Of a stretch of 64,000 nt of DNA, positions 1 through 64,000 are shown piece by piece; positions within the stretch are counted from its first letter, which is position 1; every line of letters starts with the position of its first letter. The notes under the pieces were generated by a model, which saw only the letters and a list, made by a program, of their open reading frames with translations, was not told where the DNA came from and did no database searches. The position numbers and the translations under genes are program-made. Origin of the DNA: Phycisphaeraceae bacterium D3-23 (lineage in GTDB: Bacteria; Planctomycetota; Phycisphaerae; Phycisphaerales; Phycisphaeraceae); assembly GCA_039555135.1 (NCBI GenBank), contig CP114179.1, positions 3,348,001 to 3,412,000 of the forward strand, written 5' to 3'.

Positions 1-572
1 GGGGTGAGGCGGAGTCGGGCGTTGTCGGCTTCGAAGTAGCCCAGCTCGTTGCCGCCTTCGATCGCGCGGTGCTGCTTGGCGATGGTGGCGTTGGAGGCGA
101 TGGAGGAGTAGACGGGGAGTTCGATGGAGGTCTCGCGCATGGCGGCTGAAGCCGCCACGCCGGTCGAGTCCGCACCGCGCACGGCGGTGGTGATGCGGTC
201 GCGGTCGAAGACGCCGATCATGGCGTCGATGTCGGGGCACCACTCGAGCATCTTGGCTTTGTGGCGCTGCACGAGGCAGCCCGCGACGACGACACGCTTG
301 ACCTTGCCCTGTTTCTTGAGCTCGGCGGCGTGGTTGATCTCTTCGATCGACTCGATCTTGGACGCCTCAAGGAACCCGCAGGTGTTGATGACGACCGCGT
401 CGGCCTCGCCCTCGTCCATCAGGTCGCTGGGCACGGGCGTGATCCCGTCCTCCGCGAGCAGCCCGAGCATCTTCTCGGAATCGACGAGGTTCTTCGGGCA
501 GCCCAACGAGACAAACGCGACGGTGTTGACGTCGTGATTGCTCGGCGCGGTAGGTGTTCCGGAGGCGGTCAT
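1..572 (-). CDS. rimO: RimO, ribosomal protein S12 methylthiotransferase (N-terminal part)
   Basis: The reading frame starts at an ATG whose complement ends at 572 and runs off the left edge, so only about 190 residues are visible. Near residue 20 it has VSLGCPKNLVDSEKM, the RimO signature in the N-terminal UPF0004 domain, with the conserved first Cys. NTCGF and AGCLVQRH supply the other two Cys of the auxiliary 4Fe-4S cluster. The radical-SAM CxxxCxxC motif would lie beyond the edge. RimO adds a methylthio group to an Asp of ribosomal protein S12. SLGCPKN favours RimO over MiaB. Residues STGVAASAAM, just after the third Cys region, are encoded by a palindromic repeat that also occurs inside smc. 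The family call is firm; the C-terminus is unseen. Confidence 0.9.
   Translation of the reverse strand, partial: MTASGTPTAPSNHDVNTVAFVSLGCPKNLVDSEKMLGLLAEDGITPVPSDLMDEGEADAVVINTCGFLEASKIESIEEINHAAELKKQGKVKRVVVAGCLVQRHKAKMLEWCPDIDAMIGVFDRDRITTAVRGADSTGVAASAAMRETSIELPVYSSIASNATIAKQHRAIEGGNELGYFEADNARLRLT
140..157. repeat. In-frame palindrome inside rimO
   Basis: TGGCGGCTGAAGCCGCCA is a near-perfect palindrome with a CTGAAG centre. Read on the rimO strand, the palindrome and its flank match an element inside smc at 40624-40641, and both translate in the same frame as STGVA(A/T)S(A/V)AM. It belongs to the CTTCAG-core palindrome family found between genes elsewhere in the window. Confidence 0.65.
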
Positions 573-616
573 GAGCCGCGTATTGTAGGGGGGATCGCGA
601 TCGCGGGCCTCTAAAG

Positions 617-1615
617 TTAGTGGTCCACCACCCCATCGCGGTCGTGGTCGTGCGGGTGCCACCCGTCGGGCGGATAGACATCGGGGTCGCGGTCGTAGCT
701 GCCGTCCTCGTTGACATGGCCGGGTTCGACCCCAGCCGGGACGCGGTCGTGGTTCTTCATCTCGTAGAAGTTGATGGTCCACGCCAGCGCCAGGCCGAAC
801 ACGAGGCAGGCGGTGAGCTTGCCCGCATCGTGTCGGTGGAAGTGCAGCTCGGGCAGCAGGTCGGAGAGCGCGATGCACAGGAACACGCCAGCGGCGAAGC
901 CCATCGCGTAGCTGACGACGGCGCTGTGCTCGACGGCGCCCGACGCGATGCCGAAGATGAAGAGCCCCGCGCCGAAGGGCACCGCAAGCGCGAACAGCGC
1001 GTTGATGACATGGGCCCGTCGGTGCGAGTGCCCGCCCTTGACGACCAGCGCGAGCAGCGTCATCGAGTCGAAGGGCTTGTGCAGCACGATGACCAGCAGG
1101 ATCGCAAAGCCGGGCCAGGCGATCGCGCCGTGCTCGGCCTTCATCGCCGCGCCAAGTCCGATGCCGGCGATGACGCTGTGCAGGATCAGCCCGATGGCGG
1201 CACCGCTCCACGAGAGTTTGGGGGTCTTGCCGTCGTAGTGGGGGGTGGCGGGGTCTTCGTGGGTGTGGTCGCAGTCGTGGTGGTGGTCGTGGCTGTGGCC
1301 GGGGTCGTCTTCGTCGCAGTCGTCGGCGGGATGGGAGGGGATGTCGTGCTGGTGGTAGTGGAAGACGCGTTCGAGGATGAACATGGTGAGCACGCCGGCG
1401 GTCATCCAGAGGGTGACGGGGCCGGGCTCGGCGTGGAGCAGGGCGTGGGGCAGGAGGTGGAGCAGCGCGACGCCGAGCATGAACCCGCCGATAAGGGAGT
1501 TAGCGATCTGCAGGCGGTTGTGCGTCAGCTTGACCCGGAGGGGCACCCAGCCGCCCAGCAGGGACGCACCCATGATGGCCAAGCAGTAGACGGCGAGGAG
1601 GGCGGGTAAGGGCAA
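617..1615 (-). CDS. ZIP-family divalent metal transporter
   Basis: The 332-residue product has about eight hydrophobic helices. A long His/Asp-rich loop lies at about residues 90-130 (HYHQHD, HSHDHHHDCDHTHED), and there is a second His/Asp-rich C-terminal tail (WHPHDHDRDG). ZIP proteins move Zn2+, Fe2+ or related ions into the cytoplasm; the conserved transport helices appear as IGLILHSVIAGIGLGAA and LVIVLHKPFDSM. The open frame starts at TTG (1613-1615); an internal ATG at IMGASLL is a possible alternative but would cut the first helix. A Fur/Zur-type palindrome 65 bp upstream suggests metal-dependent control. The family is secure; the metal specificity is inferred. Confidence 0.85.
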   Translation of the reverse strand: MPLPALLAVYCLAIMGASLLGGWVPLRVKLTHNRLQIANSLIGGFMLGVALLHLLPHALLHAEPGPVTLWMTAGVLTMFILERVFHYHQHDIPSHPADDCDEDDPGHSHDHHHDCDHTHEDPATPHYDGKTPKLSWSGAAIGLILHSVIAGIGLGAAMKAEHGAIAWPGFAILLVIVLHKPFDSMTLLALVVKGGHSHRRAHVINALFALAVPFGAGLFIFGIASGAVEHSAVVSYAMGFAAGVFLCIALSDLLPELHFHRHDAGKLTACLVFGLALAWTINFYEMKNHDRVPAGVEPGHVNEDGSYDRDPDVYPPDGWHPHDHDRDGVVDH

Positions 1616-1679
1616 GGCGGGCTCACGAGAGGGTGTCGGGGTTTACGAGTGATGGCCTGGTAGGCCTGACGCCGTTACT

Positions 1680-1699
1680 AATGAAAATGCATTATCATT
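1680..1699. promoter_or_regulatory. Fur/Zur-like operator upstream of the ZIP transporter
   Basis: AATGAAAATGCATTATCATT is a 20-bp inverted repeat broken by one mismatched pair (consensus AATGAWAATGCATTWTCATT). It sits in an AT-rich island of GC-rich DNA. Alternating A/T-rich arms around a central palindrome resemble Fur-superfamily operators, and Zur control of zinc uptake genes is common. The placement 65 bp upstream of the transporter start supports an operator role. The binding protein is inferred. Confidence 0.55.
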
Positions 1700-2269
1700 T
1701 TATCCGCCGGCCTGTCAACCCTCCGCGCGGCCTGTTCAATGGGTTGGGAGATACTGGTTTGGGGCGTCCGGGTGTGGATATCTATTCATGGGCTTGCCTT
1801 CGCGGGCCGATGTGGGTAATAATGGTGTGCAGATGACCCGTGGCTTGAGGCCACTAGTCGTCGCCCCCTCCAATCGTAGACGACCCGTGCGGCATGTGGA
1901 CATGCTGCATTTTGGGTTTCGAGTCCGGCTTAGCCGACTCATCCTGCGGAGTACCGTGTCAGAGGACCGGGCACCCGCGGCCACAATCGACGGCAGACGT
2001 ACGCTGGGCTGGGAGGACCCCACCGTCGTCCGGGAGACACCGCCGTCCACACCGCCACTGCGGAGCACGCCACAACCTGTTTTGCGCCCGTCGTCCTTGC
2101 GTCGCCCGGTATTCGGTGCCGCCTTTGGCCGACCGGCCCCGCCCGACCTTGCCGGTTGGGCCGAGCCACCCCGCTCGCGATTTATTCGACCACACCCCCT
2201 TTTCTCCGCGTCCTTCGACGGACGCCACGCCCCGGCGGATGCCCCCGATCCGCCCTCAGGGACCCAGGC
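1700..2269. other. Long gene-free leader between the ZIP gene and rho
   Basis: About 570 bases without a supported gene. Open frames here on both strands have Arg/Pro-rich composition and no recognisable motif. The stretch should hold the rho promoter and a long 5' leader; no clear -35/-10 pair was picked. Confidence 0.4.
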
Positions 2270-4042
2270 ATGAGCCCAGACAAGACGGACCCGACCGCCG
2301 CCACGACCTCGGACGCGCCTGCGGACGAAGCCAAGCCCAAGCGGAAACGCAAGGTCAAGACCACCAAGCGTAAGAAGACGACCAAAGCCACAAAGGCCAA
2401 GGCCGACGCGGCGGTCGATACAGGCGACAACGGCCAGGCCAAGGCCAAGGACAATGCCGACAAGCCCAAGAAGAAGAAAAAAACCGCCAAGGCCAAGCCC
2501 GACGCCAAGCCCGCCGCCGACGACGCCTACCTCGGCGACACGGTCTCCAAGGCCAACGGCAACGTCGCCGAACCTGCCAAGCCCAAGCACGACCCCGGCG
2601 ATGCGAATGGCAACGCCAACACCGCCCATGACAACAATAGTGGTGGCGCGAACAACAACAGCGACAACAACGGCGAGGGCGAATCCAAATCCAAACGCCG
2701 ACGCCGGTCGCGCCGACGCCGCAAGAAAAACGGCGGCAACCCCGATGGGGGCGGCCAACCTAACGACAACACGCAGTCCAACAACCCGCAAGGCGGCTCG
2801 CAGCCCAAGAAGCAGCAGAAGCAGCACGAACAGCTCCCGCCCGAGATCGTCACCGGCATCTACGAGCAGGGCCCCAAGTCCGACGGCCGACTGCGCCAGC
2901 TCAAAGATACCTTCCTCTCCTACCCCACCGACCCCGTCGTGCCCGGCCACCTCGTCGAGCGCTTCGACCTCCGCCCCGGCGTGATGATCGAGTGCGCGCT
3001 GGGCAAGCCGTTCGGCGGCGGCAACCAGGGCAACAATCAGCAACGCTCCAAGAAAAAGAAGAAGCAGAAGTACTTCGCCATCGACCCCAAGGCCCGCCGG
3101 GTCGGCGACATCATTCAGGTCGAGGGCATGGACCCGGCCGACTACCCCAAGACACCCAAGTTTGAAGACCTCACCACGATCATGCCCGAGCCCCGGCTCA
3201 AGCTCGAGTACCCGGGCTGCCCCCCGGCCTGCCGGCTGATCGACCTGTTCTGCCCGATCGGCTACGGCACACGCGGGATGATCGTCTCGCCCCCCAAGGC
3301 CGGCAAGACCACGCTGCTCCAGAACATCGCCTTCGCCATCCGGCACAACCACCCCGAGGTCGAAGTCATCGCACTCTTGGTCGACGAACGCCCCGAAGAA
3401 GTTACCGACTTCCGGCGAAACGTCCCCTGTACCGTGTGGGCGTCGAGCAACGACCACCCGCCCGAGCGGCACTGCGGTTTGGCGATGGCCGCGATCGAGC
3501 ATTGCAAGCGGCAGGCCGAGCAGGGCAAGGACGTCGTCGTGCTGATGGACTCGCTGACCCGGGTCGGGCGTGCGTTCAACACGTGCCCCGGCATGGCGAG
3601 CACAGGCCGGACGCTGTCGGGCGGCCTCGACGCAGGCGCGCTCGCGGTGCCCAAGCAGCTCTTTGGCGCGGCACGCAAGTTCGAAGAGGGCGGCACGCTC
3701 ACCATCATCGCCACCGCGCTGGTCGACACCGGCTCGCGCGGCGACCAGGTGATCTTCGAGGAGTTCAAGGGCACCGGCAACATGGAGCTCATCCTCGACC
3801 GCAAGATCGCCGAGCAGCGGCTGTTCCCCGCGATCGACCTCGCCGCATCCGGCACGCGCAACGAGGACAAGCTGATCACGAATGCCGAAGAGCTTGAGAC
3901 CGTCAACGCCCTGCGCCGCCGATTGTTGAACATGAACCCGGTGCAGCAGATCGACCAGCTGCTCCGGGCGCTCAAGCGGTTCGAGACCAACGACGAGCTC
4001 GTGGGCAACCCGCAGTCGCCGGGGGCTGCGAACCGGATGTAG
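2270..4042 (+). CDS. rho: Transcription termination factor Rho with long Lys-rich N-terminus
   Basis: Rho is a hexameric RNA-dependent ATPase helicase that ends transcription. The ATG at 2270 gives 590 residues, against about 420 in E. coli. Residues 1 to about 190 form a low-complexity extension: Lys/Ala-rich (KPKRKRKVKTTKRKK), then Asn/Gly-rich, then Arg-rich (KRRRRSRRRRKK). The core follows, with an RNA-binding domain and a Lys-rich insert (RSKKKKKQKYFAID). ATPase motifs include Walker A SPPKAGKTT near residue 342, LLVDERPEEVTDFRR, VVVLMDSLTRVGRA (Walker B) and TALVDTGSRGDQVI. A 5'-extended frame to 2156 exists but the leader looks non-coding. A strong terminator lies about 45 bases past the stop. 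The call is firm; the extension probably acts in RNA binding or phase separation, as proposed for other extended Rho proteins. Confidence 0.97.
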   Translation: MSPDKTDPTAATTSDAPADEAKPKRKRKVKTTKRKKTTKATKAKADAAVDTGDNGQAKAKDNADKPKKKKKTAKAKPDAKPAADDAYLGDTVSKANGNVAEPAKPKHDPGDANGNANTAHDNNSGGANNNSDNNGEGESKSKRRRRSRRRRKKNGGNPDGGGQPNDNTQSNNPQGGSQPKKQQKQHEQLPPEIVTGIYEQGPKSDGRLRQLKDTFLSYPTDPVVPGHLVERFDLRPGVMIECALGKPFGGGNQGNNQQRSKKKKKQKYFAIDPKARRVGDIIQVEGMDPADYPKTPKFEDLTTIMPEPRLKLEYPGCPPACRLIDLFCPIGYGTRGMIVSPPKAGKTTLLQNIAFAIRHNHPEVEVIALLVDERPEEVTDFRRNVPCTVWASSNDHPPERHCGLAMAAIEHCKRQAEQGKDVVVLMDSLTRVGRAFNTCPGMASTGRTLSGGLDAGALAVPKQLFGAARKFEEGGTLTIIATALVDTGSRGDQVIFEEFKGTGNMELILDRKIAEQRLFPAIDLAASGTRNEDKLITNAEELETVNALRRRLLNMNPVQQIDQLLRALKRFETNDELVGNPQSPGAANRM

Positions 4043-4079
4043 TTGGCACTCAACCTCAACGAAATCTTTCGCAGGACTC

Positions 4080-4157
4080 GTTTAGCCGCCGCCCAACGGG
4101 CGGCGTTTTTTTACCTTGCGGGTGTGATACGCGTCGCCCGCTGGGCGGCGGCTAAAC
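4080..4157. repeat. Paired palindromic element with GTTTAGCCG / CGGCTAAAC ends
   Basis: Two GC-rich palindromes (CGCCGCCCAACGGGCGGCG and GCGTCGCCCGCTGGGCGGC) face each other. Terminal GTTTAGCCGCC and GGCGGCTAAAC frame a unit of about 78 bp. The same layout recurs at 16951-17026 and 32029-32103, with single arms at 28333 and 13206. This resembles REP/BIME elements. Confidence 0.7.
4087..4112 (+). terminator. Rho-independent terminator after rho
   Basis: An 8-bp perfect GC stem (CGCCGCCC / GGGCGGCG) with an AAC loop is followed at once by seven T residues. It is formed by the left arm of the GTTTAGCCG repeat, so the repeat doubles as terminator here. Confidence 0.85.
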
Positions 4158-4175
4158 ATTGTGGCACCCGTCCCG

Positions 4176-4880
4176 CTACGCCACCTCCTGCCGGCTGCGC
4201 CCCGTCGCGAGCCACGTCAGCTCGAGCATCGTCCCGCGGGTCTCGTAGGCGCACAGCGGCGCGGGTAGACCCTCCACCATGAGGTCCGGGCAAAAGCGGA
4301 TCGGCCGAAGCTTCAGCCCTTCCGCGATGTCGAGCGACTGGTCGCACCGGCCCGACACGTAGAGCACCACCGAGGCGGGGAGCCCGAGCTCATCGAGGAT
4401 GGCCTTGAACACACGCGGGTCGTCGTGCCGGTAGCCCGAGCCGCACGACAGCAGCGAGACGTCGATGTGTTTGGCCAACTCGGTGTGATGGAACAAAGGC
4501 GGCAATTCGGAGGGCGTGTCGCCGATGACGGCGGTGCGGAGCCCCCGGCCGCGCATCGTGGTCAGCGCCTTGATCGCGCCGCGCTGCGGCGTCAGGGTCT
4601 GCAGGATCAATTCCTCGCGCATCGTCGCCAGCCGACGCCGGGTGGGCACATCAAGCTCGACGCCTAGTTCTTTGCAGACCGCTTCGAGGTTCGACTCGAT
4701 CCAGGGCAGCGCACGCTGCGAGGGCGTGTGCGAGCCATGCCGGAACCACAGGGATGCGAACGCGATCGGGTCCACGCCCAGTTCGTCCGCCATCGCCCGG
4801 GCCGAGTCGAACATCGCACGGTGGTGGGGCCGACGGATCAGGGTCCCCTGGAGGTCGAAGATGATGGCGCGGTAAGGCAT
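4176..4880 (-). CDS. HAD-superfamily protein lacking the second catalytic Asp
   Basis: The 234-residue product has the HAD-like order of motifs: motif I IIFDLQGTLI at residues 5-14, motif II TAVIGDTPSE, a motif III Lys region in DPRVFKAIL, and a motif IV-like VSGRCDQSLDIA. Subfamily I proteins (phosphoglycolate phosphatase-like) normally read DLDGT in motif I; here the second Asp, the general acid/base of phosphatases, is Gln. Phosphatase activity is therefore doubtful, and a non-phosphatase or regulatory role is possible. The Arg/Trp-rich cap region is ordinary. The gene is monocistronic and convergent with rho across the repeat. The fold is firm; substrate and activity are unknown. Confidence 0.8.
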   Translation of the reverse strand: MPYRAIIFDLQGTLIRRPHHRAMFDSARAMADELGVDPIAFASLWFRHGSHTPSQRALPWIESNLEAVCKELGVELDVPTRRRLATMREELILQTLTPQRGAIKALTTMRGRGLRTAVIGDTPSELPPLFHHTELAKHIDVSLLSCGSGYRHDDPRVFKAILDELGLPASVVLYVSGRCDQSLDIAEGLKLRPIRFCPDLMVEGLPAPLCAYETRGTMLELTWLATGRSRQEVA

Positions 4881-5346
4881 GGCTGTTCTCCTGCATGTGG
4901 GCGAACCGCTAGGAGTATCGAATTCAGCGGGCGGGATCTCCTACGGATCAGAAGCGGTGTGGCTCATGTTGCCAGCAGTTTTTCGCCTCAGCCGGCCTGC
5001 GTGCTCCGGGGAAGCCGGGCAAGGGGCGTGAAAGTGTGCGGGTTGTAGCGGCTGGCGCCGGGCGTCATCTCGGAGTTCTTGAACTGTAATATCTTGCAAA
5101 TAAATAGAATATATAGGTTTCACGGCGACAATCTGTCTTCGCCGACTCGATCGATCGGTTGGCTCCGGGGCTTCCCAAAGAAATTCTTCAGTTTTCGGCA
5201 GAACCATTGATCCAAGCCTTGGCCAGCCCCGTATCCCTCACGACCGACATATGGAGCCGCTGCCAGCGAGGGCGGCCCAGTTCCGTGAATAGATCGTCTC
5301 TATGGGGTTCCCACGTTTTTCTCGCAGTCAAGGAAGAGAGAGCATC
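4881..5346. other. Gene-free spacer with AT-rich promoter region
   Basis: No supported gene. Around 5080-5130 is the most AT-rich run in this part (TTGAACTGTAATATC, AATAAATAGAATATATAGG), a plausible promoter area for the downstream PEP-CTERM gene. The -35/-10 assignment is ambiguous. Confidence 0.35.
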
Positions 5347-6231
5347 ATGCACAAGTCCGCACTCATCGCCGCCGCCGCCGCAACACTCGTCGGGGGCCAC
5401 GCCGCCGCCGAGCAGATCCTCGGCCTGACCACCCAGAACAGCATCACCGAGTTCGATTCCGCGACGCCCGGCGACTCGGTCGCCGGCGGTTTCGTGACCG
5501 GGCTCGTCGACCAGAACGAGTTCCTGCTCGCGATCGACTACCGCGCCGCGACCCAAGAGGTCTACGTGCTGAGCAGCACGAACAACGTCTACACCCTGGA
5601 CACGACGTCCTACGCGGCGACGCTCGTGGGCAACCTGACCGACACGAACCCTGGCTTCGCGTTGGCCGGCACCAGCTTCGCCTTCGACTTCAACCCCGCG
5701 TTCACGGGCGGTGAGTTCGCACGCATCATCAGCGACACCGACAACAACCGCGTCGTCAGCGGCGACACCGGCCAATACCTCGGCGCGGTCGAGAAGACCC
5801 CCGTCTTCTACAACACGGGCGACGCCAACGAAGGGGTCAACCCCAACATCGCAGGCATCGCCTATACCAACAGCTTTGGCGTCCCGGCCACGACCCAGCA
5901 GTACGGCATCGACGCCACGCTCGGTGTCCTGGTCACCGTCGCCAACAACGCCGGCACGCTCGACACCGTCGGCTCGCTCGGTGTCTCGGGCCTCACCAAC
6001 GAACTGGGCCTCGACATCTCCGGCGCGACCGGCACCGCTTACGCCACACTGCAGAACGGACCCAACTCCGCGCTCTACACCATCGACCTGGCCACCGGCA
6101 GCGCGACGTTCGTCGGCAACATCACCAGCCAAGACCTCGTCCGCGACCTCACGGTCATCCCCATCCCCGAGCCCGGCTCGCTCGCTTTGCTCGGCCTCGG
6201 CGGTCTGGCGTTGCTCCGCCGCCGACGCTAA
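5347..6231 (+). CDS. Secreted DUF4394-like protein with PEP-CTERM anchor
   Basis: The ATG at 5347 follows an AGGAAGAGAG ribosome-binding site and gives 294 residues. A signal peptide (HKSALIAAAAATLVGGHAAA) leads into a repetitive beta-rich domain with EQILGLTTQNSITEFDSATP at its start, typical of DUF4394 proteins predicted to form a propeller-like fold. The C-terminus is a textbook PEP-CTERM signal: PIPEPGSLALLGLGG, a hydrophobic stretch, then RRRR. PEP-CTERM proteins are sorted by exosortase to the cell surface or matrix; no exosortase is in this window. A terminator follows the stop. Function beyond surface display is unknown. Confidence 0.88.
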   Translation: MHKSALIAAAAATLVGGHAAAEQILGLTTQNSITEFDSATPGDSVAGGFVTGLVDQNEFLLAIDYRAATQEVYVLSSTNNVYTLDTTSYAATLVGNLTDTNPGFALAGTSFAFDFNPAFTGGEFARIISDTDNNRVVSGDTGQYLGAVEKTPVFYNTGDANEGVNPNIAGIAYTNSFGVPATTQQYGIDATLGVLVTVANNAGTLDTVGSLGVSGLTNELGLDISGATGTAYATLQNGPNSALYTIDLATGSATFVGNITSQDLVRDLTVIPIPEPGSLALLGLGGLALLRRRR

Positions 6232-6270
6232 GGCGTCGACCGACGCAACCGCGACTCACTAATCTCGACG

Positions 6271-6299
6271 GTCCCGCAGCGATGCGGGGCTGTTTTTTT
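6271..6299 (+). terminator. Rho-independent terminator after the PEP-CTERM gene
   Basis: CCCGCA / TGCGGG stem with a GCGA loop at 6273-6288, then seven T residues at 6293-6299, 40 bases beyond the stop codon. Confidence 0.85.
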
Positions 6300-6329
6300 G
6301 TGTCCTGAGTCAGTCAAGGCGTGTTCCGG

Positions 6330-6363
6330 GCAAGGCGCTCATGCTCATGGGTGAGCGCCTTGC
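6330..6363. repeat. CAAGGCGCTCA palindrome (copy 1)
   Basis: GCAAGGCGCTCA and TGAGCGCCTTGC face each other around a 10-base centre. The same family occurs at 13149-13180 and 20264-20296, and as the ends of a larger nested element at 16665-16905. It lies just past the stop of thiE. Confidence 0.65.
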
Positions 6364-6371
6364 ACGGACGG

Positions 6372-7427
6372 CTACACGTGCGACGCGATCGGCCCGGGCA
6401 GGTGCGTGATGATCGCGCGGGTCGTGGCGTAGGGGTCCTCGGCGGCGCAGATCGCGCTGCTGATGGCGACGCCCTGGCAGCCGAGCCGGCGCAGTGTGTC
6501 GGTGTTCGTGGTATTGATGCCGCCGATGGCGAGGTGGGGCAGGCGGTTCCACTTGAGGTAGGCGCGGAGGTATTCGGGGCCGGCGAGGGTGTCTTTGTGC
6601 TTGGTCTTGGTGTGGAACATCGGGCCCACACCGCAGTAGTCCGCGCCGTCGTCGCGGGCTCGGCGGGCCTGGTCCAGCGACGAGGTACTCACGCCGATGA
6701 CGAGCTGGTGGCCCGCGAGCTTGCGGACATCGCGTGGGGAGAGGTCGGTCTGGCCCAGGTGGACGCCGTGCGCGCCGGTGGCCAGCGCGATGTCCGGGCG
6801 GTCGTTGACGATGACGGAGGCCCGGCCCTTGGCCTGCTGCACAATCGCGGCGACGCGCTCGCGCAGCGGGCCCGCGTCCATCCGCTTCTCGCGCACCTGC
6901 ACACAGTCGGCCCCGCCACGCAGCGCCGCGTCGAGCACGTCCTGCCACGGCCGGGGCTTGCACAACGCCTCGGTGAGCAGCAGACAAAGCCGCCACTGTT
7001 TGGCCTCGCCCGTCCCCATCGCCCGGCCCAGCGCAAGCTCCAACTCGTACGCCCGGTAGCGCAGCTGCTCAATGCGCTCGGGGAGCTGCGCGGCGCCGGG
7101 AATCTCGCGGTGCAGCTTGCCATACTCCTCGATCGCGCGGAGCGCTTCGGTCAGGCGTTTGCCTGCGGCGGAGGCGACCTGCGTCGCGTTGTCGCGCTGG
7201 CCTTCGCTCGTGGCGGTGATCGTTGTGCCGACATCGCCCGGCGTATCGCGGTGGTAGAGCAGGTTGGGCAGGGGCCTAAGTGCGTCGGCCAGGTCGTGCC
7301 GCAGGGCTTTGAGCTGCCCGGCCAATTCACTGTGGTCGAGGATAAAACGCGCGGCCTCCTCCATCACCCGCAGCGCTTCGCGCGCGCGGTTGGCATTGGC
7401 GTCGAGGATGCGCAGGGTGGGGGGCAT
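6372..7427 (-). CDS. thiE: Thiamine-phosphate synthase with N-terminal ThiD2-type domain
   Basis: ThiE joins HMP pyrophosphate and the thiazole phosphate to make thiamine phosphate. The 351-residue product is longer than stand-alone ThiE (about 210). Residues 1 to about 145 (RILDANANRAREALRVMEEA) match the ThiD2-like domain fused to ThiE in cyanobacteria and planctomycetes. The ThiE barrel follows: GGADCVQVREKRMD, VIVNDRPDIAL, GVHLGQTDLS, DYCGVGPMFHTKTK and LAIGGINTTN, which carry the pyrophosphate- and substrate-binding residues. The start is the ATG ending at 7427. No TPP riboswitch was recognised upstream, and the gene appears to stand alone. Confidence 0.93.
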   Translation of the reverse strand: MPPTLRILDANANRAREALRVMEEAARFILDHSELAGQLKALRHDLADALRPLPNLLYHRDTPGDVGTTITATSEGQRDNATQVASAAGKRLTEALRAIEEYGKLHREIPGAAQLPERIEQLRYRAYELELALGRAMGTGEAKQWRLCLLLTEALCKPRPWQDVLDAALRGGADCVQVREKRMDAGPLRERVAAIVQQAKGRASVIVNDRPDIALATGAHGVHLGQTDLSPRDVRKLAGHQLVIGVSTSSLDQARRARDDGADYCGVGPMFHTKTKHKDTLAGPEYLRAYLKWNRLPHLAIGGINTTNTDTLRRLGCQGVAISSAICAAEDPYATTRAIITHLPGPIASHV

Positions 7428-7614
7428 CGGGCGGGTTTCGGGTCTGGGGTCTTGGGTTTCGGACCTCTGGCATGGGGTTTGGCGTTCCCCAGGATTTTAC
7501 GAGCGAGTTGTCACTGGCACGCGCGCATGGATTGTATGGGCAACGCCATCGTAGCTTCGTTCGGCGCAGTGCCCCCGGCGAAAGACAATCCGAAGTCCAG
7601 ACCCGAAACCCGAC

Positions 7615-9234
7615 CTAGGGCGTTGCCGACGCGGGCAGTGCAGCGGTGGCGGGGGTGTTGAGTGCGGGGCCGCGTGCGAGGGGGATGGCAAGGACGGCGG
7701 CGGCGGCGAGGGTCCAGCCGGCCCAAGCGGCGACGGCGCGGCCCGGGTGGTTGGCGATGGCGAAGCGTGCGGCGAGCGCGGCGAGCAGGCCCAGGACCGC
7801 CGCGAGCCCGAGCCAGTAGCCGATGTGCATGGACGCGAACAGCGGCGCGCCGGTCGATGAGAAGGCGGGCCACCAGTCGGGGAGGTCTTGCCCCAGCCAG
7901 CCGAGGATCGGCAGCGCGAGCGAGAGCAGGGCGGTGAGCCCGATGGCGACCCACTTGCAGGAAGTCCAGAGGTGTGCGTGTCGGCCCTCGCCCGAGAGGT
8001 TGTGGAAGTGCCGCATGAGCTGCCCCAGCGCGAGGGAGGCGGGTGCGATGACGCCGAGCAACGCGCCGTACCGGGCCGGGCCCGGCGCGAACGCGAGCAG
8101 GACGCCGGCGGAGATCATCCACGCGGTGCCCAGCAGGAGTCGGCGTCGCGGCTCGCCGGTCGACGGGCTGAAGGCGAGGAGGAGGGCGGGGATGATCCAG
8201 ACGATCCACACGCCGGTGAGCACGGTCATCGCGAGGGTGCGCCAGAGGACGGTGACGAGGTAGCCGAGCAGGGTCGTTCCGCCCGCGCGGGGCGAGAGGG
8301 TGGAGAGCCAGTGCTGCCAGCCGTCGGGTGTTGATTCGTGGACGTAGATGGCCCAGGGCGTAACGACGAGGGCGGCGACAGCGACGGACGCGAGCAGCCC
8401 GAGCGTGTGGCCCACGCGGTACGGGCACAGCATCGCGATGACGAGGATGGGGATGGCGGCGATGGGCACGGCGATCGGCCCGCCGGTGAGCATCACGGCG
8501 CCCAGGGCCGCGCCGCACACGAGCCAGCCGAGGAACTGGCGCAGCAGCGACGGGTTGCGCCGCAGTGGGCGCATCGCCCACAGCGCGGCCGCCATCGCCA
8601 GGGCCGACCATGCCGCGATCGGCACGTCGGGCACGGCGATACGCCCGAAGAACAACAGCGCGGGCATCGTCATCGCGATCAGCGCGCTGAGCGCGCCGGT
8701 AAGCAGCCCGCCGATATTGTGCCCGGCCCAGAAGACCGAGCCGATCAACAGCAGCGTCATGAGCACCGTCGCGCGGCGGACATCGGTCTGCGCCGAGTTG
8801 TTGACGGGCTGGCCCTGGCCTAGCGAGATCGCAACGACGTGGAGCCAGGCCGCGCCCGGCGGCTGGTCGTAGCGCAGGCGACCCAGGTCGACGGGGACCC
8901 AGGGCTCGAGCGCCTCGTCGCTGCCTTTGAAGTCTTGCCGGCGTTGCCAGGTCTCGATGGCGGTGCCGACCGCGCGTTCTTCGTCGTGGGTGAATTGGCC
9001 TGGCCGGCTGAGGTCGATGAGCAGCGGGATCGCGGCGACCAGGAGGAGGCCCAGGAGGATGAGCCAGGCCGTGCCGACATCGCGCCGCACCCGCGGCCGA
9101 CGGACGCGGGCCGGCGGGGGCTCGATCTCCGGACGCGGAGGCGGTGTCGGCTTGGGGTTGGGCTTGCGCACAGGTTCGGGCGCGGCGGTACCGGGCTCAT
9201 CAGTCTCTTCGAGATGGTAAGTCGCGTGGGGCAT
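7615..9234 (-). CDS. Membrane glycosyltransferase, ArnT/PMT-like (GT-C fold)
   Basis: The 539-residue integral membrane protein begins with a Pro/Arg-rich cytoplasmic tail of about 50 residues, then a first helix (TAWLILLGLLLVAAIPLLI). A periplasmic loop carries FTHDEERAVGTA, where the acidic pair matches the metal/donor-binding residues of GT-C enzymes. About ten further hydrophobic helices follow. ArnT-like enzymes move sugars from polyprenyl-phosphate donors to lipids or proteins on the outer face of the inner membrane. The donor and acceptor cannot be read here. It lies downstream of the transglutaminase gene, separated by an inverted repeat at 9362-9450. Confidence 0.75.
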   Translation of the reverse strand: MPHATYHLEETDEPGTAAPEPVRKPNPKPTPPPRPEIEPPPARVRRPRVRRDVGTAWLILLGLLLVAAIPLLIDLSRPGQFTHDEERAVGTAIETWQRRQDFKGSDEALEPWVPVDLGRLRYDQPPGAAWLHVVAISLGQGQPVNNSAQTDVRRATVLMTLLLIGSVFWAGHNIGGLLTGALSALIAMTMPALLFFGRIAVPDVPIAAWSALAMAAALWAMRPLRRNPSLLRQFLGWLVCGAALGAVMLTGGPIAVPIAAIPILVIAMLCPYRVGHTLGLLASVAVAALVVTPWAIYVHESTPDGWQHWLSTLSPRAGGTTLLGYLVTVLWRTLAMTVLTGVWIVWIIPALLLAFSPSTGEPRRRLLLGTAWMISAGVLLAFAPGPARYGALLGVIAPASLALGQLMRHFHNLSGEGRHAHLWTSCKWVAIGLTALLSLALPILGWLGQDLPDWWPAFSSTGAPLFASMHIGYWLGLAAVLGLLAALAARFAIANHPGRAVAAWAGWTLAAAAVLAIPLARGPALNTPATAALPASATP

Positions 9235-9361
9235 AGGCGGCCCGACCGCGCAGCGCGCGTCGGCAGGCGATTATTCTACCCGGGGGGTCGCGCCGGCGGC
9301 GCTCGAGTGTGCAGCGCGCTGCGGGCTTGCCGATAAAACCGTGTCGATGACCGCCTAGGTT

Positions 9362-9450
9362 CTGTCTGTAAAGGAAAAGTGGCACGGGCGTCCCGCCGTG
9401 ATGGATCGCAATCCATGGCCGAGACGGCCGTGCCACCATTTTCAGACAGG
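9362..9450. repeat. GTGGCACGG inverted-repeat element
   Basis: The left end CTGTCTGTAAAGGAAAAGTG plus GCACGG is mirrored by CCGTGCCACCATTTTCAGAC plus AGG. A smaller palindrome, ATGGATCGCAATCCAT, sits inside. The 89-bp element fills the gap between the transglutaminase and glycosyltransferase genes. Confidence 0.6.
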
Positions 9451-9452
9451 GC

Positions 9453-11837
9453 CTACTGCTTACGCACGGGGCGGCCGGCCTCGGCCAGCGTCTGCTCAAG
9501 GCGGCGCAGGTGGGCCTTCACCCGGCCGCGCCGCTCGTCGTCGAGGTGGCGGTAGCCGAAGCGGACCTCGTAGAACAGCTCGGTCAGCGCGACGACAGGG
9601 TCGAAGCACATCGGGTCGTGCTCGGCGAGTTCCTGCGCAAAGCCGTAGGGCGACTGCCAGTGAGGCCTGACGTGGCCGTGGCGTTCGAGTGTTTCGAGCA
9701 TGGCGATGTAGAAGCGCAGCTGACGCGCGAGCCCGCGACGTTTGGCACGCGGCAGCGCGGTGAGCTGGAGCGCGACCATCCGGCGGTGGCGCATGATCAG
9801 GAGCCGCACCAAGCTGTAGACCGCGATGAGCAGCGCGATGCTTAGCAGCCCGAGTGAGAAGTAGCCGACCGTGTCGAGCTCGACATCCTTGGCCTGGTCG
9901 TCTGCCCAGTCGGCGAAGCCACCGGCCCAGCGGTCGGGGCCCTGCGTGACCAACGCGCCGATCGCGCCGAGCATTTTTTCCTGCGAGAACTGGTCGTAGG
10001 TGATGACGGTGTTGATCCAGCGGAACTCGAAGTGGTCGTAGAGCTCGCGGATGCCGGCGAACATGCCGGTGCTGGTCTGGTGTTGCCGGTCGACCTCGGC
10101 GGGCGGGGTCGCGTCGAGCGTGTGCCAGCCGGCACCGGGGCCCAGGTCGACCTCGGTCCATGCGTGGGCGTGGGACTGCCGGACGACGTAGTACCCGCCG
10201 ATGTCGTTGTACTCGCTGGCGCGGAAGCCGGTGACAATGCGCGCGGGGATGCCGACGGTCCGGCACAGCGCGCAGAGCGCGGACGCGAAGAGCTCGCAGT
10301 GGCCGGCCCGCTGGTCGAAGAGGAAGGCGGCGACGGGGTCGCGTGCTGCGGCGCTGGGGTTGTCCGTGGTGTAGCTGTAACGCGAGCGCAGGTCGTCGGC
10401 GAGGGCCCGCCCTGCGGCGAGCCGCTCTTCCGGGGAGGCGGCGGTCAGGTCGGTCTCCAGCCCCGCGCGGCGCAGGACGATCGTGGCGTAGCGCTGTACC
10501 GCGTCGCGTTCGACCGTCCATGCCAGCAGCAGCGCTGCCCCCTCGTCCGCGATTGCGGCACGTTCCGAAGGCGTGAGCCGCTGGCCCGGCGATCGGCTGC
10601 GGCGGTTGGACCAGATCGCGTTGCGTCGGCTCTGTGCCAGCGCGCGGTGGGCGGGCCGAACATCCGGCGCCTTGCGGTGCCAGGTCCGCAGCGAGTACGT
10701 GTGCACCGCATTCATCGGCGACGCGGCGGTCAGCTGCTGGTCCTCCGCGCCGAACGAGACACGCGGCAGTGCCGGGGTCTCGAACCACGACAGCGCGACC
10801 GGCCCATCGACCGGCACGGGCACAAAGACCGTGTGCTCCGCCAGCCGACGCAGTGTGATCTCCGAATGCACCTGCGTGCCCTGGTTCGCGCTGAGCAGCG
10901 CAACCCCGCGGTCGGCACGCAGCAGCGGCACATCGCTCCGTGAGCGGTAGTGCGACCGCGCCCAGATGCGTTCTTCGGCGTCGTACTCATCGAGCACCGA
11001 CCCACGCACCAGCCAGTGCAGGTCCTCGCTGCCGATGCTCTGCCCGTCCATCGTGACGCTGAGGTTCAGCACCGGCTCGGGCGAGCCCCCGCCGATCGAC
11101 CCGCCCGTGAGCTCGACGGTCTGGCTAAAACCCGCGAGCCGCTGGGTTTCCGGGCGGGTGAGTGACGACGCAAACTGCGACCGTTCGCTCCGCGGGGCGA
11201 CCAGGAACACCGCCGACGCGACGAGCGCGCAGCAAACCGTGATCACAACCATCAGCGCGCGGCGCTGCAGGCGATAATGCGTCCCGATGGTGGGCTCGGC
11301 CTGCGTCGGCATATCGCCCTCCATCCCCGCCGCGCCGCGCAGCTGCCGGTCGTGTACGAGGTCGCCCGCGCGTTTGGCCTGCGACGCGACCGCCGTCATC
11401 AGCGTGACGATGCAGTAGACCACGAGCAGGATGCCGTAGATCAGCGTCACCCCGCCTGGCAGCACGCTGGCGCTGATCATCTGCAGGGGGCTCAAGAGCG
11501 CGAGCTGCGCGTACTCACGCCGCTCGCGCTTGCCGAAGAGGATGAGCACCTGCAGCGCGATCGTCAGGTGGCCTACGAGCGCGACGGGCCTTGCGCCGGC
11601 CGTGATGCGGTACTCCAGCAGCACGAGCCCGACCGCGAAGAGCGCGCCGAGGTTGAGCATCGGGCGCGGCAGCCCGCGCGGCGTCTTACCCTCGGTCACG
11701 AACCACGCCGCGACACACAGCAGCCCGACGAGCATCAGCAGCAGCGGCTTGCCGTCCGCGATCGCGAACGCGAGGATGCCCAAAAGCACCTGGAAGAAGG
11801 CCAGTCGGCGGAAGCGCTGGTCGACAGGGTTGGTCAT
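9453..11837 (-). CDS. Membrane transglutaminase-like protein (DUF3488-transglutaminase core-DUF4129)
   Basis: The 794-residue product has an N-terminal block of five to six membrane helices (DUF3488/TgpA type, about residues 15-220) and an extracytoplasmic domain. A transglutaminase core carries the catalytic triad: Cys in QRAGHCELFASAL, His in SHAHAWTEVDL and Asp in WHTLDATPP. One more helix near residue 655 and a cytoplasmic DUF4129-like tail follow. TgpA-type proteins often travel with a DUF58 protein and a MoxR AAA ATPase. Here the DUF58 gene overlaps this start by four bases (ATGA), so the two are translationally coupled, but no moxR is in the window. Substrate and role are unknown. Confidence 0.88.
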   Translation of the reverse strand: MTNPVDQRFRRLAFFQVLLGILAFAIADGKPLLLMLVGLLCVAAWFVTEGKTPRGLPRPMLNLGALFAVGLVLLEYRITAGARPVALVGHLTIALQVLILFGKRERREYAQLALLSPLQMISASVLPGGVTLIYGILLVVYCIVTLMTAVASQAKRAGDLVHDRQLRGAAGMEGDMPTQAEPTIGTHYRLQRRALMVVITVCCALVASAVFLVAPRSERSQFASSLTRPETQRLAGFSQTVELTGGSIGGGSPEPVLNLSVTMDGQSIGSEDLHWLVRGSVLDEYDAEERIWARSHYRSRSDVPLLRADRGVALLSANQGTQVHSEITLRRLAEHTVFVPVPVDGPVALSWFETPALPRVSFGAEDQQLTAASPMNAVHTYSLRTWHRKAPDVRPAHRALAQSRRNAIWSNRRSRSPGQRLTPSERAAIADEGAALLLAWTVERDAVQRYATIVLRRAGLETDLTAASPEERLAAGRALADDLRSRYSYTTDNPSAAARDPVAAFLFDQRAGHCELFASALCALCRTVGIPARIVTGFRASEYNDIGGYYVVRQSHAHAWTEVDLGPGAGWHTLDATPPAEVDRQHQTSTGMFAGIRELYDHFEFRWINTVITYDQFSQEKMLGAIGALVTQGPDRWAGGFADWADDQAKDVELDTVGYFSLGLLSIALLIAVYSLVRLLIMRHRRMVALQLTALPRAKRRGLARQLRFYIAMLETLERHGHVRPHWQSPYGFAQELAEHDPMCFDPVVALTELFYEVRFGYRHLDDERRGRVKAHLRRLEQTLAEAGRPVRKQ

Positions 11838-13135
11838 GCGCCTGCCCTCCCCGCGACGCCGGGCGTCGGCTGGGGCTGCGCCGTGACGCGCCCGGGGGTG
11901 TTGTTGCGTTTCGCGCCGCGCGGGCCCGAGGCGTGCATGCGTAGGACATGTTCGGGCTTGGCGTAGAGCGTGAGCTTTTCGAGGTCGTCGCCGTAGAGCT
12001 CGACGGCGCGTCGTCCGGGGCGGATGCTGCGTCCGCCGCCGCCGCGTCCGGGCCGGACGATCACGCTTGGCGCTTCGCCGGTGTGCCGCTCGATCGCGGG
12101 CGCGCTGCCGGGCACGAGCCGGGCGAGGCGTTCGAGCGCCTGGGTGCGGTGGGGCTGGGAGTGGTGGGGCCGGAGCGCTTCGCCCTCCGCGCCGCTGACG
12201 GTGAGGCCGACCCGGTAGCCGGCGACAAAGGCGTCGCAGATCAGTGACGCCGTGAGCGCGACCGCTTGGTCCGCCTGCCGCATCTGTTCCTCGTCGAGCT
12301 CGCGTGGCGGCGCTTCGACCGATGTCCGCGCAAACACCCCGAGGTCCAGCAGGATCGTCAGCGTCGGCGGGACGGGCTGGGTCAGCTCGCGCGACAGCAG
12401 CTTGCCCGTCCTGGCCGAGTGCTTCCAGTCGATGACCTTGAGCGAATCCCCCTTGCGGTAGTCGCGCAGCGCGTAGAACTCTTCGGTCCCGCCCTCTTTA
12501 TCCAGGTGGTTGAACCCGCCCGCGTCGAGGCGGGCGATCCCCGTCATCGCCTGCCGCGTCATCCGCCGGATACGCGGCAGCACGAGCACCTCGTCGGCGT
12601 CCTCGAACACGAGCGTCCGGCGGAGCAGCCCGAACGGGAAGTCGGAGTGCAACTCGACGCGCTGCAGCGGCAGGACCCCGCGCCGCGCGGGCCAGCACGA
12701 CGCCTGCGCCTGGCACGGCTGACGCCCGGGCAGGTGCATGACCCAGCCCGTCGGCCGTTCGAACAGACGCTTGGGCTTCTGCGACAAAGGCCCCGTCGCA
12801 AGGTAGCCCTTCGCGCCCCGGCCCCACGTCTCGGTGACGACCAGACTAAACGCCGGCATACGCGAACGCTTCTCGATCCGGTAGTGCAGCAACAGCTCCT
12901 CACCCGCGACACCATGCGAGGGCGACACCCGCTCAAGACGGAGCCCACGCATCCCCGCCCATACCCAAACGACCGACACCACCAGCCCGCCCAGCAAGAG
13001 CCCGGCCGCGAGGTACATCATGTTCGCCTGTGAATACACCGCCGCCCCGACCGCCAGCACCAGCACGAACAGGTACGCGTAGCCCGTGGGCCCGATCTCC
13101 ATGCGTGAGCGTCGCGGCTTCATATCGCCCGCCAT
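11834..13135 (-). CDS. DUF58 domain protein
   Basis: The 433-residue product has two N-terminal helices (about 18-65), then an extended beta-rich region, then the DUF58 signature GTEEFYALRDYRKGDSLKVI followed by DWKHSARTGKLLSRE at about residues 215-250. The remaining vWA-like fold includes TLTILLDLGVF. The C-terminal 80 residues are Arg/Gly/Pro-rich. DUF58 proteins are partners of MoxR ATPases and TgpA-like transglutaminases. Its stop overlaps the start of the downstream transglutaminase gene. Either Met1 or Met5 could be the start. Confidence 0.88.
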   Translation of the reverse strand: MAGDMKPRRSRMEIGPTGYAYLFVLVLAVGAAVYSQANMMYLAAGLLLGGLVVSVVWVWAGMRGLRLERVSPSHGVAGEELLLHYRIEKRSRMPAFSLVVTETWGRGAKGYLATGPLSQKPKRLFERPTGWVMHLPGRQPCQAQASCWPARRGVLPLQRVELHSDFPFGLLRRTLVFEDADEVLVLPRIRRMTRQAMTGIARLDAGGFNHLDKEGGTEEFYALRDYRKGDSLKVIDWKHSARTGKLLSRELTQPVPPTLTILLDLGVFARTSVEAPPRELDEEQMRQADQAVALTASLICDAFVAGYRVGLTVSGAEGEALRPHHSQPHRTQALERLARLVPGSAPAIERHTGEAPSVIVRPGRGGGGRSIRPGRRAVELYGDDLEKLTLYAKPEHVLRMHASGPRGAKRNNTPGRVTAQPQPTPGVAGRAGA

Positions 13136-13148
13136 TCTACGCCGAGTC

Positions 13149-13233
13149 CAAGGCGCTCACGCACCCAGGTGAACGCCTTGCAGGGTGCCACGGCCGATCC
13201 GCGCAGCGGCCGCCCGTTGGGCGACGGCTAGAC
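13149..13233. repeat. Two adjoining intergenic palindromes
   Basis: CAAGGCGCTCAC / GTGAACGCCTTG (13149-13180) is a copy of the family at 6330. At 13206-13233 is a degenerate right arm of the GTTTAGCCG family (GCGGCCGCCCGTTGGGCGAC, then GGCTAGAC). The two families lie side by side in one 120-bp gap. Confidence 0.55.
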
Positions 13234-13255
13234 ATGGGAATCACCCGACGTCCGT

Positions 13256-13777
13256 CTACCGCCGACCCTCAAGATACGGCCGCGCATCGCGCAGCGTCTC
13301 GTCGACGATGTCCTCGGGACGGCGCAGCGTGTCCACCCCGACCGGCAGTGTGATCAGCACGCGCTTGCCCCGGCCGGGGATCCGGATCGTCGCGATCGCC
13401 GACTGATGGCCCTGCCGCCGGGCGACCAGCTCGACCTCGTAGTCCAGCATCCCCATGCCGACATGGTCGATCGGCACCGAAAACATCCCGTCCTGGTCGG
13501 CCACGAATCGCCCGAGCTTCTCGCTGCCGATCCCACGCCCGGGTTCATAGATCGCCGACACCGAAGCCCCCGCGCCCGTGTAGTCCTCCCGCGCAAAACG
13601 CGGGTCGTCCGCATCCAACACGATGACCTCGGCCACCGGCCCCTCGACCACCTTGCCCTGCAACACATAAGGCCCCGCGCAGCCGGTCAGCAAGACGCAA
13701 GACAGGACGAGCAAGAACAGCGGCAGCCGCGTGCCGCCCGACTCCACATCACCCATCGCACTTCGCATTTCACACAT
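13256..13777 (-). CDS. Predicted lipoprotein with carboxypeptidase-regulatory-like fold
   Basis: The 173-residue product has a lipoprotein signal (LPLFLLVLSCVLLTGCAGPY) with lipobox LLTGC at about residues 30-34. The mature part is beta-rich (LQGKVVEGPVAEVIVLDADD, GRFVADQDGMFSVPI), resembling the short Ig-like domains that follow an X-G-x-V pattern in exported proteins. It starts two bases after the scpB stop, so it is likely co-transcribed. Met8 is an alternative start. No function can be assigned. Confidence 0.65.
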   Translation of the reverse strand: MCEMRSAMGDVESGGTRLPLFLLVLSCVLLTGCAGPYVLQGKVVEGPVAEVIVLDADDPRFAREDYTGAGASVSAIYEPGRGIGSEKLGRFVADQDGMFSVPIDHVGMGMLDYEVELVARRQGHQSAIATIRIPGRGKRVLITLPVGVDTLRRPEDIVDETLRDARPYLEGRR

Positions 13778-13779
13778 GG

Positions 13780-14439
13780 TTACACCACCGGCTTGAGTTG
13801 ATCGACCTCGGGCAGATCCTTCAGCGTCCCCAGCCCGAAGACTTCCATGAACTGTTTCGTCGTCCCGTACAGCATCGGCCGACCCAGCTCCTCGGCCCGG
13901 CCGACGATCTTCACGAGGTGGCGGTCCATCAACGCACGCAGGACCTCGCCGCTGGCCGCGCCACGGATCGCCTCGATGTCCGCGCGGACGACCGGCTGCT
14001 TGTACGCGACGATCGCCAAGGTCTCGAGCTGCGACGCGCTCAGCTTGTTGTTCTCCCGCGTACGCTTGAGCCCGTCGAGCACATCGGCGTAGTCGGCGAG
14101 CGTCACGACGCGGAAGCTGCCCGCGACCTTCTCGATGCGGAAGCTCCGCCCGGTGCGCTGGTAGACCTCGTTTAATTCGCCGATGGCTTCTTCGACCGCA
14201 CCGCCCGCGCCCTTGATGCCCAGCGCCTCGGCCACCCGCGCGGCGGTCATCGGCCGATCACTGGTCATCAGCGCCGCCTCCGCCCGGGCCGGCAAGTCCT
14301 CGGGCAGGATCAGCGGGGCGGTGGGCTCGTCGGCGTCGGTATCGGCTCCCGCCTCGGCTTGCTCCGCCTGCTCGGCGTCCTCAAAGCCGGTGTCGGGCAC
14401 ATCCACGGCATCATCGGTGTCGGCTTGCTGCTTGCTCAT
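13780..14439 (-). CDS. scpB: ScpB, segregation and condensation protein B
   Basis: ScpB pairs with ScpA to bridge the SMC heads in chromosome condensation. The 219-residue product has a charged N-terminal tail of about 45 residues rich in Asp/Glu/Ala, then two winged-helix domains. Diagnostic segments are EAALMTSDRPMTAARVAEAL, NKLSASQLETLAIVAYKQPV and YGTTKQFMEVFGLGTLKDLP. SMC itself is at 37.5 kb; no scpA is visible in this window. The acidic tail is longer than in classic ScpB. Confidence 0.95.
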   Translation of the reverse strand: MSKQQADTDDAVDVPDTGFEDAEQAEQAEAGADTDADEPTAPLILPEDLPARAEAALMTSDRPMTAARVAEALGIKGAGGAVEEAIGELNEVYQRTGRSFRIEKVAGSFRVVTLADYADVLDGLKRTRENNKLSASQLETLAIVAYKQPVVRADIEAIRGAASGEVLRALMDRHLVKIVGRAEELGRPMLYGTTKQFMEVFGLGTLKDLPEVDQLKPVV

Positions 14440-14499
14440 GGGGACATTGTATCTATCCGCCGCGCCGTCGCCCTGCCCTTGCCGGGGGCGCTGTCGCGG

Positions 14500-15387
14500 T
14501 CAGCGTGCGGTCTGCACCTGGTCGCCGACGGCGATGTCCTGGGCCAGCAGGGTGACTTCGCCGACGGCGCAGTCTTCGTCGAGTGTCGTGATCTTCATGC
14601 TGCCGACATAGACGTCGCCGCGGAAGATGGTGAAGGGCCGGTCGATGGTGAGGCCGTCTTCGGTGCCCAGGTCAATTTCGACGAGTGTCAGGCCGTCGCC
14701 GATTTCATCGACGTTGGTGATGGTGCCGTCGTGTTGCGGGAGGTCGGGGTCGGGGGCTTCGGGGGGATCGTTGTCCGGTGGCCAGATGTCACGGATGATG
14801 TCGAGCTGTTCTTTGAGTTCATCCCGCTCCACTGTCACTGCGGCGAGTGTTTCGTTCAGCAGACGCACTTCTTGCATGTACCGTTCTCGCTGTGCCACGG
14901 CAAGCTCGAGCGCGTTTGACAGTTCTAAAGACGTTGTCGCGAGGATATCGTGTTCGCGCTGATACGCGTCGACCCGCGCCGTCTGTTCTTCCAGTTGCTT
15001 GGCCGTGGTTTCGGCTGAATGCGAGAGGGCGTCGCGCGCCGCGATAAGTTGCGCGTGGGCCAAGCGTAGGGCATTGAGTTGTTCGTCGCGCTCGTCGATT
15101 TCGTTGCGTAGCTGGACCTTGAGGCGTTCTGAGTCCGCCATCGTCTTTTCCATCGCGATGAGATCGAGTTGATGGGACTGCAGCTCGATGGACTGGGCGT
15201 TGAGCTGCTCGGCGAGTACGTCCTGGTCGGCTTGGGCCTCTTGCTCGGCTTCGTCGGCCGCGTCTTCCAGCGCCGCGATTTCGGCGGCGTATGCCTTCGC
15301 GCGGTTGTTGCCAAGGACAACGAACACGATGATCGCGGCAGACAGAACCACCACCAGCCCGGCGAGGTAGGGTGCGAGCTTACTCAT
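14500..15387 (-). CDS. Membrane-anchored coiled-coil protein with C-terminal beta domain
   Basis: The 295-residue product has a signal-anchor helix at residues 7-27 (YLAGLVVVLSAAIIVFVVLG), then about 170 residues of coiled coil, Glu/Gln/Ala-rich with heptads (LEDAADEAEQEAQADQDVLA). A Pro/Asp linker (DIWPPDNDPPEAPDPDLPQH) leads to a compact beta domain ending GEVTLLAQDIAVGDQVQTAR, similar in pattern to MreC-like or FlgT-C-like barrels. This suggests an envelope-spanning scaffold. It is separated from scpB by 60 bases. I do not recognise a named family. Confidence 0.6.
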   Translation of the reverse strand: MSKLAPYLAGLVVVLSAAIIVFVVLGNNRAKAYAAEIAALEDAADEAEQEAQADQDVLAEQLNAQSIELQSHQLDLIAMEKTMADSERLKVQLRNEIDERDEQLNALRLAHAQLIAARDALSHSAETTAKQLEEQTARVDAYQREHDILATTSLELSNALELAVAQRERYMQEVRLLNETLAAVTVERDELKEQLDIIRDIWPPDNDPPEAPDPDLPQHDGTITNVDEIGDGLTLVEIDLGTEDGLTIDRPFTIFRGDVYVGSMKITTLDEDCAVGEVTLLAQDIAVGDQVQTAR

Positions 15388-15672
15388 GCGGCGTTCCTTT
15401 GTGTCAAAGTCCCGGGGCCTGGCTACTTCTCAAGTTAGCAGTGCCACTGAGGAAAATCTACGCTTTTTCAGATGTTTTCTTGTGCAGATTGGAGGAGGGC
15501 TCTCGCTTTTCGGATTCACGATAGCCCGATGTGAATCTGCGGCTGCGGTGGGCGCGGCTGGGCGGGTGTGTCGTGGCGCGTGCGGGAGGTGTGCCGAGAG
15601 GGAAGGAGGAGTGGGTGCAGTGTGAGTAGTGAGCTTTTACGCACGGTAGGTCGGGGGTTTCCCGGGGTGTGT

Positions 15673-15694
15673 ACTGCCCGCTGAAGCGGGCAGT
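15673..15694. repeat. CTGAAG-core palindrome between genes
   Basis: ACTGCCCGCTGAAGCGGGCA plus GT has near-perfect arms around the centre CTGAAG. It has the same core pattern as the palindromes in rimO (140), smc (40624), and at 49459, 54996 and 55947. Confidence 0.55.
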
Positions 15695-15721
15695 CCGTGG
15701 GGGGTGGGTTGTGATGAACGA

Positions 15722-15750
15722 GAAGCCCACGCTCGGTGAGCGTGGGCTTC
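15722..15750 (-). terminator. Strong hairpin past the amidase stop
   Basis: A perfect 13-bp stem GAAGCCCACGCTC / GAGCGTGGGCTTC with a 3-base loop lies 43 bases beyond the amidase stop. On the minus strand it is followed by TCTCGTT, not a clean T run, so termination is likely but not certain. Confidence 0.5.
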
Positions 15751-15792
15751 GGGGACGTGTGTCAGATCTTGCGTGAGTGGGTCGGGCTTCGC

Positions 15793-16512
15793 CTACCCCA
15801 CGTACCTTCGCAGCGCGTCCATGTGGCGTTGGAGGTTTCGGCCCGGGCAGGCGGTGGGGCGTATTTCCTGGTGGCTCTTGACCTGGGCGCGGGGGATGTT
15901 GTGCTGGTGCTTGAGTCGGCGGACGGTGTCGAACAGGGCGTTGAGCTGCTGCTGGGTGGGGCTTTGGCGGTCGAAGTTGCCCAGGGCCATGACGCCGAGG
16001 TTGTTCTCGTTGTTTTGGCCGACGTGTGCGCCCTGGTAGCGGGTGGGCCGCCCTTCCCAGACGCGGCCGGCACGGTCGACGATGTAGTGGTAGCCGATGT
16101 CGGACCAGTTGTTGTTGTTGACGTGGGATTTTCGGATTTTTTCGAGGTGCTGGGCGGTGGAGTCGAAGCCGGTGAAGTCGACGGCGCGTGAGCCCTCGTG
16201 GTGGATGGTGATTTTCTGGATGCCGTTCATCGGGTTGATGTCGGCGAGGACGGGCCCGCCGGCGGACCATCGGCTGCGGGCGATCGCCTGGACGCCTGCG
16301 TGGCCGGCGGTGGGCGGCGGTGTGGCGGCGACGGGGCGGTGGGGCGCGGTGTGGAGGGTGGTGCTGCCGCCGGGCGCGGGGCGTGCGGGGTAGCCGTCGG
16401 GCCAGTCGACGCGGGGCCGGTTTCGGCTGGCGGTCTGCTGGGACTTGCACCCCGAGGCGAGGAGGATCGCGCCCATCGATGCGGCCAATGCTTGGCGTCT
16501 TGTCAGTCCCAT
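15793..16512 (-). CDS. N-acetylmuramoyl-L-alanine amidase (PGRP/Amidase_2), exported lipoprotein
   Basis: The enzyme cuts the amide between MurNAc and L-Ala in peptidoglycan. The ATG ending at 16512 gives 239 residues; a longer upstream frame passes through a repeat and is rejected. The N-terminus GLTRRQALAASMGAILLASG has a twin-Arg pair and a lipobox ending LLASGC, suggesting Tat export with lipidation. Residues of the Amidase_2 zinc site are visible: His in ITIHHEGSRAV, and His and Cys in VKSHQEIRPTACPG. The catalytic Tyr lies in DIGYHYIVDRAGRVWEGRP. Planctomycetes have peptidoglycan, so a role in wall turnover fits. Confidence 0.88.
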   Translation of the reverse strand: MGLTRRQALAASMGAILLASGCKSQQTASRNRPRVDWPDGYPARPAPGGSTTLHTAPHRPVAATPPPTAGHAGVQAIARSRWSAGGPVLADINPMNGIQKITIHHEGSRAVDFTGFDSTAQHLEKIRKSHVNNNNWSDIGYHYIVDRAGRVWEGRPTRYQGAHVGQNNENNLGVMALGNFDRQSPTQQQLNALFDTVRRLKHQHNIPRAQVKSHQEIRPTACPGRNLQRHMDALRRYVG

Positions 16513-16664
16513 CGCGGCCCCTGTCTGTGCAGTGCGTCCTTGGCGTCGGGTCCGGCTCGGCTGGCTCCGTCCAGACCGATCGCCCGTGTTTATACCGTAT
16601 CGGTGGTCGGTTGGGTAATGTCTGAGTTTATCCACCCACGCGTGGCCGGGCGGGTGTGGGCGTT

Positions 16665-16905
16665 GCAAGGCGTTCACCGGGGATCCGGAACACGTTTTGA
16701 TCTCGCGCGGTTTGCCTTGGCTCCCCCTCCCTGCTGGGAGGGAGGGGGTTGGGGGGAGGGTCAGGCGCTGCCGCTTGCTTGTCATGGGAGTTCGGGTCCG
16801 ACTGCCGACCCTCACCCCAGCCCTCTCCCTCCGAGGGAGAGGGAGCCGGAGCCGGAACCGGAATGCGCAAACTCAAAACGTGTTCCGTATGAGGTGAGCG
16901 CCTTG
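16665..16905. repeat. Nested inverted-repeat element of about 240 bp
   Basis: The outer arms CAAGGCGTTCACC...CGGAACACGTTTTGA (16666-16700) and TCAAAACGTGTTCCG...GGTGAGCGCCTTG (16873-16905) are about 33-35 bp long. Between them is a second inverted pair, a Ser/Pro-shadow type repeat: CCCCCTCCCTGCTGGGAGGG near 16725 and CCCTCTCCCTCCGAGGGAGA near 16825. The outer ends carry the CAAGGCG family sequence. This reads as one palindromic element inserted inside another. No protein is encoded. Confidence 0.65.
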
Positions 16906-16950
16906 GGTTTCACGGCGCTGGCGGGGCAATCTCGCCAATCGAAGCGTCTT

Positions 16951-17026
16951 GTTTAGCCGTCGCCCATCGGGCGTCGCGTCGTTTGACGCCAAGCCAACGC
17001 GCCGCCCGTTGGGCGGTCGGCTAAAC
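16951..17026. repeat. Paired GTTTAGCCG element (copy 2)
   Basis: GTTTAGCCGTCGCCCATCGG at the left and CCGCCCGTTGGGCGGTCGGC then TAAAC at the right frame 76 bp. Layout matches 4080-4157 and 32029-32103. Confidence 0.7.
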
Positions 17027-17046
17027 AAGGCCCGTCGCATGTTTCA

Positions 17047-18630
17047 TCACGTCACGGGGGCGGCCCCGGCCGCGGCGACCCGCGCGCTTGGCCGGCCCTG
17101 CCCCGTCGCGTACACCACCATCGGGCGGTCGGGGTGCTCGGCGACGACCTCGATCGACGTGGGCCAATCCGTCGCGGCCTTCACCAGCCCCGCCAGCTGC
17201 TTGGGCAGCAGCGGGTGGTAGGGCGACATCGGCCGATCGTGCGTCAGCGGCGGGCACTTCGAGATCGCCAGCACCGACCCGGCGGGCCCGGCGATCCGCT
17301 GGGCCTCGTGCAACAGCGACACGGGGTTGTCGTGGGCCTCCACCCGATCAAACACGCAGGCCAGCGAAGCGCTCCCGTCGTCGAGTGGCATACGGCGAAG
17401 CGCGGTCTGCACCTCGTACCTCGGCGGCGTGCCCGGGTAGCCCGCGCGCTGCTGGTGCTGCTGGGCAAACTGCATCGCCAGCGCGACGTGCCTGGGCTCG
17501 CGCTCGACGCCGACCGCCTCGATGCCCTGCAGCGCGAGCAGGTGCACGACCAGCCCCGACCCGCAGCCGAGCACGGCGACCGGCCGATCGATCGGGCCGA
17601 TCTGCCGCTGGATGAGCTGCACGACCGCGCCGACCTTGAACTGGGTCCAGCCCTGAAACCCGGGGTCCTGGTTGAAGCGCATCCACTCGCTCTGGTCGAA
17701 CCCGGCGGGCGGGGCGCTCTGGGGGACCTCGGTCTCGCCCGGCGCGCTGCCGAACACGTTGGCGTTCCACAACAGCGGTGTCCCGGCGTAGCGCTCGCGC
17801 ACCGCATCGAGGTCGGGCGCGATGCGGTCAAAGCCCCACTTGTCGCGGAACGTCTGGCGCGAGCGGTCCACGCCCGTGTCGGTGTCGGCCGTCGTCGCGC
17901 GGTCCTGACGCAGCGTGTGGCGGTGCGTGAATTCGACGGACGGGACCGCCCAGCAGCGGACCCCCGCCAGCCGGGCGCGCATGCCGAAGTCCACGGTCTG
18001 GCCCCGGAGGTAGTCCTCGTCGTAGCCCCCGAGCGCGTCGTAGACGCTGCGCTTGCAGACGTAGAAGCAGCCCATGACGTGGTCGACCTCGATCGGCTTG
18101 GTCACCTGCTCGGGCGGCAAACCCTCGGCCACGTGGTGGTACCCGCGCGGGTGCAGCAGCATGTCGCCCATCGCGTGGATGTGGCCGGCCGGGGCGAGCT
18201 GCTTGGGGCCGATGACGCCGAGGTCGCTGGGCCCGGTATCGAAGACGGCGCAGAGTTTCTGTGCCCAGTTGGGGGTGTGGATGACGATGTCGCCGTCGAG
18301 CCGGGCGAGGATGCCGCCGGGCCCGCTGGTGGTGGCTTGGACGAGCTTGTTCGCGGTGACGGAGAGGACGCCGCAGTGCTCATCTTCGAGCAGCGTGAGG
18401 AAGGGTTGGCCGTTGCGCCACGTTTTCTTCGACCAGGCGCGGAGCGTGTCGAGCGAGTCGTCGGTCGAGCCGTCATCGAACGCGAGGATTTCGAGGGGCG
18501 TTGGGTCGTCGGCCAGGGTCTGCTCAAGCGAGACGAGCAGGTCGGTGAGGAGGTCGGTCGCGGCGTCCTTGCTGGAGGCGACGCCGTTGTTGTAGTTGGG
18601 GATGAGGATGGAGAGGGTGGGCGTGGGCAT
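17047..18630 (-). CDS. Glycosyltransferase family 2 / SAM methyltransferase fusion
   Basis: The 527-residue product has a GT-A domain at residues 1 to about 270: start TLSILIPNYNNG, LAFDDGSTDDSL and the metal-binding DxD in ILARLDGDIVIHTPNW. A methyltransferase domain with motif I VAVLGCGSGLVVHLL spans about residues 345-500. Between them is HPRGYHHVAEG and a linker shared with the divergent gene at 18823. The architecture suggests a protein that adds and modifies sugars on surface glycan or protein. Neighbouring asparagine synthase and flagellins fit a glycan-modification region, but the acceptor is unknown. Confidence 0.8.
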   Translation of the reverse strand: MPTPTLSILIPNYNNGVASSKDAATDLLTDLLVSLEQTLADDPTPLEILAFDDGSTDDSLDTLRAWSKKTWRNGQPFLTLLEDEHCGVLSVTANKLVQATTSGPGGILARLDGDIVIHTPNWAQKLCAVFDTGPSDLGVIGPKQLAPAGHIHAMGDMLLHPRGYHHVAEGLPPEQVTKPIEVDHVMGCFYVCKRSVYDALGGYDEDYLRGQTVDFGMRARLAGVRCWAVPSVEFTHRHTLRQDRATTADTDTGVDRSRQTFRDKWGFDRIAPDLDAVRERYAGTPLLWNANVFGSAPGETEVPQSAPPAGFDQSEWMRFNQDPGFQGWTQFKVGAVVQLIQRQIGPIDRPVAVLGCGSGLVVHLLALQGIEAVGVEREPRHVALAMQFAQQHQQRAGYPGTPPRYEVQTALRRMPLDDGSASLACVFDRVEAHDNPVSLLHEAQRIAGPAGSVLAISKCPPLTHDRPMSPYHPLLPKQLAGLVKAATDWPTSIEVVAEHPDRPMVVYATGQGRPSARVAAAGAAPVT

Positions 18631-18822
18631 GGCGGATTTCGGATGGGCGATAGCGGATGGATCGGAAGATCAACAGTCGACGTCTGGGGCAGCGGAGTGT
18701 GGCTGGCGATGCGGGAATCGTGACGCCGGAGTGCATCCGCCATCCGCCATCGCCCATCCGCCATTCACCCCCGTTATCGGCGGTTTTCACGGCAACGCAC
18801 CAAACCCGCCGATGCTCCGGGT

Positions 18823-20127
18823 ATGAGCCAAGCCCCTCCCGACGCTGTCGCTGCGCCCCCAGCCCCCGGAACAAGCCCGACGCCCGTCGGCCCGCGCTGG
18901 CGCGTCGAGCGCGGCGGCGACGGCTACGTCGTCGTGCGCGGCGTGGATACCCCAGAACCCGAGCCCGCCGACTGGTGTGAGCGCCTCGCGTGGTTCCTCA
19001 AGACGATCCCGGGCGTCAAGCTCGCCGGTGCCAAGCGCTACTTCGCCGATGGGCACGTGTTTTCGATGGGCGAGAACGTCGTCCACCCCAAGGGGTTTCA
19101 CCACGTCGGCAAGGGTGTGGCCGGGGCGTGCTACCGCTTCCCCGAGGAGGTCGATGCAATCGCGGGCGGCGTGATGCTGGTGGACGCGGCGGCCTTCGAC
19201 GAAGTCGAGGGCGAGACGCTCTTGAACGACATGGGCCAGCTCGGCGCGCTCGCGCTCGGGCTGGCGATCCGGCAGCGCGGCGGCCGGGTGCTCGGCGTCC
19301 CGCAGGTCGGCGTGGTCGATACGTACACCCCGACACTCGACGACAACGACAGCGCCGCTTTCCGGGAACGGTTCGGCTTCGACTGGGTCGCGCCCGACCT
19401 CGATGTCGTCCGCAAAGAACACGCGGCCGATACTTCCGGCGGGGGCGGGCTGCTGTGGAACGCCTTCCACCACGCGGGCATGATGCCCTTCAACAAGTAC
19501 GACACCCGCGGCGCACTCGTCTGGCAGGGCTACCAAAGCCACGACCCGCTCAAGCAACGCTGCGACCACCTCGCCCAGCTCACCGCCAAGTTCTCCCTGC
19601 CGCCCGACGGCCTGGGCGGAATCACGCTCGATGTCGGCTGCGGGGACGGGCTCTTCAGCCACCTCTTCGCCCAGCTCGGCTGCAACGTCGTCGGCATCGA
19701 CCCCGAAGCCGAAGGCGTCGCGCAGGCGACCAAGATGTGCCAGACGCAGCAGTATCCCGAGCAGTTTGGCGCACCCGAATTCAAAGTCGGTCGCGGCGAC
19801 GATATCCCCTTCGACAACGCCACGGTTTGCTGCGTCACGCTCTTCGACGTCATCGAACACCTCGACAACCCCATCGGCGTGTTGCGCGAGATCGACCGCG
19901 TCCTCGCGCCCGGCGGCACGTTCATCTGTGTCACCCCAAGCTGGCAGTTCGGCGGCAACTCCGACCCTACGTTCCACGGCTACGAGTTCAACCAGGAAGA
20001 ACTCAACCGCATGATCAACGCCCCCGGCAGCACCGCAAGCGACGACGGCCCACACCTCAAAGTCGTCCACAACGGCAGCATCGGCGGCGTCTACCGCGAC
20101 CTCATCGCCATCGCGAAGAAGGGGTGA
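18823..20127 (+). CDS. SAM methyltransferase with truncated GT2-like N-terminus
   Basis: The 434-residue product is a divergent relative of the gene at 17047. The shared linker is clear (VHPKGFHHVGKG against LHPRGYHHVAEG, and GFDWVAPDLDVVR against GFDRIAPDLDAVR), followed by GLLWNAFHHAG. The first 50 residues are Pro-rich, and the nucleotide-binding half of the GT-A domain with its DxD is missing. A complete class I methyltransferase remains: motif I ITLDVGCGDGLFSHLF at about residue 267, acidic GIDPEAEG, and LFDVIEHLDNP. Transferase activity on sugars is unlikely; methyl transfer is likely. It shares a short divergent promoter region with 17047. Confidence 0.78.
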   Translation: MSQAPPDAVAAPPAPGTSPTPVGPRWRVERGGDGYVVVRGVDTPEPEPADWCERLAWFLKTIPGVKLAGAKRYFADGHVFSMGENVVHPKGFHHVGKGVAGACYRFPEEVDAIAGGVMLVDAAAFDEVEGETLLNDMGQLGALALGLAIRQRGGRVLGVPQVGVVDTYTPTLDDNDSAAFRERFGFDWVAPDLDVVRKEHAADTSGGGGLLWNAFHHAGMMPFNKYDTRGALVWQGYQSHDPLKQRCDHLAQLTAKFSLPPDGLGGITLDVGCGDGLFSHLFAQLGCNVVGIDPEAEGVAQATKMCQTQQYPEQFGAPEFKVGRGDDIPFDNATVCCVTLFDVIEHLDNPIGVLREIDRVLAPGGTFICVTPSWQFGGNSDPTFHGYEFNQEELNRMINAPGSTASDDGPHLKVVHNGSIGGVYRDLIAIAKKG

Positions 20128-20142
20128 ATCGCGAACCTCAAG

Positions 20143-20252
20143 CTCCGGGTGCCACACAACTGCCCGTAGGGCTGCTGTGTGCGCGACTCTACGACCGGGT
20201 TTCAATCTCACACAGCAGCCCTCCGAGCAGGGCAGTTGTGTGGCGCCCGGAG
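20143..20252. repeat. 110-bp bipartite inverted repeat
   Basis: Left arm CTCCGGGTGCCACACAACTG, then GGGCTGCTGTGTG; right arm CACACAGCAGCCC, then CAGTTGTGTGGCGCCCGGAG. The two arms pair over about 36 bases with small internal differences. It starts 15 bases after the methyltransferase stop, so it may also act as a terminator. Confidence 0.65.
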
Positions 20253-20263
20253 CGGGTCCGTGT

Positions 20264-20296
20264 GCAAGGCGCTCACCCAGAGACGTGAGCGCCTTG
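20264..20296. repeat. CAAGGCGCTCAC palindrome (copy 3)
   Basis: GCAAGGCGCTCACC and ACGTGAGCGCCTTG surround a short loop. Same family as 6330 and 13149. It lies 12 bases beyond the asnB stop. Confidence 0.65.
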
Positions 20297-20307
20297 ACGC
20301 CTTGCGA

Positions 20308-22818
20308 TCACGCCGGGGCCGGCATCGCTGACCGGCTCGCACACCGCGCGATCAGCACGGCCTTGCCTTCGCCGACCGGGACCTGCTGGTGGCCTTGGAT
20401 CGGGTGGTGGGTGTTGAGTTGTTGCAGCGCCTGCTGGACCTGCTGCTGTTCGTGCGCATCGAACGGGATGAACGCGAGGAGCATCGCGTTGTCGTCGCTG
20501 GGCTGCGCGGCGTAGGCCGAGACGGCGTTGAGGCCGACGAGCGCGTGAGCGATTTCATCCGTGTGGCAGACATTCCTGTCTGCCACAGGCCGAAGGCCTG
20601 ATGGGGTGTTAAGGTGTGGCGGTTTCGGCTGCGCCGAATGGCAGACAGGAATGTCTGCCCCACGTTGGGGGGTGCCTGTCCTACCGACGACGCGGTAGCC
20701 CGAGCGTTTGGCGAGGTCGGCGTAGAAGCCGGTCGGGTCGCCGGTGAGTTGGAGCGTGCCGGCGTCGGGCAGGTTGCCGAGCATCTGGCAGAACCAGCGG
20801 GCGGTGGCGCCGTCGGCGGGGGATTGTTCGCGGAAGGTGCGGTGGCTTGGGGAGTCTTTCCCGGGGGCGATCCGCGGATTCGCTGCGCTCATCGCACGGC
20901 CTGGTGTAGCGAACGAGGTCGCGATGGGTTCGATGTGCTCGGCGTAGCGCCTTGCCCAAAGCCCAAAGACAAGCGCGTAATAGACGGGCATCATCGACTG
21001 AGGCGTGTACCGCCCGGCGTTCAAAAACCCCTGCCAGGCAGGTGAATACAGCCCGGCGGTGAGTGATTCGGTCTCGCGGAAGAGGTCGGCGATGCTTGGA
21101 GCGTAACGCTGCATCCACTGCTGGATCGGCGGGGTGAAGCCACGCTTGGGCCGGTCGAACGCCTCGGCAGGCAGGTAGCGTTTGGCGAGCGCGTGCAGCA
21201 CCCACTTGTTCTGCAGGCCGTCCGCAGTCATGGGGCCGTTGCCCGGGCGCACCTTGTAGCGCATCGGCAGCGACAGCAGGAACTCGACGACGCGGTGGTC
21301 GAGCAGCGGGTTGCGCGCTTCGAGCGAAGCGGACATTGATGCGCGTTCCTCGATACACACGAGGTAGTCGGGCAGGTTCGTCTTCGCATCCGTATACAGC
21401 ACGTTGCCCAACCGATCGGGCCACCCCCGGAAGCGGCCCCAGAACGGCGCGATCGCATCGTCGGGGCCGTGTGCCTCGGCGATCGCTTGTTTCGCATTGT
21501 CCCCCAGCATCTGCGACAACGCCCCGGGCCAGGTGACAAACGACGTCTTGTTCAAGTGATTCAGCACATCGTCCACGGCGGTTGCGTACTGCGAGCGCTT
21601 CGATGCGTCGGCGGCTTGCGCTTCGGTCTGCGCCACCCAGTTGTAACGGCCCGGGTACCCGGCCGTGAGTTCGTCGCCGCCCTGCCCGGTGAGCACGACG
21701 GTCAGTTCCTCGCGGCACAACGTGCTCAAGGTGCGCTGCGCGGTGACGGTGAAGTTGCCGAATGGCTCGTCGTAGAACCGCGACGCGTCGTCGAGTTCCG
21801 CCAGCCAGTCCTGATTGTTCTGGTTGATCGTCCGGGGGTGCCAGTCGCAGCCGTACTGCTTGGCGACCATCTCCGCATAGGGCATCTCGTTGTGCTGTTC
21901 GGACTCGTCGAAGCCGATCGTGAAGGCCGAGACCCGCCCTTTCCCCTGTGTTTCAAGTGTTTTTGACGCCATCGCGGTGATGAGGGAGGAATCGATCCCG
22001 CCCGAGAGCAGCGTGCCGATGGGGACATCGCTGACCAGCCGGTCGCTCACCGATTGCGTGAGTAGCTCGTCGAGCGTGTCGACGACGCCCGCGTCCGTGA
22101 GCGCGCCTTGCGCTTCGAGGTCTTGCGGCTCGGCGTCCCACCACGGCTCAACCTCGTGCGTCCATGGATTGGCGTCGAGCGTCAGCTTGCAACCGGCGGG
22201 GAGCTTGTGGATGCCCTGGAAGATCGTGCGTGGCGCGGGCACGTAGCCGCGGGTGAAGAACTGTTCGACGGCGGCGGGGTCGAGGGCGTAGCGCTCGCCG
22301 GTGTAGGCGAGGATGGCCTTGAGCTCGCTGGCGAAGATGAATGCGCCGCCGGTGTCGTGGTAGTACAGCGGCTTTTGCCCGAGTCGGTCGCGGACGAGGA
22401 GGAGCTTTCGTTCGGCGTGTTCGTAGAACGCGAGGGCGAACATGCCGTGGAAGTCGTGGATCGCGTCGGGCCCGTCGGTGGCGAGCGCGTGGAAGACGAG
22501 CTCGGTGTCGCACGTGGATTGGAAGGTGTGGCCGCGCTGTTGGTAGCGCTGCATGAGCTCGCGGTAGTTGTAGACCTCCCCGTTATAGGTGAGCGCCTTA
22601 GCGCCTTGACTGTCGGCGACGGGCTGCTGGCCGTGTCCGGGGGCGGGGCTGAGGTCGAGGATGGCGAGCCGGCGGTGGCCCAGCGCGACGCCGGGGCGTT
22701 GCCAGAGCCCGGCCGCGTCGGGGCCGCGGTGCGTAAGGGCGTCGCGTGCGGCTTCGAGGCGCGGGGTGTTGACGGTTTGCTTGGCGTCCTTGAAGACAAC
22801 GCCGACGATGCCGCACAT
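20308..22818 (-). CDS. asnB: Asparagine synthase (glutamine-hydrolysing) with C-terminal extension
   Basis: It converts Asp and Gln to Asn, or amidates another carboxylate in glycan clusters. The N-terminal glutaminase domain starts MCGIVGVVF with catalytic Cys2, then HRGPDAAGLW and LTYNGEVYNYREL. The synthetase domain has the PP-loop LLSGGIDSSLITA near residue 270 and VVLTGQGGDELTAGY. It is 836 residues long against about 550-640 for the family. Residues from about 650 onward form an extra domain of unknown function. Inside it about 33 residues (GADIPVCHSAQPKPP...ADRNVCHTDE) come from an in-frame palindromic repeat at 20563-20663. The enzyme core is secure; the tail's function is unknown. 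Confidence 0.9.
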   Translation of the reverse strand: MCGIVGVVFKDAKQTVNTPRLEAARDALTHRGPDAAGLWQRPGVALGHRRLAILDLSPAPGHGQQPVADSQGAKALTYNGEVYNYRELMQRYQQRGHTFQSTCDTELVFHALATDGPDAIHDFHGMFALAFYEHAERKLLLVRDRLGQKPLYYHDTGGAFIFASELKAILAYTGERYALDPAAVEQFFTRGYVPAPRTIFQGIHKLPAGCKLTLDANPWTHEVEPWWDAEPQDLEAQGALTDAGVVDTLDELLTQSVSDRLVSDVPIGTLLSGGIDSSLITAMASKTLETQGKGRVSAFTIGFDESEQHNEMPYAEMVAKQYGCDWHPRTINQNNQDWLAELDDASRFYDEPFGNFTVTAQRTLSTLCREELTVVLTGQGGDELTAGYPGRYNWVAQTEAQAADASKRSQYATAVDDVLNHLNKTSFVTWPGALSQMLGDNAKQAIAEAHGPDDAIAPFWGRFRGWPDRLGNVLYTDAKTNLPDYLVCIEERASMSASLEARNPLLDHRVVEFLLSLPMRYKVRPGNGPMTADGLQNKWVLHALAKRYLPAEAFDRPKRGFTPPIQQWMQRYAPSIADLFRETESLTAGLYSPAWQGFLNAGRYTPQSMMPVYYALVFGLWARRYAEHIEPIATSFATPGRAMSAANPRIAPGKDSPSHRTFREQSPADGATARWFCQMLGNLPDAGTLQLTGDPTGFYADLAKRSGYRVVGRTGTPQRGADIPVCHSAQPKPPHLNTPSGLRPVADRNVCHTDEIAHALVGLNAVSAYAAQPSDDNAMLLAFIPFDAHEQQQVQQALQQLNTHHPIQGHQQVPVGEGKAVLIARCASRSAMPAPA
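20563..20663. repeat. GGCAGACATTCC element inside asnB
   Basis: GGCAGACATTCCTGTCTGCC near the left end and GGCAGACAGGAATGTCTGCC near the right end frame 101 bp. The layout is the same as the intergenic copies at 30145-30240 and 46619-46730. Here it lies in frame within the asnB C-terminal extension without a stop codon. Confidence 0.75.
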
Positions 22819-23003
22819 GGTTTGCTCGTTTTTCGTGCTGGGAAGCGGGTTGTTTAGGTTATCGGGGGTTTTTCTTGCACGGCGTGAATGGGGTCTGGGG
22901 TGTCGGGTCTGGGGTCTGGGGATCCTGCGGCATTGCCTACGGCAACGACGTGGGTATATGTAGTAAACCCGAGACCCGAGACCCTGTACCCGAGACCCGA
23001 TGC

Positions 23004-23035
23004 AAAAAGGCGGCGCGGGTTGGACCCGCGCCGCC
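23004..23035 (-). terminator. Rho-independent terminator of the first flagellin
   Basis: A 12-bp perfect stem GGCGGCGCGGGT / ACCCGCGCCGCC with a TGG loop (23009-23035) is followed on the minus strand by five T residues. It lies 48 bases past the flagellin stop. Confidence 0.88.
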
Positions 23036-23083
23036 TCGCATCAGTGATCGGAAGCCCGAGGGCGTTCCGGGGACTTGACTGGT

Positions 23084-24583
23084 TTAGCCGAGCAGAGCCA
23101 GGACGTTCTGCGGCTGGCTGTTGGCGATCGAGAGGATCTGCGTCGACGACTGGACGAGGATCTGCGACCTTGTGAGGGCGGCGGTCTCGGCGGCGAAGTC
23201 GGTGTCGCGGATCGCGGACTCGGCGGCGGCGGTGTTTTCCAGGGCCACACCCAGCGACCGGATCGTCGCGCCGATGGTGTTCTTCTGGAAGGCGCCCAGC
23301 CGGCCCCGCAGGGTGGAGACCTGCTTGATGGCGTCGTTGACGATGCCTTGGGCCTTGCCCAGGTCGCCGTCGACGACGTTGCTGGCCTTGCTTGCGCCAA
23401 GCTCGTCGAGGAAGCCGGCGGCGACCGTCCCGAGGTTGCGGGTCGCCACGTTGCCGATGCCCAGGTTGACCTGGTTGAGGATATCGACGTTGGGCCCGAG
23501 GTTGAACTGTGCCCCGCCGCCGGTGATGGTGAGGGCGCTGATCGCGGCGAGGGCCTGTGCCCCGGCGTCGGTGAGTTCGAACGAGACGTCGAGGAAGTCG
23601 GTGTTGATGCTGACGTTCTTCCCGTTGGTGACGGCCTGGACGCCGTTGACCGTGGCGCCGATGTCCTGGCCCTCGTCTCGGACGGGGTTGCTCAGTGCGC
23701 TGAAGGCGGTACCCGCAGCGACATTCAGAGCGTCTTCGTCGAGCGCGGAGGCGAGTTTCACACCGCCGGCCTGGCCGGCTGCGTCGTTGACTTGGAGCGA
23801 GACAAACTCGCTGTCGCCGAAGCCGGTGGACTTGAGCTCGATGTAGTTGCCCGAGGCGACAGCCGAGACGCCGGTGACGTCGGTGAAGGTGTTGACGCTG
23901 TCGGCGATGGACGCCAGGGTGGTGCCCGAGCCGAAGGTGAACTCCCGTGACCCGATCGAGCCGGCGATCTCGAAGACGAAGCTGGCGTCGGCGGCGGAGA
24001 GGTCCAGGCCGGCGGCACCGACGCTGAGGAACAGCGCCCCGTGCTGGGCGGACTGGGTGACGAGGACATCGACGTCGCGGTTTTCGCCGAACTTCAGCTT
24101 CGCGGCGTTGATCTGGTAGTCCTCGACGGTGGCGGCGACGCCCGAGACGTTGAAGTCGAACGTGCCGTTGAGGAGCTTGGTGCCCTGGAAGCTGGTCGAC
24201 GCGGCGATGCGGTCGATGGTCTGCAGGATCGAGTCGATCTGCAGCTGGTTGGCTTCCTTTTCCTCGGCCGAGAGGCCCGCGTCGTTGGCGGACTGGCTGA
24301 CCAGGGACTGGACTTCGACGAGCAGGGAGTTGATTTCCTGCAGGCCGCCCTCGGCGATGTTGACGACCTGGTCGGCGCGTTCGGCGTTGCCGATCGCGGC
24401 GGAGATGGCGGCTTTTTCGGAGCGGAGGTTCTCGCTGGCGATGAGGCCGGCGGGGTCGTCCTTGCCGCGGTTGATGCGGAGGCCGGTCGAGAGGCGTTCG
24501 AGTGAGCTGTTGAGCCCGCGGTTGTTGTGGCCGAGCACGCGCTGGCCCAGCAGAGACTGTACGTTGGTGTTGATGCGACTCAT
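23084..24583 (-). CDS. fliC: Flagellin
   Basis: Flagellin polymerises into the filament. The 499-residue product has the conserved D0/D1 N-terminus (SRINTNVQSLLGQRVLG, GLRINRGKDDPAGLIASENL) and the C-terminal helices (NTAAAESAIRDTDFAAETAA, ending VLALLG). The middle region, about residues 170-390, is variable and beta-rich. GGAGG lies about eight bases before the ATG. A second flagellin of similar design lies just upstream at 25176-26684, and the ends are nearly the same while the centre differs. It has its own terminator. Confidence 0.97.
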   Translation of the reverse strand: MSRINTNVQSLLGQRVLGHNNRGLNSSLERLSTGLRINRGKDDPAGLIASENLRSEKAAISAAIGNAERADQVVNIAEGGLQEINSLLVEVQSLVSQSANDAGLSAEEKEANQLQIDSILQTIDRIAASTSFQGTKLLNGTFDFNVSGVAATVEDYQINAAKLKFGENRDVDVLVTQSAQHGALFLSVGAAGLDLSAADASFVFEIAGSIGSREFTFGSGTTLASIADSVNTFTDVTGVSAVASGNYIELKSTGFGDSEFVSLQVNDAAGQAGGVKLASALDEDALNVAAGTAFSALSNPVRDEGQDIGATVNGVQAVTNGKNVSINTDFLDVSFELTDAGAQALAAISALTITGGGAQFNLGPNVDILNQVNLGIGNVATRNLGTVAAGFLDELGASKASNVVDGDLGKAQGIVNDAIKQVSTLRGRLGAFQKNTIGATIRSLGVALENTAAAESAIRDTDFAAETAALTRSQILVQSSTQILSIANSQPQNVLALLG

Positions 24584-25099
24584 GGTGTTGGGTCCTCCGT
24601 GAACACGCTTGCCTGTGTCACGATTGTGTGGTGAGGCCTCCGGCCTTGGTAGTCACAGATCTCCGATCCGATCACGATGCGTTGTCGGCCTTTGGGTACA
24701 ACCCGAAGCCGTGATGCTCAGCCAACCTGTCGCACGCCACCTGGCCTCGCCGGCGATCCTTGCCAAGCGGGGGGGAAGCGATTGAACCGGGCGACGTACC
24801 GCGGAGTCCGTCGTCCGACCGAGCCGCACATTCCCGTGCGACCCCGGCTAACTGCCTGAGCTATTTCGGTGTCCATCACACGATGGCAACACCGTTCCGG
24901 GCTCGCCGACTTATCGGAAGGCGGCGGAGCCCTTTGCCGACGCCTCCGCGCCAGCCATCCGCAGGATCGTCACAACCGGCACGCGCCTTAAGCGCCTTAC
25001 GTCCCATACAAGCAATTTTTTTGATAAAACCCGCCCGCGACGCAGAACCCATGTGATACACGTCCGGATAGTGGGTTATCCGGACGCGGCAGGCGCAAC
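24584..25099. other. Gene-free region between the two flagellin genes
   Basis: No supported gene in 516 bases. On the minus strand CAAA, 15 bases, then CCGATAA (near 24910-24935) resembles a sigma-28 flagellar promoter, but it lies about 330 bases from the flagellin start. The short open frame at 24876-25061 has no support. Confidence 0.35.
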
Positions 25100-25128
25100 A
25101 AAAAGCGGCGACCGTTAGGCCGCCGCTT
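25100..25128 (-). terminator. Rho-independent terminator of the second flagellin
   Basis: AGCGGCGACC / GGCCGCCGCT stem with one mismatch and a GTTA loop (25104-25127), followed on the minus strand by a short T run. It lies 48 bases past the stop. Confidence 0.75.
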
Positions 25129-25175
25129 CTATATTGATGGCGTTGTCTTGCCCGGCCTCTGCCGGGTGGGGTGTT

Positions 25176-26684
25176 TTAGCCCAGGAGCCCGAGGACCGAC
25201 TGCGGCTGTGCGTTCGCGATGGAGAGCACGTTGTTGGCCGCGGCCGCGAGGACCTGCGTGCGGGTGAGCTCGGAGGTTTCCTTGGCGAAGTCGGTGTCGC
25301 GGATGGTGGACTCGGCGGCCGAGATGTTCTCGAGCGCGACGTTGAGCGAGTTGATGGTCGAGCCCACGACGTTCTTCTGGAACGCGCCCAGCCGGCCGCG
25401 CTGGACCGCGACGCCCTTGATCGCGGCGTTCACGATCTTCTGGGCGTTGGTGGAGTCGCCGTCGATGACGTTCAGCAAGCCGCCGCCGCCCAAGTCGCTG
25501 AGGTTGTACTTCGTGCCATCGATCGTCGAGGTGCCCAGTGAGCCGCTCGAGGCGTTCTGGATCCCGAGCTGGACCTGGTTGTTGAGGTTGACCTCGGCCC
25601 CGAGGTTGAACTTCGCGCCGCCGCCGGTGATGGTGACGATGGACTGGTTGCCCAGCGTCTGTGCGCCGGTGGCGTTGAGGTCGGCGTCGATCGAGAGTGT
25701 CTCGCTGTTGATCGAGAGGGAGGTGCCCTTGCCCAGGCCCTTCGTGCCGTTGATCGTGCCCGCGATGTCCTGGCCCTCGGCGCGGATGGGCGTGGCGACG
25801 GCGGAGAACGCGGTGCCCGCCGCACTGTTGAGCGCGGCCTCGTCGCCCGCCGAGGCGAGCTTGACGCCGCCGGTTTGGCCGCCGTCGTTAGTGACGTTGA
25901 GCGAGATGAACTCGTTGGAGCCGAACTCGGTGGACTTGAGCTCGATGTAGTTGCCCGAGGCGACCGCGGAGACGCCGGTGACTTCGGAGAACGAGTTGAT
26001 CTGCGTGGCGATCGTGGCGAGGGTGGCGCCCGAGCCGAAGGAGAACTGCTTGGAGCCCTCGTTGCCGGCGAGCTCGAAGGAGAACGACGAGGTCGCGCTC
26101 ACGAGGTCGAGCGATGCTGCGCCGACGCTGAGGAACAGCCCGCCGTGCTGGGCCGACTGCGTGATCAGTGCGGTGACGGCGACGTCGGTGTCGCCGACCT
26201 TCGCGTTGTTGATGGTGAGGTCGTTGACATTCGCGCCTTGGCCGGTGACCTGGAAGTCGAAGCTGCCGTTGAGCAGCTTGCTGCCCTGGAAGCTCGTGGT
26301 CGAGGCGATGCGGTCGATCGTCTGGAGGATGTTGTCGATCTGGAGCTGGTTGGCTTCCTTTTCTTCCTGCGAGAGCCCCGCGTCGTTGGCGGACTGGCCC
26401 ACGAGGGACTGGACCTCGACGAGCAGGGCGTTGATTTCGTTGAGGCCGCCCTCGGCGACGTTGACGAACTGGTCGGCGCGCTCGGCGTTGCCGATGGCGG
26501 CGCTGATGGACGCCTTCTCGCCGCGCAGGACCTCGCTGGCGATCAGCCCGGCCGGGTCGTCCGCACCGCGGTTGATGCGGTAGCCCGTCGAGAGGCGCTG
26601 CAGCGACTGCGACAGGTTCGCGTTCTGCTGGCCCACGACCCGCTGTGCGATCAGGGAGTTGATGTTGGTGTTGATCCGACTCAT
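25176..26684 (-). CDS. fliC: Flagellin (second copy)
   Basis: The ATG ending at 26684 gives 502 residues starting SRINTNINSLIAQRVVG; a longer frame upstream lacks flagellin sequence. It shares the D0/D1 ends with the gene at 23084 (GYRINRGADDPAGLIASEVL, EEKEANQLQIDNILQTIDRI, STIRDTDFAKETSE, ending VLGLLG). The variable centre differs and includes an insert (GSLGTSTIDGTKYNLSDLGG) missing from the other copy. Two tandem flagellins with separate terminators point to separate control or a mixed filament. Confidence 0.96.
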   Translation of the reverse strand: MSRINTNINSLIAQRVVGQQNANLSQSLQRLSTGYRINRGADDPAGLIASEVLRGEKASISAAIGNAERADQFVNVAEGGLNEINALLVEVQSLVGQSANDAGLSQEEKEANQLQIDNILQTIDRIASTTSFQGSKLLNGSFDFQVTGQGANVNDLTINNAKVGDTDVAVTALITQSAQHGGLFLSVGAASLDLVSATSSFSFELAGNEGSKQFSFGSGATLATIATQINSFSEVTGVSAVASGNYIELKSTEFGSNEFISLNVTNDGGQTGGVKLASAGDEAALNSAAGTAFSAVATPIRAEGQDIAGTINGTKGLGKGTSLSINSETLSIDADLNATGAQTLGNQSIVTITGGGAKFNLGAEVNLNNQVQLGIQNASSGSLGTSTIDGTKYNLSDLGGGGLLNVIDGDSTNAQKIVNAAIKGVAVQRGRLGAFQKNVVGSTINSLNVALENISAAESTIRDTDFAKETSELTRTQVLAAAANNVLSIANAQPQSVLGLLG

Positions 26685-26822
26685 GGTTTTCGCCTCTCTT
26701 TGTGCCGCCGTCCACGACGGCCGACGTTCCTGGATGCCCCTTAGGCCACACGGCCTAACGCTGGTTTGCTGCCCGGGACGCAAACGCTCGGGCACCGCAC
26801 AACGCACTGTCGTGTGGCTTTC

Positions 26823-26851
26823 ACAAGATCGGTGGACGTGTCACACGTTTT
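26823..26851 (-). promoter_or_regulatory. Candidate sigma-28-like flagellar promoter
   Basis: On the minus strand GAAA, 15 bases, then ACCGATCT resembles the TAAA-N15-GCCGATAA flagellar consensus, about 140 bases before the second flagellin. ACGTG / CACGT within the spacer makes a small palindrome. The match is partial. Confidence 0.3.
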
Positions 26852-27016
26852 CACTACACCGCGCAGAAATAGCGCCTTTGGGACGATCGCCCGCCCGCAA
26901 AACACAACCAGCCCGCCCAGCCCGCATAGGCGATACGACAACACACCGCTCGGGAGGGCGTGTCGTTTCGGGATGTGAGGCTTGTAGGGGTTAGGCGGCC
27001 GCTCGCCGCAGGCGGG

Positions 27017-27535
27017 TTAGGCCGAGCCGGGCCGCTTCGCCTGCTCCAGCATCCGCTCCAGGTCGCGGATGTACGTATCTTTGTGTTCGCCGGTCTGCCG
27101 GAGCTTGCGCCCGCGCAGTAGCGACTTTACGCGCGTCAAGAGTTCGAGCTTGTTGACGGGCTTGCTGAGAAACTCATCGGTCCCCGCCTCGACGCCGCGC
27201 TCGATGTCGCCCAGCTCGTTCAGCGCCGTCACCATCATGACCGCGATATCGCGCGTCTCGGGGTTGTCTTTCAGCTTGCGGCAGACCTCGAAGCCCGACA
27301 TCCGCGGCATCATCACATCCAGCAGCACCAGGTCCGGCATCGCGACGCCGTCGTCTTCGATCAGCGTCAAGGCCTCGGCCCCGTCGTGCGCCGTCAGCAC
27401 CTCGACGGGCATCGACTCGAGGTAGGCCTGCAGGAGCTCGACGTTCTGCTCGTTGTCGTCCACCACGAGGATCACCGACCCGGCCGGGTCAAACTCGGTG
27501 TCTTGCGGCGTGCTGGGAGTGGGGGGGGTAGACAT
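27017..27535 (-). CDS. Single-domain response regulator (CheY/REC)
   Basis: The 172-residue product has one receiver domain: acidic pair in ILVVDDNEQN, phosphoacceptor Asp in DLVLLDVMMPRMSG, Thr in MMVTALNE and Lys in FLSKPVNKLEL. A short charged tail follows (LRQTGEHKDTYIRDLERMLE), likely helical. With no output domain it should act by protein contact. It is next to flagellin genes, but the PVN/KLEL end looks like PleD-type receivers rather than CheY. The partner kinase is not in the window. Confidence 0.9.
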   Translation of the reverse strand: MSTPPTPSTPQDTEFDPAGSVILVVDDNEQNVELLQAYLESMPVEVLTAHDGAEALTLIEDDGVAMPDLVLLDVMMPRMSGFEVCRKLKDNPETRDIAVMMVTALNELGDIERGVEAGTDEFLSKPVNKLELLTRVKSLLRGRKLRQTGEHKDTYIRDLERMLEQAKRPGSA

Positions 27536-27847
27536 ACCAGTAGTTCCATCATCGAAGCCCCGCGCGGTCGGCGTGGCGGGTAGGTATCGAAAGAAGGGCG
27601 GTGCCGGATCGTCAGCCCGCAGACGCCTAGTCTAACCATTCTACGCCGGCCAAGCGGGCTGGGTCGGTCTCGTGAACCCCCGCGCAACGCCGTTAGCCGA
27701 GCAATCGCAAAGGTTTAGCGGCTGGGCCCGGTCGGTCGCGCATTGCTTTTTGGCCTTATCCACGATAGAATGCGTGGCTCGACGGATTTGGACCGCATCT
27801 CCCGGGCGATGGCCCGCGACACCCGCACGACCGCCCAGGCGCACACG

Positions 27848-28330
27848 ATGAGCAAGACGACCTACACCGCGCAGACTCACTGGCAGGACCGCTGGAACGA
27901 ACCGACGGTCGAGCAGCTGCTTGCGCCGATCAAAGAGACCCACCGCAAGGCGATCGACAGCATCATGGCCGGGATGGAGGCCTACGAAGGCGTCGATAAG
28001 CAGGTCGTCTGGTCCGGCCAGGGCTGGCAGTGGACCATCGAGTACTCGCTCGAAGGCCATCACACGTTGGGCCCCGACAGCCCGGACGCGATGGCGTACA
28101 TCATCCCCGACCCCGAGCAGCCCGTCCTCGCGATCCCACTCAAGGACGAGCAGATCGAACAGATCCCGCTCCGCCGCGTCAACCGGTTCATCCGCGACCA
28201 GCTAAGAAGCGCCAAGTGCCCGGTCGAACTCCACTGGTGCAAATGGACCCCCAGCGCCCAGACCGAAGTCGACCACATCATGGACCTCTTCAAACGCAAG
28301 TGGAAGATCATGACGGGGAAGAAGCGGTAA
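27848..28330 (+). CDS. Hypothetical protein
   Basis: The chosen ATG gives 160 residues starting SKTTYTAQTHWQDRWNEP; ATGs at 27743 and 27810 would lengthen it, and none has a clear ribosome-binding site. The sequence is soluble-looking, with a WSGQGWQWTIEYSLEG core and a basic C-terminus (LFKRKWKIMTGKKR). The pattern of Trp and short strands resembles DUF3788-like proteins, but this is a guess. A GTTTAGCCG repeat begins three bases after the stop and probably terminates it. Confidence 0.6.
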   Translation: MSKTTYTAQTHWQDRWNEPTVEQLLAPIKETHRKAIDSIMAGMEAYEGVDKQVVWSGQGWQWTIEYSLEGHHTLGPDSPDAMAYIIPDPEQPVLAIPLKDEQIEQIPLRRVNRFIRDQLRSAKCPVELHWCKWTPSAQTEVDHIMDLFKRKWKIMTGKKR

Positions 28331-28332
28331 TT

Positions 28333-28362
28333 GTTTAGCCGCCGCCCATCGGGCGGCGCGTT
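28333..28362. repeat. Single GTTTAGCCG palindrome arm
   Basis: GTTTAGCCGCCGCCCATCGG then GCGGCGCGTT: one hairpin arm of the paired element at 4080. It lies between two convergent genes, so it may work as a terminator for both. Confidence 0.65.
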
Positions 28363-28366
28363 CGCG

Positions 28367-29038
28367 TTAGATCAACTGCAGGACCGAGCGTAACGCCATG
28401 CCGACGGCGATCGTTGCGCTCGGCACCGCGATCATTAACAATAAGCAGCCCTTGCTCCCCGGCAGATCGTCGAGCTGTGACGCTTTGACCTTCCCGCCCG
28501 CATCGCGGACGCGGACCAGCACTTCTTCTTCGATTTCGGTGTAGTTGCCTTCTTCATCCATCTCAGGATCAGCGTAGTCGTAGCCGGTGAGCGCCTTGGC
28601 GACCTGGACGGGGATGTCGAAGATGTAGTCGACCTGGGGTCTTTCCGCGTCGAATTGTGCCTGCTCAGCAAACAAACCATCGCGTATCGACGCGAAGCAA
28701 TCGGGGAGGTCTCCCTCGGTTTCGAGGTGCTCGATGCCTTGCTCGGAGTCGTGCGTGATGCGCCAGGTACACTCGCCTCGGGACCATCCCGTCGCGATGC
28801 TGACCATGACGTTCTCTTCGACGGAGCACGCGACCGCTTGCTCGCCCGGCACCGTGGGTAGTTCGGTGAGATCGCCTCGGCCGGACAGCACGACGTACCA
28901 TCCGCTGGGCATCGCATAGCCGAAGTACTCGGAGTCATTTGTTTCGGCCTCGGCTGTGCTGACGGCCAGCCCGAGCAGGTCGAGGAGTTCTGCTTTCGAG
29001 CGGTCTTGAACCGCGACCCAGGAAAGCGATGCGCCCAT
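28367..29038 (-). CDS. Hypothetical protein with C-terminal membrane segment
   Basis: The 223-residue product has an acidic, soluble-looking body with Trp-rich strands (GYAMPSGWYVVLSGRGDL, RGECTWRITHDSEQGIEH). A segment at about residues 195-215 (GCLLLMIAVPSATIAVGMAL) could cross the membrane. I recognise no domain. Middle Glu-rich spacers (DEEGNYTEIEEEVLVRVRD) suggest a flexible linker. Confidence 0.5.
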   Translation of the reverse strand: MGASLSWVAVQDRSKAELLDLLGLAVSTAEAETNDSEYFGYAMPSGWYVVLSGRGDLTELPTVPGEQAVACSVEENVMVSIATGWSRGECTWRITHDSEQGIEHLETEGDLPDCFASIRDGLFAEQAQFDAERPQVDYIFDIPVQVAKALTGYDYADPEMDEEGNYTEIEEEVLVRVRDAGGKVKASQLDDLPGSKGCLLLMIAVPSATIAVGMALRSVLQLI

Positions 29039-29215
29039 GTGTGGTGCCCTTGATCATTGCTCGTACTTACGAAGTGCTTTGCATCCCGTTTGTTTGCGGT
29101 CGAGCGGTGGGTGGATCATCGTCAAGCGTTGTTACGGCGCTACAATTACATGGCCAGTCGGGTTGGGGCTGGTCGCTTCGTCTACCACACACGGTGGCAC
29201 GTCATACCAAGGGTC

Positions 29216-29632
29216 TCAGCCGTACGAAGTCTCGAGATCATGCCAACGTCCACGGTTCGCCATGCGATCGATTTGGTGTGCCGGGGCAAACACGACACGC
29301 AACGAGAAACCAGCCGCTGAGGTGCGCTCCATCCCTGCATACACCGGGACACATGTAGCGACGGCCACAGGCGCATGAGGAAAGCCAAGAGGCTGGGGTA
29401 CATGATTGACTTTGTAGCCCGTATCCACCGTTTTGCTGTAGGCGAGCCCGTAGACCGTCGCGATCGCCAGGCACCAGATGAAACGATGCGCGAGCCAGGC
29501 CGCGCGTCTTCGATACGGGTGCGGTTCGCTCCGAAAACTCTTCGTGTCGCCGGGGTCAAACGCGCGGCCGCACTCCGGGCAGCTGCTGCTTTCCAGCTGC
29601 GCCAGCGGGTAGGTGCACTGTCTGCAATACAT
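29216..29632 (-). CDS. Small zinc-ribbon membrane protein
   Basis: The 138-residue product has an N-terminal zinc ribbon with four Cys: YCRQC and SCPECGRAFDPGD. One membrane segment near residues 48-66 (AHRFIWCLAIATVYGLAYSK) follows. GAGG lies just before the ATG. The layout (CxxC...CPECG then helix) matches other zinc-ribbon membrane proteins in this window at 48434, 50646 and 61304. Function unknown; the ribbon suggests a protein or nucleic acid contact on the cytoplasmic side. Confidence 0.6.
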   Translation of the reverse strand: MYCRQCTYPLAQLESSSCPECGRAFDPGDTKSFRSEPHPYRRRAAWLAHRFIWCLAIATVYGLAYSKTVDTGYKVNHVPQPLGFPHAPVAVATCVPVYAGMERTSAAGFSLRVVFAPAHQIDRMANRGRWHDLETSYG

Positions 29633-29729
29633 GCGATTCCCTCGCCGGCTGCGGGAGCCCTGCGCCGCAGCCGGGTTCCATCGTAGGGGATCGTGGGGTT
29701 GAAATCTACAATGAATGACGGGTTGGCTC

Positions 29730-29757
29730 TTGACCTATGCCGTGATACGCCGATAAT
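29730..29757 (+). promoter_or_regulatory. Near-consensus sigma-70 promoter
   Basis: TTGACC at 29730-29735, a 16-base spacer, then GATAAT at 29752-29757. Each box matches five of six consensus bases. Start expected near 29764. No open frame of quality follows; a structured region and a terminator do. Confidence 0.6.
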
Positions 29758-29763
29758 CCAAGT

Positions 29764-30094
29764 GTCGAGCGCGACGCGGCTGAGCCCAGGCGGGAGAACC
29801 CCGAACCAGTCGGCCTCCGGAACCTCGACCGACCGTTGGCCAAACTGTTTGGCATGGCGGGCGTTGTGGCCGACGGAGACGTCGTCGGCCTTCAATCCTC
29901 CGGCGCCCCGTTGTATGCGGGGGACGGCTGGTCAAGCCCCTTCCCGAAAGCGAGGTGATCCAGTGTCTGACTGTTATCCGTGTAGGAACGGGGTGCGTTA
30001 GCTCCACTCGACGGAGCGGACGCTAAGTCCGCGCCCCGGAACACGAGACCCTACGGCTCCTGCCCCCCAACCGGGGGTGGGAGTCTTTTCTTTT
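29764..30094 (+). ncRNA. Putative structured non-coding RNA of about 330 nt
   Basis: The unit lies between the promoter at 29730 and the terminator at 30057, with no supported gene on either strand. Local helices are visible: GCCAAAC / GTTTGGC (29839-29853), GGCCGACG / CGTCGGCC (29868-29890) and a long-range GGGGTGCG / CGCGCCCC (29990-30037). The last encloses small hairpins (GCTCC/GGAGC, GCGGAC/GTCCGC). The size is close to tmRNA or RNase P RNA, but I could not find their conserved cores, nor an SRP core. Open frames here lack recognisable domains. The family is not identified. Confidence 0.45.
30057..30094 (+). terminator. Rho-independent terminator after the putative RNA
   Basis: CTCCTGCCCCC / GGGGGTGGGAG pairs over 11 positions, two of them G-T wobbles, with loop CAACC. 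TCTTTTCTTTT follows. There is no upstream plus-strand protein gene, which supports a non-coding unit. Confidence 0.75.
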
Positions 30095-30144
30095 GCAAGG
30101 GCGGGAGTCGGTGCGGGTGTAAACTGGTTCTTATCACAGGACCC

Positions 30145-30240
30145 GTGGGGCAGACATTCCTGTCTGCCATCCGGCGCAGCCGGAACATCCCCCAACCGAT
30201 TCGGCCTTCGGCCGATGGCAGACAGGAATGTCTGCCCCAC
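30145..30240. repeat. GGCAGACATTCC element (intergenic)
   Basis: GGGGCAGACATTCCTGTCTG at the left and GGCAGACAGGAATGTCTGCC at the right frame 96 bp with a GC-rich centre. Ends match 20563-20663 closely. Confidence 0.75.
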
Positions 30241-30264
30241 GTTTCTACGAAAGGAAGCCCCGCC

Positions 30265-30648
30265 ATGCAGTGCCCGAAATGTAGCGCCGAAATGAAGACG
30301 CAGGCCGTCGATGGGATCGAGGTCGATCAGTGCACCGGCTGCGGGGGGATGTGGTTCGACCTGCGCGAGCACGACCGCCTGCGGGAGAAGGGCGGCAAGG
30401 CGGTCGCATCGCTCGACTCGGGCGACCGCGCCAAAGGCGCGGCGAACAACGAAGAGCGCGACATCGACTGCCCGCGCTGCGGCGTGCAGATGGTTAAGCT
30501 CGCCCACCACGAGCAGACGCACATCCACTACGAGCAGTGCGCGACGTGTGGCGGGGCGTACTTCGATGCCGGGGAGTTCGATGACCTGCGCGAGCTGACG
30601 CTGGGCGAGCGTGTGAAACGCCTGCTGCCGGGGCTGCGTCGCGGGTAG
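30265..30648 (+). CDS. Double zinc-ribbon protein (TFIIB-type zf)
   Basis: The ATG follows AAGGAAG and gives 127 residues; an upstream GTG extension would translate the repeat. Two similar zinc ribbons: residues 1-40 (QCPKCSAEMKTQ, CTGCGGMWFD) and about 72-108 (DCPRCGVQMVKL, CATCGGAYFDAGEF). Each has CxxC...CxxC, typical of zf-TFIIB single- or double-domain bacterial proteins. The C-terminus is basic. Function unknown. Confidence 0.8.
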   Translation: MQCPKCSAEMKTQAVDGIEVDQCTGCGGMWFDLREHDRLREKGGKAVASLDSGDRAKGAANNEERDIDCPRCGVQMVKLAHHEQTHIHYEQCATCGGAYFDAGEFDDLRELTLGERVKRLLPGLRRG

Positions 30649-30765
30649 ATCGGCTTTGGCCCGTGTGGTGCCCGGGGTGGAGCGCCGCGAACCCCCGGAA
30701 CGATTCTGTGTGCGGGGTGACAGGGTCTGACACCGGCGAGGCGCGGCGTGTGCTAGATTGCCCGC

Positions 30766-31995
30766 ATGCCCGAATCGACACAGGCCACCAGCGAAATCGC
30801 CGATGCCGCGACGCGCGCGATGCTCGCGCTGGTGTTGACGCACGGGCTGGGGCCGCGCCTGATCGCAAGGGCGGTCGACAAGTGCGGCTCCGCGATGGGC
30901 GTGCTGGGTGCGACGGCGGCGACACTTGGCGAAGTCGAGGGCATCTCGAAAAAGAACGCGGGCAAGCTCAAACGCGCGATCGACGACGCCGCGGCTCCGG
31001 GCGGCGCGGCCGAGCGCGAGCTGGCGCTGGCGGCGAAGCACAACGCGGCGGTGGTGGCGATCGATGGGCCGGGCTACCCCGCGCTCCTGAAGGTGATCCC
31101 CGACGCGCCGCCGGTGCTGTGGGTGAAGGGTCGGTTGTCGGCGGACGATGCGCTGTCGCTGGCGATCGTCGGGTCGCGCAAGTGCTCGCACTACGGCCGG
31201 GAGCAGGCGGACCTGATCGCCAACGGGCTCGCGCATGCCGGGGTCACGGTCGTGTCGGGCGGGGCGTACGGCATCGACATCGCGGCGCACGAGGGCGCGC
31301 TCCGCGCGGCCAAGGGCGGCGCGGCCGCGTCGGGTGGGCGGACGGTTGCGGTGCTCGGTTCGGGATTAGCGAAGCCATATCCATCCGAACATGTTGGTCT
31401 ACTGCGTGCGATCGTTGAAGAGGGCGGTGCATGCGGCGCCGTAGTGAGCGAGTTCCCGATGCTGACCGAGCCGAGGCCCGAGAATTTTCTGCGCCGAAAC
31501 CGCATCATCTCCGGGCTGTCGCTGGGCGTGCTCGTTGTTGAGGCGGGCAAGCGCAGCGGCGCGTTGAGCACGGCCAGGCGCTGCGTCGACGAGCACGGGC
31601 GCGAGCTGATGGCGCTGCCCGGCCGGGTCGACTCGGCGTATGCGTTCGGCTGCCACCAGATCATCCGCGAGGGCTGGGGCCAGCTCGTGACGGGGGTGTC
31701 AGACATCCTCGACGTAATCGGCGGTGAGGCGCCGATGCTGGATGCGGCGCGTGAGCTGTGCGCGACGCCTGATTCTGATGCGGCGGCGCTGTCCTCGAAG
31801 CGGGCGACGGCGTCGCCGATGCAGGCGAGCCCCGAGTCGCAGAAGATTTTAGAGACGCTCGATGAGCCGAGGTCGCTCGATGAGATCGCCGCATGGACGG
31901 GGCTCGCCGCCGGGCAGGTTCAGGGCGAGCTGACGATGCTCGAAATCCGCGGCGCGGTGAAACGGCAGGGCGGACTGTTCGTGCGTCGGCGGTAG
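30766..31995 (+). CDS. dprA: DprA, DNA-processing protein A
   Basis: DprA binds incoming single-stranded DNA in transformation and loads RecA. The 409-residue product has an N-terminal HhH/SAM-like region, a Rossmann core with ALSLAIVGSRKCSHYG, VVSGGAYGIDIAAHEGAL, VLGSGLAKPYP and ENFLRRNRIISGLSLGVLVV, and a C-terminal winged helix (LDEIAAWTGLAAGQVQGELT). Its presence is common and does not prove competence. It stands alone, followed by a paired repeat. Confidence 0.95.
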   Translation: MPESTQATSEIADAATRAMLALVLTHGLGPRLIARAVDKCGSAMGVLGATAATLGEVEGISKKNAGKLKRAIDDAAAPGGAAERELALAAKHNAAVVAIDGPGYPALLKVIPDAPPVLWVKGRLSADDALSLAIVGSRKCSHYGREQADLIANGLAHAGVTVVSGGAYGIDIAAHEGALRAAKGGAAASGGRTVAVLGSGLAKPYPSEHVGLLRAIVEEGGACGAVVSEFPMLTEPRPENFLRRNRIISGLSLGVLVVEAGKRSGALSTARRCVDEHGRELMALPGRVDSAYAFGCHQIIREGWGQLVTGVSDILDVIGGEAPMLDAARELCATPDSDAAALSSKRATASPMQASPESQKILETLDEPRSLDEIAAWTGLAAGQVQGELTMLEIRGAVKRQGGLFVRRR

Positions 31996-32028
31996 GGGAA
32001 AATGCCGGAAATGTGGCGCATCTGTTTT

Positions 32029-32103
32029 GTTTAGCCGTCGCCCAACGGGCGGCGCGCGGGTACAGGTGGCCGTAACGCGCCGCCCGTTGGGCGACGGCTA
32101 AAC
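32029..32103. repeat. Paired GTTTAGCCG element (copy 3)
   Basis: GTTTAGCCGTCGCCCAACGG then GCGGCGCG at the left, CGCGCCGCCCGTTGGGCGAC then GGCTAAAC at the right; 75 bp. Same design as 4080-4157 and 16951-17026. It lies between dprA and hisD. Confidence 0.75.
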
Positions 32104-32189
32104 GACGATTCACGCATGCCTCAACACCGGTGTCGTGTACCGCCTTACACTACGCCGTTCTTCAAGGATTCCCCCGGAACGACGACGCG

Positions 32190-33527
32190 ATGCTGCCGAT
32201 CTACGACCTGACGACTGATGATGTCCCCGCCGGGCTGCTCACGCGGCTTACGGCCTTGCGCAACGCCGCCGATAGCGAAGGCAAGTGGTCGCCCATCGCG
32301 GCCGAGCTGATCGGGGACGTGCGCCGGCGTGGGGATGCGGCGGTCGTCGAGCACATGCAGCAGTTCGCGGGCCCGGCGTTTAGCGTCGAGCGCATGCGCG
32401 TCTCGGCGGATGAGCTCGCGGCGACGGGTGCGGCGCTGTCGGGCGACCTGCGCAGCGCGATCGAACGCGCGATCGAAAACGTTCGTGCGTATCAGCAGCA
32501 CATCAAGCCGGCGGACGCCGAGCCCGTGACGATCGCGGGGGCGGAGCTTGGGCTGCGCTGGACGCCGATCACGCCGGTGGGTCTGCTCGTGCCGGGCGGG
32601 TCGGCGGTGTTGTTTTCGTCGCTCATCATGCTCGCGGTCCCGGCCATCGTCGCGGGGGTGGACCCCAAAGACATCACGGTCGTCAGCCCGCCGCCGTACC
32701 GCAAGGATGTCGGGCCGGATGCCGACGACGGTAGGGCGGGGGACATCTCGCCGATCACGCTGGCCGTCGCGCACATGCTCGGCATCGACAAGGTCTACCG
32801 CATCGGCGGCCCCGTCGCCGTCGCGGCGCTGGCGTACGGGACCGACACGATTGCGCCGGTCAACTTCATCGCGGGCCCGGGCCACCCGGTCGTGCAGGCG
32901 GCGAAGCTGCGTGTCAACGGCGCGGTCGGGATCGACGCGTTTTATGGCGCGAGCGAGATCGTCACGGTCGCGGATTCATCGTGCAATGTCCCCGGAGTTG
33001 CGGCGGATTTGATCGCACAGGCCGAGCACGACCCGGGCAAGTGTTTCCTGATCGCGTGGGAGCGCGAGGTCCTCGACACGATCCTTGGGGAGATCGCACG
33101 GCAGCTTCCCGAGCGCCAGCGGCGCGACGCGATCGAGGCATCGTTTCGGGAGGCGTCGTGCGCGTTACTTGTGAAGGATGCGGCGGACGCGGCGCGCTGG
33201 TCCGACCGCTTCGCGGCCGAGCACGTGAACCTCGCCGTCACCGACCCCCGGGAGTTTCTCTCGCGTGTTCAACATGGCGGCGAGTTCTTCCTGGGCGATA
33301 CGCCAGTTGCTGCGGGCGACTATTACGCCGGCCCGAGCCACACTTTGCCGACGGACACGACCGGCCGATTCACCAGCGGCGTGAGCTGCATCACGTTCAT
33401 GAAACGCAGCGGCACCGTCGCGTACCCGGTTGGTTTGCCTGCACAGGCGATCGCCGACATCGCCGCGATGGCCGAGGCGGAGGGGCTCGACGGTCATGCG
33501 GCGAGTGTGCGCAAGCGCGCGCGGTAG
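32190..33527 (+). CDS. hisD: Histidinol dehydrogenase
   Basis: HisD oxidises L-histidinol to histidine in the last steps of the pathway using NAD+ and zinc. The ATG at 32190 (LPIYDLTTDD) gives 445 residues, normal for the family; a 20-residue upstream extension has no support. Key residues are present: zinc-binding Gln and His in LIAQAEHDP, catalytic Glu-His in FAAEHVNLAV, the substrate loop YYAGPSHTLPT, and the C-terminal His in EGLDGHAASVRKRAR. The usual GPGN and AGPSE signatures read GPGHP and YGASE, so this is a divergent member. No other his gene is nearby. Confidence 0.9.
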   Translation: MLPIYDLTTDDVPAGLLTRLTALRNAADSEGKWSPIAAELIGDVRRRGDAAVVEHMQQFAGPAFSVERMRVSADELAATGAALSGDLRSAIERAIENVRAYQQHIKPADAEPVTIAGAELGLRWTPITPVGLLVPGGSAVLFSSLIMLAVPAIVAGVDPKDITVVSPPPYRKDVGPDADDGRAGDISPITLAVAHMLGIDKVYRIGGPVAVAALAYGTDTIAPVNFIAGPGHPVVQAAKLRVNGAVGIDAFYGASEIVTVADSSCNVPGVAADLIAQAEHDPGKCFLIAWEREVLDTILGEIARQLPERQRRDAIEASFREASCALLVKDAADAARWSDRFAAEHVNLAVTDPREFLSRVQHGGEFFLGDTPVAAGDYYAGPSHTLPTDTTGRFTSGVSCITFMKRSGTVAYPVGLPAQAIADIAAMAEAEGLDGHAASVRKRAR

Positions 33528-33558
33528 CCGCAAGCGGCTGGAGTCCGCATGCGGCTTT

Positions 33559-34140
33559 TCAGCGTCGATACCGGCGCAGCGTCTCGACGATTTTTTGATG
33601 CGCATCCAGCGGCTTGCTGAGCATGAGCCAGAACGCTTCGTGGAACGCGGTGCCGGCGGTGGCGAAGCCGATGGTGCCCAGGCCGAACAGGCGTTGGAGC
33701 AGCGGGAGGATCAGGTCGGTCTGCTGGATATTCTTCAGCGGGCACTCGAAGACGCGGACGTTGAGTACGCCGCGGACGCGGATGACGCGCTGGTCGGTGA
33801 GCACATAGATCTGGTTGAGCCATTCGAGCACCTGCCAGAACAGGCGTGCGCCGATGAGCCCGGCCCCGGCGAGGACGAGGTCGGCGTGCGAGAGCCCGAG
33901 GTTGATGCCGCGGGCCTGGAACTGGCCCAGTAGGAGCACGCCGAGCAGGATGACGATGATCGTGCGCAGCGGCGCGAGGACGATGAACAACGGGCTGGGT
34001 TTGAGCAAGAGGATGATGACCTCGCCCGGCTGCAGGAGCTGCGCGGGCAGCATGACGGCGGCCTGCGCGCTGAGCGGCTCGGCGGCGCCGTCGGCGCTGA
34101 GGCGATAGTCGCGTGGCGGTGGGGCGGGGGGCTTGGTCAT
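33559..34140 (-). CDS. Membrane protein with bacterial PH-like domain
   Basis: The 193-residue product has two hydrophobic segments (PLFIVLAPLRTIIVILLGVL and LVLAGAGLIGARLFWQVL) and then a bPH2-type domain (YVLTDQRVIRVRGVLNVRVF, ECPLKNIQQTDLILP). This domain is common in small envelope proteins. It converges with hisD and precedes hpt on the same strand. Function unknown. Confidence 0.75.
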   Translation of the reverse strand: MTKPPAPPPRDYRLSADGAAEPLSAQAAVMLPAQLLQPGEVIILLLKPSPLFIVLAPLRTIIVILLGVLLLGQFQARGINLGLSHADLVLAGAGLIGARLFWQVLEWLNQIYVLTDQRVIRVRGVLNVRVFECPLKNIQQTDLILPLLQRLFGLGTIGFATAGTAFHEAFWLMLSKPLDAHQKIVETLRRYRR

Positions 34141-34157
34141 GGCGTATCGGTGCGCAT

Positions 34158-34180
34158 CACAGGCAGGATGCCTGTCCCAC
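34158..34180. repeat. Single CAGGCAGGATGCCTG palindrome
   Basis: CACAGGCAGGATGCCTGTCC then CAC resembles one end of the GGCAGACATTCC family in a changed form, between two minus-strand genes. Confidence 0.4.
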
Positions 34181-34184
34181 TGGT

Positions 34185-34766
34185 CTACCCGTTGGCGACT
34201 TCGGGCCGGAGCGTGACGATGTTGGGGAGGTTTCGGTACTGGTCGTCGTAGTCGAGCCCGTAGCCGACGACGAAGGCGTCGGGGATATCGAAGGCGACGT
34301 AGTCGACGGGGAAGTCCATCGCCTCGGGGCGTTGCTTGCGCAGCAGCACGCAGGTGTGCATCGTCGCCGGGCCGCGGCGTTTGAGCTCTTCGGTGACGCG
34401 CTGAAGGGTTCGGCCCGAGTCGAGGATGTCATCGACCAAGAGGATGTGGTGACCCGTGAGGTCGTCGGGCAGGCGGGAGAGGTCGCTGATCTCAACCTTG
34501 CCGGTGGATTCGGTGGCGGTGCCGGGGTAGGAACTCGCGCTCATGGGGAAGATCTGCATACGTAGCGGCAGCCGGCGGACCAGGTCGGCGACGAAGATGA
34601 TGCTGCCGGTCATGACCGGGACGATGGTGAGCGTGTTGTGGGGGTCGGAGTCCTCGGCGATGCCGGTGGCCTGTTCGATGTCGGCGGTGATCTGCCGCGC
34701 GAGGTCGTCCAGGCGGTCCGCGATGACGCCGGCGTCGAGGAGGATGCGTTCGATATCGCCTTGCAT
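34185..34766 (-). CDS. hpt: Hypoxanthine phosphoribosyltransferase
   Basis: It salvages hypoxanthine or guanine with PRPP to make IMP or GMP. The ATG ending at 34766 gives 193 residues; the frame can be read from 34817 but that part is weak. The PRPP-binding motif HILLVDDILDSGRTL and the flexible-loop SASSYPGTAT are present, as is VGYGLDYDDQYRNLP near the C-terminus, typical for Hpt. It is divergent from the FlgI-like gene. Confidence 0.94.
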   Translation of the reverse strand: MQGDIERILLDAGVIADRLDDLARQITADIEQATGIAEDSDPHNTLTIVPVMTGSIIFVADLVRRLPLRMQIFPMSASSYPGTATESTGKVEISDLSRLPDDLTGHHILLVDDILDSGRTLQRVTEELKRRGPATMHTCVLLRKQRPEAMDFPVDYVAFDIPDAFVVGYGLDYDDQYRNLPNIVTLRPEVANG

Positions 34767-34945
34767 CGCGGCAGTGTAACAACCCGGCCCGCCCTCGCTG
34801 ACCGCAAGGCACGCCACACCGGCGACTTAGCGGCCCCGAACTCCCCCGGACTCGCCGGTTTTCCCTTGACCAATCCCGGCCCAGCCCTGACAATGGCTTC
34901 CTTCCGGCCCACCCCGCCCGACCGCTCCCACCCGGCGATCCCACC

Positions 34946-37243
34946 ATGATGAAGTTTGCAACGAAGTTGTATCCCGGCCTGTCCCGCAGCCGACGCGCTG
35001 TCCGCCAACTCGCCCTCGCCTGTGCCGCGTTTTCGGTCGTCGGGTTTACCGGCTGCGAGCTGATGCACCACAAGACCGACGCCCCGCCCGCCGCCGAGCC
35101 CGGCGCGACCTTCACCGGCGAGCCCTACCTCCGCGGCACCGTTCAGTCCTACGGCACGCTGGTCAACAACCTCCCGCTGCTCGTCTCGGGCTACGGCATG
35201 GTTGTTGACCTCAACGGCACGGGCTCCAACGAAGTCCCCGCCTTCCTCCGCGAGTGGCTCATCACCGAGATGCGACGCAACAACGTCGGCTCGGCCGACT
35301 TCGGCACCGACCACCTCAGCCCGCAACGCGCGCTCTCCGACACCGGCTCGTCCATCGTCGCGGTCGAAGGCTTCATCCCGCCCGGCGCGACGCCAGGCTC
35401 GAAGTTTGACCTGCTGGTCACCATGATCGACCAGAACTCGACGTCGCTCTCGGGCGGCCGACTGTTCTGGCCCACGACGATGACGCAGAACGGGCTCAAC
35501 AGCCAGCTCTCCTACAGCCGACCGATGGCCAGCGGCTACGGTGCGATGTACGTCAACCCGATCCCCGAGGACGGCGAACAGATCGAGTTTTTGCGCCAAG
35601 CACTCGTCGTCGATGGCGGCACCGTGACCGAGCCCCGGCAGGTCCAGATGATCCTCAACCAGCGCAGCCGACTGCGTGCCCGGCAGATCGCGGACCGGAT
35701 CAACGAGCGTTTCCCCGCAGGCCGAGAAGACCGCCTGCAGACGGCCGTGCCCAAAGACGACCTGATCATCGACTTCAACATCCCCGAACGTTTTTCCGAC
35801 GACCCCGAGGCATTGATCCAGCTGATCGGCCACCTGTACCTCGACCCGTCGCCCGGCTTCGCGCCCAACCAGGCGCAGTACCTGGCGGACAAGCTTTTGG
35901 AGGACCCGACGGGCCGAGCGCCGAGCGTGGTGTCGGCATGGAAGACGCTTGGCCGAACGATCACGCCGGTGCTGCGTGAGCTCTACACCCATGAGGATTT
36001 GACGGTGCGGACGGCCGCGCTGGAGGCGGGTTCTTGGCTGCAGGACCGCGAGTCGGTGGACCCACTGGTCGCGCTAACGCGGACAGGCGATGCGCAGTCG
36101 CGTATCAACGCCGCCCGCTGGCTGGTCGCGGTCAACGGCGTGTCGCGTGCCAGGCAGGCGATCCGCACGATGCTCAACGACGAAGACCCCGCCATCCGCA
36201 TCGGCGCGTACGAGACGCTGACGCTTGTGGGCGACAGCTCGATCGAGCGTATGGCCGTGGGCCGGGGCAGCCAGTTCAAGTACTACATCGACCGTGTCGA
36301 GAGCGACCACCCGATGGTCTTCGCGACGCAGGCCGAGACGCCGACGATCGTGATCTTCGGCGACAACCCCGGATTCCGAAACAACCTCTTTACGCAGGTC
36401 GGCGACGGGCTGATGATCCGGTCGATCCCGGTGGACTCGGTGCGCGCCGCGACTGCCGGCTTACACGAAGGCGAGACCGCGTTTATCCCCGTGCACTGGC
36501 AGGGCCAGCGTGAGCAGTTGGAAGATGAAGTCCGTACCTCGCTGGGCGCAGAAGCCGACCAGCCGCTGTTCCAGACCGAACTCGGCGACCGCGAGGGCGA
36601 CATCGTCAAAGTCCGCATCCGTGGCCAAGCCGCGATGGACATGATGCGCGAGCAGCTGTTGATGGACCTGCCGCGATCGCAGGTGATGGCGACGGCACGG
36701 CCCGCGTCGATCGCCGTGGTTCGGCTGATCGAGATCCCGCGGCGTAAACGCAACCAAGACGGCACGGCCGGCGAGTGGGAAGGCGAGTATGTCGCCGAGC
36801 TGCTCGCGCTGCAGGACGCCGACACGCCGCTGCCCCTGGCCGTCCGCTACCAGCGCCCCGGCACCCGCGAAGTCCAGACCTACCGCATCACGCCCACTGT
36901 CGCGACCCTCGCCTTCACACTTGGCTACGACCGAAGCGACCACCTCGCCAAGCTCGGCCCCGACCTGCCCTACAGCACCGTCGTCCAGGCCATCCACCAG
37001 ATGTGCGAAGAACGCCTCATCGAAGCGCCGTTCCAGATCACGTTCAACGAGATCGCCCAACGGATCGAAGACGAGCAGCGGGCCGGCGTCATCGACGACC
37101 GCCCCGAGTTTGACGACCTGGAAGCCGAGGCCGACCCCGATATCGGCCCCGACGCGGTTCGGCCCCCGGCCCAAGACACCGGCGAACTGGCCCCGCTCCA
37201 GCCGCTCGAACGCGAACCCGCGTCCGACGACCGCCCCGAGTAA
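34946..37243 (+). CDS. flgI: FlgI-like flagellar P-ring lipoprotein with HEAT repeats
   Basis: FlgI forms the periplasmic P ring of the flagellum. The 765-residue product is about twice the normal size (about 370). Its signal (LALACAAFSVVGFTGCELMH) has a lipobox ending FTGC. FlgI-like parts follow: GTLVNNLPLLVSGYGMVVDL, NGTGS, VAVEGFIPPGATPGSKFDLL and SLSGGRLFWPTTM. Residues about 327-435 are HEAT-like repeats (DLTVRTAALEAGSWLQDR, QSRINAARWLVAVNGVSRAR, PAIRIGAYETLTLVGDSS). The last third is a beta-rich region not recognised, then an acidic tail. A flagellar role is supported by flagellins at 23-27 kb; the lipid anchor and HEAT insertion are unusual. Confidence 0.75.
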   Translation: MMKFATKLYPGLSRSRRAVRQLALACAAFSVVGFTGCELMHHKTDAPPAAEPGATFTGEPYLRGTVQSYGTLVNNLPLLVSGYGMVVDLNGTGSNEVPAFLREWLITEMRRNNVGSADFGTDHLSPQRALSDTGSSIVAVEGFIPPGATPGSKFDLLVTMIDQNSTSLSGGRLFWPTTMTQNGLNSQLSYSRPMASGYGAMYVNPIPEDGEQIEFLRQALVVDGGTVTEPRQVQMILNQRSRLRARQIADRINERFPAGREDRLQTAVPKDDLIIDFNIPERFSDDPEALIQLIGHLYLDPSPGFAPNQAQYLADKLLEDPTGRAPSVVSAWKTLGRTITPVLRELYTHEDLTVRTAALEAGSWLQDRESVDPLVALTRTGDAQSRINAARWLVAVNGVSRARQAIRTMLNDEDPAIRIGAYETLTLVGDSSIERMAVGRGSQFKYYIDRVESDHPMVFATQAETPTIVIFGDNPGFRNNLFTQVGDGLMIRSIPVDSVRAATAGLHEGETAFIPVHWQGQREQLEDEVRTSLGAEADQPLFQTELGDREGDIVKVRIRGQAAMDMMREQLLMDLPRSQVMATARPASIAVVRLIEIPRRKRNQDGTAGEWEGEYVAELLALQDADTPLPLAVRYQRPGTREVQTYRITPTVATLAFTLGYDRSDHLAKLGPDLPYSTVVQAIHQMCEERLIEAPFQITFNEIAQRIEDEQRAGVIDDRPEFDDLEAEADPDIGPDAVRPPAQDTGELAPLQPLEREPASDDRPE

Positions 37244-37496
37244 GTATCCGTTTGGATCGGGCGGCTCGTATCCTCACGGCGACGCTGAGTCCGCGAAGCG
37301 TCTGGTTTCCGCCCCATATTTTCACCAGCGCACGTCCCGCGCAAGACGATATAGTTAGCGGACCCTGACCCCGGTTCACCTAAGCCGGGCTGGGGACCGT
37401 GTTTGCAGCAAGCCGCCCGGCATGGACGCCGCGGCGAGAATCATCGGCCGGTCGGGATGACCACCCGCCGCCATCGACAGGAGGTCGATCCCGCCT

Positions 37497-40400
37497 ATGC
37501 GTCTAGCCAAGCTCACCCTCGCCGGCTTCAAGTCCTTCGCCGACAAGACCGAGATCGCCTTCGACAAGCCCGTCGTCGGCATCGTCGGGCCCAACGGCTG
37601 CGGCAAATCCAATGTCGTCGACGCCATCAAATGGGTCCTGGGCGACCAGTCGCCCAAGTCCCTACGCGGCGGGGCGATGATGGACGTCATCTTCAACGGC
37701 AGCGCCGCCCGCAAACCCAGCGGCATGGCCTCAGTCACGCTCACCTTCGAGAACCCGCTGCTGTCAGTGCTTGAAGACGAATCGCCCCAAGCCGTACCTG
37801 AGCGAAGCGAAGGTGCGGATGAAGCCGGCGAAACCCAAGAGCAAGCCGACGCCCACCCTGTCGCCACCCTCGTCTCCAACCGCACCTGCAACCGACTCCT
37901 CCAAGTCGATACCGACGAGGTCGCCGTCACCCGCCAGCTCTACCGCGACGGCACCAGCGAATACCTCATTAACAACAAGCGCGTCCGCCTCCGCGACATC
38001 AAAGAACTCTTCATGGACACGGGCATCGGCACGGACGCCTACTCCGTGATCGAGCAGGGCAAGGTCGCCCGTATGCTCGAGGCCAACCCCGCGCAGCGAC
38101 GTCAGATCTTTGAAGAGGCCGCGGGCATTTCCCGCTTCAAGGCCCGCAAGAAAGAGGCCGAGCGCAAGCTCGACCGCACCGAGCAAAACCTCGCGCTCTG
38201 CCGCCAACGCCTCGAAGACACCGAACGCCGCCTCCGCTCTGTCAAAATGCAGGCCGCCCGCGCCCGCTCCTACCAAGAACACCAGTCCCGGCTCAGTGAG
38301 CTACAGCTCACGTACGCCCTCGCCGAGTACCACAAACTCGCGACCGAACTCGTCGAGGTCAACGACCAGCTCGATCAAGCCGAAGCCGACCGAGCCGCCG
38401 CAGCGCGCGAGCTCACCAAGCACGAGCAGGCCCTGTCCGACGCCGAAGTCGAGCGCGATGCCGTCGCCGGGAAGCTCAAAGACCTCGAGCAGCAGCGCAT
38501 CCAGAAGCAAGGCGACAAGAGCAAGCAGGAGCAGCGCCTCCAGTTCGCCGTGTCGAACCTCGGCGATGTGAAGTCGCAGATCAAGCGAGATGCCGACCGT
38601 CTCGAAGAACTCGACGAGCAACGCCGACGCTACGCCAATGAGTTGGCACAGCTCGTAGAACAGATCGCCGGCCTCGAAAAATCAAAGTTGCAAGGCGAAT
38701 CCCGCCTCGAAACCGCCCGCGAGGAAAACCAAAAACTCCAGCACGAGCTCTCGCAAGCCCAGTCCGCGCTCGAAGACGAAAAACGCGGCATCAACCAGAT
38801 GCTACGCAAGGCCCAGTCGCTGCAGTCTGAGATCCGATCGCTCGACAGCTTCGAGCAAAACCTCACTACGACGCGAGAAAAGCTCGACGTCCGAAGCTCG
38901 CAGATCGCCGAACAACTCGGCCAGATGTTCGAAAGCCGCGACGCCGCGGAACAAAAACTCGGCGAAGTCGAGTCACTCCTCACACGCGAGTCGGACCAGC
39001 ACACCAGCCAGAAAGACCTCTCCGGGAAGTTCGGCGAGCAGATCAACCAGCTCACCACCCGTCTCGCCGAACTCAAAGAAAAACGCTCCTCGCTCCAGTC
39101 CCGACAACACGTCCTCCAGGAGATGGAAGACAACCTCGAAGGCGTCAGCGACCCCGTCAAGGCCGTCCTCGCCCAGGCCGCCATCGACCCCCAAGGCGCG
39201 GGGGGCTCCAGTCCCGTTGAGTCTCCATTCGCCTTCATCCGCGGCATGCTCGCCGAGCTCATCGACACCGACGTCGCCCACGCCAAACTCGTCGAAGCCG
39301 CGCTCGGTGACAACCAACAAACCCTTGTCGTCGACCGCCTCGCCGATCTCTGTTCCAACACCACAGGCCGCGCCGCGATCGAAGCCCTCGCCGGCCGCGT
39401 CACGCTCCTCGCCATTGACCAGCCCCCGATCCCCGCGCTCAATGCCGACGCCGGGAAGCGCCGCGCCCAAGCGTCTGGTATCCCCGCCCCAGCACGCATC
39501 CTCGACCTTGTCCGCTACCCGTCCTGGCTCGCCCCCATCGCCTACCGTGTGCTCGGCCAAACGTACCTCGTCCAAGACCTCGACCGCGCCCTGCTCCTAA
39601 GAGCGACTCTCCCCGACGGCGCACGCTTCGTCACCAAAACCGGCGAAGTCCTCGAACCCGACGGCCGCGTCTTCGCAGGCCCCTCTACCGCCGGTGCCGT
39701 CTCGGGCCTCATCTCACGCAGATCCGAACTCGCCTCACTCCACGCCGAGCTGCAGGAACTCGAAGCACTGATCGCGTCCGATCAGCAGACCCTCGCGATG
39801 CTTTCCGACCAGGCCGCACACGCCGAAAAAGTCGCAAGCGACCTCCAGAAGTCGATCTTCGATCTCTCCGCCGGCCGCGCCGAACTCACGAGCAAACTCG
39901 AAGGTCTCGCCGGACAGATCGCGTCCCTCGAAAAAGAACGCCCCGCGCTCACCGAAGAGGCCGAGCAGGTCTATGCCCAGCTCCGCGAAGCGAGCGACAA
40001 GCGCGACGCCCACCGGACCGAACACGACCAGATCGAAGCCGATGCCCAAGCGCGACAGGAAGCCATCGCCCTGCTCGAACAGGCCATCACCGACAAACGT
40101 GACGCCGCCGAGCAGGCCCGCGAGCAGGTCACGACGTTGCGTGTCGAAGCAAGCAAGACCGCCGAGCAGCTCAGCGCCGCCCAGCGCAGCGCCCGTCAGC
40201 ACGAGGTCGCCGCCGCCGACAATCAGCGTCAGCACGCCAACGTCGAGCAGCAGCTCGCCGGCTACCGCCAGAAAATCGCCGACCTCGAGACCCAACGCGA
40301 CGAGTCCCAATCCCTCGTCGCCTCCCTCGACGCCGAGCTCCAAGGCCTCATCGCCCAGTGCGAAACCGTCACGACCCAGGTCGCCGAGCACGACGCATCC

Positions 40401-41807
40401 ATGTCCGCCCTTCGCGAGGGCGTCAAGACCCACCGCAGCGCCCACGACAAACTCGACAAGGCCGTCCACAAACTCGAGATCAGCCAGCGCGAACACGAAG
40501 TCAAGACCGACGCCATCCTCGACCGCTGCCGTGAACAGCAGGACATCGACCTCAAGCAGCGCTATACCCTCACACTTGAACTGATGCGGTCCGCCAATGA
40601 GCTGGATGGATCGAGCACCGGCGTGGCGACTTCAGTCGCCATGGCCCCCCCTGAACCCAGCGCGTTCATCGGACCCCTTACGTATGAAGCCCATCTTGCG
40701 TTAGAGCAAAAAACCCTCCGGGACTCCATCCAGCAAGACCTCCAACAAAACCCCGACCCCTTCGACATCGACTGGTCCGCCACGACCGCCGAGATCGAAG
40801 ACCGCAAGGGCCGCATGGCCCGCCTGGGCACCGTCAACCTCGGCGCGATCGACGAAGAGAACGAACTCGAAGAAACGCAGGACGAGCTCGCCGACCAGGT
40901 CAAAGACATCGAGTCCGCCGAGCGCCAGCTCCGCCAGCTCATCGAGCAGATCAACAACGACTCCCGCGTCCGCTTCGAAGAGACCTACAAAGAAGTCCGC
41001 GAAAACTTCGCCGGCCAAAACGGCCTGTTCCGCCGACTCTTCGGCGGCGGCAAGGCAGACGTCGTCCTCCAGCCCGACGAGGACGGCAACATCGATGTCC
41101 TCGAGTCCGGCATCGAGATCATGGCCAAACCCCCCGGGAAAGAACCCCGCGCGCTCTCGCAACTCTCCGGCGGGGAAAAAACCATGACCGCCATCGCGCT
41201 GCTCATGGCCATCTTCAAGTCCCGCCCCTCCCCGTACGCCATCCTCGACGAAGTCGACGCCGCGCTGGACGAAGCCAACGTCGAACGCTTCATCACCATC
41301 GTCCAGTCCTTCCTCGACAAGTCGCACTTCATCATCATCACCCACCACAAGCGCACCATGCAGGGCTGCGACGCGCTCTACGGCATCACCATGCAGGAAC
41401 GCGGCGTCTCCAAACGCGTCCGCGTCCAGTTCGACCAGATCAATGGACCCGGGGCCACCGGCGACATCAGCCGCGAAGCCCTCAACAAAGTCGCCCAAGA
41501 ACAAGAAGCCGACCAGGTCTCGGAGATCGAGGACCAAGACACGACAGAAGGGCCTACAGTCCCCGTCTCCGAAGATCATCAATCATCAATCATCAGTCAG
41601 CCATCCTCCCTGACCCCCGAGACCCGGTACCCGGACCCCGCCCTCAACGCCGACATCCCCGCCCCGTCGAACGACGCCCCCAAAGAACCGGGCGCCGACC
41701 CAGTTGAAGCAGACAAGCCGGCCACGAGTCCCGGGGGCAAACCTTCCGGGGGCCGCGCCAAACTCGCCGCCATGCTCGCGGGTAAAGACGCGGTCGAGGT
41801 GGAGTAG
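37497..41807 (+). CDS. smc: SMC, chromosome segregation ATPase
   Basis: SMC homodimers with ScpA/ScpB compact and resolve the chromosome. The 1436-residue product exceeds the usual 1150-1200. Walker [21 protein letters not shown] near residue 32, long coiled coils (about 190-530 and 710-1020), a hinge near 560-690, signature [18 protein letters not shown] near 1222, and Walker [21 protein letters not shown] Pro/Ser/Asp-rich tail of about 85 residues follows the head. Two insertions look repeat-derived: [12 protein letters not shown] near residue 100 and [13 protein letters not shown] near residue 1042. ScpB is at 13.8 kb. Confidence 0.96.
37792..37818. repeat. Hairpin inside smc encoding PERSEG
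   Basis: CCGTACCT / AGGTGCGG pair around GAGCGAAGCGA. It encodes the PERSEG segment within a non-conserved insert near the N-terminal head. Confidence 0.4.
40624..40641. repeat. In-frame CTTCAG palindrome inside smc
   Basis: TGGCGACTTCAGTCGCCA is a near-perfect palindrome. With flanks ACCGGCG and TG it matches the element in rimO (138-166, other strand) and translates in the same frame as [10 protein letters not shown]. Confidence 0.65.
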
Positions 41808-41924
41808 CTCTGCCACCTTGCACCCAGCCGGCCTCATCAAAAACCTTTTGACAACCGGACTGATCCTACGGCCCGGCTCTATCGCGCCATCGAGCACCGA
41901 CGGACGAAGCGAAGGACCACCGCC

Positions 41925-44900
41925 TCAGCGCTCTGCTGTTCGGCGGCTCTCCAAGTAGTCCATAACTCCAAAAGCAATGGCGGCAAGTAAGAAAACGGGA
42001 ACTGCCCAAAAGCTGGATTCCACGATAAAGCTGCCCTTGCCCAAACTTGGAACATCGACAAAGGCAGAGATACTCGGAAGCATCGCGGCCCCGGCGGCCA
42101 AACTGACACAGCCATAAGTCAGGCGGTAGAACCTATTCGCCCGCCGGAAAATCCACGCCACACCGACCAATGCCCCGACAGACAAGGGCAGCCAAGCCCA
42201 CCGTGAAAATGGAAATGCAAACAGAGGGACAAGGATGAACAGCGCGATGCCGATTAGCACCGCTGCATTGACGATCAACTCGCGCAGCCCGCTCGCGTCG
42301 GTGGACTTGGTGTCTGCGCTTCCGCCGGTTGCAACGGCAATGCCCGCATCCCCACTGACCGCCGAGCCTTCCTGAGCAACGCCGACAACTGGCCCGCCGC
42401 CTGTATCGTGAACGACAGGCCCTGTCACATCTCTCATTTGCGTGACCGGGGCGTTGTAGTGGTAGTTGTTCGTCACCTTGCCGTCTCTCTCTCCTGCGTG
42501 CCGCAGGATATCGCCGCCGGGGCCTTCCAGAAGCTCACGCACGGAATACTCACGCAGCGCGCTTGGCGGCCAGTACATCTCCTCAAGTCCCTTCTTTTCC
42601 TCTAGCTTCTTAAGATGTTTGTAGGGCACATCTAAATCCGGTTGTTCTGGAAGCGGAACACACAACTCCGGCTTCGCCTCCGGGTAGAGCCGATGCACAG
42701 TATCCAGCACGTGCATGAGCCGCGCCAGCGCCGCCCGCTTCTGCCCCGGGGCAGGGCCATCGACCCACACCTCGATGACCGCCTTCTCTCGCGTCCCCCG
42801 CAACAACGTGCGACACCCGTCGATATCCAAGATTGCCCCAGCCGTCCACGGCTTGAATGCATCACAGAGATAGTCGTGCGACTCCCCAATAAACCGGGAG
42901 ATCAGCCCAGCCGGCAGCAGGTCGTACCGCACTCGAAACCGAAGCCGATCCTCCGCCCACGCCCCAAGCTCCGGCTGATTCGTCGGCAGCGCCTGGGGGA
43001 TCAGGTACCGCCCCTTGTGCTGACCGCGCAACGCAAACGCAAGCCCCACCTCCTCGTCCTGCATCATCTCCAGGATGAAGTTGTCCCACTTCGCCGGGTA
43101 CTTTGTGCGATCCAGCAGCGCCCCGAGTTGTTCGCGCTCCAGCACCCCGCCCGCTTCCCTTACCTCGGGGTGGACAAGCAGCGTATAAAACGCCCCCGTC
43201 AGCCAGTTCGGGTCCAGCAGTGTGATCTGGCTCAGGATGATCTCGCCCCCACGCTGCAGCCCGTAGGCCACCACCACGCCGAGGTTGTGCAGCGTGTTCA
43301 ATAGGGCGTCCTTCTCCGCTTCCTCGACCACCCCGTGCTTCTCACAAACCCGCTCGTACGTCGCGGTCGGCAGCACACTGCTATCTCGCGCTATCTGGCC
43401 GACTTCGTCGCGCACCGCGATCCACGTCCGCAGCACCGACCGACGCGTCTCGGCCAGCGCCGGGTTCTGAGTGACTTCGTCGGCAAGCCGCCTGCGTAGC
43501 GCATCACGGAGTTCCACCTGCCACGGCTCTTCCTGATCGGCCAGCGGCACCGACGTCCGCAGGAACCCGACGATGTTGGGGTACTCCTCCTTGAGCCTGG
43601 GCTCATCAAGCTGGTGGTGGGGCTCGTCTGGCCGATCGCTCTGATTGATCACCACCAGCACCGGCGAATCCCCGCCCCGGTCGCGGATCGTCTTGAGCCA
43701 CTCCACCACGGACCGGTCGTCCCGCTCGCGGTCGTTGAGCACAACAAGGTATAGGCACCGCTCGCTGAGGAAGTACCGGTGCGTGCCGTAGCGCATCTCC
43801 TGCCCCGCAAAGTCCCAGACGTTCAGGCAGACCGGGCACCCCTCGGGCGTCCAGGCCTCCGTCTCGATCTGCTCGTGCGCATCGATCCCGACGGTGGCGT
43901 GGTGCTTCGTGGTCCGCGGCGTGCCGTCAATCAGGTAACGCACCAGCGAGGTCTTCCCCACCGCTTCCTTCCCCACCACCAGCAGCTTCGCCTCGTTGAG
44001 AGGCTGTAGATCCTCGTCCTTGGCGTCCCGGAAGTCTTCGTATGCCGCGAGCAGGGCTTGAGCATCCACTGTGTCAAGCACTTCCGGGGGCAGCAAGCCA
44101 GACAAGTCGCCATTGCTACGTAGATCAAGCGTCGTCATGGACGCACGGTCAGGCCGCGCCACCCATGTATCGAGAATAGCCCGTGCCCCGTCGTGGCCGA
44201 TCTGGTTGTATCGCAATTCCAGCTTGTTGAGGGATGCGAAGTGGGTGGCTTTGGCCAGCGCGACGGCCCCATCGGGGCCTATGTGGTTGTACCCCAAGTG
44301 CAGCGTGTTGAGGGATGCGAGGTGCGTGGCTTTTGCCAGCGCGGTGGCCCCACCAGGGCCGAGGTCGTTGTTACGCAGATCCAGCGTATTGAGGGAAGCG
44401 AGGTGAGTGGCTTTGGCCAGCGCGGCTGCCCCATCGGGGCCGATGTAGTTGCCCCGAAGGTTGAGCGATTTGAGCGATTTGAGGTGGGCGGCGTGACTCA
44501 GCGCGGCGGCTCCGTTATCGCCGATCTTGTTACTACTCAGATTCAACGAATTGAGGGATGTGAGGTGGGTGGCGTGGGCCAGCGCAGCGGCCCCGTCGGC
44601 ACCGATCTTGTTGACGCGTAGGTCCAGCGATTTGAGCGATTTGAGGTGGGTGGCCTTGACCAGCGCGGCGGCTCCGCCGGGGCCGATGTCGTTTTCGCCC
44701 AGTTCGAGCACGTTGAGCGATGTGAGGTGAGTGGCGTTGGCTAGTGCGGTTGCCCCGCCGAGGCCGAGGTTGTTGTGCCCCAGTTCCAGCGTGTTGAGCG
44801 ATGCGAGGTGGATGGCGTTGGCCAGCACAGTTGCCCCGTCGGGGCCTAGTTTGTTGCCCCTTAGATCTAATGTGCTGAGGGATGTGAGGTGGGTGGCCAG

Positions 44901-45344
44901 GGCGATCGCGTCAGCCCCATCGGGGCCAATGCCGTTGCCTGCCAGTTCGAGTGAGTTGAGGGAGGCGAGGTGAGTGGCGTTGGCCAGCGCGACGGTCCCG
45001 TCGGGGCCGATGTTGTTACTCCGCAGGTCTAGCATGTTCAGCGAGGCGAGTTGAGTGGCACGGGAAAGTGCGGCGGCCCCGTCGGGGCCGATGTGGTTGT
45101 CCGCCAATTCCAGTGTCTTGAGCGAGACGAGGTGGGTGGCACTCGCCAGCGCGGCTGCCCCGTCAGGGCCGATGTAGTTGTTCCACAAGTACAGCTTGAT
45201 GACTGATGTGAGTGATTCCTCACCGATCCGGTCGAGGATAGAGCGGAGGCCGGCGTCCTTTAGGCCGCAGAACTTGAGGTTTAGCACGCCTATTTTTGGA
45301 TCGTAGTCATTGAACGCACGGTCGATTTTATCTTGATCCGCCAT
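41925..45344 (-). CDS. LRR-Roc-COR (Roco) GTPase with C-terminal membrane domain
   Basis: The 1139-residue product begins with about 13 leucine-rich repeats of 27 residues, ribonuclease-inhibitor type (NxIGPDGAAALAxATHL). A Roc GTPase follows near residues 450-620: G1 VGKEAVGKTSLVRYL, G3 NVWDFAGQEMRYG and G4 VVINQSDRPDEP. The COR domain spans about 620-900. Near 955-1000 is a Gly/Val-rich stretch (NYHYNAPVTQMRDVTGPVVH, DTGGGPVVG), then three to four membrane helices (about 1010-1130). Roco proteins are signalling GTPases; the membrane end suggests an effector. The gene is alone, convergent with smc. The trigger is unknown. Confidence 0.88.
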   Translation of the reverse strand: MADQDKIDRAFNDYDPKIGVLNLKFCGLKDAGLRSILDRIGEESLTSVIKLYLWNNYIGPDGAAALASATHLVSLKTLELADNHIGPDGAAALSRATQLASLNMLDLRSNNIGPDGTVALANATHLASLNSLELAGNGIGPDGADAIALATHLTSLSTLDLRGNKLGPDGATVLANAIHLASLNTLELGHNNLGLGGATALANATHLTSLNVLELGENDIGPGGAAALVKATHLKSLKSLDLRVNKIGADGAAALAHATHLTSLNSLNLSSNKIGDNGAAALSHAAHLKSLKSLNLRGNYIGPDGAAALAKATHLASLNTLDLRNNDLGPGGATALAKATHLASLNTLHLGYNHIGPDGAVALAKATHFASLNKLELRYNQIGHDGARAILDTWVARPDRASMTTLDLRSNGDLSGLLPPEVLDTVDAQALLAAYEDFRDAKDEDLQPLNEAKLLVVGKEAVGKTSLVRYLIDGTPRTTKHHATVGIDAHEQIETEAWTPEGCPVCLNVWDFAGQEMRYGTHRYFLSERCLYLVVLNDRERDDRSVVEWLKTIRDRGGDSPVLVVINQSDRPDEPHHQLDEPRLKEEYPNIVGFLRTSVPLADQEEPWQVELRDALRRRLADEVTQNPALAETRRSVLRTWIAVRDEVGQIARDSSVLPTATYERVCEKHGVVEEAEKDALLNTLHNLGVVVAYGLQRGGEIILSQITLLDPNWLTGAFYTLLVHPEVREAGGVLEREQLGALLDRTKYPAKWDNFILEMMQDEEVGLAFALRGQHKGRYLIPQALPTNQPELGAWAEDRLRFRVRYDLLPAGLISRFIGESHDYLCDAFKPWTAGAILDIDGCRTLLRGTREKAVIEVWVDGPAPGQKRAALARLMHVLDTVHRLYPEAKPELCVPLPEQPDLDVPYKHLKKLEEKKGLEEMYWPPSALREYSVRELLEGPGGDILRHAGERDGKVTNNYHYNAPVTQMRDVTGPVVHDTGGGPVVGVAQEGSAVSGDAGIAVATGGSADTKSTDASGLRELIVNAAVLIGIALFILVPLFAFPFSRWAWLPLSVGALVGVAWIFRRANRFYRLTYGCVSLAAGAAMLPSISAFVDVPSLGKGSFIVESSFWAVPVFLLAAIAFGVMDYLESRRTAER

Positions 45345-45420
45345 GCGGGCAGTATATCGGGTGTTGGAGTGGGTTTGTTGCGGTCGGGGGGTGAGCCGCT
45401 TCGGCAGGTTCGGAACGCTA

Positions 45421-45716
45421 GGCAGATCGCGGACGCGGCACAGTTGATCGACTCTCCGGGGTCACCGATCGATTACGCTCCTCTACAGTTCGAGTATGGG
45501 GCGTAACAGATCGCATACGCTGGGTATCAGATTCAATGCGGGGCGAAACAGATCGAATGCGCCGAGCTACAGATCGAGTACGCGGCGCAACAGAGCTGTT
45601 ACGCTCCGTAACAGATCGAGTACGCCGCGTATCAGAACCATTACGCGCCGTAACAGATCAAATACGCGGCGTATCAGAACTATTACGCGGCGTAACAGAT
45701 CGATTACGCCAAGAAA
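45421..45716. repeat. 21-bp direct tandem repeat array
   Basis: The triplet CAG recurs exactly every 21 bases at 45486, 45507, 45528, 45549, 45570, 45591, 45612, 45633, 45654, 45675 and 45696, with degenerate units back to about 45424. A typical unit reads TACGCGGCGTAACAGATCGA. Eleven good copies and about three worn ones. The spacing equals two helical turns and seven codons. It lies about 200 bases upstream of the gene at 45925. Confidence 0.8.
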
Positions 45717-45924
45717 TCGGTCGTTATCCGGCGGTTTTGGGTCCGGGGTCGAGTTATCTTTTGTTTTTCTTTGGCACGCCTTAAGTGCCCCCACGCGCGG
45801 CCGATCCGTGGGGTACGCGGCGAGGGTGATGCTCTTGTTGGGCACGCCCGGTTCCGCCGCCGGAAGTTTTGTATCTGGCGCTCTTCGGACGTCGGGCATG
45901 ACGACCCCTTTCGGAGACCTCATC

Positions 45925-46608
45925 ATGGCGACGACCTTCCCCCCCAGCCGCGAGGCGGACCTTGTTGCGTGGGCGTTGAACTGGAGCACCCTCACCGTCG
46001 CGGACCCCGTGGCGTACGGATTAGACGCGACGCAGGCGACGGATTTCCGTGCGCTATACATCGCCTACAACGCGCTGTACACCGCCTGTAACGACAACGG
46101 CACACGCACGCCCACCAAGGTCCAGGAGAAGAAGACCGCGAAGAAGACGCTCGTCACCGAGGCCCGCCGACTCATCGCCATCGTCCAGGCGTTCCCCGGC
46201 ACGACCGATGCCATGCGGCGCGACCTCGATATCTCGATCCGCGATTACGAGCCGACCCCTGTGCCGGTGCCCGAGGTGAGCCCATCGCTTGAAGTGACCG
46301 CGGTTGTCGGCCGGACAATCAAGCTCAAGCTCAGCCCATCAAGCGGAGAGGGGCGTGCCAAGCCGACGGGCGTGATGGGCGCGACGCTTTACTATGCCGT
46401 GGGCGAGGACTACCCCCAGGAGCTGTCGGGCTGGATCTTCAAGGGCAACACGACGCAGATGAAGGTCGATGCGACGATCCCTGCGGAGGTGCCCGGCGGG
46501 TCGAAGGTATGGATCACTGCCGCATGGTTCAACAGCAAGGCCCAGGCCGGCCCGGCGTGTGCCCCGGTCGAGACACGCATCGCCGGCGGTTTGTCGCAGG
46601 CGGCGTGA
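45925..46608 (+). CDS. Hypothetical protein, conserved small family
   Basis: The ATG at 45925 (ATTFPPSREADLVAWALNWS) gives 227 residues; the same frame is open back to 45496 through the tandem array, giving an Arg-rich unlikely extension. A helical N-terminal half (FRALYIAYNALYTACNDNGT, KKTLVTEARRLIAIVQAFP) is followed by a beta-sandwich-like half (PKPTGVMGATLYYAVGED is close to RAKPTGVMGATLYYAVGED here). This matches a recurring family of uncharacterised bacterial proteins I have seen annotated only as hypothetical. Function unknown. Confidence 0.6.
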   Translation: MATTFPPSREADLVAWALNWSTLTVADPVAYGLDATQATDFRALYIAYNALYTACNDNGTRTPTKVQEKKTAKKTLVTEARRLIAIVQAFPGTTDAMRRDLDISIRDYEPTPVPVPEVSPSLEVTAVVGRTIKLKLSPSSGEGRAKPTGVMGATLYYAVGEDYPQELSGWIFKGNTTQMKVDATIPAEVPGGSKVWITAAWFNSKAQAGPACAPVETRIAGGLSQAA

Positions 46609-46618
46609 CGCGGCGGAA

Positions 46619-46730
46619 AGTAGGACAGGCATTCCTGCCTGTCATCGGGCGCAGCCCGAAACCGACCGGCCGTGGAAAAGTCAGGCCTTCGGCCTGATGA
46701 CAGGCAGCCCCCGGAAGTGCCTGTCCTACT
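46619..46730. repeat. Variant AGGACAGGCATTCC element
   Basis: AGTAGGACAGGCATTCCTGC at the left and GTGCCTGTCCTACT at the right frame 112 bp. The layout matches 20563 and 30145 with a changed end sequence. An inner pair GTCAGGCC / GGCCTGAT lies near the right. Confidence 0.65.
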
Positions 46731-46757
46731 AGGCCTAGGCAGAAGTATGAACTTGAA

Positions 46758-46793
46758 GCGCGGGGGAGGGTTGTAGCCCCCCGTGCTTTTTTT
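46758..46793 (+). terminator. Rho-independent terminator after the hypothetical gene
   Basis: GCGCGGGG / CCCCGTGC (one G-T pair) with a GGAGGG...TAG loop, then seven T residues. Confidence 0.75.
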
Positions 46794-46834
46794 ATACCTT
46801 CTTCCAGCAGGGGCGCGGTGGCGCGGCGGAAAAT

Positions 46835-46907
46835 GAAACCACCGATGCACACGGATGCACACCGATTGAAGACCAAGGCGGATGGATCGGTGTGAATCGG
46901 TGGTTTC
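46835..46907. repeat. GAAACCACCGAT inverted repeat
   Basis: GAAACCACCGATGCACACGG at the left, ATCGGTGTGAATCGGTGGTT then TC at the right. One arm has an extra ten-base unit (GCACACGGAT). Confidence 0.6.
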
Positions 46908-46984
46908 AAACTGGCTTGTTTTCGTCTTTGCGTGAGATGGTTTGTTTTCGTGTTTTACTTGACTTGTTTCTTGGGAGCTTCGTC

Positions 46985-48229
46985 ATGTCTGATGTGATCC
47001 GTGTGGATGGTGATTTTCGATCGTCGAACGTCGTGCCTGTTTTGCCCGAGGCCCAGGTGGCGATGCGGGTGCGGGCGGGGAAGTTGACGGATTTCGAGTT
47101 TATTGATGCGCTGCAGAAGCAGAACCAGCGGGGGCTGGGGTTTATGTATGAGAGCGCGATCAAGGGGCATATTGGGAAGGGGAATGTGCTCGTGGCGGAG
47201 TTAGGGGCCGAGGGGCCAAGTGGGGGAGCCCAAGACACTCCAACCGCGCAACACTCGGCCCCTGGACCCCTTGACCCCTCGGCCCCTTCACCGGCTACGC
47301 CGGTGGGCTACATCATCGCCACCGACCGGTACATGAAGCGCGACGAGTTGGGGATCATTTATCACCTGTGTGTCGCCCCCGGAGTTCGGCGCTCGTTAGT
47401 CGCCGCCAACCTGTTGAAAGCACGGTTTGAGTCGAGCGCTTATGGGTGTCGGTTGTATTGTTGCTGGTGTGCTCAGGATTTGTCGGCGAATCGTTTTTGG
47501 GAGGCGATGGGGTTTGTGCCTTTGGCGTTTCGGACGGGCAGCCGGAAGTCGGGTTGGAAGGATGAAGCGGGGGTGAAGCATACGGGGCCGCGCATGCATA
47601 TCTATTGGCAGAAGCGGATTCGCGAGGGGGATGAGGGGGACCTGGCGAGTGGTGGGACGTCCTATTGGTTTCCGAGTCAGACGGGTGGTGGGGCGATGGC
47701 GGAGGATCGGTTGGTGCTGCCGATCCCGCCGGGGACGCATTGGTCGGATGCGAAGCCGGTGTTGCTGCCCAGTGGGCCGATATCGGAGGGGCGTGATGCC
47801 GAGGTGAAGCTGTTGGAGTCGGAGGTGTCGCGTTTGGAGCGGGAGAAACGCGCGGCGGGTCGGGTCAGCAAGCGGAAGGCGGCGGCGGTCGCGCTGCCCA
47901 GGCATGCGATCGAGTCGGGCGGATTACGTTTCGCCCCGCCCCCGCCCCCGGAAGGGGGAGAGGGATCTGAACAAACTTCCGGGGGGAAGGAGGAAGTTGA
48001 GGCGGCGTTGAAGGAGGCGAAGCGTGCGGTGAAGAAGGCGAAGCGGAAGTTTGATCCGGCGCAGGAGGCGTTTGCGCGGGAGCTGAAGGATCGTTGGTTG
48101 GAGGAGGTGTTGGCGCGGCCGGGGCTGCTGGCGCAGGGGGCGGAGAAGTATGCGGTGCGTCGGCGGATCGAGTCGTCGATGAAGCATGAGCCAGCGGTCG
48201 AGGAGATACGACGATTAGATGCGGCGTAG
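46985..48229 (+). CDS. GNAT-like acetyltransferase with long charged C-terminus
   Basis: The ATG at 46985 (SDVIRVDGDF) gives 414 residues; an upstream start at 46892 falls in a repeat. Residues about 30-220 form a GNAT-like fold: YESAIKGHIGKGNVLVAEL, GYIIATDRYMKRDELGIIYHL, and the acetyl-CoA-binding VAPGVRRSLVAANLLKAR. NRFWEAMGFVPLAFRT and RMHIYWQKRI follow. The strand joining VAEL and GYIIATDR is split by about 28 Pro/Ser-rich residues encoded by an inverted repeat at 47203-47287. The C-terminal half has coiled-coil Lys/Glu/Ala-rich stretches. The substrate is unknown. Confidence 0.7.
   Translation: MSDVIRVDGDFRSSNVVPVLPEAQVAMRVRAGKLTDFEFIDALQKQNQRGLGFMYESAIKGHIGKGNVLVAELGAEGPSGGAQDTPTAQHSAPGPLDPSAPSPATPVGYIIATDRYMKRDELGIIYHLCVAPGVRRSLVAANLLKARFESSAYGCRLYCCWCAQDLSANRFWEAMGFVPLAFRTGSRKSGWKDEAGVKHTGPRMHIYWQKRIREGDEGDLASGGTSYWFPSQTGGGAMAEDRLVLPIPPGTHWSDAKPVLLPSGPISEGRDAEVKLLESEVSRLEREKRAAGRVSKRKAAAVALPRHAIESGGLRFAPPPPPEGGEGSEQTSGGKEEVEAALKEAKRAVKKAKRKFDPAQEAFARELKDRWLEEVLARPGLLAQGAEKYAVRRRIESSMKHEPAVEEIRRLDAA
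47203..47287. repeat. Inverted repeat inside the GNAT gene
   Basis: AGGGGCCGAGGGGCCAAG (47203-47220) is mirrored by CTTGACCCCTCGGCCCCT (47270-47287) with one mismatch. The 85-bp segment keeps frame and encodes the linker GPSGGAQDTPTAQHSAPGPL plus DPSA. Confidence 0.65.
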
Positions 48230-48280
48230 GGGGGGACGAAAGCCGTCGCGCCAAGGGCGGCAGTGAGGCAGTGGGAGTGG

Positions 48281-48351
48281 CCACAGATGGCGCAGATTTA
48301 GAACCGGCGGCAGGTTGGTTTTCAAATCTGTGTCATCTGTGCAATCTGTGG
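48281..48351. repeat. CCACAGATTGCACAGAT-type inverted repeat
   Basis: CCACAGATGGCGCAGATTTA at the left pairs with AAATCTGTGTCATCTGTGCA then ATCTGTGG at the right, after the GNAT gene. Confidence 0.6.
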
Positions 48352-48433
48352 CTTGTCTTGTGATACAGCGTCATGGTGCAGTCGCGGCGGGGTTACACTG
48401 TGAGTGTGTGCAGGGCTGTGGAGCAGGTGTGCC

Positions 48434-49426
48434 ATGGATAGCGGTATTGAAGGGTTGTACTCGGCTTTGATTGCTGGGCTGTTTGTGTGTTGGTTGCTGC
48501 CGTTGGGGGTGTTGTGTGGTTTGATTTTGCTGGGCGGGGCGGTGCGTGCGATGTGGCGGACGCGGGGGCTGGAGCAGGGTGGGCTTTACTGTCCACGTTG
48601 CCGATTCAATCTGCGGGGGTGTGCGTCGTGGAACTGCCCCGAGTGTGGGGGGCATCTGGATGATGGGCGGGTGCTGACGACGGGGGTTGAGCTGCCGATG
48701 GGGCTGTTCTCGCGGATGGTGTTGGTGACGGTGTTGGTAGCGGGGCCGATTGTGTTTTTGGGGGTGGTGTTGGCGACGGTTTGGCCTGGGAACTATGTGT
48801 CGTCGCGCGAGTTGACGCTTTACCCGTTGGAGGCGGCGTCGATCCCGTCCAGCAACTCGATCCGTTTGTATGGCAGCGGCGAGCGGGCCTGGTACGGGAA
48901 GGGGCGTCCGACACGTTTGTCGATGACGCTGGATTACTGGAAGTCGCCGCCGCAAGGATACCCAGGCAGGCCTCGGCGTGATACCGATTACATCGATATC
49001 TACATCGAAAGCGAGGACTACGTCGATACCGCTCTCACGGATGAGTTGTGGCCGATCATCTACAGCAAGATGGGCTTCGAGGATACGGATGTCGAATATG
49101 TGGAACGCAGGGCAGAGCTGGATGCGGTGATCGGTTACATGGCGGGGTCGGATGTGGCGATGCCCGAACTGGTGTGGTATCAGTCGCGGAAGGAACAGCG
49201 GACGCGATACTTCGAGCCGACGGGGTGGTTTGTTGTTATTGAGGTGGTACTCGCCGTTGTTGTTTGGTTCTTCGTCATGCGATGGGTCGTGCGTTGGCAC
49301 GACCGGGTGCATGCGGTGCATGCGCGGACGTATGCGCGGGTGAATGAACAGATGACGGCGCAGATTGCGCGGAACCGGGCGGCGGCGGGGTTGGGGGCGG
49401 GGGCCGCAGTGAACGGTGAAGAGTGA
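48434..49426 (+). CDS. Zinc-ribbon membrane protein
   Basis: The ATG at 48434 (DSGIEGLYSALIAGLFVCWL) gives 330 residues. Helix 1 lies at about 10-38, a zinc ribbon YCPRCRFNL / WNCPECGGHL at about 56-75, and helix 2 at about 95-122. A long soluble domain with Tyr/Asp-rich segments (RRDTDYIDIYIESEDYVD) spans 125-265, then helix 3 at 268-290 and a basic tail. The four-Cys ribbon and hydrophobic segments resemble other proteins of the cluster, but the large middle domain is different. Function unknown. Confidence 0.65.
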   Translation: MDSGIEGLYSALIAGLFVCWLLPLGVLCGLILLGGAVRAMWRTRGLEQGGLYCPRCRFNLRGCASWNCPECGGHLDDGRVLTTGVELPMGLFSRMVLVTVLVAGPIVFLGVVLATVWPGNYVSSRELTLYPLEAASIPSSNSIRLYGSGERAWYGKGRPTRLSMTLDYWKSPPQGYPGRPRRDTDYIDIYIESEDYVDTALTDELWPIIYSKMGFEDTDVEYVERRAELDAVIGYMAGSDVAMPELVWYQSRKEQRTRYFEPTGWFVVIEVVLAVVVWFFVMRWVVRWHDRVHAVHARTYARVNEQMTAQIARNRAAAGLGAGAAVNGEE

Positions 49427-49512
49427 ACAGTGAACAGGGGGAGGCATTGGGGGGAGACGGCCGCTGAAGCGGCCTCCGCCTGTTCACTTTGGACGATTCA
49501 CTGTTTACTTTC
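49417..49512. repeat. AGTGAACAG inverted repeat with nested CTGAAG palindrome
   Basis: AGTGAACAGTGAACAGG at the left is mirrored by CCTGTTCACTTTGG and ATTCACTGTTTACT at the right. Inside, GGCCGCTGAAGCGGCC (49459-49474) is a copy of the CTGAAG family. It lies between convergent genes. Confidence 0.55.
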
Positions 49513-49516
49513 GCGT

Positions 49517-50611
49517 TTACGTGATTCTTGTGTTCTGGAGGTCGTATTGGTTGATGCGGTTGATGAGGGCGCGTAGGGTGCCGTAGTCGCGTTTGGTGCT
49601 GTGGTATTGGAGTCGGGGGAGGGAGGGGAAGTCCTTGCGTTCTTCGGGGAGGGGGCCGGACTGGGTGATGCGGCCGGACCTGAGGAGGGTGGCGAAGTCG
49701 TCGCTCAGCGTATCGAGCTGTTCTTCGGTGAGCGGGCGTTGGATGCGGAGGACTTGGGTATCGCGCACAAATCTTGCGGAGTGGTAGTTTCGGTAGAAAT
49801 CGAGGACGTGTTGGGCGGCCTCGGCGGGGTCGTCGGTTACTAGATAGAGGTTTTCGTCGTCTTCGCTGATCCAGCCGTTTTTGAGAAGCGAGTGTTTGAC
49901 GTAGTTTTCCCAGTGTTTCCAGTAGTCGCCGCCGGGGGCATCGACCATGACGATGGGCATGAGGGGTGCCTTGCCGGTTTGTATGAGGGTGAGCGCTTCG
50001 AAGCCTTCGTCTTGTGTGCCGAACCCACCGGGGAAGAGTGCGATGGCGTGGCTCATCCACATGAAGGTGAGCTTTCTTGTGAAGAAGTATTTGAAGGCGA
50101 TGAGTTTGGGGTCGCCGAGGATGATGTCGTTGGCGTTGGTTTCGAAGGGGAGGTTGATGGAGACGCCGAAGGAGGACTTGCGGTCGGCGCCGTCGTGTCC
50201 TGCGCGCATGATGCCATCCCCCGCGCCGGTGATGACCATCCAGCCGGCCTGCGCCATGGCTTTGGCGAAGTCGACTGCGGCCTTGTAGTCGGGGTGGTCG
50301 ATGGGGGTGCGTGCGCTGCCGTAGATGCTGATCTTGCGGGTCTCGGCGTAGGGTCGGAAGACTTTGAGCGCGTAGCGGAGCTCTTTGAGCGAGCTGGACA
50401 TGAGCTTCACCTCGCCCATGTTCGATCCGTCGTCGATGAGTTTGACGGCGGTGTGCATGATCTCGCGGATGCGCATGGAGCGGGAGCGCGTGGGGTCGCC
50501 GCCGGCCAGGGTGATGATGGCGTCGAGCGCCTGGGCGAGCTCGCTGTTGGCTTTGCGGCGGGGCCTGCGCTCGGGGTTGTTCTGTTCTTGGTGGGTTTCG
50601 GTGCTACTCAT
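49517..50611 (-). CDS. LOG-family protein (lysine decarboxylase-like fold)
   Basis: The 364-residue product has the LOG/TIGR00730 core: ISIYGSARTPIDHPDY, GWMVITGAGDGIMRAGHDGA and the signature ALFPGGFGTQDEGFEALTLI. LOG enzymes release free base from cytokinin nucleotides; bacterial members also hydrolyse nucleotide monophosphates (PpnN type). Extra helical regions of about 90 residues at the N-terminus and 100 at the C-terminus exceed the classic 190-residue LOG. The larger size resembles PpnN. Substrate unknown. Confidence 0.88.
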   Translation of the reverse strand: MSSTETHQEQNNPERRPRRKANSELAQALDAIITLAGGDPTRSRSMRIREIMHTAVKLIDDGSNMGEVKLMSSSLKELRYALKVFRPYAETRKISIYGSARTPIDHPDYKAAVDFAKAMAQAGWMVITGAGDGIMRAGHDGADRKSSFGVSINLPFETNANDIILGDPKLIAFKYFFTRKLTFMWMSHAIALFPGGFGTQDEGFEALTLIQTGKAPLMPIVMVDAPGGDYWKHWENYVKHSLLKNGWISEDDENLYLVTDDPAEAAQHVLDFYRNYHSARFVRDTQVLRIQRPLTEEQLDTLSDDFATLLRSGRITQSGPLPEERKDFPSLPRLQYHSTKRDYGTLRALINRINQYDLQNTRIT

Positions 50612-50645
50612 GTCGGATGGGTACGGGTTTCATGCCGTTCGTCGG

Positions 50646-51185
50646 TCAGGGGTTCATAAAGATCGAGGCGATATTGGCGATCAACGAGAGCCCGCCGAGG
50701 ACGGTGCCGACGATACCGCAGATCAGGCCGGCCTTGGCCATACCCGCCGAACCGGGAGACGCCGTGCCCGCGGCGATGTCTTGCTTGGCCTGGTTGCCGA
50801 AGTAGATCGCCAGCGGTCCCATGATGACGCCGAACAGCCCACAGCACAGGCACATGGGGATGGAGATGATGCCGAGTACCAGGGACGTGACCGCCTTGCC
50901 TGAGGACTGACCCGCCTGTCCGCCGAACGCGACGATGGGTGCGCCGCAATGCGGGCAGTGGCCTCCAAGGGTGGCGCCGGTGAGGTCGGCCTGGCAGCTC
51001 TGGCAACGCACGTTGCCCGGCTGCGTACCATGCATCATGGGTGCAGGTGGTGGTTGGAATGGGGGCGGTGGTGGCGGGACATCGTTGACGGGCTCGGAGA
51101 GGTCGTAGCCGTCCGAGGCGTCGTCGTTTTGGTGCGGGTCGTTATCGTTGAAGGGGTCGCCATAGGGGTCGTTGGGATCGGGCAT
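50646..51185 (-). CDS. Zinc-ribbon DUF4190-type membrane protein 1
   Basis: The 179-residue product has an Asp/Asn/Pro-rich N-terminal tail to residue 55, a zinc ribbon RCQSCQADL / HCPHCGAPI, and two membrane segments (TSLVLGIISIPMCLCCGLFG; GMAKAGLICGIVGTVLGGLS) joined by FGNQAKQDIAAG. This DUF4190-like design recurs in four other genes here (51281, 51782, 52527, 61304). Role unknown. Confidence 0.8.
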   Translation of the reverse strand: MPDPNDPYGDPFNDNDPHQNDDASDGYDLSEPVNDVPPPPPPFQPPPAPMMHGTQPGNVRCQSCQADLTGATLGGHCPHCGAPIVAFGGQAGQSSGKAVTSLVLGIISIPMCLCCGLFGVIMGPLAIYFGNQAKQDIAAGTASPGSAGMAKAGLICGIVGTVLGGLSLIANIASIFMNP

Positions 51186-51280
51186 GTGTTTTGCTCGGTA
51201 GGGGCTGGGTTTTGGTAAAGGGTCAGGGATGACGCCGGGATGGATACTGGGCTGTCTGGTTTAGGGTTGTTGTTGCTCGG

Positions 51281-51700
51281 CTAGCTGAAGATGATGATGA
51301 GTATGAAGATCGCACCCACGACCAGCACAAGCCCCAGGGCGATATAGCTGCAGATGAGGCCGGTCAGGGCGTAGCCCCTGGAACTGGTGGCGTAGCGTCC
51401 GGTACGGATTTGTTTCTGCGCGATGTGGCCGAAGATGATGCCCAGCGGTGCGAAGAGGATGGGCGTGATGACGAAGCTGAGGATGCCCATGACCATCGAT
51501 GTGATGGCCATGCTGTTGTTGGGCGCGTGGGCGTGGTGCTGGGGGTTGATATGTGTGCCGCATTCGGGGCACGTCCCGCCGATGACCGATCCGGTGAGGT
51601 CATAGCCGCAGCGCGTGCAGTTGAACCCGGCGCGCTGGATGTGGCCTTGGGGTGTGGCTGCGGGGTAGGCCGGCTCGTCTAGATCGAAAGGGTCGTTCAT
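51281..51700 (-). CDS. Zinc-ribbon DUF4190-type membrane protein 2
   Basis: The 139-residue product has a zinc ribbon NCTRCGYDLTGSVIGGTCPE (then CGTHI) and two membrane segments (MAITSMVMGILSFVITPILF; YALTGLICSYIALGLVLVVG). It is the shortest of the tandem set and lacks a long acidic tail. It lies 95 bases from the gene at 50646. Role unknown. Confidence 0.8.
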   Translation of the reverse strand: MNDPFDLDEPAYPAATPQGHIQRAGFNCTRCGYDLTGSVIGGTCPECGTHINPQHHAHAPNNSMAITSMVMGILSFVITPILFAPLGIIFGHIAQKQIRTGRYATSSRGYALTGLICSYIALGLVLVVGAIFILIIIFS

Positions 51701-51781
51701 GTCTATGGGCTGCGGGTCATGGATTGTTGTTGTCGCGCGGTGACGCGCGGTGTTGCGTGTCGTGCGGTGGGGTGCTTGGGT

Positions 51782-52339
51782 TTATTTGAAGATCATGATA
51801 AGCATGCCGAGTTGGATGAGACCTGCGACGCTGTTGGTGGCGACGCCTGCGATGGCCATGCCCCAGGAGCCCTTGGTGAAGCGGCCGCGTTTGTATTGGT
51901 TCATCGCGACAATGCCCAGCGGGAGCCCGATGATGGGGAGGACGATGCCGACGAAGGGGCAGAAGGCGGGGAAGACGGCGACGATGCCCAGGACCATGGA
52001 AGCGACGGCGAGGCCGGAGACGGTCTGGGTGGCGCTGGTGAGGATGGATTGCCCGACGTCCATGCCGCATTCGGGGCAGACGCCGCCGATGGTGACGCCG
52101 GTGAGGTTGTAGCCGCAGGTGGAGCACTGGACGGTGGTGGCGGCGATGTCGTTGGGGAGGAAGGCGGCGCGTTTTGCGGCGGGCGGGAAGAGTGTCGTGT
52201 CGACGGGCTGGGCGTAGGGCGTGCCGGCCGTTTCAGGGATCGGCTGGAGCGGGGCAGGGTCGCTTGGCCTGGTCTGTTCGACGGGCTCGGAGAAGTCGTC
52301 GGCGTAGGGGTCTTCGTCGTATGGGTTGCTTGAACTCAT
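51782..52339 (-). CDS. Zinc-ribbon DUF4190-type membrane protein 3
   Basis: The ATG ending at 52339 (SSSNPYDEDPYADDF) gives 185 residues; a longer frame upstream lacks support. A disordered acidic N-terminus precedes a zinc ribbon QCSTCGYNL / VCPECGMDV and two membrane segments (LAVASMVLGIVAVFPAFCPF; GMAIAGVATNSVAGLIQLGM). Paralogue of 50646 and 51281. Confidence 0.8.
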   Translation of the reverse strand: MSSSNPYDEDPYADDFSEPVEQTRPSDPAPLQPIPETAGTPYAQPVDTTLFPPAAKRAAFLPNDIAATTVQCSTCGYNLTGVTIGGVCPECGMDVGQSILTSATQTVSGLAVASMVLGIVAVFPAFCPFVGIVLPIIGLPLGIVAMNQYKRGRFTKGSWGMAIAGVATNSVAGLIQLGMLIMIFK

Positions 52340-52526
52340 CGGCTGGATTGTAGCCGGGGCGGGCGGGCGATGACTGTTCGCTCGATGGCAGGTCTTCTTG
52401 CGGCTGTGAGGAATGCGAAGGCATGAACATCCGGCGGCCTGCAGACGCTGGACGCCTTGCCGATAGACCAACACAACCGTCTGTGGGCCGCCGGCGATTG
52501 GGGGTTCCGTGTGGCTCGGTCTGTAC

Positions 52527-53210
52527 TTATGGACGGTGGGTGTTGTCGAGCCCTTCGGTGTCGTCGATGTCGTTGATTGCGCTGTCGATGGCGTCGCCTT
52601 CCACCGGAGCGCCGCCGGGTCGCGTGCCGGGCTGGACGGCGGGGTTGTTGGGCGTGTTGCCGGACGGGTTCCACGGCTGGGGCTGGCTGGGCTGCTGGTT
52701 CCAGTTTGGGTTGTTGGGCATGCTCTGGAACATTGAGACGGCGAAGACGATGTAGATCACGATGAGCACCATATAGACCAGCCCGAGCCCGAGCCCGATC
52801 CATCCGCAGATGCGGCCGGCGGTGGCCATGCCTCGGCCTTGGTTGCTGTACTGGCCGGAGTTCATCATGCTATCGGCGCGGGAGGCGAAGTAGACGGCGA
52901 GGATGCCGCAGACGACCGCGGGCAGCCCGTAGAACATGCACGAGACGATGGCGGCGATACCGAGGACGAGCGCGGCGACGGCGCTGCCGGGCGAGGCGTT
53001 TGGTGCGGTGGGCTTGAGGGATCGGTCCGTGGGTGTGCCGCAGCGGGGGCACTGCCCGCCGAGTGTGGCGTCGGTGAGCGTGTTGCCGCAGGTGATGCAG
53101 TAGAAGATCGGCGTCGTGCCGTAGGCGCCGGGCGGGAGCGGCGCGGCGGGCGGCAGAGGCAGCGGCGCCCGATTGGTCGGCGGCGGGGGCGTGAAGGGGT
53201 CTTGTTCCAT
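52527..53210 (-). CDS. Zinc-ribbon DUF4190-type membrane protein 4
   Basis: The ATG ending at 53210 (EQDPFTPPPPTNRAPLPL) gives 227 residues. A Pro-rich tail, a zinc ribbon YCITCGNTL / QCPRCGTPT, and three hydrophobic segments (VAALVLGIAAIVSCMFYGLP, VVCGILAVYFA, CGWIGLGLGLVYMVLIVIYI) are followed by a Gln/Asn/Pro-rich C-terminus (NPNWNQQPSQPQPWNPSGNT). Unlike its paralogues it has this extra tail. It lies next to the PLD-like gene. Confidence 0.8.
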   Translation of the reverse strand: MEQDPFTPPPPTNRAPLPLPPAAPLPPGAYGTTPIFYCITCGNTLTDATLGGQCPRCGTPTDRSLKPTAPNASPGSAVAALVLGIAAIVSCMFYGLPAVVCGILAVYFASRADSMMNSGQYSNQGRGMATAGRICGWIGLGLGLVYMVLIVIYIVFAVSMFQSMPNNPNWNQQPSQPQPWNPSGNTPNNPAVQPGTRPGGAPVEGDAIDSAINDIDDTEGLDNTHRP

Positions 53211-53239
53211 CCGGTGCTCCGTGTTGCGTGGCACGCAGT

Positions 53240-53941
53240 TTAGCCGAACGCGCGCCAGAGCCGCTCGAACTCGGCGGCGAAACGCTTGACGGTCTCTTCG
53301 TGCTGGAAGATCAGGATGTTTTCGTGGTTGTGGGTCGCGCCGCGGGTCCAGTTGTAGCTCCCGGTGATGAGCCGGGTGTCGTCGACGATGGCGAACTTGT
53401 GGTGCATGTGGTCGTTGTCGGGGTCGAAGCGCGTCGGGACGCGCTGCTTGACCATGCGGGCGATGTCGGAACCGGAGTCGAACTGCTTGTCGTTGTCGGT
53501 GATGATGCGGACGGCGACGCCGCGCTTGTGTGCGGCGATGATGTCGTCGGTGATGCGGTCGTCGGTGATGGTGAAGATGCACAGCTCGACCGAGTGTTCC
53601 GCCTCGCGCAGCTCGCGCTCGATGAGCTGGCGGATGTCCTGTCCCGGGGAGAAGGCGCAGACGGGCTCGCCGGTGCGGCCGCCGCGCTCGGCGGGCCGGG
53701 CGGTGTTGTCGACGAGCTTGTCGATACGCTGGAGCCACTTGAGCGTGTCGCGGGGGTTGTCGGCGATACGGGTGAAGGCCATGTCGTAGGCGCGGTTGCG
53801 CATAAACGCGAGGGCCTCTCGGTCGTCGCCGATCGCCTCGACGACCTGGCGCATGGCGGTCTGTTCGTCGCGGTCAAGCCGGCCGTCGAGGAGGGTGGCT
53901 TCGAGGATCGAGACGAGTTTATCTTGCTTGGCTTTTTTCAT
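53240..53941 (-). CDS. Phospholipase-D-like nuclease (single HKD)
   Basis: The 233-residue product has a short helical N-terminal part (residues 1-75, DGRLDRDEQTAMRQVVEAIG, TerB-like in pattern) and a PLD domain with one HKD motif HMHHKFAIVDDTRLITGSYN followed by WTRGATHNHENI. A single HKD means the active site forms by dimerisation, as in Nuc endonuclease and mitoPLD. It could act on nucleic acid or lipid. It lies 15 bases before the stop of the DUF389 gene on the same strand. Confidence 0.85.
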   Translation of the reverse strand: MKKAKQDKLVSILEATLLDGRLDRDEQTAMRQVVEAIGDDREALAFMRNRAYDMAFTRIADNPRDTLKWLQRIDKLVDNTARPAERGGRTGEPVCAFSPGQDIRQLIERELREAEHSVELCIFTITDDRITDDIIAAHKRGVAVRIITDNDKQFDSGSDIARMVKQRVPTRFDPDNDHMHHKFAIVDDTRLITGSYNWTRGATHNHENILIFQHEETVKRFAAEFERLWRAFG

Positions 53942-53956
53942 GGGGGTCTCGTGGCG

Positions 53957-54979
53957 TTACCAGCCGGTCTGGTCCAGCGGGTTGTTGGGTGAGGCGAAGA
54001 TGATGAGCAGTGCAAGCCCGATCAGCAAAACGCTCCAGACGATGAGCGCGTGGCGCACCGCGAGTTTTGCGCGGTCCTTCTCGGCCCAGCGGTTGGGGCG
54101 GATGCCCTGGGCAAGGAACATGCCCACGGCGGCGAGGTTGACGCAGACGACGTTCGTGGTGACGAGGATCAATGCCCCGTAGGCCGCGTCGTACTCGCCC
54201 GCGCCGATGAGAAGCCCGACGGCGACGAGCGGCGGAACCAGCGCGACCGCGACCATCACACCGATGAGTGAGGCCGAGACACCCGTCGTCACCGCGAGCG
54301 CCCCGGCCGTGCCCGCGGCGACGGCGATGAAGAGGTCCGACAGCCTGACCTCCGAGCGCACCGCGATCTCGTGGACGGTCGGGTCGAACGGTACGAGCAG
54401 CCCGATCAAAAGCGAGAGGCCGAGCCCGGAGGCCAGCCCGATCGCGGCGGTGCGCACGGAACGGAAGATCATCGGCAAATCGCCGACCGTCGTGCCCAGA
54501 CCGAGCGCCATGCAAGGCAACAACAGCGGAGCGATCACCATCGCGGCGATGACGAGCGCGACCGAGTTGCGCATCAGCCCGATCGCCGCGACCAGGCACG
54601 AGATCAACACCTGCGCGATGTAGACCCAGGACACGTGGCTGCCCGGCTCCAAGTCGTCGAGCAGCTCTTCGCGACTGATTCGGCCGCGCGCAATCTTCTT
54701 TTCGTTTTCGGTCTGGTCGTCTTCGCCCTCCTCCGGCCGTGGCAGCCGTGCGGCGATGTCGTAGATCAGGATCTGGAATCCGTCGCAGTCGCCGTAGCGG
54801 TCCTCGAGCTGGTCGATCGCGTGCTCGGTGAGTTTCTCGTCGAGGATCATGCTCGCGAGCATCAAGCCATCGTCGCGCTTTCGCAGGTAGAGGTCGTCAA
54901 ACTCCGCGTCGCCGAGCGTGCTGTTGATCTCGTCCTCGGTGAGGTCGTCGGCGAGCAGGTCCAGGCGGCGGAAGGGCAT
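53957..54979 (-). CDS. DUF389 (TIGR00341-like) membrane protein
   Basis: The 340-residue product has a soluble N-terminal part of about 120 residues, then about seven membrane helices with the DUF389 pattern: ALVIAAMVIAPLLLPCMALG, GLGTTVGD, TTGVSASLIGVMVAVALVPP. DUF389 proteins are uncharacterised membrane proteins. A perfect CTTAAG palindrome lies upstream. Co-transcription with the PLD-like gene is likely from the 15-base spacing. Confidence 0.85.
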   Translation of the reverse strand: MPFRRLDLLADDLTEDEINSTLGDAEFDDLYLRKRDDGLMLASMILDEKLTEHAIDQLEDRYGDCDGFQILIYDIAARLPRPEEGEDDQTENEKKIARGRISREELLDDLEPGSHVSWVYIAQVLISCLVAAIGLMRNSVALVIAAMVIAPLLLPCMALGLGTTVGDLPMIFRSVRTAAIGLASGLGLSLLIGLLVPFDPTVHEIAVRSEVRLSDLFIAVAAGTAGALAVTTGVSASLIGVMVAVALVPPLVAVGLLIGAGEYDAAYGALILVTTNVVCVNLAAVGMFLAQGIRPNRWAEKDRAKLAVRHALIVWSVLLIGLALLIIFASPNNPLDQTGW

Positions 54980-54995
54980 GGGGCTAAGGGTACCC

Positions 54996-55021
54996 GGCCC
55001 AGGGACTTAAGTCCCTGGGCC
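54996..55021. repeat. CTTAAG-core palindrome
   Basis: GGCCCAGGGACTTAAGTCCC then TGGGCC is a perfect 26-bp palindrome between two minus-strand genes. It shares the core design with 55947-55972. Confidence 0.65.
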
Positions 55022-55026
55022 CGGGG

Positions 55027-55914
55027 CTACTGCGTCTCGTCCTGGCGCCCCGCCTCGTCTTCCGCCAGCCGGCGGACATGCTCGGCGATCAGGGCGGGGT
55101 GGCTGAGGTGGAGGTTGTGGCCGACACGTTCGAGCGAGACGGTCTGCACCTCCGCCGCGTTGACGAGGCGCGATTGTAGATACGACACGGTCGAGTCGTG
55201 CGGGCACACGCCATCCCACGTGCCGTGGATGATGACGACGGGGCAGACGACCTGGCCTAGCATCGACTCCATCGCGCGGTTCTCATCCGTGAGCGCGAGC
55301 AGCTCGGCGTTGCTCACCTCCCAGGGCTCGGGCACGACCAGCGAGATGAAGTCCACCGATCGACGGAACCACTGCGCGTCTTGCATGTACGGGTCGCACG
55401 CCCCGGCGACGAGGACGATCCCGCCGACACGATCGGGGTAGTCGACCGCCGCGCGGAGGACGACCGGCCCACCGTATGAGTGTCCGACGAGGATCGGGCG
55501 CACGCCGTCGACCGATTCAAGAAACGGTTCGACCGCGCCGGCCTGCTCGGCGAGCGAGCCGTTCGTGCCCGGGGTCGAGTTGCCAAAGCCAAGCCGGTCG
55601 ATGACGACGACATGTGCAGGCAGGTCGTCGCGCGTCTGTGTGAGGAGTTTGTTCCACGACGATGCATCGGCGGGCGAGCCGTGGACGAGGACGGCCGCGC
55701 CCGGGACGCCGGTGTCTTTTTCGTCGGTGAGGTAGCCGACGCTGTCGCCGGTGGCGAGCGCGGCGGTCTGGTTGGTGGGTGAGCTGGCGCACGAGACGAG
55801 GAGGAAGACGCAGGCGTAGACGGCAACGATCAAGACGCCGCTGTAGCCGGCGGCCTTGCGTTTGTGGGACCACACCCAGCGCAAAGGGCGGGTGATTTGG
55901 GAGAGGATCTGCAT
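55027..55914 (-). CDS. Alpha/beta hydrolase, membrane-anchored
   Basis: The 295-residue product starts with a basic segment and a hydrophobic stretch (SGVLIVAVYACVFLLVSC) that ends in a lipobox-like LLVSCASS, so it is a lipoprotein or signal-anchored. The hydrolase fold is clear: oxyanion region VLVHGSPADASSW, nucleophile elbow PILVGHSYGGPVV, acid in VIIHGTWDGVCPHDS and His in ERVGHNLHLSHP. Substrate unknown. Flanked on both sides by the CTTAAG-family palindromes. Confidence 0.85.
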   Translation of the reverse strand: MQILSQITRPLRWVWSHKRKAAGYSGVLIVAVYACVFLLVSCASSPTNQTAALATGDSVGYLTDEKDTGVPGAAVLVHGSPADASSWNKLLTQTRDDLPAHVVVIDRLGFGNSTPGTNGSLAEQAGAVEPFLESVDGVRPILVGHSYGGPVVLRAAVDYPDRVGGIVLVAGACDPYMQDAQWFRRSVDFISLVVPEPWEVSNAELLALTDENRAMESMLGQVVCPVVIIHGTWDGVCPHDSTVSYLQSRLVNAAEVQTVSLERVGHNLHLSHPALIAEHVRRLAEDEAGRQDETQ

Positions 55915-55946
55915 CGCACGACTATACCAAGGGTGACCGAGGCGAT

Positions 55947-55972
55947 GGCCAAGGGACTTTAGTCCTTTGGCC
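55947..55972. repeat. CTTTAG-core palindrome
   Basis: GGCCAAGGGACTTTAGTCCT then TTGGCC, near-perfect, between the hydrolase and feoB genes. Related to 54996. Confidence 0.6.
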
Positions 55973-55984
55973 TGGGCACGTCGA

Positions 55985-58102
55985 TCAAGTCATCGCCGAC
56001 ACGACCTGATACGTCACAAACGCTGCGGCATACGCGAGTACCGTCATGTACCCGAACTGCAGGATTGCCCACTTCCAGCTCCCCGTCTCGCGTTTGGTGA
56101 CCGCCTGGGTCGGCAGGCACTGCATCGCGAGTACGAAGAACACGAGCAAGCTCAGCGCGGTCGCCATCGTGAACAGCGGCGAGCCGTCGGGGCGTTGCAT
56201 GCCGCGCATCATTTCGACGAGGGTGTCTTCATCCTCCGCGCCGTCCTCGCCGACACCGCCGACGATCGCGAGGGTGGACACGACGACCTCCCGCGCCGCG
56301 AAGGACGCGACGACGCCGATATCGATCCGCCAGTCAAAGCCCAGCGGCTCAAACACCGGCTCGATCAGCTTACCCGCCCGGCCCGCGACCGAGTACTCCG
56401 CGGCATACCTTGCGTGCAGGTTGTCTCGTTCGCTGACAGTTTCAGCCAAGTCTGCTTGATACAGTTCTGCTTCCTCGGTCATCCCCGATTCGGTGAGCTT
56501 GTCAGCAGTTAACGAGAGCATCGCAGCGCGCGTATCGAGTTCGGTGTACTTCACGACATCGTCGTCGCTGGCGATGCCAGGCAGCCGTCCCTCCGGCGCC
56601 TGCGGGAACGTCAGCAGCACCCACAAGATGATCGAGATCAGCAGGATCACCGTGCCCGCCTGTTTCAGGAACACGAGCGCCCGGTCCCACACCGTGAGCA
56701 GCGCGACGCGCAGCGACGGCCAGCGGTAGGGCGGCAGCTCGATCACGAGCTCCTGCGGCTTACCTTTGAGGATCGTTTTGCCGAAGACGAACGACGCGAA
56801 CATCGCCGCGACGATGCCCAGCGTGTACGCGCCGTAGAACACGACGCCGCCCATGACGGCGTTGTTCGCAAAGAGCAGCGCGATAATCATCGCGTAGACC
56901 GGCAGCCGGGCCGAGCACGTCATGAGCGGGAGGACGAGGATGGTGATGAGCCGGTCGCGCCGGGTCTCGATGGACTTGGTCGCCATGATCGCGGGGATCG
57001 CGCAGGCGTGGGCGGAGAGCATGGGGATAAAGGCCTTGCCGGGCAGCCCGACCTTGTGCATGATCCGGTCGGCGACGACGGCCGCGCGGGCGAGGTAGCC
57101 GGTATCTTCGAGCAGCGTAAGCACGAGGAATAGCAGGCAGATCTGCGGCAGGAAGATGACGACCCCGCCGACGCCGCCGATCAAACCGTCGACGATGAAG
57201 CTTGAAACGAGCCCCTCGGGCAGGACCGATTCCGCCCACCCGCCCAGCGCGCCAAAGCCCGCGTCGATCCAGTCCATCGGATACGCCGCGAGCTTGAAGA
57301 GCAGGATGAACAGCCCGGCCATGAGCAGCGAGAAGAAGCCTAGCCCAAGGAACGGATGGGTCAACGCGCGGTCGACGGTCTCGGTCTTGGGCCCAAGCTC
57401 GAGCCCCTGCTCCGCGCCGGGGGCCGCGGCTTCACCGACGCCGCAGGCCCAGGTGTGGCGGTTGGTGTGCGGGCAGGTGCTGCACGCCGTACACGCGATG
57501 CGGTCGGTCATCCCCGTCGCCTGCGCCGCCGCGAGCTCGGGGTCGTCCGACAGCCCGACGATCGCCTGCGAGAGCCCGGCCATGCCTTCGCCGGTGCGCC
57601 CACTGACCGGGACGATCACCGCGTCGAGTTCTTTGCCCAACGTTTCGAGGCAGATCGTGAGCCCCTGCTGCTTGGCCTGGTCCATCATCGTCAGCGCGAC
57701 GACGAGCGGGATGCCCATCTCACGGACTTCGCTGGCAAGGTAGAGGTGGCGCGCCAGGCAGGTCGCGTCGATGACGACGACGACCGCGTCGGGCCGCTCG
57801 ACGCCGGGCAGCCCGCTATGCAGGACCTGCGCGGCGAGGAGTTCTTCGCTCTGCGCATGGACAGTGCTGTAGAGCCCGGGCAGGTCGAGGATGTCGATCG
57901 TCTTGCCTTCGACGACGAGCTTGCCGGTCCGGCACTCGAGGGTGGTGCCCGGGAAGTTGCTGGTCTTGGCGCGCAGCCCGGTGAGGCGGTTGAAGAGGGT
58001 GGTCTTGCCGCAGTTGGGGTTGCCGACCAGCGCGACGCGCAGCGGGCGGTTGCCCGGCGGGGTGCGTTTGGGCTGCTGGACCTTGAGGGAGATCGTGCTC
58101 AT
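55985..58102 (-). CDS. feoB: FeoB ferrous iron transporter
   Basis: FeoB carries Fe2+ across the inner membrane, tied to its G domain. The 705-residue product has a G domain with G1 VALVGNPNCGKTTLFNRL, G3 DLPGLYS and TMMDQAKQQG in the G4 area. About ten membrane helices follow, including FIPMLSAHACAIPAIMATKS. Between G domain and membrane part is a Cys/His-rich segment IACTACSTCPHTNRHTWACG (CxxCxxC then Cys), not a standard FeoB feature. feoA lies seven bases upstream. A Fur-type box was sought before feoA without a convincing hit. Confidence 0.95.
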   Translation of the reverse strand: MSTISLKVQQPKRTPPGNRPLRVALVGNPNCGKTTLFNRLTGLRAKTSNFPGTTLECRTGKLVVEGKTIDILDLPGLYSTVHAQSEELLAAQVLHSGLPGVERPDAVVVVIDATCLARHLYLASEVREMGIPLVVALTMMDQAKQQGLTICLETLGKELDAVIVPVSGRTGEGMAGLSQAIVGLSDDPELAAAQATGMTDRIACTACSTCPHTNRHTWACGVGEAAAPGAEQGLELGPKTETVDRALTHPFLGLGFFSLLMAGLFILLFKLAAYPMDWIDAGFGALGGWAESVLPEGLVSSFIVDGLIGGVGGVVIFLPQICLLFLVLTLLEDTGYLARAAVVADRIMHKVGLPGKAFIPMLSAHACAIPAIMATKSIETRRDRLITILVLPLMTCSARLPVYAMIIALLFANNAVMGGVVFYGAYTLGIVAAMFASFVFGKTILKGKPQELVIELPPYRWPSLRVALLTVWDRALVFLKQAGTVILLISIILWVLLTFPQAPEGRLPGIASDDDVVKYTELDTRAAMLSLTADKLTESGMTEEAELYQADLAETVSERDNLHARYAAEYSVAGRAGKLIEPVFEPLGFDWRIDIGVVASFAAREVVVSTLAIVGGVGEDGAEDEDTLVEMMRGMQRPDGSPLFTMATALSLLVFFVLAMQCLPTQAVTKRETGSWKWAILQFGYMTVLAYAAAFVTYQVVSAMT

Positions 58103-58109
58103 GGCTAAC

Positions 58110-58376
58110 TCAGGAAGCGGTCGGGGTCACCCGGATGTGCTTGGCGACGGTCGCGGACAGCCCGATGCGGGTCCCGCCGCACGTCACGACCAGCCGGCTG
58201 CCTTGGCGCAGGACGCGGACGGCCCGGCCCGGGTGCATGCCCATCGTCTTGAGACGGATCAGCATCGCGTGGTCCGCTTCATCCATCTGCAGGATCACGG
58301 CGGTCTGCCCGGCCTTGAGCTCATCGAGCCCGGCGGCGGCGGGGGGGGCGTCTTGGGGGGGTGTCACATCGGGCAT
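58110..58376 (-). CDS. feoA: FeoA, ferrous iron transport regulator
   Basis: The ATG ending at 58376 (PDVTPPQDAPPAAA) gives 88 residues; the longer frame to 58436 has weak support. The SH3-like FeoA fold is visible: LKAGQTAVILQMDEADHAML, RLKTMGMHPGRAVRVLRQG and GLSATVAKHIRV. FeoA assists FeoB, whose gene follows after seven bases. Confidence 0.9.
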   Translation of the reverse strand: MPDVTPPQDAPPAAAGLDELKAGQTAVILQMDEADHAMLIRLKTMGMHPGRAVRVLRQGSRLVVTCGGTRIGLSATVAKHIRVTPTAS

Positions 58377-58576
58377 TGGGGGATTGTATCGGTTTTGAGA
58401 TTCAGTTGCAGTTCGTGCAGCCGCGAATCTGGCCAAAATCTAGCCTGGCGGATATTTCTGGGTCCGCTTGGCGTATCCCGGACGACGCCCGTGCTTCGAC
58501 GGGCGGGCTCACCCCTACCCAGGCCCGCGTGGCCGACCATGAAGCCCTGAAATGAGGCATGTCGCAAAACAAAACA

Positions 58577-58600
58577 GCCCGGCGCGAAAGAGCACCGGGC
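58577..58600 (-). terminator. Hairpin terminator of the lipoprotein gene
   Basis: GCCCGGCGC / GCACCGGGC, nine pairs with one wobble on the minus strand. The minus strand then continues TGTTTTGTTTTG. It lies about 90 bases past the stop. Confidence 0.7.
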
Positions 58601-58689
58601 CGTATGTTTTTAGGGGCCGTATTTTTTAGAGGCAACCACGTGTGTCTGCCACACACGCCGAGCCCTGAGCCCGCGAAGGGCCGGATCGA

Positions 58690-59442
58690 TTACCCCCCGA
58701 TGTACCAGTTGCCGTCGATGCGGACGAAGTTCGCCTGGCCGTCGCCGCTATCCTGCCCGCCGCCGGTGACGGTCCCGGTCGCGGTGTCGCCGGTAATCTC
58801 GACATCGGTGAGCGCGACCTGGCCGCTGTACGCCGCGGCGCCGGTGTACTCGTCAGGAAGGACGCCCATGATGTCGCCCGCGAAGTCGGCCGGGTCGTCC
58901 AAGCCGTCGGCCAAGGCCTGGAGCTGGTCCTGCATCTGCGGTGTCATGCCGGGCAGGTCGCCCTCGCTGATGCCGTAGTTTTCGAGGATCGGCATCAGGT
59001 CTGCCTTTTCGACGCCCGGCGTCATGTCCGCCATCGCGGCCATGCCGATCATGCCCATCGCCATCTGGTTCTGCATGTCGGGGGCAAACGCGTGGCACAT
59101 CGTCTTGAAGTCCTGGCGCTTGGCGGCCGCGACCATCGAGTCGAAGAGCGCCTGGGGCGAACTGTGGTTGAGTGCGCCGGACGCGCCGCCGTTGCCGCCG
59201 CCGGCTGCGTCTTCGTCATCGCCATCATCACCGTCGCCTGCATCGCCTCCGCCGTCGTCGCCGTCGTCGCCGTCGTCATTCCCAGCGTCGCCATCGCCAC
59301 CATCGCCATCGCCACCGGAGTTGTCGGTGTCGCCGCCGGTGTCACCGCCGTCGCCTCCGCCGCAACCGACAAACATCGCGACACCGAGCACGAGCCCGGC
59401 GGTAAGCATCAGATGCATGAGTCGTTTAGAAAAGTCCTTCAT
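58690..59442 (-). CDS. Lipoprotein with acidic Gly/Asp linker
   Basis: The 250-residue product has a lipoprotein signal (LTAGLVLGVAMFVGCGGGDG, lipobox MFVGC) and about 60 residues of Gly/Asp/Asn repeats (DDGDDGGGDAGDGDDGDDED). A helical domain follows (PQALFDSMVAAAKRQDFKTM), and a C-terminal beta segment (GTVTGGGQDSGDGQANFVRI, NWYIGG) resembles DUF4878/SnoaL-like folds in exported proteins. AAGGAG lies before the ATG. The acidic linker could bind Ca2+ but is more likely a spacer. Function unknown. Confidence 0.75.
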   Translation of the reverse strand: MKDFSKRLMHLMLTAGLVLGVAMFVGCGGGDGGDTGGDTDNSGGDGDGGDGDAGNDDGDDGDDGGGDAGDGDDGDDEDAAGGGNGGASGALNHSSPQALFDSMVAAAKRQDFKTMCHAFAPDMQNQMAMGMIGMAAMADMTPGVEKADLMPILENYGISEGDLPGMTPQMQDQLQALADGLDDPADFAGDIMGVLPDEYTGAAAYSGQVALTDVEITGDTATGTVTGGGQDSGDGQANFVRIDGNWYIGG

Positions 59443-59835
59443 CGTGAAACTCCTTCAGAAAGGGTGATCGAATCCCAACGGCGCGAGCACGCCGTCCATG
59501 ACAACAGCATACCGGCACGGCGCAGATAGGCCTAGCGTGGGCTGTGGAGAAGGGAGACGAGACGTTGTTCAGCCCCCGCCCAACTGGCGGGGATGGAACG
59601 CTTGCTTTGTTTAGATTTCGAAAGGCGACTTAGCTACCGCGTCACAGTGCACAATGATGATTGAGGCAAGACGATGACGAGGTCTCTCATTCAGTAGCCA
59701 GGACGTGCGGATGCCGTGACACGGCTTCTACCCACCCGCTCGGCAGTAAGAACCACCCACCCCAGTCGTCTTGGATACAATAGGCCGGCCTATCGTCAAT
59801 CGGCCTCCCCGAGCCGCCTTTCCAGGAGAAAAACG
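59443..59835. other. Gene-free divergent spacer
   Basis: 393 bases between divergent genes. It holds a worn GTTTAGCCG-like hairpin at 59567-59592 (GTTCAGCCCCCGCCCAACTG, then GCGGGG). AGGAG at 59823 is the ribosome-binding site of the next gene. No gene seen. Confidence 0.4.
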
Positions 59836-61175
59836 ATGCGTCTATACCCCCATGCCCTCATGGTCGCTGCGGTACTCGCCGCCGGCGTCGCCCCCCTCGC
59901 CATCGCGCCCCCGGCCTACGCCCAGGAAACCCAGCTCACCGGCCAACAACGCGCCGACCTCCGCCGACTCCGCAACGTCGTCATCGAAGTCGAAAACCGC
60001 GCCGGCCGGCTACAGGCCCACATCGCCGAGTGGCGCGGCCTGGGCACGCAGGTCGGCGACAACCGCGTCAACAACTTCAACGCCGACGCCCAAGCCCTCG
60101 CCGACGCCTTCACGCTCGGCAGCGAGATCGCCCCCAACCTGCCCGGCGACCACGAGGAAGTCGCCGACCTCGTCGACCGCCTCAACGCCGGCGCGGTCGT
60201 CTATCAAGAGTCCATCGCCACCGCCACCGCCCTGCTTAGCGGCGCGAACGAAGCCATGGAAGCCGCCGGCGGCCGCGAAGCCATCACCGCCGACGTCCAA
60301 CGCGTCGACGACATCTCCGCCGAGTACACGAACTTCGGCGGCATCATGCAAGGTAGCCCCGAGCGCGCTTACGAACTCATCCAGCAGTTCCCACCCATCG
60401 TCGAAGAGATCCAGCGGATCGAAGCCCAGTACGCCGACTTCCTCGCACAGGACAACGCCGACACCGCACCACTCCGCAACCAGATCGCCCAGGCGCGTAA
60501 CCGCCTCCGCCGCGCACAGCAAGACGCTCACGAAGCCGTCGCCGGCGCACGCAACACCGCCGGGTCCCACCTCGACAACGCCCGCGACGCCCTCGCCCTC
60601 GCCATCGAAAACCGTGACCCCGCGCCCTTCAACACCAACGGCTCGATCACCTACGACCTAGATACCGCCAAACACTACCTCCAACTCGCCCGCGCGATCC
60701 ACGCCGCCGACGCCCAGCCCCTCGTCGACCGCTACCTCGCGCGCTCGACGCCCAAGCGAAAGAAGCCGGCCAATCCCTCGAAGCCGAGATCCTCGCCGCC
60801 AACCGCCCCCCCGCCGACGCCTACGCCGGCAACGACGCCGACGCACTCAAGACCGCCGCCCAGGCCGCCTGGCTCGAAGAACACCCCGACGACACCATCG
60901 TCGGCGTCGTTATCCCCACCGCCGACTGGTCCCGCGAAGCCAAGTGGACCTGGTGGCGCGACGACTGGTACTTCACCGACACCAGCTCCCTCCAGGCCGG
61001 CGTCCTCATCCAAGCCCAAAGCCCCGCCGGCACCCCCGAGGTCCACTACTACCCCGTCAACATCACCCAAGACCACGAAAACGAAAACGCCTTGTCCTAC
61101 AGTCCCTGGACAAAACAAGCCCCCGAAGATTTATACATTTACCACCGACTCCTCCCCGAAAACATCGGCGAGTAA
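59836..61175 (+). CDS. Secreted helical protein with apparent frameshift
   Basis: The ATG follows AGGAG and starts a signal peptide (LYPHALMVAAVLAAGVAPLA, ending AQE). Residues to about 300 are helical (QTQL-like start ETQLTGQQRADLRRLRNVVI). Near 60739 the frame changes: the initial frame continues as Pro/Ser/Thr-rich nonsense to 61221. The -1 frame reads ALDAQAKEAGQSLEAEILAA, then TIVGVVIPTADWSREAKWTW and ends PENIGE at 61175. Removing one GC from the GCGCGC run at 60739-60744 would restore a single frame. It may be a real frameshift mutation, programmed shift or sequencing error. No family recognised. Confidence 0.65.
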
Positions 61176-61265
61176 ACTGCGTTTACGAGCCGCGACCGAC
61201 AGCGGGCGGGGCGGACGCTGAGCAAGTGGGACGCGACGGATTGAGATCGTGACGGATTGAAACAG

Positions 61266-61302
61266 CGACGCGCCGGCGCAACACCGGCGCATTGTCGCGT
61301 CG
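61266..61302. terminator. Hairpin between convergent genes
   Basis: CGACGCG / CGCGTCG outer and GCGCCGG / CCGGCGC inner (61270-61290) stems. Probably serves the gene at 59836 and, on the other strand, the gene at 61304. No long T run on either side. Confidence 0.45.
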
Positions 61303-61303
61303 G

Positions 61304-61699
61304 TTAGATCGTCACGGCTAAGATCGCGGCGTAGAGCAAGATGCCGGCAACGGTGAGGATGCTGCTGATCCAGCCGAGGATCAGGCCCGCCTTCGCCATC
61401 CCAAGGGTGCTGGGCGATGCCTTGCCTTCGCGGATATCTTCTTTAGCCCGGTAAGACATGACAATCGCGACAGGTCCGACCAAACCGCAGGCGGTGATGG
61501 CGATGATGCCCAGCACCATCGAGACCATCGCGGACGACGATGTGCCGCCGGGGGACTGAGCGGCAGAGACGCGCAGCGAGTCGCGGACCGGGTGGCCGCA
61601 CTCTGGGCACACGCCCCCGACCGCCGACCCGCTGAGATCGTATCCGCATCGATCGCAGGCATACGAGGTGTCCGCGATGTGTTGGGGTGTGTTGGGCAT
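61304..61699 (-). CDS. Zinc-ribbon DUF4190-type membrane protein 5
   Basis: The ATG ending at 61699 (PNTPQHIADTSYACDRCGYD) gives 131 residues; a longer frame upstream overlaps icd and is rejected. A zinc ribbon CDRCGYDL / VCPECGHPV and two membrane segments (MVSMVLGIIAITACGLVGPV; GLILGWISSILTVAGILLYA). It follows icd by seven bases, so they may be co-transcribed. Paralogue of the four genes at 50.6-53.2 kb. Confidence 0.8.
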   Translation of the reverse strand: MPNTPQHIADTSYACDRCGYDLSGSAVGGVCPECGHPVRDSLRVSAAQSPGGTSSSAMVSMVLGIIAITACGLVGPVAIVMSYRAKEDIREGKASPSTLGMAKAGLILGWISSILTVAGILLYAAILAVTI

Positions 61700-61706
61700 G
61701 TCGGGC

Positions 61707-63956
<2,250 letters not shown>

Positions 63957-64000
63957 GGTGGACTCGCTGCGGGGGATACGTTGGTGGGTGTAGCCCCGCA

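Follow-up and report, generated by a model that had tools for sequence, protein, structure and literature searches.

A very probable, hitherto unnamed RNA gene of Phycisphaerales with a putative micro-ORF behind an extended Shine-Dalgarno sequence

Analyzing the window, i.e. the whole 64,000-nucleotide stretch of contig CP114179.1 of Phycisphaeraceae bacterium D3-23, we found that one stretch is very probably a real RNA gene, hitherto unnamed, that is spread across a single bacterial order, the Phycisphaerales. The RNA, of about 330 bases, is folded and carries a reading frame of about 12 codons (Table 1). A sequence-only reading had proposed that the stretch is a structured RNA gene equipped with both a promoter and a terminator; the present analysis supports this proposal, and the element falls below every Rfam gathering threshold. 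The TTGACC-16-GATAAT element, considered one of the best sigma-70 matches of the window, scores 10/12 and is the better of two promoter-like sites within 28000-32000, the interval that the ranking covers (shuffles, 0.3 +/- 0.6). TTGAC was found upstream of the RNA in 18/18 listed loci, and a relaxed full promoter pattern was present in the matching upstream stretch of 76/136 relatives as compared with 3/136 shuffled stretches, the TTGAC/GATAAT-like promoter of relatives lying ~230-290 nt ahead of the GTG. From the sequence, we infer that the RNA is transcribed from its own promoter. The terminator hairpin, described before as an 11-bp stem, is present and comprises 13 pairs (30055-30085) followed by TTTTCTTTT.

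Table 1. Features of the RNA gene and their positions in the window.
Feature	Position	Strand	Basis
Promoter: -35 TTGACC, 16-nt spacer, -10 GATAAT	29730..29757	+	recurs in relatives
P1: GUCGAG (29764-29769) with CUCGAC (29824-29829)	29764..29829	+	by eye, 17 relatives
P2 hairpin (CCG...CGG), then linker GGGCGUUGUG	29833..29860	+	position in window; counts in relatives
P3 hairpin GGCCGACG/CGUCGGCC, GACG at 29878-29881	29868..29890	+	covariation
P4: CCGGC (29900-29904) with GCUGG (29927-29931) around a variable hairpin	29900..29931	+	covariation
Extended Shine-Dalgarno GAGGUGAUCC, interrupted AAAG upstream	29947..29961	+	complementary to 16S 3' tail
Micro-ORF GTG...TAG, MSDCYPCRNGVR	29963..30001	+	comparison of relatives
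P6a: GGGGUGCG (29990-29997) with CGCGCCCC (30030-30037)	P6 29990..30037	+	covariation in 72 relatives
P6b inner hairpin, GACG (30010-30013) just 3' of the stop	within 29990..30037	+	relatives
Intrinsic terminator: stem of 13 pairs, then T tract	30055..30094	+	sequence

A DNA search of 61 genomes (its own and those of relatives) found the RNA in congeners, with 84% identity over 349 bases in G002, and its conserved core also in other genera and families; common to the relatives is a layout of promoter, conserved blocks, the core GAAAGGAGGTGATCCAGTG, hairpin and terminator. The sequence-only reading had staked its claim on conservation and compensatory base changes in relatives, and both were found: covariation is seen in P2, P3, P4 and P6, and a covariance model built on the central part of the RNA (R1; 28 sequences, 132 positions) matches 188/301 genomes of the order Phycisphaerales in 113/147 genera. 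Under the strict filters used, 113/301 genomes of the order, some of them incomplete, gave no match, and two matches were found in three genomes only. The presence of the RNA in most sampled genera of the order, nearly always as a single copy, suggests that it is likely important. Outside the order, R1 detected nothing at E<=0.001 in 40 genomes of the phylum, including 10 that belong to the class (best, 0.0014), and pattern matches were by eye mostly unlike the Phycisphaerales RNA. By eye, two weak loci there (L338 and L343) have an SD and a micro-ORF, with a GACGGG hairpin past the stop. In two small-genome relatives (L315 and L326), the SD and the GACG hairpin are kept with a different ORF of 22 codons and an ATG start. 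A planctomycete of another family (G193; L050, ~1250-1550) carries by eye four tandem Lys-rich micro-ORFs of ~9-11 codons, e.g. MKKGKGPKK and VKKGKGCSPKK, each preceded by an SD-like stretch.

The single-sequence fold of the stretch is mildly better than shuffles (z -2.5), and the structural evidence therefore rests on the relatives, whose sequence comparison demonstrates both the structure and the conservation of the RNA. The helices pointed out before are present, GGCCGACG/CGTCGGCC being P3 and GGGGTGCG/CGCGCCCC being P6a. P1 encloses by eye an inner stem and a hairpin, CGGG-AGAA-CCCCG (29791-29803). Pairing of P2 was scored as 482/568 pairs (shuffled mean 348, maximum 375 of 500) over the 71/136 loci matched by a pattern that fixes the first pairs, the window not being among the 71. 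GACG lies within the P3 hairpin in 25/28 rows (counted by eye), and P4 cells were paired to 86.6% in 28 sequences and to 99.5% in 100 sequences whose alignment was fitted to the model. P3 and P4 together were 81.7% paired in the 28 sequences, with 42 double changes as compared with 15.2 +/- 3.0 upon shuffling; here and below, shuffles ignore relatedness and the relatives are not independent. In the set of 100, of which 96 were not used in model building yet were aligned to the model and hence lean toward it, 92.1% of P3 and P4 cells were paired (shuffled, 77.4%) with 146 double changes (shuffled, 32.4 +/- 4.6), while the slid control yielded at most 49.2% paired and 30 double changes. Mutual information over 95 loci, computed without structure on an alignment fitted to structure, ranks P3, P4 and the inner P4 stem at the top (P4 outer pairs 46-180 and 47-179, inner stem 55-58/124-127) and finds nothing that pairs with the conserved UGU-GAC-UGU segment, invariant columns giving no signal. 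The 5' strand of P6a is the end of the micro-ORF. In 72 relatives with a GL peptide and a recognisable P6 (set A3, in which the window is not a row), P6 was 88.4% paired with 89 double changes as compared with 32.2 +/- 8.8 upon shuffling and with at most 47.0% and 27 in the slid control, and the GACG loop of P6b was identical in 72/72 rows. P6 of the window was equated by position and by eye in its congeners, which keep P6a; L005, for example, carries A-U at a pair that is G-C or G-U in others. A pairing of GACGGCUGG with CCAGUGUC that would place the SD in a loop was dropped because GCUGG covaries with the upstream CCGGC (P4) and some relatives lack CUGG.

Downstream of P4, the RNA carries an extended SD. 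Given that the 16S rRNA of the window's genome ends ...GGCUGGAUCACCUCCUUUC (read at L368), GAGGUGAUCC, which in many relatives reads AAGGAGGUGAUCC, can pair with the free 16S tail. Measured against this same 16S end, exact runs of at least 11 nt were found in 118/136 relatives. For comparison, 289 ATG/GTG triplets were sampled on the + strand of the window, most of them not real starts, and the longest run in the 20 bases preceding them was 7 nt. A GUG follows the SD at ordinary spacing. A second 16S-antisense stretch, CCUACGGC, corresponding to the 5' strand of helix 45, is located at 30050-30058 ahead of the terminator and is the segment that most often matches the helix 45 antisense. Matches of at least 8 nt to the antisense of the helix 45 region occur in 34/135 relatives and in 5/135 shuffled sequences, and this segment could recur through shared ancestry.

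The view that no protein is supported between promoter and terminator has to be revised, as comparison of relatives supports the 12-codon ORF, and the RNA would apparently be coding in part. The consensus of the micro-ORF across the order is about MxxCDCT[KR]GL[RH]x, with peptides such as VTNCDCTKGLHA, VINGDCTKGLRS, VKNCDCTKGLRR and similar ones in relatives, and its length is usually 10-14 and up to 33 codons. A Gly codon is in frame with the start in 82/84 anchored loci at spacings of 18, 21, 24, 27 and 90 nt; this frame test was done on unselected loci, the anchor being not found in 52/136, and the two exceptions (L251 and L319) still end soon. The in-frame state of set A3 is not independent evidence, as the set was chosen for GL peptides. 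Stops interchange (TAA 63, TAG 38 and TGA 37 in 138 readings), and in L324, L328, L299, L327, L332 and L295 the start has moved or has become ATG or TTG while the frame is maintained. Together, the conservation of frame, stop and start through insertions and deletions points strongly to translation of the micro-ORF. The ORF rows were reduced by score cuts from 146 loci to 138 (stop and codon counts) and 136 (frame, SD and Cys counts). The cuts left out L236, L295, L297, L299, L313, L327 and L332, in which the ORF had been misplaced, as well as L324 and, at the higher cut, further loci; ORFs were later located in L236, L295, L299, L332, L327 (the last by eye) and L324. L315 and L326 are misread within the 138 rows.

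In the 95 micro-ORFs carrying the motif, the motif Cys codons are TGT in 122/122 cases (88/88 and 34/34) and Asp is GAC in 65/66, while all 136 ORFs together hold 165 TGT and 24 TGC. Given that the GL codons sit in P6a and that the Cys and Asp codons are near-fixed, selection on the peptide and selection on the RNA are inseparable, and part of the peptide conservation stems from RNA constraints.

The genes adjoining the RNA differ from genus to genus (neighbours compared in 18 and in 27 loci), and the nearest downstream ORF lies on the opposite strand in 13/27 loci, as called with a simple script in 27 of 29 loci (L364 and L365, in which the pattern missed the RNA, were left out). The variable neighbours and the frequently opposite downstream ORF indicate that the RNA is a stand-alone gene. 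A metal-transport permease gene (PF00950) was found upstream of the RNA on the same strand within 2 kb in at least 18/71 genomes (75 searched, 4 of them without a listed RNA place), i.e. in at least 14/24 of family f2 and at least 4/6 of family f5. Elsewhere the linkage was seen in 0/41 among the matches listed, with one f6 genome having the gene at 7 kb, and in the window's genome permease and RNA are 487 kb apart; the linkage may be inherited synteny. Downstream of the RNA, the window encodes by eye a small protein bearing CxxC motifs in pairs (30145-30648) and a DprA-like protein (30766-31995), the gene cluster of the latter being common only within the window's genus among the 18 loci compared. 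The interval from the RNA to the next gene holds a long imperfect palindrome (30145-30240; GTGGGGCAGACATTCCTGTCTGCC ... GGCAGACAGGAATGTCTGCCCCAC) that is reminiscent of a hairpin of mobile or REP-like type.

We propose, at what we regard as an even chance, that the RNA is a free-standing, ribosome-responsive gene of Phycisphaerales in which translation of the micro-ORF remodels the 3' structure and which acts in trans. In this proposal, the 5' domain of P1-P4 would lead to the extended SD that pairs with the free 3' tail of 16S rRNA and captures 30S subunits with high efficiency; the GUG-started micro-ORF, its stop, the GACG-loop hairpin and the terminator follow in this order. Translation would open P6a, whose 5' strand is made of the final codons, and the terminating ribosome would be positioned against P6b. 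The conformation of the RNA, its lifetime or protein binding via the GACG hairpins would thereby be set by ribosome supply or by decoding of the early UGU codons. Because no neighbouring gene is constant, the output, either RNA or micropeptide, would work in trans. A ribosome-dependent RNA switch of this kind becomes testable in cultivable bacteria.

The main rival of the ribosome-responsive reading holds that the product is the micropeptide itself, of 10-33 amino acids and often Cys-containing, with the 5' domain serving as a regulatory, aptamer-like 5' UTR. The conserved frame, start and stop agree with this possibility, as do the presence of Cys in 121/136 ORFs, several of which show CxC, CxxC or Cys-rich forms, and the lineage-specific site downstream of the PF00950 permease. 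We nevertheless consider it rather unlikely, given that the motif Cys codons are invariably UGU though the 27 long ORFs of the window favor UGC (44 UGU, 101 UGC) and that codons 2, 3 and 12 are highly variable. Moreover, a peptide of 12 residues is still inside the exit tunnel of the ribosome when translation ends. Were the RNA a non-translated regulatory or ribosome-binding RNA, its SD-like stretch would occupy the 16S tail as a decoy or hibernation factor and the ORF would be a by-product. The long complementarity to the 16S tail and the excess of helix 45 antisense matches over shuffled sequences speak for such an RNA, whereas starts that move with the frame kept, interchanging stops and in-frame changes of length speak against it, and the second 16S segment is found in a minority only and is perhaps inherited; this alternative is distinctly improbable.

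A cis-acting leader or attenuator of a downstream gene might be expected from the Cys codons before a hairpin, the stop at the hairpin and the terminator, all of which are attenuator-like, and a DprA-like gene does lie downstream in the window's genus. Yet no conserved same-strand downstream gene of the sort that a leader or attenuator would have was found in the 18 and 27 loci, the downstream gene varying by genus and frequently being on the opposite strand, and the sole recurrent linkage across families among the matches listed, in two families only, is to the upstream transporter; we thus see very little chance of cis action. That the RNA might be a divergent form of a known RNA or a new class had been left undecided. 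The former, i.e. a divergent tmRNA, RNase P RNA or 6S RNA, finds some basis in the similar size, in the tag ORF of similar length in tmRNA and in the genome's lack of a detected 6S RNA (no match at E<=1, with a model that matched just 6/14 control genomes). The genome, however, encodes tmRNA (G000:C1:490184-490572, 165.6 bits) and RNase P RNA (G000:C1:3956308-3956779, 246.6 bits) elsewhere, the RNA has its own SD and start, ARAGORN called neither a tRNA nor a tmRNA in the window, and the Rfam scan of the window returned no family, SRP RNA included, at the gathering score, the RNaseP-T model reaching 12.1 bits with a gathering score of 60. A divergent known RNA is accordingly hardly credible.

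The nearest described family is CC2171 (RF01867), an alphaproteobacterial sRNA, which gave the best weak Rfam match in a 501-base stretch (22.9 bits against a gathering score of 75; E 0.0074), owing to GAAAG.GAGGUGAUCCAGUGUCU. Eight relatives scanned with Rfam reached the threshold of no family, the best CC2171 score being 37.0 bits at L015, still below 75. CC2171 and the Phycisphaerales relatives have the core AAAGGAGGUGAUCCAGUGUCU in common. Where CC2171 has a 7-bp helix between CAUUGUC early in the ORF and GACAAUG ahead of the terminator, the window reads GACUGUUAUC, 2/7 model pairs being non-standard in the alignment, and the covarying enclosing helix of the Phycisphaerales RNA, P6a, is placed differently. 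The 18-mer AAAGGAGGTGATCCAGTG occurs in at least 117 stretches of the genome collection as compared with about seven by chance (estimated from the collection size), the matches listed being mostly alphaproteobacterial. In the alphaproteobacterial loci, as in the Phycisphaerales RNA, the same SD is followed by a short GUG-started micro-ORF, which begins VSHCHQP..., VSYTKRCHLAGIAR or VSRVILERGVGTVGGFVF and has interchanging stops, and early codons pair with a segment ahead of a terminator (the terminator by eye). With the groups defined by peptide, codons 3-5 of VSH-type loci pair 7/7 with a pre-terminator segment in 31/43 (shuffled, 7/43). For the 42 loci whose peptide is of the Rhodobacteraceae type, pairing is possible between the SD and a stretch further downstream (mean z -2.08, 21/42 below -2). 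Unlike the Phycisphaerales RNA, the alphaproteobacterial RNAs seem by eye to have short 5' UTRs and no P1-P4 domain, and their peptides are dissimilar. The two resemble each other in layout, with common descent as a possibility. Copies of the alphaproteobacterial SD and micro-ORF type are also seen in contigs of the viral collection (L197, L198, L199, L203 and L207). The alphaproteobacterial RNA often lies near an ArfB-like ribosome-rescue gene with a GGQ motif by eye (L082, 89-716, and other Rhodobacteraceae loci; gene cluster 4, 19 loci).

The passages that mention CC2171 in Rfam 15 (PMC11701678) and in a Mesorhizobium list (PMC5596092) give no function for it, and a literature search found no description of the Phycisphaerales RNA among the matches listed. 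Arguing against translation of the micro-ORF, a Caulobacter ribosome profiling study describes intergenic ncRNAs, which may or may not include CC2171, as not translated (PMC4117421). We see a slim chance that both RNAs belong to an old class docking on the free 3' end of 16S rRNA by the tail segment and, in some members, the helix 45 antisense segment, with the micro-ORF reading out 30S supply or state and with long Phycisphaerales and short alphaproteobacterial CC2171-like forms.

Among other known systems, tmRNA is likewise structured and harbors an ORF of about ten codons within it. It differs from the RNA described here in that the latter has its own SD and start codon and no called tRNA-like domain, and in that the window's genome has a separate tmRNA. 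Dual-function and small coding RNAs, such as SgrS and Pos19 of Rhodobacter, are also stand-alone RNAs with a small ORF; here, the ORF has only ~12 codons and lies within a conserved multi-helix RNA behind an SD spanning the 16S tail. Leader-peptide sensors of the CutF type share a small Cys-containing ORF whose translation would open a stem-loop, CutF being described as an exported protein with control over the neighboring cutO (PMC9973294), whereas the ORF here is far shorter and has no constant downstream gene. The Phycisphaerales RNA joins a domain of several covarying helices to a micro-ORF after an exceptionally long SD. Its core of SD and micro-ORF is also found in Alphaproteobacteria, for which CC2171 is the closest named sRNA family, and some RNAs filed as non-coding may therefore be translated.
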